Source: Lentzea indica (GTDB lineage Bacteria; Actinomycetota; Actinomycetes; Mycobacteriales; Pseudonocardiaceae). Taken from it: a stretch of DNA of 36,152 nucleotides. Shown in pieces: positions 1 through 36,152 of the stretch (position 1 is its first letter; each line of letters opens with the position of its first letter). The DNA lies in the NCBI RefSeq assembly GCF_012184385.1, contig NZ_VSRL01000074.1, forward strand, positions 1 through 36,152. Reading direction: 5' to 3'. The translations under genes were made by a program, and so were the position numbers. Below the pieces are notes generated by a model. The model was not told the DNA's origin. It ran no database searches and saw only the letters and a program-made list of their open reading frames with translations.

Positions 1-1
1 A

Positions 2-160
2 CGAGTGCGCACCGGCACCGCACCCCGCACCATGGCCAGCCTGCGCAACCTCGCCATCAACGCACTACGCCTCGCCGGCCACACCAGCATCGCCACCGGC
101 CTCCGCCACACCAGCCGAGACTTCACCCGACCACTCACACTCCTCGGAATCCACCCCTGA
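2..160 (+). CDS. ISAs1-family transposase, C-terminal fragment (5' end outside window)
   Basis: An open frame enters from the window edge and encodes 52 residues before a TGA. It contains the signature [18 protein letters not shown] followed by [17 protein letters not shown], which matches the C-terminal end of ISAs1-type DDE transposases (pattern RNLAI..LR..G, then LR...RD..RPL.LLG). Only the tail is visible, so whether the full transposase is intact cannot be judged. The stop is followed within about 10 bases by what looks like the IS terminal repeat, which supports a real element end rather than a random fragment. Confidence 0.75.
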
Positions 161-168
161 CCAGCACC

Positions 169-191
169 GACACGACTTTGCCGGAACCCTG
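169..191. mobile_element. Probable right-end inverted repeat of the ISAs1-type element
   Basis: The stretch ends in TTTGCCGGAACCCTG, so read from the outside it begins CAGGGTTCCGGCAAAG. ISAs1-family terminal repeats characteristically start with CAGGG. It lies just downstream of the transposase stop, where the element end is expected. The matching left end lies outside the window, so target-site duplication cannot be checked. Confidence 0.5.
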
Positions 192-204
192 GGGCTCCGC
201 CCCA
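190..204. terminator. Short GC hairpin TGGGGC-TCC-GCCCCA
   Basis: A perfect 6-bp stem (TGGGGC/GCCCCA) with a 3-base loop sits immediately beyond the IS end, 30 bases after the transposase stop. GGGGCTCCGCCCC hairpins are common in intergenic regions of high-GC actinomycetes and may end the transposase transcript. There is no T tract, so the terminator role is an inference. Confidence 0.4.
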
Positions 205-601
205 GACCCCGCCAATCTGATCAAAGACCTGTCCAGCGCCGCGCGCGGGTTGATGGCACGCCTGTTGCTTTTGGCGGCTTGCGGCTGCGTAGGTGGGTTG
301 CGTTTGGCACCCCACCCGCGTTGTGTGTGAAAAGCGGGCTCGGCTGCGCCTTCGCTTGGGGCGGCTCGGCTTTGCCATCGCGGGTGGCTCTCGCAAAGCG
401 CTCAAGTCATCGAGTGCGTTCCGCCTCGACGTTCGACCGGGATCCTGTGGTCGGAGCTCGACACGGCGAAGATCCCCCTGCGGCCCACTCCGAAACGCTG
501 ACCTGAACAGCCTGTCCGGCCCTGCTTGATCTTCAGTCGATGCGCATGGCGTTGTGATTCACAAGACGTTGCCCGATCCGAGCGGTCTTGCACGTCGCGG
601 G
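205..601. other. Intergenic stretch, no recognisable gene
   Basis: About 400 bases without a convincing coding region. The open frames here (for example 279-506 and 293-529) give arginine/serine-rich translations without domains and without a ribosome-binding site. The sequence has T/G-rich runs such as TTGCTTTTGGCGGCTTGCGG and looks less coding-like than the flanks. It could be debris around the IS insertion. No promoter, RNA gene or repeat was recognised. Confidence 0.5.
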
Positions 602-1762
602 TCAGGAGCAAAGGGCAACGTCCATGGTGCGGCGCATGTGTTCGGTGGCCGCGCTGCCGGTTAGCGCGGTGATGTAGACGGTTGCCGCACGGCCAGAATC
701 GTCCTGACCGCTGACGTTCGCGACACCGCCGCCTGCCAGGTCGCCCCCGTGGGCCCAGATGTGGCGGCCGCACGACAGAGGCAGTCGGATCAGGCCGAGG
801 CCGTATTCCACACCTTGTCCCAGACCCGGCGCCGGCACGACGGTTCGCATCTGGGCCAGCGCCCAGCGTGGCAGCAGCCGTCCACCTAGCAACTCCTGCC
901 AGAACCGGTTGAGATCCGTCGGCGTTGACACCATCGCACCGGACGCGCCGGCCCAGGAAGGCTCGTACTCGGTGACGTCGACCAGCGGTCCGGCCGGATT
1001 GGCCTTGTCCACGGTGTAGTTGTGAGCGTGCGGGCCGCGGATTCGCAGCTCCCCGGCCGGCGGCCAGTACGTGTCACGCAGGTGCGCGGGGCGGATCACC
1101 AGCTCCGTCACGGCCGTGCCGATGTCCTTGTGCGTCAACTGTTCCACAATCATACCGGCGAGAACGTAGCCGGTGTTGGAGTACTTCCAGCCCTGGCCGG
1201 GGGCGAAGTCCGGCTTGTGGGACAGGGCGATTCGGACCAGCTCCGCCGCCTCGACCGGCTGGTTCTGCTCGTCGAGGTTCACGAACCTGACGTAGTCCGG
1301 CAGCCCGCTGGCGTGCTGCAGCAGTTGGCGCACAGTGATGTCGCGGCCGTCAATCGCGCTTCCCTCGCCTGTGCCCCGCACCACCCCAGGCAGGTAGGTC
1401 TCGACCGGCGCGTCGAGCCGAACCTGGTGCCGGGCAACCAATTGCAGCACGGCAACAGCGGTGAACGGCTTGGTGACGCTGGCGATCCGAAAGCGGCCGT
1501 CGCCATCGACCATCGCACGATCCGTGCCCAACTCCGCCGTGCCGGACGTGATCGTGACCGACCTGCCACGTCGATCGCGGACCTCAGCCAGCGCCCCGGG
1601 AATCCGGTCGGCGCTGGTCATCAGGTCGAGTTGGGCTCTGACGGCCGCCACATCGGTGATCGGATCATGCTCGGCGGCGGCCGGTGCGGACAACGCCACG
1701 ACCGATGCGCCTACGGCCATGGCCACCACGACGCGCCGGACTGTCGACGGTTCGATTCTCAT
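602..1762 (-). CDS. Secreted serine hydrolase, beta-lactamase/DD-carboxypeptidase (class C) fold
   Basis: The protein has 386 residues. An N-terminal signal peptide (charged MRIEPSTVRR, hydrophobic core about 11-28, AAA-E cleavage site near 30) sends it out of the cytoplasm. The family motifs are present in order: S95-V-T-K98 (nucleophile and general base), Y194-S-N196, and H338-G-G in place of the KTG triad, as is usual for serine hydrolases of the beta-lactamase family PF00144. Such proteins are D-Ala-D-Ala carboxypeptidases, esterases or D-aminopeptidases, and the substrate cannot be told from motifs. It is a lone minus-strand gene. A hairpin at 1805-1828 separates it from the next gene upstream. 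Confidence 0.85.
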   Translation of the reverse strand: MRIEPSTVRRVVVAMAVGASVVALSAPAAAEHDPITDVAAVRAQLDLMTSADRIPGALAEVRDRRGRSVTITSGTAELGTDRAMVDGDGRFRIASVTKPFTAVAVLQLVARHQVRLDAPVETYLPGVVRGTGEGSAIDGRDITVRQLLQHASGLPDYVRFVNLDEQNQPVEAAELVRIALSHKPDFAPGQGWKYSNTGYVLAGMIVEQLTHKDIGTAVTELVIRPAHLRDTYWPPAGELRIRGPHAHNYTVDKANPAGPLVDVTEYEPSWAGASGAMVSTPTDLNRFWQELLGGRLLPRWALAQMRTVVPAPGLGQGVEYGLGLIRLPLSCGRHIWAHGGDLAGGGVANVSGQDDSGRAATVYITALTGSAATEHMRRTMDVALCS

Positions 1763-1804
1763 TGATCAAGCCTGTTGCCCGGCCTGATGCGCGGCAATGG
1801 AATC

Positions 1805-1828
1805 AGCCCCAGAACCAACCGTGGGGCT
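1805..1828 (-). terminator. Hairpin AGCCCCA / TGGGGCT between two minus-strand genes
   Basis: A perfect 7-bp inverted repeat (1805-1811 and 1822-1828, 10-base loop) lies between the stop of the Gfo/Idh/MocA gene (1959) and the start of the serine hydrolase (1762). On the minus strand it would end the MerR-oxidoreductase transcript. It lacks a T tract, so this is a candidate only. Confidence 0.35.
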
Positions 1829-1958
1829 GGCCCCATCGACAGGTACGACCAGGTTGCCACCCGATACGACAAGCGCGACTTCATGGGCGCCAGCGCCTGT
1901 TTGTCAGGCGTCGAGTGGCAAGCAGCCCGAACTCGGCGAGCTGCTTCGATGGCAGCGG

Positions 1959-2966
1959 TCAGAGGGTGATGGAGTCGCCCGTTGCGGCTGACTGCTTGGC
2001 CGCCTCGATCACCTCCAGGCCCGTCACTGCGTCCTGAGGAGACACCGGGGCCACGCCCGCCGCTACCGAGGCGTAGAAGTCCTGGTAGGCGCCGGGCTCC
2101 GTGCGGTGGGGCTTGCCGCCCAGCGTGCCCCAGTCCGATTCGGGTTCTTCACCCCAGCCGGGGCCCGCAGGGGTTTCGCCTGCCTTGAGGCGCTCTTCCT
2201 GGGGGTCCATTCCGTACTTCACGTAGGCGGCGTCGTGGCCGAGCACTCGGAAGCGTGGGCCGAGGTCGGCGGCCAGTGCGCTCATCCACAGGTGGGAGCG
2301 GACGCCGCCCTCGTGGGCCAAGGAAAGGAAGACGTCGTCGTCGGCCTTTGCGCCTGGGCGGACGGTCGCTATCTCGGCGTGGACTGAAAGAGGGCGGCCG
2401 AACAGGGCCACGGACTGGTCGACCAGGTGGGTGCCCAGGTCGAAGAGGATGCTGCCCAGGTCGGCGGGGTCGCCGGATTCCTTCCAGGAGGACTTGATTT
2501 CGGGGCGGTAGCGCTCGAAGCGTGACTCGAAGCGGTGGACTGCGCCCAAAGTCTGGTCGGAAAGGAGTTTTTGGACGGTCAGGAAGTCGCCGTCCCAGCG
2601 GCGGTTGTGGAACGGGACGAGCATGAGGCCTCGGGACGAGGCGATGGACGCCAGGGCTCGGGCTTCGGCTGCTGAGCCTGCGAAGGGCTTGTCCACCACC
2701 ACGTTGAGGCCGTGTTCCAGGACCTGGCGGGCGTGGGTCGCGTGGAAGCGGTTCGGGGTGGTGATGACCACCAGGTCGAAGCCGCCGGTCCAGGCCTGGT
2801 CCAGAGAGGACAGAAGGCGGGCGGACGGGTAGCGCTCCGCGACCTCGGCTTGGCGCCGGGGGTTTGCCGTGACGACGGCCGCCAGCTCCAGGCCTGGAGT
2901 TGCCGCGATGAACGGGGCGTGGAAGGCCGCCCCACCTAGTCCGTAGCCGACCAGAGCTGTGCGCAT
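1959..2966 (-). CDS. Gfo/Idh/MocA-family NAD(P)-dependent oxidoreductase
   Basis: The protein has 335 residues from the ATG at 2966, chosen because MRTALVGYGLGGAAFHAPF puts the Rossmann glycine motif (GYGLGG) at the very N-terminus as in the family. A GTG start at 2990 would overlap the upstream gene. The N-terminal half is the dinucleotide-binding domain, with the conserved VVDKPFAGSAAEA segment (Lys of the EKP-type motif near residue 92). The C-terminal half is the Gfo/Idh/MocA substrate domain with DLGTHLVDQ. These enzymes oxidise or reduce sugars, inositols or related polyols; the substrate is unknown. The gene starts 10 bases after the stop of the MerR regulator, so the two are probably one transcript. 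Confidence 0.85.
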   Translation of the reverse strand: MRTALVGYGLGGAAFHAPFIAATPGLELAAVVTANPRRQAEVAERYPSARLLSSLDQAWTGGFDLVVITTPNRFHATHARQVLEHGLNVVVDKPFAGSAAEARALASIASSRGLMLVPFHNRRWDGDFLTVQKLLSDQTLGAVHRFESRFERYRPEIKSSWKESGDPADLGSILFDLGTHLVDQSVALFGRPLSVHAEIATVRPGAKADDDVFLSLAHEGGVRSHLWMSALAADLGPRFRVLGHDAAYVKYGMDPQEERLKAGETPAGPGWGEEPESDWGTLGGKPHRTEPGAYQDFYASVAAGVAPVSPQDAVTGLEVIEAAKQSAATGDSITL

Positions 2967-2976
2967 GACGATCAGC

Positions 2977-3693
2977 CTAAGCGGTCTCACCTGGTGGACG
3001 GGCTGATGGAGCGGCTGGTGCCCGCGCGCTCAGGTACTCGTTGAGTCGTGCGGAGGCGGCGAGCATCGCCAAGCCTTGCGCGGTGAGGCGGCGGCGCCAG
3101 TCGGTCAAGGCGGCGCCCAACGTGTCGGTGCCGCCTGCCGTGCGGATCTGTTGTACCACCAAAGCTATGCGCGCCAACGGGTAGCCGCCGCGCCGCAGCA
3201 GATGGGCCAGCTCGGCGTCGCGGACGTCCTCGGCGCGGAACACGCGGTAGCCGGTGGGCTCTCGGTCTGGCCTGAGGATGCCGGCCTCCTCCCACGCGCG
3301 CAGCGTCGCCGGCGTGACGCCGAGCCGGTGGGCGAGCTCGCCGATCGTGCGTGGCTCCAGGACCGGTTCGAAGTCGGTGAGGTCGTGCACCGCCCGGCTG
3401 ACCGAGTCGAGGGTTTCGCGGTCGCGGAGGTGTTGCTCGTGGCCGCGGTCGATGGTCAGGAGGACGTCGTCCAGGGAACCGGAGTGGATCGCGTTCATGA
3501 TCTGGCCGGCGGTGGAGTGCCCGAAGGCCGGGATCAACGCGATGAACGCCCGCAACGCGGCAGCGTGCACCTCGGTGTAGACGCGGTAGCCGGACGTCGT
3601 GCGCTCAGCGGGCGGGAGGAACCCGGACTGCTCGTAGTTGCGCACGGCCTGAGTCGAGATACCGTGCTCAAGGGCGAGGTCGGCTGGTCGCAC
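2977..3693 (-). CDS. MerR-family regulator with two tandem MerR HTH domains (TioE-like)
   Basis: The protein has 238 residues from the GTG at 3693, which places VRPADLALEHGISTQAVRNY at the N-terminus as in MerR proteins. Longer in-frame starts would run through the intergenic dyad. The first winged HTH covers residues 1-40 (STQAVRNYEQSGFLPPAERT, then SGYRVYT). A second complete HTH lies at 115-153 (TIGELAHRLGVTPATLRAWE, then GILRPDREPTGYRVF). A helical linker of about 70 residues joins them. Most MerR proteins have a single HTH. The duplicated arrangement matches regulators annotated as TioE-type in actinomycetes. It is divergent from an erythromycin-esterase-family gene and co-directional with an oxidoreductase, so control of both from the shared dyad at 3696-3743 is likely. 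No effector-binding domain was recognised. Confidence 0.85.
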   Translation of the reverse strand: MRPADLALEHGISTQAVRNYEQSGFLPPAERTTSGYRVYTEVHAAALRAFIALIPAFGHSTAGQIMNAIHSGSLDDVLLTIDRGHEQHLRDRETLDSVSRAVHDLTDFEPVLEPRTIGELAHRLGVTPATLRAWEEAGILRPDREPTGYRVFRAEDVRDAELAHLLRRGGYPLARIALVVQQIRTAGGTDTLGAALTDWRRRLTAQGLAMLAASARLNEYLSARAPAAPSARPPGETA

Positions 3694-3695
3694 GG

Positions 3696-3743
3696 TTGAG
3701 ACTTTAGAGGTGAACTCCAGCGGAAACTGAGCGAAAGTCTCAA
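3696..3743. promoter_or_regulatory. Perfect 10-bp inverted repeat, probable operator of the tandem MerR regulator
   Basis: TTGAGACTTT (3696-3705) and AAAGTCTCAA (3734-3743) are exact inverted copies separated by 28 bases. They lie in the divergent region between the MerR gene (GTG at 3693) and the esterase gene (ATG at 3773). Ordinary MerR operators are compact dyads of about 20 bp within a promoter spacer. The wider spacing here could fit a protein carrying two HTH domains, though this is inference. One arm nearly touches the MerR start codon, which suggests autoregulation. Confidence 0.6.
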
Positions 3744-3772
3744 TGGAGCCTTCAATGTTACGGTTTAGGCAC

Positions 3773-4885
3773 ATGAGCCAGGACATTCGTGAGTTCATCA
3801 GTCCCTTCACCGAGCTCTTGGCGTTCGGCGAGCCGACGCACCGGGAGCACGCCCACACCTGGATCCGCAACGAGCTGTTCGAGCAGCTGGCGGGCCTGGG
3901 CTTCCGCTCGATCGCCCTCGAGACCTGCCGGATCAGGGGGCTCGTGGTCGACGACTACGTCCAGGGCGGACCTGGCGAGCTCGACGCGGTCATGAAGGAA
4001 GGTTTCTCCCACGCGTTCGGGGAGTGGCCGGCCAACCGCGAGCTGGTCGCCTGGATGCGCGAGTACAACGCGGACAAAGCGCCACAAGAGCGCCTGGCGT
4101 TCCACGGCTTCGACTTCCAGACCGAGACGACCAGCGCGCCCAGCCCGCGCCCCTACCTGGAGCACGCCCGCGACTACCTGGGCGAGGACGTCGACCTGAC
4201 CATCGACGATGAGAAGTGGAGTCGCGACGAGGCCGTTCTGGATCTCACCAAGTCACCCGGACGGTCGGAAGAAGCCATCAGGCTGCGTGAGATCGGCACC
4301 GGGATGCTCAAGCGGCTGCACGCGCGCAAGACCGTCGACGGCGCCTGGAGCCGCGCGGAAACGCACCTGACGGCCGGCTTGAGCCTCCTGCAGTACCACC
4401 GGGAGTGCGCGGAGCCGAACCCGTTGGGCGTGCGCCTCAACCGGCTGTGTCAGATGCGGGACGGCGTGATGGCCCGCAACCTGCTGGAGATCCGGCGCGC
4501 CGAGGCGGGCCGTGGACCGACGTTCGTGTTCGCGCACAACGCCCACCTGCAACGCACCAACAGTTCGATGGAGATGGCCGGCGAGCGCATCGAGTGGTTC
4601 TCCGCGGGCGCGCTCGTGGCGCCCGTCCTCGGCGACCAGTACACGGTCATCGCGGGCACCCTCGGCCGCAACGACACCTTTGGGCTGGGTGAACCGGACA
4701 AAGACACCTTGGAAGGTCGGTTGCAGGGCCGTTTCACCACCTGGGGCATGACCAAGGACAAGCCGGAAGGAAAGACCCGCACCGACACCACGCTGGAAAT
4801 GGGCTACTTCCCGCTCGATCAGCACCTGATGGACGGTGCTGACGCGCTGCTGCACGTCAGGGTTGGTCGTCCAGTGACGCGGTGA
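3773..4885 (+). CDS. Erythromycin esterase family protein
   Basis: The protein has 370 residues. The ATG at 3773 (MSQDIREF) was preferred over the in-frame ATG at 3743 because the latter lies inside the operator dyad. Conserved family features are visible: GEPTH with Glu20 and His23 (equivalent to the GE.TH catalytic segment of EreA/EreB-like enzymes), the ALETCR strand, FHGFDFQ, and FAHNAHLQR with His255 and His258. EreA/EreB open the macrolactone ring of erythromycin. Many environmental members of this family have no proven macrolide activity. The divergent MerR regulator suggests inducible expression and hence a resistance or detoxification role. The 3' end overlaps the convergent next gene by 29 bases. 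Confidence 0.85.
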   Translation: MSQDIREFISPFTELLAFGEPTHREHAHTWIRNELFEQLAGLGFRSIALETCRIRGLVVDDYVQGGPGELDAVMKEGFSHAFGEWPANRELVAWMREYNADKAPQERLAFHGFDFQTETTSAPSPRPYLEHARDYLGEDVDLTIDDEKWSRDEAVLDLTKSPGRSEEAIRLREIGTGMLKRLHARKTVDGAWSRAETHLTAGLSLLQYHRECAEPNPLGVRLNRLCQMRDGVMARNLLEIRRAEAGRGPTFVFAHNAHLQRTNSSMEMAGERIEWFSAGALVAPVLGDQYTVIAGTLGRNDTFGLGEPDKDTLEGRLQGRFTTWGMTKDKPEGKTRTDTTLEMGYFPLDQHLMDGADALLHVRVGRPVTR

Positions 4886-5363
4886 TCCACGGCGCGACGG
4901 GCAGGTCGCGCGTCTCGCACTCGATCGCCAGCTTCAGGGTCCATCGCAGGGCTTGTAAAACGACGGTCGCGAGCTCCTGCGGTGCCCCGTTGGCCAGGGC
5001 GATCTCGATCTGCTCCGAGGCCGCGTCCTGGTCGCCGTGCACCTCGGCCAGCAGCGCGCGGATCGCGGTGCGCACGGGCGGGTCCGCGTCGTCGATCTGG
5101 ACCTCGCGGCCCTCCTCGTCGAAGACCTGCATCTTCACCGGTGTGGCGCCGCCCGAGCCGAGCGCGCCCACCATGCTGCTGCACTCGGCGAACAGCAGCA
5201 GCACGAGCTCACGGATCTCCTCGTTGCCCTCGGGAGACCCGCTGAGGTAGCCGGTCACGAGGTCGACCGCCACAGCGTCCTCACCGGCCCTGGCGGCAGC
5301 CAGCGCCTCACCGGCCACGGCCGTCAGCCGTGACCAGCGATCTGGATCCTGTGGTGGTCTCAC
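4857..5363 (-). CDS. Conserved-looking hypothetical protein, 168 aa
   Basis: I do not recognise a family. The protein is acidic, soluble and mainly helical (for example LVTGYLSGSPEGNEEIRELV and VRTAIRALLAEVHGDQDAAS). It has no signal peptide or membrane segment. Codon use is typical of the window and the reading frame is favoured over the other strand, so it is likely real. It starts with GTG at 5363 without an obvious Shine-Dalgarno sequence. Its end overlaps the convergent esterase gene by 29 bases. A middle segment KMQVFDEEGREVQIDDADPP may form a small beta hairpin. Confidence 0.6.
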   Translation of the reverse strand: MRPPQDPDRWSRLTAVAGEALAAARAGEDAVAVDLVTGYLSGSPEGNEEIRELVLLLFAECSSMVGALGSGGATPVKMQVFDEEGREVQIDDADPPVRTAIRALLAEVHGDQDAASEQIEIALANGAPQELATVVLQALRWTLKLAIECETRDLPVAPWITASLDDQP

Positions 5364-5480
5364 AGGTACTGCCTACCGCGCGGTGTCACGCATTCGCAAT
5401 GCCCCATCTTGATCAGAGTGCTACCGGGGTATGTCACTCCGCAGGTCAATGTGGGAATCCGCGAATCCACCTAGCATCGG

Positions 5481-6602
5481 GTGGTGTTCCGCACGCTCTA
5501 CCGAACGATCCTCGGTCCTGATCGAACCCGAGTGCTCGTCAAAGCACTCGGTCGATGGAGCCTGCTCGTCTGCGCCGCTCTGATCATCTACGCCTTCGTC
5601 TGGGCGATCGTCGGCAGCGTCACGTACGTGCGCCAAGAGGACTCGGACGGCTGGTGGGTCGTGATCTTCCTGGTCACGCTCGGGCCGTACGTGCTGCTGA
5701 TCTGGTCTCCGCTCTACGCCTGGCGACTGGCGGCGGCCGGGTTCTACTTCGTCGGCCTTCTCGTCGAAGGGGACGGTTCGAGCGACTTCCAGTACTGGAC
5801 CACGGTGCCGCTCCTGGTCGCGGTCGCGGCCTTCTACTCGCGCCCGATCGTCATCACGGTCACGTTGATCAGCACGGCACTGGTTCCGTTCGTTGAACCG
5901 GTGGACGACTCGGTGGCGTTCTTCGTGCCCGCCATCGCAGCGGTCGTCTATCTGTTCGGTGCGCGCGGCAGGGCGGAACGCGAACTCGAAGAAGAGCGCG
6001 ACGCCAAGGCCGCTCTGGAGGAACGTGCCCGCATCGCGCGCGAGATGCACGACGTCGTGGCGCACCACATGTCGATGGTGGTCGTGAGGTGCGAGACCGC
6101 GCCTTACCGCCTCAAGGGACTGAACGAGGAGGCCGCGCGCGAGTTCGCGGAACTCGGCCAGGCGGCCAGGGAAGCCATCACCGACATGCAACGCCTGCTC
6201 GGCGTGCTCAGGACGAACGGCCAGGAGCTGGAACGGGAACCGCAGCCCGGGATCAGCCGCATCCCGGAACTGACCAGGCCCGGCGACGAGGCTGAGGTCG
6301 ACGTGGACGACGTGCCGGAGGCGGTGGGCCTCACCGCGTACCGGATCGTGCAGGAGGCGCTGACGAACGCGACCAGGCACGCGCCCGGCTCGAAGGCGTC
6401 CGTCCACGTGCACAAGAACGAGGGCCGGCTCGACGTGCTGGTGATCAACACCGCCGGAGGGCCGTCGATGGGCGGTGGCAGCGGGCAGGGCCTGGTGGGC
6501 ATGCGTGAACGCGTGGCGGTGCACGGTGGCACGCTGACCGTGAAGTCGACCGAGGACGGCGGCTTCATGGTGCGGGCGAGAATTCCGTTGGGGGACAAGT
6601 GA
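5481..6602 (+). CDS. Sensor histidine kinase, NarL/DesK-type (HisKA_3)
   Basis: The protein has 373 residues. The N-terminal 150 residues hold about five hydrophobic membrane segments with short loops and no large sensor domain, suggesting that it senses the membrane itself or uses a partner. A short coiled coil (ERELEEERDAKAALEERARI) leads to the H-box REMHDVVAHHMSMVVV with phosphoacceptor His190. The ATPase part has the N-box IVQEALTNATRHAPG and a glycine-rich GGGSGQGLVGMRERV. The GTG start is preceded 4 bases upstream by TAGCAT, a possible -10 box that would give an almost leaderless mRNA. Its stop overlaps the GTG of the response regulator (GTGA), showing translational coupling. Confidence 0.92.
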   Translation: MVFRTLYRTILGPDRTRVLVKALGRWSLLVCAALIIYAFVWAIVGSVTYVRQEDSDGWWVVIFLVTLGPYVLLIWSPLYAWRLAAAGFYFVGLLVEGDGSSDFQYWTTVPLLVAVAAFYSRPIVITVTLISTALVPFVEPVDDSVAFFVPAIAAVVYLFGARGRAERELEEERDAKAALEERARIAREMHDVVAHHMSMVVVRCETAPYRLKGLNEEAAREFAELGQAAREAITDMQRLLGVLRTNGQELEREPQPGISRIPELTRPGDEAEVDVDDVPEAVGLTAYRIVQEALTNATRHAPGSKASVHVHKNEGRLDVLVINTAGGPSMGGGSGQGLVGMRERVAVHGGTLTVKSTEDGGFMVRARIPLGDK

Positions 6603-7251
6603 TCAGGGTGGTCGTGGTCGACGACCAGGAAATGGTCCGCGAGGGCTTCTCCGCGCTGCTCAACGCGCAGGAGGACATCGAGGTGATCGGCGCGGCGGGC
6701 AACGGCGTCGAGGGCGTCGCACTCGCGCGCAGCGTCAAACCGGACGTCGTGCTGATGGACGTCCGCATGCCCGAGATGGACGGTCTCACCGCCACCAGGC
6801 TGTTGCTGAACGGTTCGGTCGAGACCAAGGTCCTCGTGCTGACCACGTTCGACCTCGACGACTACGTCTACGAGGCACTGCAGGCCGGTGCGAGCGGGTT
6901 CCTGCTCAAGCACGCACCGCCCGCGAGCTGCTCAACGCCGTCCGCGTGGTGGCCGCGGGGGAGGCCTTGCTGGCGCCGTCCATCACCAAGCGCCTGATCG
7001 AGGACTTCGTGAAGGCCCGTCGCACCGACCGCGTCCGGCCGGCCCAGCTGAACGTCCTCACCGAACGCGAGACCGAGATCCTCGTGCTGGTCGCGCAGGG
7101 CCTGTCGAACACCGAGATCGCCGCGCACCTCGTGCTCGCCGAGCAGACGGTCAAGACGCACGTGAGCCGCGTGCTCACCAAGCTCGGGCTCCGCGACCGC
7201 GCCCAGGCCGTCATCGCGGCGTACGAGAGCGGGCTCGTAGTACCGGGGTAG
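6599..7251 (+). pseudogene. NarL/LuxR-type response regulator, interrupted by a 1-base frameshift near 6920
   Basis: The receiver domain reads from GTG 6599 (VVVDDQEMVREGF, phosphoacceptor Asp54 in VLMDVRMP, VLVLTTFDLDDYVYEAL). At about 6917-6924 the frame changes. Upstream ends LLKHAPP; the downstream frame continues RELLNAVRVVAAGEALLAP and then the LuxR HTH (LTERETEILVLVAQGLSNTE, TVKTHVSRVLTKLGLRDRAQ), stopping at 7251. Restoring one C in the C run (CCGCCC to CCGCCCC) gives a continuous regulator of about 217 residues of normal length. The two halves match family expectation at the join, so this is either a very recent mutation or, more likely, a base-calling error. It is the cognate regulator of the kinase, whose stop overlaps this gene's GTG. 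Confidence 0.85.
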
Positions 7252-7313
7252 GAGCGGAAGAACAGCACGTCAGAGGGACGATTCGGGGTCTGTCGCCTTC
7301 CTAGTTTCGGTTC

Positions 7314-8018
7314 ATGCGCCGAGCCGTTCTGTTCCTCCTGCTGATCGCTGTTCCCGCGGTCGCGCCGTCGATCGCCGAGTGGCGCACCGACGTCGCCCGC
7401 CGGGTCGCGATCGTCGGCGATCTCGCCACCGCACGTGACGTCGTGGTCGTCGTGCCGGGGTCCGATGTGGACGTCGACAGGTTCGACCGCACCATCGGGA
7501 AGATGGCGGCCAACCTGTTCGAGCAGGCTCATCGCGACGATCTGGCGGTGGTCGCCTGGCTCGGGTACCGGACGCCGCAGGGACTTGGTGTGGACGCCGC
7601 CACCGGTGGGCTGGCCAGAACGGCCGCGGCTGAGCTCGTCGAGTTCGTGCGCGCCTTGCACACCAACGCCCGCATCCACGTCTTCGGGCACAGTTACGGC
7701 TCGGTTGTCGTCTCGTTGGCGGCGCACGAGCTGGATGTGGACGACATCGTGTTCACCGGAAGCCCTGGCGTGCGGGCGAAGTCCGTTGCGGAGCTGGAGA
7801 CGAAGGCGAAGGTCTGGGCGATCCGGTCCAGCGGTGACTGGATGCGGTTCGTGCCCAACGTCCGGCTCGGCGACCTCGGCCACGGCACCGATCCGGCGAA
7901 CGACGACTTCGGTGCCACCGTGCTGCGGTTCGAAGGCGGCAAGCACGACACCTACTACGAACCGGGTAGCGCGACACTGACTGCGCTCGTCCGGATTGCT
8001 TCGGGGGAGAAGCCTTGA
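7314..8018 (+). CDS. Secreted alpha/beta hydrolase, DUF1023-like
   Basis: The protein has 234 residues with an N-terminal signal or anchor (MRRAVLFLLLIAVPAVAPS). The fold signature resembles the actinobacterial alpha/beta hydrolase family DUF1023 (PF06259): VVVVVPGSDVDVDRFD, VVAWLGYRTPQG, then the nucleophile elbow GHSYGS with Ser127, and a C-terminal HDTYY containing a plausible catalytic His. The substrate is unknown; relatives are esterase-like. TAGTTT lies about 7 bases before the ATG and could be a -10 box of a leaderless transcript. Its stop overlaps the TTG start of the acyltransferase gene, so the two are translationally coupled. Confidence 0.8.
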   Translation: MRRAVLFLLLIAVPAVAPSIAEWRTDVARRVAIVGDLATARDVVVVVPGSDVDVDRFDRTIGKMAANLFEQAHRDDLAVVAWLGYRTPQGLGVDAATGGLARTAAAELVEFVRALHTNARIHVFGHSYGSVVVSLAAHELDVDDIVFTGSPGVRAKSVAELETKAKVWAIRSSGDWMRFVPNVRLGDLGHGTDPANDDFGATVLRFEGGKHDTYYEPGSATLTALVRIASGEKP

Positions 8019-9037
8019 GAAACCCGTTCATCGACGCCGTTCGCGCGATCGCCGTCGTCACGGTCGTGCTCGGCCACTGGCTCGTCACCTCGCTGGTGGA
8101 CACACCCACCGGCATGTACATCGACAGCCCGCTCAAGCACTTGCCCGAGCTGACACCGGTGAGCTGGGTGCTGCAGACGCTTGGCCTGTTCTTCTTCGTC
8201 GGCGGCTACGCTGCCGCCCACTCGCAGACTCCGTTCCTCACCAGGCTGAAACAGCTCGCCGTACCGACGCTGCTGATGCTCGGCTCCTGGGCGGCCGTCC
8301 TCTTCGGACTGTCGATGCGCGGTGTCGACCAGGGCACCGCCTTCAACATCGGTTTCCTGGTCACGACGCCACTGTGGTTCCTCGGCGTCTACCTGGTCCT
8401 GCTCGCCTTGAAACCGTTGGTGCGCAAGCTGGACGAGTACTCGTGGGGTGTGCTCGTCCCGATCGTGCTGGTGCTGGTGGTCCCGTACGCGGTGTGGTGG
8501 GCGGCCTGGCAGCTCGGTTACTCGTTGGCGCGCAGGAAGATTCCCGGACCGCCGTTGCTCGTGATCGGCGTCATCGGGTACGCGTTGCTAACGCAGTTCG
8601 GCGGTTACCCGACGTCGGCCGTCGGCATCCCCGGCGCGGCCGTCTCGAACCTGAACCCGCCGAACTACGCGACGCTGGCGCTGGCCTTCGCCCAGATCGG
8701 CCTGGTGCTCACCATCGCGCCGGTGCTGACCAGGCTCGGCACGACGAAACCCGCGCAGTGGCTGAACAAGCGAGCGCTGGGGATCTTCCTGGCGCACCAG
8801 AGCGCGCTGATCACCGTGACGCTGGCGCTCAGCGCGTGGGGCCCGCTGCCGGGACTGCAGCAGCCACCAGATCATCCGGGCTGGGTGTGGCAGCGACTGC
8901 TGTGGCTGCCGGTGTGCGCGGTCGTGACCTGGGGATGGCTGCGAGCACTGCGAGGCCGATCGCCGCGGCGTGCAGCACCACCACCGCGGGAGCCGGATCC
9001 AGCGCCAGCATCGGCGGAACGCACGCCAGCGCCGTGA
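8015..9037 (+). CDS. Integral membrane acyltransferase, acyltransferase-3 family
   Basis: The protein has 340 residues with about ten membrane segments. The TTG start at 8015 overlaps the preceding stop. The first segment has the family's conserved Arg and His, R10 and H21, in FIDAVRAIAVVTVVLGHW. It is followed by LGLFFFVGGYAAAHS and TPLWFLGVYLVLLAL, typical of acyltransferase-3 (PF01757) proteins that O-acylate extracytoplasmic sugars or lipids. The acceptor is unknown. The last 30 residues are Pro/Arg/Ala-rich and overlap the convergent fusion gene by 209 bases. That gene contains a second copy of this membrane domain type with the His changed to Glu, so the two are likely paralogous. Confidence 0.85.
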   Translation: MRNPFIDAVRAIAVVTVVLGHWLVTSLVDTPTGMYIDSPLKHLPELTPVSWVLQTLGLFFFVGGYAAAHSQTPFLTRLKQLAVPTLLMLGSWAAVLFGLSMRGVDQGTAFNIGFLVTTPLWFLGVYLVLLALKPLVRKLDEYSWGVLVPIVLVLVVPYAVWWAAWQLGYSLARRKIPGPPLLVIGVIGYALLTQFGGYPTSAVGIPGAAVSNLNPPNYATLALAFAQIGLVLTIAPVLTRLGTTKPAQWLNKRALGIFLAHQSALITVTLALSAWGPLPGLQQPPDHPGWVWQRLLWLPVCAVVTWGWLRALRGRSPRRAAPPPREPDPAPASAERTPAP

Positions 9038-10844
9038 GCAGCCACGGCAACCGGGTGTCGCAGCTGCCGGTGCGGGCTGTGTGGATCAGGTACCACCCGA
9101 GCAGGAGGTGGATGACGTTCTGCAGCGGGTCCACCGGCAACAGCACCAGCAGCCCTTCGCCGAGGAACCCGCTCACCACGAACCCGAGCACGCCCAGCGT
9201 CCCGAACACCACGCCCATACCGGTCGCGAGCCTGGTCCGGTGCGACTCGTGCGACAGGCGCGGGAACCCGACCATCCTGGCCTCGAACCGGTGGAACAGC
9301 AGGATGAACGGCACCAGCAGGAAGACCATCCAGATCGGTGCCTGCGCCAGCCCGAGCAACCCGACCAGAGCGCCGACGCCGGCCAGGTAAGCCAGGTACA
9401 CCGTCATCGGCGCGCGGCGCGCGAAGTTCACGACGTGCCAGGACCGGCCCTCCAGCCACGTGGTGACCCGCCCGCGAGCCAGGAGCGCCAGACACACCTG
9501 CGCCACGCCGAGCACCATCATCGAGCGCGGGTAGTCGCTGAAGAACACCAAGGCGGGCAACGTGATCGCACCCAGTGCCGCCAGCACGCGGCGCGGCACC
9601 CGTTGCAACGTGCCGTCCGCGTAGAAGAACCCGATCTGCTGCATCAGCAGCGCGCCGACGATCAGGTTCACGTACCCGCCGGTCTTCCAGTCCGTCGACG
9701 TGCGCGCGACCTCGACGCCCAGCGTCACCAGCATCAGCACGAACGGCGTGGTGCGGCGGAAGTGCTCGTGCAGCCACGCGGCGGCCGGTGTCGCGGCCAC
9801 CGCGAGCAGGTAGACCCCGAGGAACCACAACGGATGCGTGATCAACCTGCTGTACGCGTCGACCTTCACGTCCATCAGGTTCAACGCCGCGAACAACACC
9901 ACCCACAGCAGCACGAACGCGAGCACCGGCCGCAGCAGCCACGACGTCCGGCTGGACACCCAGCACCCGAAGCCGCCCTCGTGCGCCTGCCAGCTGCGCA
10001 GGTTCGCGTGCCCGCCCGCGAAGAAGAACAACGGCACCGCCTGCAACGCCCACAACCACGGCGTGCCGAAGCCGCGCAGGTGAGCAAGCGTCGCAACGGT
10101 CTCGCCGAGCACCAGCAGTGTCAGGCTGAAGAGCCGCAGGAACGTCGCGTACCGGTCCTGCTGAACGGGCGCGGCGATCGAACGCGGTTCCTCTCGGCGA
10201 CGGCCGTGCAGGCGTGCAAGTAAGAGAAAGGCCACGATCGCACTGCCGAACGCCCACGCCACCACAGGCTCGTGGCCCGGCGGCCCCCACCGCTGCCGCC
10301 ACGAGTTGAACTTCAGCCCCAGCGCGTAGGTCTCGGCGACCGCGTGACAGCGCGTCTCGGCGCCGCGGGGGTTCAGCCGGCACTGCGCGTGCAGATCGGT
10401 CGCGAGCCGGTCGTCCAGCGCCTTGCGCGCGTCCTGGCCGAGCGGATGCCCCTTGGCCTCGGCGTAGCGCAGCAGGTCGTAGCCGAGATCGTGCGCGCGG
10501 CACCCGACGCTGAAGTCCCACTCGGTGTCACCGGCCGGCCCCGAGCAGCCGCCGGAGGCGTCGACCACCCGCAACGTCCCGTCCGGCGCCGTCACGGTCT
10601 TGGGATGGCGTCCCGACTGCTGCGCGAAGTCCGACGGCAGGTTGACGTGCGGGTCGTGGGTCGCCGACGGCGCCACGAACGCCTTGACGGCGTTGGCCGC
10701 GGCGATCACTTCACCGCTGGGCGGCACCCCGTTGTCGCCGCTCGCCGGGCGTGAGGCGATCACTCCGCACACGAACACCGCGAGCGTGATCACCGTGAAC
10801 CGGAACCAGGCCGGGAGTCGGAGGAGGAGTTTGCGCGCACCCAT
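8829..10844 (-). CDS. Fusion: phospholipase A2 domain + acyltransferase-3-like membrane domain + DUF4383-like C-terminus
   Basis: The protein has 671 residues. A membrane anchor (about 14-31) is followed by an extracytoplasmic domain. Residues 96-180 resemble prokaryotic phospholipase A2 (Streptomyces violaceoruber type): CSGP, SVGCRAHDLGYD with His118-Asp119, ALDDRL with Asp144 at the position of the second catalytic residue, and four cysteines (100, 115, 155, 166) spaced for two disulfides. A second TM (193-210) leads to a multi-TM region (about 231-520) like acyltransferase-3: YATFLRLFSLTLLVLGE, VPLFFFAGGHANLRSW, THPLWFLGVYLLAVA. The family His is Glu248 here, so acyl transfer may be lost. 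The last 4-TM part (DPLQNVIHLLLGWYLIHTAR) resembles DUF4383. The gene starts 41 bases after the TetR stop on the same strand. Domain assignments are by eye; the PLA2 call is the firmest. Confidence 0.75.
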   Translation of the reverse strand: MGARKLLLRLPAWFRFTVITLAVFVCGVIASRPASGDNGVPPSGEVIAAANAVKAFVAPSATHDPHVNLPSDFAQQSGRHPKTVTAPDGTLRVVDASGGCSGPAGDTEWDFSVGCRAHDLGYDLLRYAEAKGHPLGQDARKALDDRLATDLHAQCRLNPRGAETRCHAVAETYALGLKFNSWRQRWGPPGHEPVVAWAFGSAIVAFLLLARLHGRRREEPRSIAAPVQQDRYATFLRLFSLTLLVLGETVATLAHLRGFGTPWLWALQAVPLFFFAGGHANLRSWQAHEGGFGCWVSSRTSWLLRPVLAFVLLWVVLFAALNLMDVKVDAYSRLITHPLWFLGVYLLAVAATPAAAWLHEHFRRTTPFVLMLVTLGVEVARTSTDWKTGGYVNLIVGALLMQQIGFFYADGTLQRVPRRVLAALGAITLPALVFFSDYPRSMMVLGVAQVCLALLARGRVTTWLEGRSWHVVNFARRAPMTVYLAYLAGVGALVGLLGLAQAPIWMVFLLVPFILLFHRFEARMVGFPRLSHESHRTRLATGMGVVFGTLGVLGFVVSGFLGEGLLVLLPVDPLQNVIHLLLGWYLIHTARTGSCDTRLPWLLTALACVPPMLALDPAPAVVVLHAAAIGLAVLAAIPRSRPRTPAATAVAATPSPDDLVAAAVPAAGPTR

Positions 10845-10885
10845 TGTCGCGCCAGGTTACGGAAGGGTCTCGGCTGATCGCCAGT

Positions 10886-11458
10886 TCACGAGGTCACGAC
10901 GGCCGGAGTGAGCGATGCGAGTGCCATCCGAGACAGCAAAGCGGCCATCTGGTCGCGGTCGAGGTGCGCGCTGTGAGGGGTCGAGTTGATCAACCCGAAG
11001 ACCGCGTGCGCCGCCGCCCGCGCGGTCGGCTCGTCGAAGTCCGGCACCGTCCGCCTGATCGTCTCCACCCACACCTCGACGTAGCGTCGCTGTAACGCCC
11101 GCACGCGCCGGCGGTCCGGATCGGTGAGGTTGGCGAGGTTGCGCATCTGCACGGTGATCAGCGCCGGGTCGTCCAGCGCGAAGTCGACGTGCCAGCCGAC
11201 CAGTTCCTGCAGCGCTTCCGAAGCGCTCGACGCCGCGTCCACGCGCGCCTGGCCGCCGTCCAGCAGCCGTTCGGAGATCGACGTCAGCATCTCGCCGAGC
11301 ATCGCGTCCTTGCTGCGGAAGTGCCGGTAGAGCGCGGGGCCGGAGATCCCGACGGCCGCTCCGATGTCGTCGATGCCCACGCCGTGGAAGCCGTGCCGGG
11401 CGAAGAGCTCGGCCGCGGCGTTGAGGATCTGGTCCCGACGTGAGGGTTTCTCGGCCAC
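10886..11458 (-). CDS. TetR/AcrR-family regulator, probably AccR-like (acyl-CoA metabolism)
   Basis: The protein has 190 residues starting with GTG at 11458. The N-terminal HTH is clear: RRDQILNAAAELFARHGFHG, then VGISGPALYRHFRSKDAMLG. The C-terminal ligand domain (NLTDPDRRRVRALQRRYVEV) is of the type found next to acyl-CoA carboxylase clusters. A degenerate copy (11467-11482) of the 16-bp palindrome that appears twice before the carboxylase operon lies 9 bases upstream of its start, suggesting autorepression. From memory, AccR of Streptomyces avermitilis represses an accD1A1-hmgL-fadE operon through GTTAA-N6-TTAAC, close to the sites here. Orthology is inferred. It probably shares a transcript with the downstream PLA2 fusion gene. 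Confidence 0.85.
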   Translation of the reverse strand: MAEKPSRRDQILNAAAELFARHGFHGVGIDDIGAAVGISGPALYRHFRSKDAMLGEMLTSISERLLDGGQARVDAASSASEALQELVGWHVDFALDDPALITVQMRNLANLTDPDRRRVRALQRRYVEVWVETIRRTVPDFDEPTARAAAHAVFGLINSTPHSAHLDRDQMAALLSRMALASLTPAVVTS

Positions 11459-11466
11459 AACGGGAG

Positions 11467-11482
11467 GTTAGCAGGCGTTTAC
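11467..11482. promoter_or_regulatory. Degenerate TetR operator beside the regulator's start
   Basis: GTTAGCAGGCGTTTAC matches the perfect palindrome GTTAGCGGGCGCTAAC at 12492-12507 in 13 of 16 positions. It lies 9 bases upstream of the TetR GTG start, in the divergent region shared with the SGNH lipase gene, and is well placed for autorepression. It is weaker than the two sites before accD1. Confidence 0.5.
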
Positions 11483-11622
11483 CTAGTCGTCCGATGGGTG
11501 GAATTTCCGCAGGTGCAAGCCCTGATTGTTGACTCTTGACCAATACTTCACACGGGTCTTACGCGTAGGTAACCATTGGCGTGCAATGCATCACATCCCT
11601 GCGGCCCCTTCGGGAGTCTTCG

Positions 11623-12408
11623 ATGCGTCCTGCTCACTTCATCGCCTCAGTGGTCACCGCCGCTGCGGCCGTCATCGCGCTGGCCAACCCCGCCAGTGCA
11701 GCCCCCGTCAACTACGTCGCGCTCGGCGACTCGTACGCCTCCGGGCTCGGGACCGGCAGTTATGACGGTTCCAGCGGCAGTTGCAAGCGCGGTCCGCTCG
11801 CCTATCCGGCGCTGTGGGCGGCGGCGGCAGCACCCGCGACCTTCAAGTCAGTTGCCTGTTCGGGAGCTCGAACAGGTGACGTGATCAGCCAGGCGGCAGT
11901 GCTCACGACGAGCACGAACCTGGTCACCGTGCAGGTCGGCGGCAACGACGCCGGCTTCACGGACGTGATCACCACGTGCACCTTCGGCTCGGACCAGGAC
12001 TGCACCAACCGGGTGAACCAGTCGAAGACCTACATCGCGAACACGCTTCCCGGTTTGCTGAACAACGTCTACGGCACGGTCAAGGCGAAGTCCCCGTCGG
12101 CGCGCGTGGTCGTGCTCGGCTACCCGCGCATCTACAAGGTGCCGGGCACGTGCAACGTCGGGCTGAGCGACACCAAGCGCGCCGCGATCAACTCCGGTTC
12201 CGACGCGCTGCACAACGTCATCGGCGCGAGGGCGGCCGCCGCCGGGTTCAGCTACATCGACGTGCGCGGGGCGTTCACCGGGCACGAGATCTGCTCGTCC
12301 AGCTGGTGGCTGAACAGCCTGAGCTGGCCCGTCGAGGAGTCGTACCACCCGAACCGGGCCGGCCACCAGAGCGGTTACCTGCCCGCTCTGCGGTCGGTCA
12401 TCGGCTAG
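11623..12408 (+). CDS. Secreted SGNH/GDSL lipase, Streptomyces rimosus lipase type
   Basis: The protein has 261 residues from the ATG at 11623, preceded by GGGAG at a good distance. The signal peptide (MRPAHFIASVVTAAAAVIAL, cleavage near PASAA-P) exports it. The SGNH blocks are in order: GDSYASG with Ser37, SGART (Gly81), GGND with Asn108, and SYHP with His242. Six cysteines (54, 79, 119, 127, 177, 224) match the three-disulfide pattern of the extracellular lipases and phospholipase A1 of Streptomyces (S. rimosus lipase, SCO1725-like). Such enzymes hydrolyse triglycerides, esters and sometimes phospholipids outside the cell. TTGACC at 11536 may be a -35 element. It shares its promoter region with the divergent TetR gene, so the regulator may affect it too. 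Confidence 0.9.
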   Translation: MRPAHFIASVVTAAAAVIALANPASAAPVNYVALGDSYASGLGTGSYDGSSGSCKRGPLAYPALWAAAAAPATFKSVACSGARTGDVISQAAVLTTSTNLVTVQVGGNDAGFTDVITTCTFGSDQDCTNRVNQSKTYIANTLPGLLNNVYGTVKAKSPSARVVVLGYPRIYKVPGTCNVGLSDTKRAAINSGSDALHNVIGARAAAAGFSYIDVRGAFTGHEICSSSWWLNSLSWPVEESYHPNRAGHQSGYLPALRSVIG

Positions 12409-12491
12409 GTTGATTCCGGAACGTGAGAGTGCCTGAAAGGGGCCTTGACCTGCGATCCGGTCACTCTCGAGCCGTTCCTGTGGACCGTCTG

Positions 12492-12507
12492 GTTAGCGGG
12501 CGCTAAC
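12492..12507. promoter_or_regulatory. Perfect 16-bp palindrome, TetR (AccR-type) operator 1 of the carboxylase operon
   Basis: GTTAGCGGGCGCTAAC is a 7-bp perfect inverted repeat around GG. It lies 41 bases before the accD1 ATG and 24 bases centre-to-centre from a second, near-identical palindrome. The shape GTTAG-N6-CTAAC is close to the AccR motif GTTAA-N6-TTAAC described for Streptomyces (recalled, not checked). Occupancy would cover the promoter of the operon. Confidence 0.75.
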
Positions 12508-12515
12508 ATGAGGAA

Positions 12516-12531
12516 GTTAACGCCCGCTAAC
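12516..12531. promoter_or_regulatory. 16-bp palindrome, TetR (AccR-type) operator 2 of the carboxylase operon
   Basis: GTTAACGCCCGCTAAC has 7-base arms with one mismatch and is in effect the reverse-complement partner of operator 1. Together with flanking bases the two sites form a larger dyad (GGTTAGCGGGCG and CGCCCGCTAACC, 12-bp arms). The site ends 16 bases before the accD1 ATG, so binding would block transcription initiation or clearance. Confidence 0.75.
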
Positions 12532-12547
12532 CTGAGGTCTGGGGAGC

Positions 12548-14140
12548 ATGGACGCACCGGTCCTGCGCAGCGCAGCCGAGCCATCGGACCGCTACGCCAA
12601 GGAGCACAGCGCGCTCGTCGACGAGCTGCGCGGCAAGCTCGCCACCGCCGCACTGGGCGGTCCTGAGAAGGCACGTCAGCGGCACGTCGACCGCGGCAAG
12701 CTGCTGCCGCGCGAGCGGGTGGACACGCTGGTCGACCCCGGCTCGCCCTTCCTGGAGCTGTCGCCGCTGGCCGCGAACGGCATGTACGGCGACGAGGCAC
12801 CGGCCGCGGGCATCATCACCGGCGTCGGGCGCGTCTCCGGCCGTGAGTGCGTCATCGTCGCGAACGACGCCACGGTCAAGGGCGGCACCTACTACCCGAT
12901 CACGGTCAAGAAGCACCTGCGCGCGCAGGAAGTGGCGCTGCAGAACAACCTTCCGTGCGTCTACCTGGTCGACTCCGGCGGCGCGTTCCTGCCCAAGCAG
13001 GACGACGTGTTTCCCGATCGCGAGCACTTCGGACGGATCTTCTACAACCAGGCCACGATGTCGGCGCGCGGCATCCCGCAGATCGCCGCGGTGCTCGGGT
13101 CGTGCACCGCGGGTGGCGCGTACGTGCCGGCGATGAGCGACGAGGCGATCATCGTGCGCAACCAGGGCACGATCTTCCTCGGCGGTCCGCCGCTGGTGAA
13201 GGCCGCGACCGGTGAGGTCGTCAGCGCTGAGGACCTCGGCGGCGGCGACCTGCACTCGCGGACGTCCGGTGTCACCGACCACCTCGCGGAGAACGACGCG
13301 CACGCGCTCAGGATGGTCCGTTCGATCATCTCCACGCTCGGGCCACGAGCACAGCGTCCGTGGGACGTCGCACCCGTCGAGGCTCCCGTGGTCAACCCCG
13401 ACGATCTTTACGGCGTCGTGCCAACGGATTCCCGGACGCCCTACGACGTGCGCGAGGTGATCGCGCGGATCGTCGACGGCTCGAAGTTCCAGGAGTTCAA
13501 GAAGGAGTACGGGCAGACGCTCGTCACCGGCTTCGCGCGCATTCACGGCCACCCGGTCGGGATCATCGCCAACAACGGCATCCTGTTCGGCGAGTCCGCG
13601 GTGAAGGGCGCGCACTTCATCCAGTTGTGCGACAAGCGTTCCGTGCCACTGGTGTTCCTGCAGAACATCACCGGGTTCATGGTCGGCCGCGAGTACGAGG
13701 CGGGCGGAATCGCCAAGCACGGCGCCAAGATGGTCACCGCGGTGGCCTGCGCTCGCGTTCCGAAGTTCACCGTGATCATCGGCGGCTCGTTCGGTGCCGG
13801 CAACTACTCGATGTGCGGCCGGGCCTACTCGCCGCGGTTCCTGTGGATGTGGCCGAACGCGCGGATCTCCGTGATGGGCGGCGAGCAGGCGGCGTCGGTG
13901 CTCGCGACCGTGCGACGCGACCAGCTCGGTGACTCGTGGTCCGCCGAGGACGAGGAGGCGTTCAAGGCGCCGATCCGTCAGCAGTACGAGGACCAGGGCA
14001 ACCCGTACTACTCGACCGCGCGGCTGTGGGACGACGGCGTGATCGACCCGCGCGACACCCGCATGGTGCTGGGGCTGGCGTTGTCCAGCGCGGCGAACGC
14101 CCCCATCGACGATGTTTCCTACGGCGTCTTCCGGATGTGA
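12548..14140 (+). CDS. accD1: Acyl-CoA carboxylase beta subunit, methylcrotonyl-CoA carboxylase type
   Basis: The protein has 530 residues, the normal length for MCC-beta. It transfers the carboxyl group from biotin to an acyl-CoA, predicted to be 3-methylcrotonyl-CoA in leucine breakdown. Visible features are the N-terminal carboxyltransferase half ([35 protein letters not shown]) and the C-terminal half with the MCC-type block [18 protein letters not shown], then [22 protein letters not shown] directly precedes the ATG at unusually short spacing. It begins a three-gene operon with the biotinylated alpha subunit (2-base gap) and an acyl-CoA dehydrogenase. Two palindromic operators stand immediately upstream. 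The enzyme is cytoplasmic. Substrate preference cannot be proven from sequence. Confidence 0.92.
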
Positions 14141-14142
14141 TC

Positions 14143-16056
14143 ATGTTCGACAGCGTTCTGGTGGCGAACCGCGGGGAGATCGCGGTCAGGGTGATCCGCG
14201 CATTGCGGTCGCTCGGGATTCGTTCCGTCGCCGTGTACTCCGACGCGGACGCCGATGCGTTGCACGTCCGGCTGGCCGACGATGCCGTCCGGATCGGGCC
14301 GGCCGCGGCACGCGAGAGCTACCTGTCCATCGAGAAGATCGTCGCTGCCGCCGTTTCCACTGGGGCACAGGCGATTCACCCCGGCTACGGCTTCCTCGCC
14401 GAGAACACGGCGTTCGCCACGGCCTGCGCGGACGCCGGGATCGTGTTCGTCGGGCCTCCCGCCTCGGCGATCGATGCGATGGGCGACAAGATCCGCGCGA
14501 AGCTGACCGTGTCGGCCGCAGGCGTGCCGGTGGTGCCGGGGCGTACGAAGGAAGGCATGTCCGACGACGAGATCGTCGACGCGGCCTTGGAGATCGGCTT
14601 TCCCGTGCTGCTCAAGCCTTCCGCAGGCGGTGGCGGCAAGGGCATGCGGCTGGTTCACGAGGAATCGGCGCTGCGCGAGGCGATCGAGTCGGCACGGCGG
14701 GAGGCGCGCGGGTCGTTCGGTGACGACACGCTGCTGATCGAGCGGTTCGTCACGAACCCGCGGCACATCGAGATACAGGTGCTCGCCGACTCGCACGGCA
14801 ACGTGATCCACCTCGGCGAGCGGGAGTGCAGCCTTCAGCGGCGGCACCAGAAGATCATCGAGGAGGCGCCGTCGCCGTTCCTCACGCCGGAAGTGCGCGA
14901 GGCGATGGGTTCCGCGGCGGTCGATGCGGCTCGTGCGGTCGGCTACGTCGGCGCCGGCACCGTCGAGTTCATCGTGGACGGTGCGTCCGGTGACTACTTC
15001 TTCATGGAGATGAACACCCGGCTGCAGGTCGAGCACCCGGTGACCGAGATGGTCACCGGCGTCGACCTGGTCGAGTGGCAGCTCCGCGTCGCCGCGGGCG
15101 AGGTGCTTGATCTTTCCGTTGAACTGACAGGGCATTCGGTCGAGGCGCGCGTGTACGCCGAGGACCCGTCGCGCGGCTTCCTGCCGACCGGTGGCCGCGT
15201 GCTGGCGTTGCGCGAGCCCACGTCGGTCCGCGTGGATTCCGGGCTGTACGAGGGACTTGTCGTCGGTTCGGACTACGACCCGATGCTCGCCAAGGTGATC
15301 GCGCACGGCCGCACTCGCGAAGAAGCGTTGCGGCGCCTGGACCATGCTCTGGGTCAGATGGTGCTGCTCGGCGTCACGACGAACATCCCGTTCCTGCGTG
15401 CTTTGCTGCGTGACGAAGACGTTCGTGCCGGTGCGCTGGACACCGGTCTGGTCGAGCGGAAGCTCGACTCGTTGACCTCGGCCGAGATCCCGGACGACGT
15501 GTACGTGGCGGCCGGCCTGGAGCGGTCGTTGGAACCGCGTGGCGACGACCCGTGGGACCAGCTGTCCGGGTGGCGCGTCGGTGAGCACGCGTGGACGACC
15601 TGGCGGATCAACGACGTCGACGTGCGTGTGCGCGGTGACGAAGTCGTTGTGGGTGCTGGAGAACCGGTTCGCGCGAAGGCCCGTCGCGAGGGCGCCGACC
15701 TGCTCGTCGGCTCGCGCAGGTACTCGATGGCCCGTGACGGCGACGTGCTGTGGCTGGGCCACGACGGTGCCTCGTGGGCGTTGACCGAGGCCGAGTTCCT
15801 GGTGGGCGCCTCCGAAGGTGCGGCTGCCTCGGGTGGTCCGGTGAAGTCGCCCATGCCGGGAACCGTCCTGGTGGTCCGCGCCCGGCAGGGCGAGGACGTG
15901 ACCGCCGGTCAAGCGTTGTTCGTGGTCGAGGCCATGAAGATGGAGCACACCGTGACCGCACCGGTCGACGGCGTGCTCACCGAAGTGAATGTGCAAGCAG
16001 GCCAGCAGGTCGCACTCGACCAGGTGCTGGCCCTCGTCGTCTCTCACCAGGAGTGA
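14143..16056 (+). CDS. accA1: Acyl-CoA carboxylase biotinylated alpha subunit (biotin carboxylase + BCCP)
   Basis: The protein has 637 residues from the ATG at 14143, two bases after the accD1 stop. An N-terminal biotin carboxylase begins [20 protein letters not shown]. The ATP-grasp glycine loop [14 protein letters not shown] and the [30 protein letters not shown] and [15 protein letters not shown] blocks are all present. The C-terminus is a biotinyl domain with VVEAMKMEH, biotin attachment at Lys599. Between them lies a domain of about 120 residues typical of MCC-alpha subunits. It carboxylates biotin with ATP and bicarbonate and hands the carboxyl to AccD1. The length and domain order suit a methylcrotonyl-CoA carboxylase. 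Confidence 0.93.
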
Positions 16057-16061
16057 CACAG

Positions 16062-17213
16062 ATGTTGGACTTCAGACTCCCGAGCGAGTACGAGGATCTG
16101 CGCAAGACCGTCGAGGAGTTCGCTCGCGACGAGGTGGCCCCGGTCATCGGCGAGTACTACGAGCGCAACGAGTTCCCGTACCCGATCGTGGCGAAGATGG
16201 GCGCGATGGGCCTGCTCGGCCTGCCGTTCCCCGAGGAGCACGGCGGCATGGGCGGCGACTACTTCGCCCTGTGCGTGACGCTGGAGGAGCTCGCCCGCGT
16301 CGACTCGTCCGTCGCGATCACGGTCGAGGCGGCCACGTCGCTGGGCGCCATGCCGATCTACCGCTTCGGCACCGACGAGCAGAAGGCCGAGTGGCTGCCT
16401 TCACTGACGTCCGGCGAGAAGCTCGGCGCGTTCGGCCTCACCGAGCCGGGCTCCGGGTCCGACGCGGGTGCGTTGGCCACCACCGCACGCCTTGAGGGCG
16501 ACGAGTGGGTCATCAACGGCACCAAGGCGTTCATCACGAACTCCGGCACCGACATCACCGGCCTGGTGACCGTTGCCGCGGTGACGGGGACGTTGCCCGA
16601 CGGCCGCAAGGAGATCTCGTCGATCATCGTTCCGTCCGGCACGCCGGGCTTCACGGTGTCGAAGAAGTACTCCAAGGTCGGCTGGTGCGCCTCGGACACG
16701 CGTGAACTGTCGTTCCAGGACTGCCGCGTCCCGGCCGCGAACCTGCTCGGCCAGCGCGGCCGCGGCTTCGCCCAGTTCCTCCGGACCCTGGACGAGGGCC
16801 GGGTCGCCATCGCGGCGCTGTCGGTCGGCCTGGCCCAGGGCTGCGTCGACGAGTCGGTCAAGTACGCGCACGAGCGCGAGGCGTTCGGCGCGAAGATCGG
16901 TACGTACCAGGCGATCCAGTTCAAGATCGCCGAGATGGAGGCCCGCGTCCACACCGCGCGCCTGGCCTACTACGAGGCGGCTTCGCGGATGCTGCGCGGT
17001 GAGCCGTTCAAGAAGCAGGCCGCCATCGCGAAGCTCGTCTCGTCCGAGGCGGCGATGGACAACGCCCGTGACGCCACGCAGATCTTCGGCGGCTACGGCT
17101 TCATGAACGAGTACCCGGTCGGCCGTTTCTACCGGGACGCCAAGATCCTGGAGATCGGCGAGGGCACCTCCGAGGTGCAGAAGATGCTGATCGCCCGCGA
17201 GCTCGGTCTTTAG
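16062..17213 (+). CDS. Acyl-CoA dehydrogenase, AcdH/FadE-type of the leucine/branched-chain operon
   Basis: The protein has 383 residues. It starts 6 bases after the accA1 stop, with CAGGAGTGA as a Shine-Dalgarno sequence overlapping that stop. FAD-dependent alpha,beta-dehydrogenation of acyl-CoA is indicated by AFGLTEPGSGSDAGA, ITNSGTDI, and the C-terminal QIFGGYGFMNEYPVGRFYRD and EIGEGTSEVQ. Glu367 in the last motif is at the catalytic-base position of MCAD/SCAD-type enzymes. True isovaleryl-CoA dehydrogenases usually use a different Glu, so a broader short or branched-chain substrate range is possible. Its operon place suggests that it feeds the carboxylase. HMG-CoA lyase, often part of this operon in Streptomyces, is absent from the window. 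Confidence 0.92.
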   Translation: MLDFRLPSEYEDLRKTVEEFARDEVAPVIGEYYERNEFPYPIVAKMGAMGLLGLPFPEEHGGMGGDYFALCVTLEELARVDSSVAITVEAATSLGAMPIYRFGTDEQKAEWLPSLTSGEKLGAFGLTEPGSGSDAGALATTARLEGDEWVINGTKAFITNSGTDITGLVTVAAVTGTLPDGRKEISSIIVPSGTPGFTVSKKYSKVGWCASDTRELSFQDCRVPAANLLGQRGRGFAQFLRTLDEGRVAIAALSVGLAQGCVDESVKYAHEREAFGAKIGTYQAIQFKIAEMEARVHTARLAYYEAASRMLRGEPFKKQAAIAKLVSSEAAMDNARDATQIFGGYGFMNEYPVGRFYRDAKILEIGEGTSEVQKMLIARELGL

Positions 17214-17312
17214 TGCCGCTAGGCCGATCTATGTAAATAGTCCGAAACCGCCTCCTCGATTCGCTGAGTCCGGCTACCGTCGTCTGCCTTCCGCACGAGT
17301 GTGAGGGTGCAG

Positions 17313-20084
17313 ATGACAGGTAGTCGGCCAGAACCGGTGTTCCCCGGATTGCGAGTTCTCCTCGAGGTCATTCACGGGCTTTGTGACCGGCCGGGTTTCT
17401 TCTATCGGAGCAAGACCGAGGAAGTGGTCGGCGACCAGCCACTTCCGTTGCTCTACCTGGAGAGCGAAGCCAGTCCGACGCCATTCCTGCGCACGCTGGA
17501 GGCAAAGCTCAACGCGGGTTCTCCGGCAATACCGCACGCCTATGTGGACGTGGCCGCGGTGCAAACGGAAGTGGACAAAAGATGGCCACCGGAGGCGCGT
17601 GAGACGCCGCCGTTGTTGCCGTTGCTGGACCAGCTGGCCTTTCAGTTGTCGGAGGTCCACGTCGGCCGTGAGCGGCTGACCCGGTTCGACCACTACCGGC
17701 TCGTCGACTGGCTCACGAGCAAGCGGCTGCCGCGCAAGCCGGGCCGTGACGACCGGGCGAGCGTCATCGAGCTGCTGCGCCAGTGGACCGGGAAGACCGC
17801 CGAGAACGGCGAAGCGCTGAACCGGGCCGTGGACGCGTTCATCCCGAACCTCGTGACGAGGCTGGGGCTCGGGCTGGTCGCGTGGGTGGGCAGCAAGGCG
17901 GGCTTCCGCTGGCTCGGCAAGCGGGTGCCGGGGCTCGCGCGCGAGTCGAAGTGGTTCATGCGCGGGCAGAACTTCGCGCTGCCCAACCACTCCATCGAGT
18001 TCCTCGGGTTCGCCGAGCGGCTCACGCTGGGCAGGCGCGAGTCCGAGAACGAGGAACAGATCAAGCTGCTGCTCGTGCACGCGTTCCTGGAGGACCTGCG
18101 GATCGCGTACCGGCGACGCCGGCGGTTCCTGCCGCGCAGGGCCGGGTTCCGCCGCACGGCGTACATCCCGGTTCTGCTCGACGGGGTGAACAAGGACAAC
18201 GGCGGCTGGCAGCTGCTCGAACTGATCAACGACGTGCGCAACGAGACCGGCGAGCTGGACCCGTTGCTGGTGATCGCGGCGAGCTCGGTGCAACCGGCGC
18301 TGTCGCAGCAGCTCGGGACCACGCTGGTGGCGCCGGACGAGACCGCGGAGGCGTTGACGACGTGGCGGGAGGAGCTGCCGCGCAAACGGCAGATGCTCGC
18401 CCCGGACGCCCGCTACTTGATGATCAAGCTGCCGTTCCCCCGCGAGGACAAGAAGAGGTGGCAGGGAACGCCGGCCTTCCAGGCGGCACCGGTGCGGTGG
18501 CTCGCCCGGTCGCGGCGGCTGGAGGCGATCATCGCGGCGGTGGCCGTGGTCCTGCTGCTGCCGGGGTTCGTGACGGTGCAGAGCCACATCGAGGCGAACT
18601 GCTCGATCGTCGGCTCGGCCGTGTCACCGGGGGTGTCGACTCGGCTGATGGACGTGGACGGGCACACCGAGTGCGTGGGCTACAGCGACAACAGCAGCCA
18701 GGTGTTCGGCTCGAACGAACGGCTGCGGTGGACGCAGCAGGCCGTGTTCGCGCAGAACGAGGAGGCGAAACGGCTGCACGACGCCGATCGAGGCCGCCCG
18801 TACGTCTCGCTGATCTACTTCTCCAGCCTCACCCACAAGGACACCAACCCCGACGCCGACCACTCCAGGGCGGAGGAGCTGGAGGGCATGCTGCTCAAGC
18901 AGCGGCAGCAGAACGACAGGTCGCGCTCGGAACCGCTGCTGCGCATCGTGATCGCGAACGGCGGCGCGATGATGAAGCGGGCACCCGACGTGCTGCGGGA
19001 CATGCTGACGCCGTTGCTGGAGTCCGACGCCGGGATCATCGGCGTGGTCGGGCTCGACCGCAGCGTCGCCGAGACCCGCGACGTCATCACCGAACTGGGG
19101 GCGCTCGGCGTGCCGACCATCGGCACCACTCTCACCGAGGCGTCGCTGCCGACCAGGTCGTCGATGTACTTCCAGCTGATCCCCGGCAACGTCCGGCAGG
19201 CCGACCTCGTCCGGCGGTACGCGCAGCACGTCGGCGCGACCAAGGTGACGATCTACCACCCGCCGTTGAACAAGGGCGACGTCTACCTCGACGACCTGGT
19301 CAACGTGCTGGGCAAGGAGCTCGCGACCGCGACGGTGAACTACCAGGCCGTCCCGTGGTCGAGGAGCCCTCAGGAGGTGCCGTCGCAGTGCGTCGAGGAC
19401 CACTCCAGCGAGCTGGTGTTCTTCGCGGGCCGTGAGGAGGACTTCGGCGAGTTCCTGCGGGCCATCGGCAGGGACTGCTACGACAAGAACCGGCTGCCGC
19501 GCATCGTCGCCGACGACGCGATCATCCGGTTCATCGCACAGAAGGCCAGCCGGGTGCACGACTCACTGGCCGGGATGCGCGTGTCGTACGTGAGCATGGC
19601 AGGACTCGTCGTGCTGGCAGGAAAGTCCTGTGTCGAAGGCAAACCGGATCCGAAGGTGCGCGGCGGCCTGCCGTTGGACGCTTTCTGCGCCGGCTACAGC
19701 CGGCTGAACCAGGAGATTCAGGAATCCTCGCTACCGGCGGAGGACAAGCCGGTCAAACCGTGGCCCGGCGAGCACATCGGCGTGGCCTACGACGCGGCCG
19801 GCCTCTTCCTGGAGGCCGTGCGCAACGCCCAGGCCCGCCTGACGGGACTGCCGGTCCACACCCCGCACCGGGGCGCGATCGGCGGTGAGTTCCGCGAGAT
19901 GGAGTTCTTCGGCGCCACCGGACGCACGGACTTCAGCGCGTCGCGGATCGGTGAGCAGCGGAACTTCACGATCCTGGAGCTCACCGACATCCACGACTTC
20001 GGGCAGCAACCGACGTGCGTGTTCCTGACCGGTGACCTGTACGGGCCGGACTCGCCGCGCCAGGCAAGCGGGTGCCCTGCCTAG
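17313..20084 (+). CDS. Large one-piece membrane protein: cytoplasmic NTPase-like domain + TM + type I periplasmic-binding-like ligand domain
   Basis: The protein has 923 residues. The ATG at 17313 was chosen because GTGAGGG precedes it at proper spacing; an in-frame GTG lies at 17301. Residues 1 to about 400 are soluble with a hint of an NTPase fold (PLPLLYLESEAS at the first strand, YIPVLLDGVNKDNGGWQLLE as a Walker B-like strand) but no GxxxxGK[ST] loop. One membrane helix (EAIIAAVAVVLLLPGFVTV, about 403-422) follows. The outer part (to 923) resembles branched-chain amino acid/amide-binding proteins: GIIGVVGLDRSVAETRDVIT, VPTIGTTLTEASLP, YFQLIPGNVRQADLVRRYA, and several Cys. This is receptor architecture, not a transporter subunit, and no permease genes are nearby. 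Function unknown. It follows the leucine-type acyl-CoA operon and ends in a CTAG shared with the convergent gene. Confidence 0.8.
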   Translation: MTGSRPEPVFPGLRVLLEVIHGLCDRPGFFYRSKTEEVVGDQPLPLLYLESEASPTPFLRTLEAKLNAGSPAIPHAYVDVAAVQTEVDKRWPPEARETPPLLPLLDQLAFQLSEVHVGRERLTRFDHYRLVDWLTSKRLPRKPGRDDRASVIELLRQWTGKTAENGEALNRAVDAFIPNLVTRLGLGLVAWVGSKAGFRWLGKRVPGLARESKWFMRGQNFALPNHSIEFLGFAERLTLGRRESENEEQIKLLLVHAFLEDLRIAYRRRRRFLPRRAGFRRTAYIPVLLDGVNKDNGGWQLLELINDVRNETGELDPLLVIAASSVQPALSQQLGTTLVAPDETAEALTTWREELPRKRQMLAPDARYLMIKLPFPREDKKRWQGTPAFQAAPVRWLARSRRLEAIIAAVAVVLLLPGFVTVQSHIEANCSIVGSAVSPGVSTRLMDVDGHTECVGYSDNSSQVFGSNERLRWTQQAVFAQNEEAKRLHDADRGRPYVSLIYFSSLTHKDTNPDADHSRAEELEGMLLKQRQQNDRSRSEPLLRIVIANGGAMMKRAPDVLRDMLTPLLESDAGIIGVVGLDRSVAETRDVITELGALGVPTIGTTLTEASLPTRSSMYFQLIPGNVRQADLVRRYAQHVGATKVTIYHPPLNKGDVYLDDLVNVLGKELATATVNYQAVPWSRSPQEVPSQCVEDHSSELVFFAGREEDFGEFLRAIGRDCYDKNRLPRIVADDAIIRFIAQKASRVHDSLAGMRVSYVSMAGLVVLAGKSCVEGKPDPKVRGGLPLDAFCAGYSRLNQEIQESSLPAEDKPVKPWPGEHIGVAYDAAGLFLEAVRNAQARLTGLPVHTPHRGAIGGEFREMEFFGATGRTDFSASRIGEQRNFTILELTDIHDFGQQPTCVFLTGDLYGPDSPRQASGCPA

Positions 20085-21619
20085 AGTTTTGGTACAGCTC
20101 GGTCGATGATCGCGGCGAAGTCGGTGGACCTGGGGAGCGTGCCGAACGCGACTCCCCAGTCACCGCCGAGCCGTGAACCGAGGAACGCGTCCGCGACAGC
20201 GGGGTGCCCGTGCTTGACCAGCAGGGCACCCTGCAGGATCAGCGCCATCTTCTCGACCACCCGGCGCGCCTGAGATTCGTCTACATCGGACAGTGCGGTG
20301 CTGCTGAGTTCGTTGAGCGCCTTGTCGATGCGCGGGTCGACTCCGGTGACGACGCTGAGGAACTCCTGCACCGACTCCGGCTTTTTCTTCATCGCCCGCA
20401 GGACGTCCAAGGCCGCGACGTTGCCCGAGCCCTCCCAGATCGACTGCAGCGGCGACTCCCTGAACAGTCGCGGCATCCCGCTGTCCTCGATGTAACCGTT
20501 GCCGCCCAGGCATTCCAACGCCTCGGCCGCGTGCGCCGGACCGCGCTTGCAGACCCAGTACTTGGTGATCGCGAGCCCGAGCCGCGGCCGGTGCCGTGCC
20601 AGCCACATCGCGGCGGTCGTGGCGGCCTCGGACTCGATCGCCAGATCCGCCAGCACGTTGCGCATGGCCGGCTGGTCGATCAGGTACTTCCCGAACGCCT
20701 TGCGGTGCGCGGCGTGGTGCGCTGCCTGCCTGAGTCCGGCGCGCATTCCCGCCGCGGTTCCGAGAACGCAGTCCAGCCGGGTCGTGTTGACCATCTCGAT
20801 GATCGTGCGCACGCCGCGGCCCTCGTCACCGACGCGGTGGGCGAACGCCTCGTCGTACTCGATCTCGGCGGACGCGTTGGACTTGTTGCCCAGCTTGTCC
20901 TTCAGCCGCTGCAGGAAGAACCGGTTCCGCGTGCCGTCCGGCAGCACCCGCGGCACCAGGAAGCACGTCAGCCCGCCGGGCGCCTGCGCGAGCGTCAGGA
21001 ACACGTCCGACATCGGTGCCGAGGTGAACCACTTGTGCCCGGTCAGCACGTATCCGTCCTGGACGGGCTTCGCCACCGTGGTGTTGGCCCGCACGTCCGA
21101 TCCGCCCTGCTTCTCGGTCATGGACATGCCGGCGATCAGGCCGCGCTTCTCCAGAGGTGCTTTGAGGCCGAAGTCGTAGTCGCGGGCGGTGAGAAGCGGC
21201 TCGTAGGTCTCGGCCAGCTCCGGAGCCACGCGCAAAGCGGGCACTGCCGCATAGGTCATCGAAATCGGGCATCCGTGGCCGGCTTCGACCTGTGACCACA
21301 CGTAGAACCTGGCCGCGCGCTCCAGGTGCTCGCCGTCGACGTACGCGTGGAGGCCGTTCGACACCGCAACGTTCATCAGGTCGTGCCAGGCGGGGTGGAA
21401 CTCGACCTCGTCGATCCGGTTCCCGTACCGGTCGTGCGTGTGCAGGACCGGGGGATGGGTGTTCGCGAGCCTGCCGCGGTCCTGCCACTCGTCGCTGCCC
21501 GCGAGCCTGCCGAGTTCGTGCAGGTCGGCGTTGTCGACCCAGCTGAGCAGCGCAGGGTCGTCCGCGACGTCGTGACCGCTCAGCGGAGGTACCTGGTTGG
21601 TCACCTCGTGCGTAGCCAT
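20081..21619 (-). CDS. AidB-like acyl-CoA dehydrogenase family protein
   Basis: The protein has 512 residues from the ATG at 21619 (MATHEVTNQVPPLSG), with GCGAGG as a Shine-Dalgarno sequence. Visible motifs are MSMTEKQGGSDVRANTT, GHKWFTSAPMSDVFLTLA, RVGDEGRGVRTIIEM, NTTRLDCVLGTA, ALECLGGNGYIEDSGMPRLF, and SIWEGSGNVAALDVLRA with the Glu of the ACAD catalytic region. The long N-terminal region and the MTEKQGGSD motif point to the AidB branch (E. coli AidB: FAD protein of the alkylation response with weak isovaleryl-CoA dehydrogenase activity). The role here is unknown. The gene is divergent from tmsA and convergent with the large membrane protein, sharing its final CTAG. Confidence 0.9.
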   Translation of the reverse strand: MATHEVTNQVPPLSGHDVADDPALLSWVDNADLHELGRLAGSDEWQDRGRLANTHPPVLHTHDRYGNRIDEVEFHPAWHDLMNVAVSNGLHAYVDGEHLERAARFYVWSQVEAGHGCPISMTYAAVPALRVAPELAETYEPLLTARDYDFGLKAPLEKRGLIAGMSMTEKQGGSDVRANTTVAKPVQDGYVLTGHKWFTSAPMSDVFLTLAQAPGGLTCFLVPRVLPDGTRNRFFLQRLKDKLGNKSNASAEIEYDEAFAHRVGDEGRGVRTIIEMVNTTRLDCVLGTAAGMRAGLRQAAHHAAHRKAFGKYLIDQPAMRNVLADLAIESEAATTAAMWLARHRPRLGLAITKYWVCKRGPAHAAEALECLGGNGYIEDSGMPRLFRESPLQSIWEGSGNVAALDVLRAMKKKPESVQEFLSVVTGVDPRIDKALNELSSTALSDVDESQARRVVEKMALILQGALLVKHGHPAVADAFLGSRLGGDWGVAFGTLPRSTDFAAIIDRAVPKL

Positions 21620-21732
21620 GCCTCGCACGCTACTACTCGTTGGTAACTTTAGGCAGGGTGCGATGAAAGATCGCTGGCCCATTCGGGCTTTTGGGCGTGC
21701 CAACGGCGCTGACGAGGAATAACGTCGTTCTC

Positions 21733-23040
21733 GTGAGTGACCATGGGCACAGCACGGCCGTAGCTGCGTTGACCGCGCAGTACGCCGCGATGCGCGAAGG
21801 TGCGCCAGTGCGGCTCGCTAAGAAGACGTCGAACCTCTTCCGCTTCCGGGCCGACCAGGCCGGCGGGCTGGACGTCGGCAGGTTCGACCAGGTCCTGTCC
21901 GTGGACCCGGTCGGACGCACCGCACAGGTGCAGGGCATGACCACCTACGAGAACCTCGTCGCCGCGACACTGCGCCACGGCCTGATGCCGCTGGTCGTGC
22001 CGCAGCTCAAGACCATCACGATCGGCGGGGCGGTAGCGGGCCTCGGCATCGAGTCCACGTCCTTCCGCAACGGCCTGCCGCACGAGTCCGTGCGCGAGCT
22101 GGAGATCCTCACCGGCGACGGCGAGGTCGTGATCGCCAAACCGGACGACGACCTGTTCCGCGCGTTCCCCAACTCCTACGGGACCCTGGGCTACGCGCTG
22201 CGGCTGGAGATCGAACTGGAGCCGGTGCGCCAGTACGTGAGACTGCGGCACGTGCCGTTCGGCTCGTTCGCCGAGTGCGCCGCGGTCATCGAGGAGGTCT
22301 GCTCGGACGGTTCGGCGGACTTCGTCGACGGCACGGTCTTCTCCCGCGGCGAGATGTACCTGACGTTGGGCCACTACGCCGACATCGCGCCGTACACGTC
22401 CGATTACACAGGCAACCAGATCTACTACCGGTCCATCCAGAAGCGCCGCACGGACCACCTGACGATCCGCGACTACCTGTGGCGCTGGGACACCGACTGG
22501 TTCTGGTGCTCACGGGCGTTCGGCGCGCAGAACCCGGTCGTGCGCCGCCTGTGGCCGAAGCGCTACCTGCGTTCGGACGTGTATCGCCGGTTGGTGGCCC
22601 GATATCGCCGCTTCAAGCCGCCGACGACCGTCGAGCCGGTGATCCAGGACGTGGAGATTCCTGTTTCGGCGCTGGCTGAGTTCCTCGACTTCTTCGACCG
22701 CGAGATCGGCATCTCGCCGGTGTGGCTGTGCCCGGTTCGCTTGCGCGACACCACGGGCTGGCCTTTGTACCCGATGAACCCGGACGTGCTGTACGTCAAC
22801 GTCGGGTTCTGGTCGGAGGTCCCGGTGCGGCCGGGAGAACGGATGGGTGACCGCAACCGGCTGATCGAGCGCGAGGTGGCGCGGCTGGGCGGCCACAAGT
22901 CGCTGTACTCGGACTCCTACTACACCGAGGACGAGTTCTGGCGGCACTACAACGGTTCGCACTACCGGTCCGTGAAGTCCCGGTACGACCAGACGAACCG
23001 ACTGCCTGATCTGTACGCCAAGTGTGTCAGGGGACGATGA
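21733..23040 (+). CDS. tmsA: FAD-dependent oxidoreductase of 10-methyl fatty acid synthesis (10-methylene reductase)
   Basis: The protein has about 435 residues. The start is uncertain: TTG 21691, GTG 21697 and GTG 21733 are in frame. The last was chosen because homologues begin near APVRLAKKTSNLFR and GAGGA lies upstream. The N-terminal FAD-binding domain has VQGMTTYENLV, PQLKTITIGGAVAGLGIE and SFRNGLPHESV, typical of the DWARF1/DprE1-like flavoproteins. In mycobacteria and relatives, TmsA (BfaA) reduces the 10-methylene group that TmsB adds to oleoyl phospholipid, giving 10-methylstearate (tuberculostearic acid). The gene is directly joined to the methyltransferase (stop and ATG abut), which strongly supports this assignment. 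Confidence 0.87.
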   Translation: MSDHGHSTAVAALTAQYAAMREGAPVRLAKKTSNLFRFRADQAGGLDVGRFDQVLSVDPVGRTAQVQGMTTYENLVAATLRHGLMPLVVPQLKTITIGGAVAGLGIESTSFRNGLPHESVRELEILTGDGEVVIAKPDDDLFRAFPNSYGTLGYALRLEIELEPVRQYVRLRHVPFGSFAECAAVIEEVCSDGSADFVDGTVFSRGEMYLTLGHYADIAPYTSDYTGNQIYYRSIQKRRTDHLTIRDYLWRWDTDWFWCSRAFGAQNPVVRRLWPKRYLRSDVYRRLVARYRRFKPPTTVEPVIQDVEIPVSALAEFLDFFDREIGISPVWLCPVRLRDTTGWPLYPMNPDVLYVNVGFWSEVPVRPGERMGDRNRLIEREVARLGGHKSLYSDSYYTEDEFWRHYNGSHYRSVKSRYDQTNRLPDLYAKCVRGR

Positions 23041-24273
23041 ATGCGGTTGGCCTCCATTTTTCAGCGCATCACGGGTGGCAGCGACGTTCGCTTCCAGGCC
23101 TACGACGGCAGTACCGCAGGCCCTTCGTCGGCCGCGGTGTCGATCGACATCAGAACGCCGGAAGCCTTGTCCTACCTGGCTTCCGCGCCAGGTGAGCTCG
23201 GCCTTGCCCGCGCTTACGTGACAGGGCACCTGGAGATCCTCGGCGACGTGCACGCCGGCCTCTCCCGGCTCTCCGAGTTCTCCCTGCGAGAGCTCCCGTG
23301 GTTGCAACGGGTGGAGCTGCTGCGCTTCCTGGGCAAAATCCGGTTGTCGCACAAGGTGCCCGCACCGCCGCAGGAGGCCCGCCTGCGCGGCCTGCGGCAC
23401 TCCAAGGCCCGCGACCAGCAGGCCATCGCGCACCACTACGACGTCTCGAACCAGTTCTACGAGTGGATCCTCGGCCCGTCGATGGCCTACACCTGCGCGG
23501 TGTACCCGTCGCTCGAGTCCACGTTGGAGGAAGCCCAGTTCGAGAAGCACGACCTCGTGGCTCGCAAGCTGGGGCTGAAGTCCGGCATGAGGCTCCTGGA
23601 CGTCGGCTGCGGCTGGGGCGGCATGGTCATGCACGCGGCCCGCGAGTACGGAGTGCGTGCGATCGGTGTCACGTTGTCGCGCAACCAGGCCGAGTGGGCG
23701 CAGAAGGCGATCGTCGAGGCCGGGTTGTCGGATCTGGCCGAGGTGCGCCACCTCGACTACCGCGACGTGCGGGAGACAGGCTTCGACGCGGTCTCGTCGA
23801 TCGGCCTGACCGAGCACATCGGCAAGGCGAAGCTGCCAGGGTACTTCGCTTCCCTGTACGGGAAGCTGAAGCCGGGCGGACGGCTGCTGAACCACTGCAT
23901 CACCCGGCCGAACAACAAGGAGCGCTCGCTGTCCGGGCCGTTCATCAACCGGTACGTGTTCCCTGACGGTGAGCTGGTCGGGCCTGGGTACATCGTGTCC
24001 CAGATGCACGACACGGGGTTCGAGGTACGGCACGAGGAGAACATCCGAGAGCACTACGCGCTGACGTTGGCCGCCTGGAGCCGCAACCTCGACGCGCACT
24101 GGGAAGAGGCGGTCGAGGAGGTCGGGGAGGCTCGGGCTCGGGTGTGGCGGTTGTACCTGGCCGCTTCTCGGCTCGGGTTCGAGCGCAACAACATCCAGCT
24201 GCACCAGGTGCTCGGGGTGAAGCTGGACGGCACGAAGTCGCACATGCCGTTGAGGCCGACCTGGCTGTCCTGA
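23041..24273 (+). CDS. tmsB: Fatty-acyl-phospholipid C10 methyltransferase, cyclopropane-synthase family
   Basis: The protein has 410 residues. The ATG immediately follows the tmsA stop. The SAM-binding motif I is LLDVGCGWGGMVMHAA (from residue 185). Other family blocks are IAHHYDVSNQFYEWILGPSM, YTCAVYPSLESTLEEAQ, GLTEHIG, and KPGGRLLNHCITRP. An N-terminal SCP2-like region (about 1-100, LGLARAYVTGHLEILGDV) precedes the catalytic domain, as in UfaA1/TmsB (BfaB). The enzyme adds a methylene group to the double bond of oleoyl chains in membrane phospholipid using S-adenosylmethionine. With TmsA it predicts 10-methyl branched fatty acids in this organism. A strong hairpin follows 4 bases after the stop. 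Confidence 0.9.
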   Translation: MRLASIFQRITGGSDVRFQAYDGSTAGPSSAAVSIDIRTPEALSYLASAPGELGLARAYVTGHLEILGDVHAGLSRLSEFSLRELPWLQRVELLRFLGKIRLSHKVPAPPQEARLRGLRHSKARDQQAIAHHYDVSNQFYEWILGPSMAYTCAVYPSLESTLEEAQFEKHDLVARKLGLKSGMRLLDVGCGWGGMVMHAAREYGVRAIGVTLSRNQAEWAQKAIVEAGLSDLAEVRHLDYRDVRETGFDAVSSIGLTEHIGKAKLPGYFASLYGKLKPGGRLLNHCITRPNNKERSLSGPFINRYVFPDGELVGPGYIVSQMHDTGFEVRHEENIREHYALTLAAWSRNLDAHWEEAVEEVGEARARVWRLYLAASRLGFERNNIQLHQVLGVKLDGTKSHMPLRPTWLS

Positions 24274-24276
24274 CGG

Positions 24277-24304
24277 GTGGCGGGCGGCCCTGGCCGTCCG
24301 CCAC
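24277..24304 (+). terminator. Strong hairpin terminating the tmsAB operon
   Basis: A 12-bp stem (GTGGCGGGCGGC/GCCGTCCGCCAC, one G-T wobble) with a CCTG tetraloop starts 3 bases after the tmsB stop. There is no T tract, which is common for actinobacterial terminators. Confidence 0.75.
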
Positions 24305-24372
24305 GCATCAGTGCCACGGCCTGGCTCCGAATCTGATTCCTCGATCGGGGCGATCGGTGCCAAATTGGCACC

Positions 24373-24603
24373 ATGAAGCGGATGAACCTGAGAGATGTGC
24401 CGGACGAGGTTTTCGCGGCGCTGGCCGACGGTGCCGCGGCGAACCGCTAGTCGTTGAACGCGTTCGTGGTGGAGAGGCTGAGCGAGATTGCCCAGGTGCT
24501 GAGCATCAGCGATTACCTGGCGACCTACGAGCCGCCCAGCGGAACTGGGGTCACGTTGGAGGACGCGACAGCCGCCGTGCGCGAGGTGCGGGACGCTTCA
24601 TGA
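24373..24603 (+). pseudogene. FitA-like ribbon-helix-helix antitoxin with an in-frame TAG; toxin partner missing
   Basis: Read through one stop, the frame encodes 76 positions: MKRMNLRDVPDEVFAALADG, then AAANR-stop-SLNAFVVERL, SEIAQVLSISDYLATYEPP and TAAVREVRDAS. This is the layout of FitA/VapB-type RHH antitoxins of VapBC modules in actinomycetes, in which a Gln normally stands at the stop position, so CAG to TAG at 24448-24450 is the simplest explanation. No PIN-domain toxin follows: the ATG at 24600 leads into an unrelated short reading frame and then the convergent protease gene. The pair looks like a decayed toxin-antitoxin locus. Without a functional toxin, the antitoxin is free to decay. 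Confidence 0.75.
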
Positions 24604-24642
24604 GCCTTGCGGTGCCGTCGGCGCTCGCCGAGCAACTTCGCG

Positions 24643-25476
<834 letters not shown>

Positions 25477-25542
25477 GACTCCACGATGGACCGCCATCAT
25501 GTGAGCAACCTGTGCGAAAGGCCAAAGAAACCCTGATAAGAA

Positions 25543-27582
25543 TTACGTGAGAAGCAGCGTTGAGACCTCTGAGGCCGACAGCGGCGGCCCGAAGTGCGGT
25601 CCCTGCCCGCCCGTCACACCGAGCGCGGCCAGACGTGAAGCCTCGGCACCGGTCCGCACGTCCTCGGCGTACAGCGGCAGCCGCAGGATCGATGCCCACT
25701 CCAGCAGAGCAACCGAAGCGCTCTCGTCCACCCGGTTCGCTCCGTCGTCCAAGCCGTGCACGACGGTGCCGGTGAACTTCACGCCGCTCAGCGGCACCAT
25801 GCGTATCCGGTCGACGCCGACGTAGCCGCCGTTCATCTGGTCCAGCACGAGCCCGACGCCGCGCTCGGCGAGGATCGTCAGCTCGTCCAGCTGCTCGTCG
25901 TTCAGCAACGCCGGCAGGTGCTGGTGCACTTCGAAGTGCAGCAGGGACGCCGGCAGTCCGGTGCGGTCCAGCACGCGGGACACCTCGGCGACGAGCTCGG
26001 GTTCCTGGCACAGCCGCAGCGGCAGGTCGATCGTCAACACCGGCATGCGGTCTCCCAGCGCCTCGTACCACTGGCCAGCCTGCATGCACGCGTCCGACAG
26101 CGCCCAGTGCACGAGCCGGACGATCATGCCGTTGTCGGAGGACTGGTCGAGGAACGCATCCGGGCACAGCACCCCGTGTACCGGGTGGTCCCAGACGATC
26201 TTCGCTTCGAGAGCGAGCACCGAACCGTCTGCGAACGAACGAACAGGCTCGTAGTCGACGCGGAACTGGCCCTCCTCCAGCGCGCCGGGGATGGACGCCG
26301 CGAGCGCGTATCTCTCCTTGTCGCGCAGATCGCGTTCCCTGTCGTACAACGCCCACTGCGCCTTGCCGTCGCGCTTGGCCCAGCCGACCGTGACGTCCGC
26401 CGCGCGCAACAGGTCCACCGCGTCACCGCCGCGAGCCGCACGCGCGACGATGCCGACGCTGGTCGTGACGCCGACGCCGTTCGAGCCGATCCAGATCGGC
26501 TCCTCGAGCTGCTTGGTGAACTCCTCGACCAGAGCGATCACGCTGCGCACGTCGCGCGGATCCTTGATCAGGACGCCGAACTCGTCCTCGCCGATGCGCG
26601 CGACCTTGCCGACGTCCTCGGAGAACACCGCTCGCAGGTGTGTCGCGACGTGCATCAGCACCCGGTTGCCGGCCTCGTGCCCGAACGCGTCGTTCACACC
26701 GCGGAACCCGTCGATGTCGACCTGCACGAGAGCGAGCGCCTCCGGCCCCTTCGTGCCGGCCGCGCCTTCGAGCCAGCCGAGGAACTGCGCCCGGTTGGGC
26801 AGTCCTGTCTGCATGTCGTTGAGGCTCTGCCGCACGAGTTGCGTCTGCAGCGCCCGCATCTCGTCCATGTCCTCGATCATCGTGACGAAGTACGGCAGTG
26901 AGCCCTCGTCCTCACGCACCAGCGAGATCGCCATGTGCGTCTGGATCGTCTCGCCGTCGCTGCGGATCATCCGCTTCTCGACCCTCATGTGGTCGAGGTC
27001 GGAGTTGATCAACAGCTGACCGATCTCCCGCAGCGCCTCGCGGTCGTCGGGGTGCGCCAGGTCGCGGCCGGTGATCTTGTACATGTCGTCGCGGCGGTAG
27101 TCGAGCATGGTCAGCAACGCCTCGTTGACGTCGATGATCTGATCTTCGAGGTTCACCACCACGATCGGGAACGCCGAGCTCTGGAAGATCGCCCGGAACT
27201 TGGCCTCGCTCGCCCTGACCGCGCTCTCGGCCCTGCGCATCGCGTTGATCGCGGCCGTGCGGCTGATCTCCTGCTGTTCGAGCGTGCGGTAGCGCAGCCC
27301 CTTCGCGTACCCGGCGGCGAGCGCGCCGAGCTGAGCCGGCGTGACCGGCGTGTGCTCACCGAGGTGCGTGAGCGTCAGTTCCAGCGTCGCCGGCGAGATG
27401 AAGTCGTTCTCGACCATGGACCACCCGACCTGCCGAGCCGCGCCCACGCCACCGCTGAGCAACTGCTCCACGTAACCGCCGAGCAGTTCCTCGAGCTTCT
27501 CGCGCGTGAAGTTGGCGAGGAGCGTGCTGGAGATCGCGGCCGCCCAGCGAACGGCGGGCTCTCGGCTGTCGACCATGTTCAT
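25543..27582 (-). CDS. PAS-GGDEF-EAL protein with degenerate catalytic motifs
   Basis: The protein has 679 residues from the ATG at 27582 (MNMVDSREPAVRW); a second ATG at 27576 is possible. An N-terminal helical region of about 110 residues (SSTLLANFTREKLEELLGG) is followed by a PAS domain (about 130-260; KFRAIFQSSAFPIVVVNLED), a GGDEF domain (about 265-430) and an EAL domain (about 440-679). The cyclase signature is GEDEF (331-335) rather than GGDEF, and no RxxD inhibitory site was seen. In the EAL domain, EAL reads EAK (459-461), the DDFG segment reads DQMNG, and the second Glu of the LEITE-type motif is missing. Loss of both activities is predicted, leaving a possible c-di-GMP-binding or protein-interaction role. 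A sigma70-like promoter lies at 27735-27763. Confidence 0.88.
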   Translation of the reverse strand: MNMVDSREPAVRWAAAISSTLLANFTREKLEELLGGYVEQLLSGGVGAARQVGWSMVENDFISPATLELTLTHLGEHTPVTPAQLGALAAGYAKGLRYRTLEQQEISRTAAINAMRRAESAVRASEAKFRAIFQSSAFPIVVVNLEDQIIDVNEALLTMLDYRRDDMYKITGRDLAHPDDREALREIGQLLINSDLDHMRVEKRMIRSDGETIQTHMAISLVREDEGSLPYFVTMIEDMDEMRALQTQLVRQSLNDMQTGLPNRAQFLGWLEGAAGTKGPEALALVQVDIDGFRGVNDAFGHEAGNRVLMHVATHLRAVFSEDVGKVARIGEDEFGVLIKDPRDVRSVIALVEEFTKQLEEPIWIGSNGVGVTTSVGIVARAARGGDAVDLLRAADVTVGWAKRDGKAQWALYDRERDLRDKERYALAASIPGALEEGQFRVDYEPVRSFADGSVLALEAKIVWDHPVHGVLCPDAFLDQSSDNGMIVRLVHWALSDACMQAGQWYEALGDRMPVLTIDLPLRLCQEPELVAEVSRVLDRTGLPASLLHFEVHQHLPALLNDEQLDELTILAERGVGLVLDQMNGGYVGVDRIRMVPLSGVKFTGTVVHGLDDGANRVDESASVALLEWASILRLPLYAEDVRTGAEASRLAALGVTGGQGPHFGPPLSASEVSTLLLT

Positions 27583-27734
27583 TCGGCTCAGGTGGCCATT
27601 CGTGGGGACCGGGTGATCTGTTGATCGATCGTCGGACGCCAATCGATACGCCTGCGCAACCCACTTCCGCCAGATTCGGTCGAACGGGTGACAGCCCCGT
27701 GCGGTACCACCACCGGGTGTGGGTCCGGCGTACA

Positions 27735-27763
27735 AGCTTACTGATCACTGCTGACCTGTCCAA
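27735..27763 (-). promoter_or_regulatory. Sigma70-like promoter for the GGDEF-EAL gene
   Basis: On the minus strand TTGGAC (27763-27758), a 17-base spacer and TAAGCT (27740-27735) fit a housekeeping-type promoter. Transcription would start near 27728, giving a leader of about 145 bases before the ATG at 27582. This argues against the longer in-frame starts. No known riboswitch was recognised in the leader. Confidence 0.4.
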
Positions 27764-27765
27764 CC

Positions 27766-27798
27766 GAACCCCGGTTCCCGGTCGGAAATCAGGGGTTC
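27766..27798 (-). terminator. Inverted repeat after the GNAT gene
   Basis: GAACCCC (27766-27772) and GGGGTTC (27792-27798) form a perfect 7-bp stem, with an inner TTCC/GGAA stem in the loop. It lies 23 bases beyond the GNAT stop on the minus strand and just upstream of the next gene's promoter, which suits a terminator for the monooxygenase-GNAT transcript. Confidence 0.5.
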
Positions 27799-27821
27799 GC
27801 CCACGAATTCACTCGTTTGAA

Positions 27822-28289
27822 CTAATGAATCACCTTGTCGAACGCGAGCGGACCTATTGTCAGTGGGTCTCCGTCCACGTCGAACAACGGCGTGTACCCG
27901 GTCGCCAGGTACAGCGCTTTCGCCTCCGGTTGACGCGGCCCGGTGGTCAGGTAGATCCGGCGGTACCCGAACGCCTTGGCCTCCTTCTCCAGCTCCTCCA
28001 CGACCCGGCGCGCCAGCCCGCGCCGGCGATGGCGCGAGTGCGTCCAGATCCGCTTGAGCTCCGCGGTTTCGTCGTCGTGGCGCATGAACGCCCCGCCCGC
28101 GATCGCCTCGCCGGCCTCGACGAGCAGCAGGAACTGCCCGTGCGGAGGCTCGAACACGTCCGCGGGCCGCTGCATCTCCTGTGCGCCCAAAGGTCCGTAG
28201 CGTGTCGTGTATTCGGATGTCAGCTCAGCCACCAACGGCGCCGCGTCCGGATCCGACTGCCGAACGCGGCGCACTTCGAGGGTGGTCAT
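27822..28289 (-). CDS. GNAT-family N-acetyltransferase
   Basis: The protein has 155 residues. The ATG at 28289 overlaps the stop of the upstream monooxygenase gene (ATGA), so translation is coupled. The GNAT fold is recognised from FLLLVEAGEAIAGGAFMRH (beta strands), ELKRIWTHSRHRRRGLARRV (acetyl-CoA pyrophosphate loop, RRRGLA) and KAFGYRRIYLTTGPRQPEAK, ALYLATGYTPL. It transfers an acetyl group from acetyl-CoA to an unknown amine. The neighbourhood does not identify the substrate. Confidence 0.88.
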   Translation of the reverse strand: MTTLEVRRVRQSDPDAAPLVAELTSEYTTRYGPLGAQEMQRPADVFEPPHGQFLLLVEAGEAIAGGAFMRHDDETAELKRIWTHSRHRRRGLARRVVEELEKEAKAFGYRRIYLTTGPRQPEAKALYLATGYTPLFDVDGDPLTIGPLAFDKVIH

Positions 28290-29383
28290 GCGGCCTTGGC
28301 CCGGTCTCGCTTGGCAACTTCCTCTCGCACCAGCGGAATCACGTACCTGCCGAAGTCGATCGCGTCGTCGAGCAGGTCGTAACCGCGTGCCGACAGGATG
28401 TCCACGCCGAGGTCGTAGTAGTCCAGCAACGCCTGCGCGACGGTCTCCGGCGTGCCGACCAACGCGTTGGAGTTGCCCGCACCGCCTGTTGCTTTCGCGG
28501 TCGGCGTCCACAACGCACGATCAAAGCGCTCGCCGCGCTCCGCGACCGCCAGAAGTCGTTGCGAGCCGGTGTTCTCCGGATTCGTCAGCGAATGCCTGCG
28601 GCTCAACGGCCCGTTCGCTTTCCGCGCCTCGATCCGGTCCACCGTCCGGTGCGCCTTCTCCCAGGCCAGTTCCTCGGTCGGTGCGATGATCGGCCGGAAC
28701 GCGACCTGGATCCTCGGCACGTCCGTCCTGCCCGCGTCCTTCGCCGCCTGCTTGACCGACTCGATCTGCTGGGCCGTTTCCGCGAGCGGTTCGCCCCAGA
28801 GGCAGAAGATGTCCGCTTCCGCGCCGCCCGCTTCGTAAGCCGCAGGGGAGGAACCGCCGAACGACACGTTCGGACGCGGTTGCTGCACGGGGAACACATC
28901 GCTCACGAAGTCCGCGAACCTGTAGTGCTCTCCGTCGTGGTCGAAGGCAGACCTGTTGATCCACGCCTTCTTGACGATCTGGATGTACTCGCGCGTGCGG
29001 CTGTAGCGCTGGTCCTTGGCGAGGTAGTCGCCCTCGCGCTGCTGCTCGTGATCCGTGCCGCCGGTGATGAAGTGCACGGTCAGCCGGCCGTCGCTGATCT
29101 GGTCGAGCGTGGCGAACGTCTTGGCGGCGAACGTCGGGTACGACACGTTCGGCCGGTGTGCCAACAGGATCTGCAGCTTGTCGAGCTTGCTGGCGAGGTA
29201 CGCCGCCGCCGACGCGGGTTCCGGCGTTCCCGACCCGTACGCGAACAGCACCCGGTCCCACCCGTGGTCCTCGTGCGCCCGAGCGAGCCTGATCGTGTAG
29301 TCCTTGTCGAACGCTCCGCCCGACCGCGGAGTCGTCTCCGACCCGTTGTTCGTGGCGGCGATCCCGAGAAACTCAACTGGCAT
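28286..29383 (-). CDS. LLM-class flavin-dependent monooxygenase, SsuD/alkanesulfonate type
   Basis: The protein has 365 residues from the ATG at 29383 (MPVEFLGIAATNNGSET). The bacterial-luciferase-like TIM barrel is indicated by ARAHEDHGWDRVLFAYGSG, ILLAHRPNVSYPTFAAKTFA, LDQISDGRLTVHFITGGTDH, and EYIQIVKKAW. The HFITGG.D.EQ.REGD block is close to alkanesulfonate monooxygenase SsuD, which uses FMNH2 and O2 to release sulfite from sulfonates. It needs reduced flavin, and two flavin reductase genes lie about 2 kb away. No sulfonate transporter is in the window. A short ORF at 29373-29501 overlaps its start, and its stop overlaps the GNAT start. Confidence 0.88.
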   Translation of the reverse strand: MPVEFLGIAATNNGSETTPRSGGAFDKDYTIRLARAHEDHGWDRVLFAYGSGTPEPASAAAYLASKLDKLQILLAHRPNVSYPTFAAKTFATLDQISDGRLTVHFITGGTDHEQQREGDYLAKDQRYSRTREYIQIVKKAWINRSAFDHDGEHYRFADFVSDVFPVQQPRPNVSFGGSSPAAYEAGGAEADIFCLWGEPLAETAQQIESVKQAAKDAGRTDVPRIQVAFRPIIAPTEELAWEKAHRTVDRIEARKANGPLSRRHSLTNPENTGSQRLLAVAERGERFDRALWTPTAKATGGAGNSNALVGTPETVAQALLDYYDLGVDILSARGYDLLDDAIDFGRYVIPLVREEVAKRDRAKAA

Positions 29384-29501
29384 GGCCGATTCCCCAGAGT
29401 TGGTAGTGGTTCTTGGGTGCGTTGAGGGAGACGCCCTTCGAGTGCAGCACCGGCCACTCGCCTGTGCAACGGCGTCCACAGAGCGGGATTTGCTTGCACA
29501 C
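29373..29501 (-). CDS. Candidate small ORF (42 aa) with three cysteines overlapping the monooxygenase start
   Basis: From the GTG at 29501 the frame reads MCKQIPLCGRRCTGEWPVLH, then SKGVSLNAPKNHYQLWGIGH and AS, stopping inside the fifth codon of the LLM monooxygenase gene, an 11-base overlap. Third codon positions in its middle and end are almost all G or C, as in genuine genes here. The composition (Asn, Lys, His, Trp, Tyr) is not that of a GC-rich shadow frame. The frame stays open further upstream, where an ATG at 29576 would overlap the divergent gene's start. It could be a leader peptide controlling the monooxygenase, perhaps by cysteine supply. I know no family for it. Confidence 0.4.
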   Translation of the reverse strand: MCKQIPLCGRRCTGEWPVLHSKGVSLNAPKNHYQLWGIGHAS

Positions 29502-29574
29502 GCGGGGTACTGTGGAGTTGTTCGCGTTGAGGGGCGTGGCTCGTTTCTCGTTGTCCTCCAACGGAAAGACGCGC

Positions 29575-31266
29575 ATGCGCTCACTCGTCGTCATCGGCGG
29601 CGGCCCACGCGCCGCCGGCCTGCTGGAACGCATCGCCGCCCAGTCGCCCACGCTGCCCCTGGCCGTGCACATCGTCGACCCGTACCCGCCGGGCGCCGGC
29701 CGGGTGTGGCGGCACGCCCAGTCCCCGTTGCTGCGCATGAACTCCATGGCGGAGGACGTCACCGTCTTCACCGACGCGTCGTTCGACGGGCTTGGCCCGA
29801 TTCGTCCGGGACCTTCCCTGGCGGAGTGGGGTGAGGTCGACCCGACCTCGTTCCCGTCGCGTCAGGTGCAGAGCAAGTACCTCGCTTGGTTCTTCGGCCA
29901 CGTCGTGAAATCTCTGCCTCAGAACATCTCGGTGTCCGTGCACGAAGCCCAGGCGCTCAAGGTGGTGGGCGACCGGGTGTGGCTGGACAGCGGGGAGTCG
30001 CTGCGCGCCGACGTCCTCGTACTGGCTCTGGGCCATCTCGACGCCGAACCCGAACCCGAGCACCGCAAGCTCGCCGAACACGCCTCGGAACACGGCCTGG
30101 TGTACGTACCGCCGCTGTACTCGGCCGACGCGGATCTGTCCGCTGTCGCAGGTGATGTCGTGCTGCGCGGCTTCGGGCTCGCCTTCGTCGACCTCATGGT
30201 GTTGCTGACGGAGGGGCGAGGCGGCAGGTACGTCCGCTCCGGCCGGCTCGAGTACGTCCCTTCCGGTGCGGAGCCGACGCTCTACGTGGGCTCGCGGCGC
30301 GGCGTTCCCTACCACTCGAAGACCGGCTATCGGCTGCAGGGAACTCGCCCGTCACTGCCTCACTTCTTCGTCGCGGACGCCTTGCGCGGCCGCGATCTGG
30401 ACTTCCGGGCCGACGTGTGGCCGTTGATGGCCAAGGAGATCGCCTGGGGTCACTACCACGAGCTCTTCACCGGCCATCCCGGTTTGGTGCGGATGTCCTT
30501 CGTGGAGTTCGCGACGGGTTTCGCCTCGTTGCCCTGGTACAGCGAGGAAATGCGCGCGCTGGAAGCCCTCGCGGTGCCTGATCCGGCCGACCGCATTGAC
30601 TTCGAACGGCTGGACCGCCCGCTCACCGGCCTGACCTTCGCCTCGGGCGAGGACTTCCAGGAGTACTTGCGCTCGTACATCGAGGCCGACGTGACCCGCC
30701 GCTCCGATCCCCGGCACAGCGCCGACCTGGGCGCGTTTCTGGCCCTGCTGTCCGTGTACGGCCAGATGGCGCAGGTGATGCCGCACGACAGCTGGTGGCA
30801 CGGCTACTTCAGCTACCTGGCCTCTGGCCCGCCGCCGGACCGGCTGGAGGAGCTCCTTGCGTTGTCCCGTGCGGGAATCGTGCGGTTCATCGGCGCCGAC
30901 ATGTGGGTGGAGGCGGTGGACGGCGGGTTCCTCGCGGGCAGCCCGACGACGCCGGACGTGGTGCGTGCCAACAGCCTGATCGAGGCTCGTCTGCCAACGC
31001 ACGTGCTCTCACGCACCGCGGATCCGGTGCTGCAGTCGTTGCGCGCGCTCGGAGACGTCTCGGAGGACGACGCTGGGCTGGTGCGGGTGTCCGCAGAGGG
31101 GCGGCTGATCAACGATAGCGGCGAGGAGGACCCGACGCGGTTCGCCGTCGGGCCTTACACGACGGGGAAAGCGTATGCGGCGTTCGCGCGGCCGAACACG
31201 AACGCACCGGCGTTCCGCCAGAACGACGTCCTCGCGCGGGCGATCCTGCGCACGTTAGGCGACTGA
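29575..31266 (+). CDS. FAD/NAD(P)-binding protein (FAD-NAD(P)-binding family, PF13454-like)
   Basis: The protein has 563 residues from the ATG at 29575, with GGAAAG at proper spacing; upstream in-frame codons were rejected because the Rossmann motif LVVIGGGPRAAGLLER then starts at residue 4. Typical blocks are VHIVDPYPPGAGRVWRHAQS, LLRMNSMAEDVTVFTD, FPSRQVQSKYLAWFF, and VLVLALGHLDAEPEP. Such proteins bind FAD and a nicotinamide cofactor and are often annotated as putative monooxygenases or hydroxyacylglutathione-like flavoproteins without proven reactions. It is divergent from the LLM monooxygenase and ends 12 bases inside the convergent flavin reductase gene. Confidence 0.82.
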   Translation: MRSLVVIGGGPRAAGLLERIAAQSPTLPLAVHIVDPYPPGAGRVWRHAQSPLLRMNSMAEDVTVFTDASFDGLGPIRPGPSLAEWGEVDPTSFPSRQVQSKYLAWFFGHVVKSLPQNISVSVHEAQALKVVGDRVWLDSGESLRADVLVLALGHLDAEPEPEHRKLAEHASEHGLVYVPPLYSADADLSAVAGDVVLRGFGLAFVDLMVLLTEGRGGRYVRSGRLEYVPSGAEPTLYVGSRRGVPYHSKTGYRLQGTRPSLPHFFVADALRGRDLDFRADVWPLMAKEIAWGHYHELFTGHPGLVRMSFVEFATGFASLPWYSEEMRALEALAVPDPADRIDFERLDRPLTGLTFASGEDFQEYLRSYIEADVTRRSDPRHSADLGAFLALLSVYGQMAQVMPHDSWWHGYFSYLASGPPPDRLEELLALSRAGIVRFIGADMWVEAVDGGFLAGSPTTPDVVRANSLIEARLPTHVLSRTADPVLQSLRALGDVSEDDAGLVRVSAEGRLINDSGEEDPTRFAVGPYTTGKAYAAFARPNTNAPAFRQNDVLARAILRTLGD

Positions 31267-31722
31267 GGTGTACCGCCCTTGGTGCCGCACCAGGGGCGCG
31301 GCGATGTCGGAGTGCGTGATGTCCAGCGGCTCACCGACCAGCGCCACGTGATCACCGACCGCGATCCGTCGCGAGGTCCGGCATCGCAACCGCGCCGGCG
31401 CGTCCAGCAGCCACGGCACACCGTCATCGTCGGGCTGCCACCGCGTGCCGGGACCGAACCGATCGATGCCTTTCGTCGCGAACAGGTCCGCCAGCCCGGT
31501 CTGTGCGGCGTCGAGCAGATGCACGGCGAACAGGGGAGCGGTTCGCAGCACCGGCCAGACCGAAGCACCTTCGCCGATCCACACGACCACGAGGGGTGGC
31601 TCGAACGAGGCCGAGGTGAAGGAGGAAACAGTTGTGCCGACTGGCCCGTCGGCCCCGGTGGCGGTGACGATGGTCACGGCCTGAGCGTGATGCCTCAACG
31701 CGTTGCGCAGCTGCTCCTTCAT
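31255..31722 (-). CDS. Flavin reductase family protein (FMN-binding split barrel)
   Basis: The protein has 155 residues from the ATG at 31722, which overlaps the stop of the FMN reductase gene (ATGA). The family pattern is clear: LRHHAQAVTIVTATGADGPV, GTTVSSFTSASFEPPLVVV, VLRTAPLFAVHLLDAAQ. These reductases give FMNH2 or FADH2 to partner monooxygenases using NAD(P)H. Together with the next gene it forms a two-reductase unit that could feed the LLM monooxygenase at 28286-29383. Confidence 0.88.
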   Translation of the reverse strand: MKEQLRNALRHHAQAVTIVTATGADGPVGTTVSSFTSASFEPPLVVVWIGEGASVWPVLRTAPLFAVHLLDAAQTGLADLFATKGIDRFGPGTRWQPDDDGVPWLLDAPARLRCRTSRRIAVGDHVALVGEPLDITHSDIAAPLVRHQGRYTSVA

Positions 31723-32207
31723 CGGACCAACGCCTTCAGCACATCGGAGTCGAGATCGAAGTCCGTGACGTGCGCAGGCAGCGAAGCCTCGTTGAGGAAC
31801 AACGCCTGCGGCACCAACGCACCCAGTTCGGTCAGCACAGGCCGTAGATGCACCTCGACGGCCAGCGCGTGCTTGTCCGACGCGGCGATCTGGAGTGGCA
31901 CGACGACCTTGCCCCGCAACCATCCCGACGGCGCCTGGTCCAGCACGGCCTTCAACAGTCCGGTGTACGCGGCCTTGTACGTCGGCGTCGCCACCACCAG
32001 CACATCGGCGTGGCTCAGTGCCTCCAACGCCGCCTTGATCGTGTCTGGTTCCGTGAAAACGGCCGGTGCCAGCGTCGCCGCATCCACCACCGGCCCGTCA
32101 ACGGGCACGCCCAGCGTCGAGGCGAGCGCCTCGCGCAGAGCCAGGGCCGCCTGCAGAGCGCGCGAGGCGGGCCGCGGGTTGCCGGCCAGAACACCGATCT
32201 GCGTCAT
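31719..32207 (-). CDS. NADPH-dependent FMN reductase (flavodoxin-like fold)
   Basis: The protein has 162 residues from the ATG at 32207 (MTQIGVLAGNPRPASRALQA), where the phosphate-binding loop GNPRPASR sits at the N-terminus as in the family. GGAAGG lies very close to the start. Further blocks are HADVLVVATPTYKAAYTGLL and KAVLDQAP, typical of SsuE/ChrR-type FMN reductases (PF03358). It supplies reduced FMN. Its stop overlaps the start of the flavin reductase gene, indicating an operon. Confidence 0.88.
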   Translation of the reverse strand: MTQIGVLAGNPRPASRALQAALALREALASTLGVPVDGPVVDAATLAPAVFTEPDTIKAALEALSHADVLVVATPTYKAAYTGLLKAVLDQAPSGWLRGKVVVPLQIAASDKHALAVEVHLRPVLTELGALVPQALFLNEASLPAHVTDFDLDSDVLKALVR

Positions 32208-32263
32208 GCCTTCCAGCACAGCCGCAAGCAGGGGGACCGTCAACCCGCGTCCACCACGCGAGA

Positions 32264-33067
32264 TCAGTGCGAGATCTCTTTCGCGACCCACGAGTTGATG
32301 GCATCGACCCTGGCGTAGATCGCCGGGTGGTCCGGCCGTGCGCAGCCGTTGCCCTTCGACACCAGGCCGATCAGCTTGCCTCCCGCGACGAACGGGCCGC
32401 CGGAGTCACCGTTGCAGGCGTCGATGCCGCCCTCCTGGTGGCCGGCGCACATCATCGACCGGCTCTCGTAGAAGTCGCTGCCCGCGCCGTCGTCGCCCCA
32501 GAACACGCGACAGGTCTCGTCCTCCAGAATTGGGATCGAGGCCTTCATCAGGTATCCGTTGGTGCTGCCGCCCTCCTTCACCGCGCCCCAGCCCATCACG
32601 GTGGCGGACTTGCCCGGTGCGTACAGGTGGCGATCGGCCGCGCCGGCCATCTTGATCGGCTTCTGCTTCAACGAGCGGTCGAGGGTCAGCACCGCGGAGT
32701 CGAAGGAGATGCCGTCGTACTTCGGGTTGATGGCGATCTTGGTGAGCTTCGCGACGACACCCTCGTCGGTGGTGTGCACGTTCTCCCGTCCTGCCACGAC
32801 CACGCGCTTGTTGAGCGGGATCGGTTTCGGCCCCGTCACGCCCTCGTCCACACAGTGCGCGGCGGTGAGAATCTTGTTCGGTGCGACGACCACGCCGGTG
32901 CACCGGGGATCGCGCGTGTCGGCCGTGGGCGCCAGGTACACCGCGAACGGGTTGTCCTTAATGGACGCTCGCGTGCCACCCACCACCTGGGCGGACGGAT
33001 CCGCTACCGCCGTGCCCGCCATCGTCACCAGGAGCAGGGCGGTGGCGATTCCACCTCGTAAAAGCAT
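32264..33067 (-). CDS. Secreted trypsin-like serine protease (S1A)
   Basis: The protein has 267 residues. The signal peptide (MLLRGGIATALLLVTMAGTA, VADP) is followed by a very short pro-segment and the mature N-terminus VVGGT. The chymotrypsin-fold triad is visible: LTAAHC with His71, SFDSAVL with Asp123, and CNGDSGGP with Ser222. Asp216, six residues before the Ser, predicts trypsin specificity (Arg/Lys). Cysteines flank His and Ser as expected. The residue before VVGGT is Gln rather than Arg, so activation is probably not self-cleavage. The ribosome-binding site AAGGAA and the first base of the ATG lie inside a perfect 13-bp stem, a strong sign of translational control or of a terminator fused to the start. 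Confidence 0.92.
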   Translation of the reverse strand: MLLRGGIATALLLVTMAGTAVADPSAQVVGGTRASIKDNPFAVYLAPTADTRDPRCTGVVVAPNKILTAAHCVDEGVTGPKPIPLNKRVVVAGRENVHTTDEGVVAKLTKIAINPKYDGISFDSAVLTLDRSLKQKPIKMAGAADRHLYAPGKSATVMGWGAVKEGGSTNGYLMKASIPILEDETCRVFWGDDGAGSDFYESRSMMCAGHQEGGIDACNGDSGGPFVAGGKLIGLVSKGNGCARPDHPAIYARVDAINSWVAKEISH

Positions 33068-33115
33068 TCGCCGTTCCTTCCGCAGAGAACTTGTTCCGCG
33101 GCAAGGAACGGCGAA
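33067..33115 (-). promoter_or_regulatory. Perfect 13-bp inverted repeat hiding the protease ribosome-binding site (or terminator of the upstream gene)
   Basis: TTCGCCGTTCCTT and AAGGAACGGCGAA are exact inverted copies (33067-33079 and 33103-33115). The 23-base loop can fold further (CCGC/GCGG and GAAC/GTTC). In the minus-strand mRNA the second arm holds the Shine-Dalgarno AAGGAA and ends with the A of the protease ATG, so initiation would be masked. It also lies 28 bases after the stop of the FAD-binding dehydrogenase gene and could terminate that transcript. Both roles may combine. Confidence 0.7.
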
Positions 33116-33142
33116 CCTTTCGTCTCAGTTCGTTTGTGTAAC

Positions 33143-34798
33143 TTAGGAGACCGCCTCGGCCGCCGAACGCCCTGCCACGCGTCCGGAGAACAGGCAGCCG
33201 CCGAGGAAGGTTCCTTCCAGCGCGCGGTATCCGTGCACGCCGCCACCACCGAACCCGGCGGCCTCACCGGCGGCGTAGAGCCCGGGCAACACCTCGCCGG
33301 AGGTGTCGAGCACGCGCGACGACAGGTCGGTGTGCAGGCCTCCCAACGTCTTCCGCGTGATCACCGACAACCGCACCGCGATCAGCGGACCGGCCTTCGG
33401 GTCCAGCAACCGGTGCGGCTCGACGACGCGGATCAGCTTGTCGGTCAGGAAGTGCCGCGCCGCGCGGATCGCGTTGACCTGCATGTCCTTGCTGAGGCCC
33501 GCGGTCACCTGGCGGTCGCGCTCGATGATCGTCTTCTCCAGCGCGGCGGCGTCGATCCTCGAGTCGCCCGTCAGCGCGTTCATGCCACGAACCAGGTCCG
33601 CGACCGTTCCGGCCTGGATGAACTCCTTGGACTTCTTGGCGAACGCCTCCACCGGCGCGACGGCACCAGGCAAAGCGCGCTTCAGCACGGCGCGCGTGTC
33701 CTTGCCCGTCAGGTCGGGGTTCTGCTCGGAGCCCGACAGCGCGAACTCCTTGCCGATGATCTTCTTGTTCAGCACGAACCACGAGTGCTCGTCGCCGCGA
33801 GCCGTGATGTGCTGCAACGACCCCAGCGCGTCGAAGCCGGGGAACAGCGGGATCGGCAGCCGGTTGCCGTCCGCGTCGAGCCACAGCGACGACGGGCCCG
33901 GCAGGATCCGGATGCCGTGCCGCGACCACACCGGCGCGTAGTTCGCGATGCCCTCGGGGTAGTGCCACATGCGGTCGGCGTTGATGATCGCGCCGCCGGC
34001 CTTCTGCGCGATCTCCATCATGTGCCCGTCCACGAAGTCCGGAACCCCGGCCAGCATGAACTTCGGCGGCGTGCCCATCCGCTCCGGCCAGTTCTTCCGC
34101 ACCAGGTCGTGGTTGCCGCCGATGCCGCCGGACGTGATGATCACGGCCTGGGCCGACAGCGAGAAGTCGCCGACGACCGTGCGAGAGCTGGGTTCGGCCC
34201 TGTTGACCGAGGACGGCTCCAGCACCTCACCGGACACGCCGTCGCACACGCCGTTGGTGACGTTGATGCCGGTGACCCGATGCCGGAACTTCAGCGTCAC
34301 GAGCCCCTTGGCCACGGCCTCGCGCACGCGCCGCTCGAACGGCGCGACCACGCCGGGCCCGGTGCCCCAGGTGACGTGGAAGCGCGGCACCGAGTTGCCG
34401 TGCCCGTCGGCGAGGTAGCCGCCGCGCTCGGCCCACTGCACGAACGGGAACCAGCGCACCCCCATGTTGTGCAGCCACGAGCGCTTCTCGCCGGAGGCGA
34501 AGTCCACATAGGCCTGGGCCCACAGCCGGGGCCAGTGGTCGCTCTCCCGGTCGAACGCCGCAGAGCCCATCCAGTCCTGCAGCGCCAGGTCGTGCGAGTC
34601 CTTGACCCGAAGCCTGCGCTGCTCGGGGGTGTCCACCATGAACAACCCGCCGAACGACCACCAGGCCTGCCCACCGAGCGTCGCTTCCGGCTCCTGGTCG
34701 AGGAGAATGACTTTGCGGCCCGCGTCCGCGAGCTCTGCGGTCGCGACGAGACCTGCGAGGCCTGCGCCGACGACGATGACATCCGCGTCATGTGCCAT
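33143..34798 (-). CDS. FAD-binding dehydrogenase (fumarate reductase/ketosteroid dehydrogenase flavoprotein superfamily)
   Basis: The protein has 551 residues from the ATG at 34798 (MAHDADVIVVGAGLAGLVAT), which puts the FAD-binding GAGLAG at the N-terminus. The C-terminal GLYAAGEAAGFGGGGVHGYR is the second FAD-contact block of the fumarate reductase/KstD-like superfamily. GGQAWWSFGGLFMVDTPEQ and IITSGGIGGNHDLVRKNWP match proteins annotated as putative FAD-binding dehydrogenase (PRK12834-like, about 550 residues). The substrate is unknown; a steroid-like ring or other unsaturated acid is possible. It is divergent from the cupin gene and upstream of the trypsin gene on the same strand. Confidence 0.87.
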   Translation of the reverse strand: MAHDADVIVVGAGLAGLVATAELADAGRKVILLDQEPEATLGGQAWWSFGGLFMVDTPEQRRLRVKDSHDLALQDWMGSAAFDRESDHWPRLWAQAYVDFASGEKRSWLHNMGVRWFPFVQWAERGGYLADGHGNSVPRFHVTWGTGPGVVAPFERRVREAVAKGLVTLKFRHRVTGINVTNGVCDGVSGEVLEPSSVNRAEPSSRTVVGDFSLSAQAVIITSGGIGGNHDLVRKNWPERMGTPPKFMLAGVPDFVDGHMMEIAQKAGGAIINADRMWHYPEGIANYAPVWSRHGIRILPGPSSLWLDADGNRLPIPLFPGFDALGSLQHITARGDEHSWFVLNKKIIGKEFALSGSEQNPDLTGKDTRAVLKRALPGAVAPVEAFAKKSKEFIQAGTVADLVRGMNALTGDSRIDAAALEKTIIERDRQVTAGLSKDMQVNAIRAARHFLTDKLIRVVEPHRLLDPKAGPLIAVRLSVITRKTLGGLHTDLSSRVLDTSGEVLPGLYAAGEAAGFGGGGVHGYRALEGTFLGGCLFSGRVAGRSAAEAVS

Positions 34799-34869
34799 CG
34801 GGCGAGCATAGATCCACCGCTGGTCACGCACGAGACCTGAATCAAATTCACTTTCTGGGGAGACTCTCG

Positions 34870-35303
34870 ATGACCTTCCGACCGGCCTCTGAAGTGGGGT
34901 TCAGCACCAAACCACCCGATTCGTGGCACCCGGATCGGTGACGAACGGAGAGTTCGGCCTGTTCGAGTGGCGGATGGAAGCCCGCCAGCCAGTGACACTC
35001 CTAGAAGCCGCCCGGCCGCACTTCCACAAGACCTTCTCCGAGTGGTTCTACGTGCTCGAAGGCGAGATCACGCTGTTCAACGGCGACGAGTGGATCAAGG
35101 GTGGCGAGGGCGACTTCCTCTACGTGCCGCCGAACCGGCCGCACGCGTTCCGCAACGACAGCGACGCTGCCGTCCGCATGCTGATCCTGTTCTCGCCCGG
35201 TATCGCCCGCGAGAACTTCTTCCTGGAGGTTGGCGCGGCCAAGGGGCTCGACCCCGAGGAACTGGCGGCCTTCTACGCGCGCCACGACCAGTACAACCTG
35301 TAA
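34870..35303 (+). pseudogene. Cupin-domain protein, apparent 1-base frameshift near 34921
   Basis: The start ATG at 34870 has a good GGGGAG upstream and reads MTFRPASEVGFSTKPPDS before running into TGA as WHPDR. One missing base (TTCG for TTCCG) joins it to the downstream frame VAPGSVTNGEFGLFEWRM, which continues to 35303. With the base restored the protein is about 144 residues. The cupin barrel is recognised from PHFHKTFSEWFYVLEGEITL (metal ligands His, His, Glu), GGEGDFLYVPPNRPHAFRND and MLILFSPGIARENFF. If the deletion is real, a shorter protein could start at GTG 34923 (126 residues, containing the whole barrel). The role is unknown. Confidence 0.8.
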
Positions 35304-35318
35304 GCCAGTACCTGTAAG
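35288..35318. repeat. Imperfect tandem duplication over the cupin stop codon
   Basis: CCAGTACAACCTGTAAG (35288-35304) is followed directly by CCAGTACCTGTAAG (35305-35318), the same unit lacking CAA. It looks like a small slippage duplication at the gene end with no effect on the protein. Confidence 0.6.
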
Positions 35319-35481
35319 AGGGTGCCGCCGACCGCCACTACCGGTGAGGGGGGTTTCCGGTGTGCCGGTCGACGGCGGGTTGACCGCGGCGCGAGCGCAC
35401 TAACGCCTGCGGAAGGACTTTTCCAGCCTGGGGGTGCCGGATGGTCCTGGCGCGGGCTCAAGCGCTGCGGCCAACCACATT

Positions 35482-35495
35482 GTTGAACGTACAAC
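35482..35495. promoter_or_regulatory. Near-palindrome GTTGAACGTACAAC
   Basis: The 14-mer is symmetrical except for one base pair (12 of 14 positions), with ACGT at its centre, a shape often seen for TetR-type operators. It lies about 80 bases before the DUF6098 gene. No regulator gene is adjacent in the window. Confidence 0.25.
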
Positions 35496-35543
35496 CGGGC
35501 CACTGTGTTCCGGTCGGCTTTCAGTGTGACCGGGCTCAATTCC

Positions 35544-35562
35544 TTCAGGTTGTCTTCAGGTT
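35544..35562 (+). promoter_or_regulatory. Direct repeat TTCAGGTT spaced 11 bp, OmpR/PhoP-type geometry
   Basis: TTCAGGTT occurs at 35544 and again at 35555, one helical turn apart, ending 10 bases before the DUF6098 start codon. Response regulators of the OmpR/PhoB class bind such 11-bp direct repeats. The sequence is not the Streptomyces PHO box itself, so the regulator is unknown. Confidence 0.3.
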
Positions 35563-35572
35563 CGTCCGGGGT

Positions 35573-36027
35573 ATGTCACCGGACGTGACGGACGAACTCC
35601 CGACGATCACGAGCCTCTCCGAGCTGGTGGACCTGCTCGGCGAGGACGTCTACGTGCGCTGGTCGAAGGGTCCGGAGGCGGACGCCGCCGAGACCTCGCG
35701 GGACTCGCTGACCGGGGTCGAGCTACCAGGCCTGTCCGCGAGCCGCTCGCGGTGGAACCGTGGTGGGGCGAGCGCTCTCACAGGCTGTGGGTGGCGCGCC
35801 GCCTCTACGACTACCGCCACCTGCGCGACCTGCGTGGCCCGGACGTCCGCGCGTGGGTGCTGAAGGGCGCCGAGGTGGGTCGTGGGCCGGACAACGAGCC
35901 CCTGGTCCGCTGTCTCGAACCGCTTGCCTGGGTGGCGGATGCCGCTCTGAGCGAGTGCGAGGAGCTGGTCCACGCCCAGCACTCCGACGAGTGGGGCCCG
36001 CTCGACCGCTCTAGCTCAGATCGTTGA
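35573..36027 (+). pseudogene. DUF6098 family protein, apparent 1-base frameshift near 35743
   Basis: From the ATG at 35573 the frame reads MSPDVTDELPTITSLSELVD, VYVRWSKGPEADAAETSRDS, LTGVELPGLSAS, then goes out of frame. The other frame continues PLAVEPWWGERSHRLWVARR, LYDYRHLRDLRGPDVRAWVL, GRGPDNEPLVRC, WVADAALSECEELV, to TGA at 36027. Adding one C (GCGAGCC to GCGAGCCC) restores a protein of about 151 residues that fits the actinobacterial DUF6098 family throughout. The function of DUF6098 is unknown. The break resembles those in the response regulator and cupin genes. The 3' end overlaps the convergent minus-strand gene by 17 bases. Confidence 0.8.
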
Positions 36028-36151
36028 GCTTGCGTTCAGCGGTCTTGCGCGCCTTCTCCGCGGCCGCCGTGACCCGCTTGGCGTCCTCCAGCCGTTCCGC
36101 TGCCCGATCGAACGCCCGCTGCGCCGCCAGCTGGTCGGCCTGGGCCTCGCC
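36011..36151 (-). CDS. C-terminal fragment of a coiled-coil protein (5' part outside window)
   Basis: The minus-strand frame enters from the window edge and ends at TAG (36013-36011). The 46 visible residues (AAQRAFDRAAERLEDAKRV, then AAAEKARKTAERKLNDLS) are Ala/Arg/Glu-rich with heptad spacing, a helical coiled-coil tail. The family cannot be identified from this part. Confidence 0.6.
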   Translation of the reverse strand, partial: GEAQADQLAAQRAFDRAAERLEDAKRVTAAAEKARKTAERKLNDLS

Positions 36152-36152
36152 G

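Follow-up and report, generated by a model that had tools for sequence, protein, structure and literature searches.

Acyltransferase-3 (AT3) proteins are membrane acyltransferases whose acyl-CoA site and catalytic residues, according to the literature, comprise DxxR and a His in TMH1, FxxxxG in TMH2, RxxR in TMH3 and a Tyr in TMH9. TMH1 starts at the cytosol and the catalytic face lies outside. GWT1 is described as an acyltransferase although it has neither the corresponding His nor the DxxR Asp. The consulted passages of an AT3 review describe AT3 alone, AT3-SGNH and AT3-alanine racemase proteins and do not contain the word phospholipase. An AT3 protein is reported to be required for sporangium formation in Actinoplanes (PMC11064477). 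Our literature search, which covered openly available journal papers, listed no protein joining a phospholipase A2 (PLA2) to an AT3.

Here, we report the computational analysis of such a fusion in Lentzea indica, encoded within a stretch of 36,152 nucleotides (hereafter, the window; Table 1). Its two principal parts belong to known families; the way they are combined is new and conserved, and the combination is partly disarmed.

Table 1 Features of the fused gene and its neighbourhood, in window coordinates.
Feature	Position	Strand	Remarks
Membrane histidine kinase (HisKA_3, HATPase_c)	5481..6602	+	
NarL-type response regulator gene	6599..7251	+	Two frames in this window
Alpha/beta-hydrolase (PF06259)	7314..8018	+	4-bp overlap with AT3 start
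Convergent neighbour AT3, intact DxxRx10H	8015..9037	+	PF01757, E 8.6e-17
Fused gene: 2-TM PLA2, TmAT (AT3-like), 4-TM tail	8829..10844	-	671 aa, start ATG
Four-helix tail, residues 535-636, weakly DUF4383-like	8937..9242	-	Model helices and weak profile match
TmAT (AT3-like) domain, residues 230-524	9273..10157	-	
Glu248, aligned with the AT3 catalytic His	10101..10103	-	
Variable linker, residues 213-229	10158..10208	-	Mean identity 0.30, versus 0.57-0.65 in the domains
Second membrane helix, residues 194-212	10209..10265	-	Model helix 194-209; unfused PLA2s have one too
PLA2 domain, residues 43-186	10287..10718	-	
Asp144, dyad partner	10413..10415	-	Invariant, 38/38 and 79/79
His118-Asp119, PLA2 active site	10488..10493	-	Invariant, 38/38 and 79/79
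Gly98, Asp in secreted PLA2s of solved structure (Cys minus 2)	10551..10553	-	
N-terminal membrane anchor, residues 12-30	10755..10811	-	Helix 12-30 in model; hydrophobic; preceded by basic residues
TetR-type regulator, upstream of fusion	10886..11458	-	Same strand as fusion

Results

A phospholipase A2 and a membrane domain in one open frame

The original prediction, made from the sequence alone, described the polypeptide as a PLA2 followed by an acyltransferase-like membrane domain and a third, four-helix part, and this make-up is correct. Both parts lie in a single open frame in 24/24 genomes of the genus, the window's own included; in G004 and G008 the fusion aligns in two pieces, yet within one open frame. 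A frame error or gene-joining artefact, which had been named as one of the findings that would undo the prediction, is ruled out as the origin of the fusion by these one-frame genomes.

The tail keeps its predicted four membrane helices. Its DUF4383 label is weak, since the PF14325 match in the window protein (E 0.005, 17.5 bits) falls below the cut-off of 27, and 3/39 rows of the fused-family alignment match at E ≤ 0.01. Profile searches of the window protein and the 39 family rows gave no match to an SGNH/GDSL domain at the C-terminus, and an NCBIfam profile search returned no informative match.

The PLA2 part keeps its dyad and has a probably changed metal site

PF09056 matches residues 98-174 of the window protein (E 2.2e-8) with 35.1 bits, above the curated cut-off of 29.4, and matches 39/39 rows of the fused-family alignment at E ≤ 0.01. 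The predicted His118-Asp119, Asp144 and four cysteines of bacterial PLA2s are all in place: Cys100, Cys115, His118, Asp119, Tyr122, Asp144, Cys155 and Cys166 are invariant in 38/38 other fused proteins and in the 79/79 named loci that include the region, the 80th row (L175) containing just the TmAT half. A second PF09056 protein in the same genome (G000:C619:4420-4737) has a full-length match of 143 bits in a 183-aa frame and is probably an ordinary secreted enzyme.

In the Streptomyces PLA2, the residue two positions before the first of these cysteines is an Asp that serves as calcium ligand. The equivalent position is Asp in 4aup, 7ygk and 8k1w, the three solved secreted PLA2s whose alignment extends there, and Gly (Gly98) in the window protein, in 38/38 other fused proteins and in 79/79 named loci. 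Asp123, one turn past Asp119, is invariant in the named fused loci. Because Gly98 replaces the Asp while Asp123 is invariant instead, the fused-family PLA2 probably combines an intact dyad with an altered metal site, and the substitution for the Asp of secreted relatives makes calcium use, and even activity, unsure.

Basic residues precede helix 12-30 and follow helix 194-212; together with the four cysteines, they would place the PLA2 outside the membrane. As the catalytic face of AT3 enzymes also lies outside, the active faces of the two domains may share the outer side, if AT3 topology holds for the fusion.

The TmAT domain has lost AT3 catalytic residues

Structure prediction gives the acyltransferase-like part a ten-helix TmAT fold, with GWT1/PIGW and HGSNAT as top structural matches, which share 8-12% of residues with it in the structural alignment. 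This fold was recognised solely on a second pass with VIA-align; in the preceding plain Foldseek search, no TmAT chain was among the 50 matches listed for either model, and the best PLA2 match had E 0.33. The predicted assignment to an acyltransferase-3-type domain stands at the level of the fold and of relatives, 11/39 rows of the family alignment matching PF01757 (best 2.7e-13); in the window protein itself, the profile search found no PF01757 match at E ≤ 1.

Glu248 aligns, as had been proposed, with the His of DxxRx10H in the neighbouring AT3, and the suggested survey of homologues for His versus Glu gave a strict result. His occurs at this position in 0/80 fused named loci, which have E in 56, Q in 19, L in 2 and D, T and M in one each; the place is kept polar, since 75/80 have E or Q. 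DxxRx10H is present in 83/83 unfused AT3 relatives retained after nine fragments were left aside, whereas the sequence following the PLA2 part contains it in 0/80 fused ORF records, a set that was not deduplicated. In an alignment that combined 27 fused rows with rows for 13 adjacent partners, 10 neighbours and 30 other AT3s, the Asp, Arg and His of the motif occur in 53/53 unfused rows. A separate alignment, the one with the 38 other fused proteins, has three adjacent AT3 rows that start late and are gapped at the His column, and the motif is present in all 13 adjacent AT3s; of its 22 PLA2 rows sorted as split, one (L128) is in fact fused, which leaves 21 unfused to TmAT. In the 27 fused rows of the combined alignment, position 248 is never His and Asp is not among the five commonest residues at the DxxR Asp column.

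Other parts of the site differ in their retention. Arg237 is R in 15/27 fused rows and in 67/80 fused named loci. At residue 302, where RxxR has its second Arg, 13/13 adjacent partners have R and 22/27 fused rows have W, which leaves RxxR incomplete in TMH3 of the fused proteins. Arg299, Gln268 and Gly278 are kept in 27/27 fused rows, and across the 80 fused named loci Arg299 is R in 80, Gly278 G in 80, Glu521 E in 80 and Tyr483 Y in 79. Gln268, Arg299, Gln403 and Glu521 are invariant polar residues of the fused proteins. As read from these alignments, the fused TmAT domain has exchanged the His, mostly for a different polar residue, and has fewer of the charges that bind CoA, yet it keeps the frame of the site.

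The absence of the His, the DxxR Asp and the second Arg of RxxR strengthens the earlier guess that this part does not carry out ordinary acyl transfer. Loss of the His is no proof of lost transfer, because GWT1 works without it, and the TmAT domain could still be acyl-CoA-dependent in the manner of GWT1, closing a full Lands-like cycle of deacylation and reacylation in the outer leaflet. We consider this unlikely, given that the DxxR Asp is D in 1/80 and residue 302 is R in 2/80 fused named loci, and that the window protein is without a PF01757 match.

The fusion is widespread in Pseudonocardiaceae

Across the wider taxonomic family, some match is present in 162/249 genomes, and by hand count of the matches listed, at least 23/46 genera sampled have matches spanning the PLA2 and TmAT parts. 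The named relatives, retained as the best 80 of 350 and overlapping in species with the other genome set, include Lentzea, Saccharothrix, Umezawaea, Actinosynnema, Kibdelosporangium, Actinokineospora, Actinophytocola, Amycolatopsis and Prauserella, which are genera of Pseudonocardiaceae, among others. The nearest relatives of the window sequence are 91% identical to it. Two fused relatives titled Nocardia sp. NRRL S-836 and Rhodococcus rhodnii have sequences close to the rest and are perhaps mislabelled. In L128 and L175 (Nocardia sp. NRRL S-836), the PLA2-TmAT linker has grown into a long Pro/Ala-rich stretch, and the neighbour AT3 appears only as a shorter, weaker ORF of 279 aa.

Sequence comparison indicates that the fused TmAT domain is homologous to the unfused AT3 partners described below. 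In a quick AT3 tree, built without bootstrap and with L151 left out, the fused TmAT domains group in one clade and the AT3s of the neighbour type in a second, the branches near the sister of the fused clade being short; the fused PLA2s likewise form one clade. As far as these trees tell, an AT3 would have been joined to a PLA2 once in Pseudonocardiaceae. These separate clades (100 each in the quick tree) led us to reject a recent duplication of the convergent neighbour AT3 as the source of the fused TmAT.

Unfused PLA2s have varied acyl-handling partners

Outside the fusion, the PLA2s of different taxonomic families differ in their partners. In family f34, which belongs to another order, the PLA2 is followed by a same-strand, His-bearing AT3 gene in 13/16 loci (for example L077, PF01757 E 1.9e-26); the loci without a scored AT3 are L086, L087 and L088, of which L086 retains a short ORF with the motif. 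In f8 the PLA2 adjoins an alpha/beta-hydrolase of family PF10081 (named for L094) in 13/13 loci, and the f54 locus L091 encodes both in one polypeptide. Scoring gave neither an AT3 nor a PF10081 partner in f13 (4 loci) or f4 (6 loci). Four f8 loci (L235, L236, L237 and L238) have two PLA2 copies, one on each side of the PF10081 hydrolase gene. These 41 loci without TmAT fusion were chosen from the PLA2 matches listed, at least one of which (G686) was left out. Since the partner is an AT3, a PF10081 protein, a fused domain or none depending on the family, the PLA2 module appears constant and its acyl-handling partner variable, and the same-strand f34 pairs lend support to the proposal that PLA2 and acyl-handling part work together.

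The families f4, f13 and f8, in which the PLA2 has no TmAT domain, would fit mere co-localisation, with the PLA2 active alone and the TmAT domain just an anchor. We regard this as quite improbable. Conservation of the TmAT domain and of the tail is similar to that of the PLA2 (the three parts have mean identities to the window protein of 0.57, 0.62 and 0.65 over the fused named loci), the membrane part has the invariant polar residues given above, and the unfused f34 PLA2 already has two membrane helices and so carries two anchors of its own.

A divergent kinase/regulator pair adjoins most unfused PLA2s

Of the loci without TmAT fusion, 33/41 have genes for a histidine kinase and a NarL-type response regulator upstream of the PLA2, on the other strand (f34 15/16, f8 12/13, f13 4/4, f54 1/1, f4 0/6, and the Pseudonocardiaceae locus with a solo PLA2 1/1), at thresholds of our choice of 180 bits for the regulator and 110 bits for the kinase. 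Control loci of unrelated AT3 genes, with shorter stretches, have the pair in 0/20, and a second control, the named fused loci of the LCP-linked group described below, has it in 1/38. When whole genomes were searched with the window's kinase, the kinase next to the PLA2 scored highest in 7/7 other genomes (with a lead of 51-58 bits in six genomes and of 2.4 bits in G681), and the regulator next to the PLA2 did so in 6/7 for the window's regulator.

In the window's genus, kinase, regulator, alpha/beta-hydrolase (PF06259) and His-bearing AT3 form an operon-like run heading towards the fusion. All four genes are present in 22/22 Lentzea-group loci and in 17/20 of the next named loci. The 3' ends of the fusion and of the convergent AT3 share 209 bp (8829-9037), where both encode membrane helices; the overlap is 209 bp in 21/22 Lentzea-group loci and 197 bp in the remaining one. 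The window's regulator has its receiver and DNA-binding parts in separate frames and is one piece in 22/22 Lentzea-group loci; the split is a private mutation or a draft-sequence error.

Elsewhere in the window are an FAD-binding oxidase followed by a cyclopropane-synthase-type methyltransferase (21691-24270), a pair that resembles the one making methyl-branched fatty acids in phospholipids, an erythromycin-esterase-family gene (PF05139; 3743-4885) and a beta-lactamase-family serine hydrolase (PF00144; 602-1762).

A group of fusions is linked to LytR-CpsA-Psr genes

In 27/39 loci, and in 33/38 named loci (L197-L234), a LytR-CpsA-Psr (LCP) gene lies 3' of the fusion on the same strand; among the five named loci that miss it, two (L225 and L232) have sequence ending near the gene. 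The LCP gene of L107 has PF03816 and LytR_C. A GGDEF gene often precedes the fusion in this group, some of whose neighbour genes are mechanical ORFs sorted by conservation, and the kinase/regulator pair is nearby in just 1/38 of the named loci.

An LCP neighbour points to the cell wall, and this glycopolymer-ligase gene is the main support for a reading in which the PLA2-fold domain acts on an acylated wall glycopolymer or glycolipid, as the SGNH domain does in OatA or OafB. The change of the usual calcium site by Gly98 also fits, and glycan acylation is known to involve AT3s that are paired with an outward domain of hydrolase fold. The LCP link is, however, absent from the window's own genus, and near the unfused PLA2 loci checked we found merely short, low-score LCP pieces. 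Furthermore, no acyl-enzyme is known for PLA2 hydrolases, unlike the SGNH serine enzymes. On balance, we hold a glycopolymer substrate to be distinctly unlikely.

Discussion

We favour, with confidence a little short of even, the reading that 8829..10844 encodes a deacylase acting on envelope phospholipids, in which the TmAT domain would hold or move a lipid, a lysolipid or an acyl chain. The PLA2, set between two membrane helices, would be an outward-facing, membrane-tethered phospholipid acyl hydrolase that cuts an acyl chain off an envelope phospholipid. Beside its site, a membrane domain descended from an acyl-CoA-dependent AT3 acyltransferase may bind or position the lipid, the lysolipid or the freed chain, with no classical acyl transfer. 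In most lineages the module would be under the control of its own histidine kinase and response regulator, which would sense the membrane, and because of this sensor pair we propose stress-driven editing of envelope lipids as its job. The function would then be phospholipid remodelling or lysolipid handling, as first suggested.

The f34 AT3 pairs, the alpha/beta-hydrolase partners and the 33/41 divergent kinase/regulator pairs make this look like an old membrane PLA2 module that is linked to a sensor and can exchange its acyl-handling partner; in Pseudonocardiaceae the partner was fused and its active site remodelled. Evidence against the favoured reading comes from f13 and f4, for which no partner was scored, from f4 also in being without the kinase/regulator pair (0/6), from the LCP-linked fused loci, 37/38 of which have no such pair nearby, and from the retention of Arg237 (67/80) and Tyr483 (79/80). 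A wider proposal, which we advance tentatively and with some doubt, is an actinobacterial envelope-editing system in which a kinase/regulator-controlled, two-anchor PLA2 works with a His-bearing AT3, an alpha/beta-hydrolase or a fused TmAT. The TmAT domain of Pseudonocardiaceae would have turned, on fusion, into a pseudo-enzyme with a role in guiding the phospholipase and in binding lysolipid or acyl chain, and a separate His-bearing AT3 would have taken over transfer in Lentzea/Saccharothrix relatives.

The fusion, which is conserved in a group of soil actinobacteria, and the arrangements of its relatives suggest an undescribed way of editing cell-envelope lipids. New here are the adjacent PLA2/AT3 pairs of f34, the alpha/beta-hydrolase partners and the divergent kinase/regulator pair. 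The strict split between a His kept in unfused and gone from fused proteins is a natural test of the role of the AT3 histidine, and of how a membrane acyltransferase can become a lipid-handling module. The sensor-linked module is also a concrete candidate for outer-leaflet phospholipid turnover in actinobacteria.

Among known systems, DUF4383 (PF14325) resembles the fusion only in the short, weak match of the tail, below the curated cut-off. GWT1/PIGW and HGSNAT have the fold in common with it, and GWT1 likewise has no His and no DxxR Asp; these proteins are eukaryotic and have no PLA2. Prokaryotic secreted PLA2s (PF09056; 1faz, 7ygk, 8k1w, 4aup) resemble it in profile, His-Asp dyad, HD motif and two Cys pairs, whereas the PLA2 of the fusion is membrane-anchored at both ends and joined to a TmAT domain, has Gly98 for Asp, and shows the signature HDxxYDxLRY with its invariant Asp123. 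AT3 proteins (PF01757), alone or as AT3-SGNH (OafB, OatA), share the TmAT fold and the association of a membrane domain with an outward hydrolase-type domain, and the fusion keeps their TMH2 FxxxxG glycine, TMH3 first Arg and TMH9 Tyr. It differs from them in having neither DxxRx10H nor RxxR, and in that a PLA2 replaces the SGNH domain and is N-terminal instead of C-terminal.
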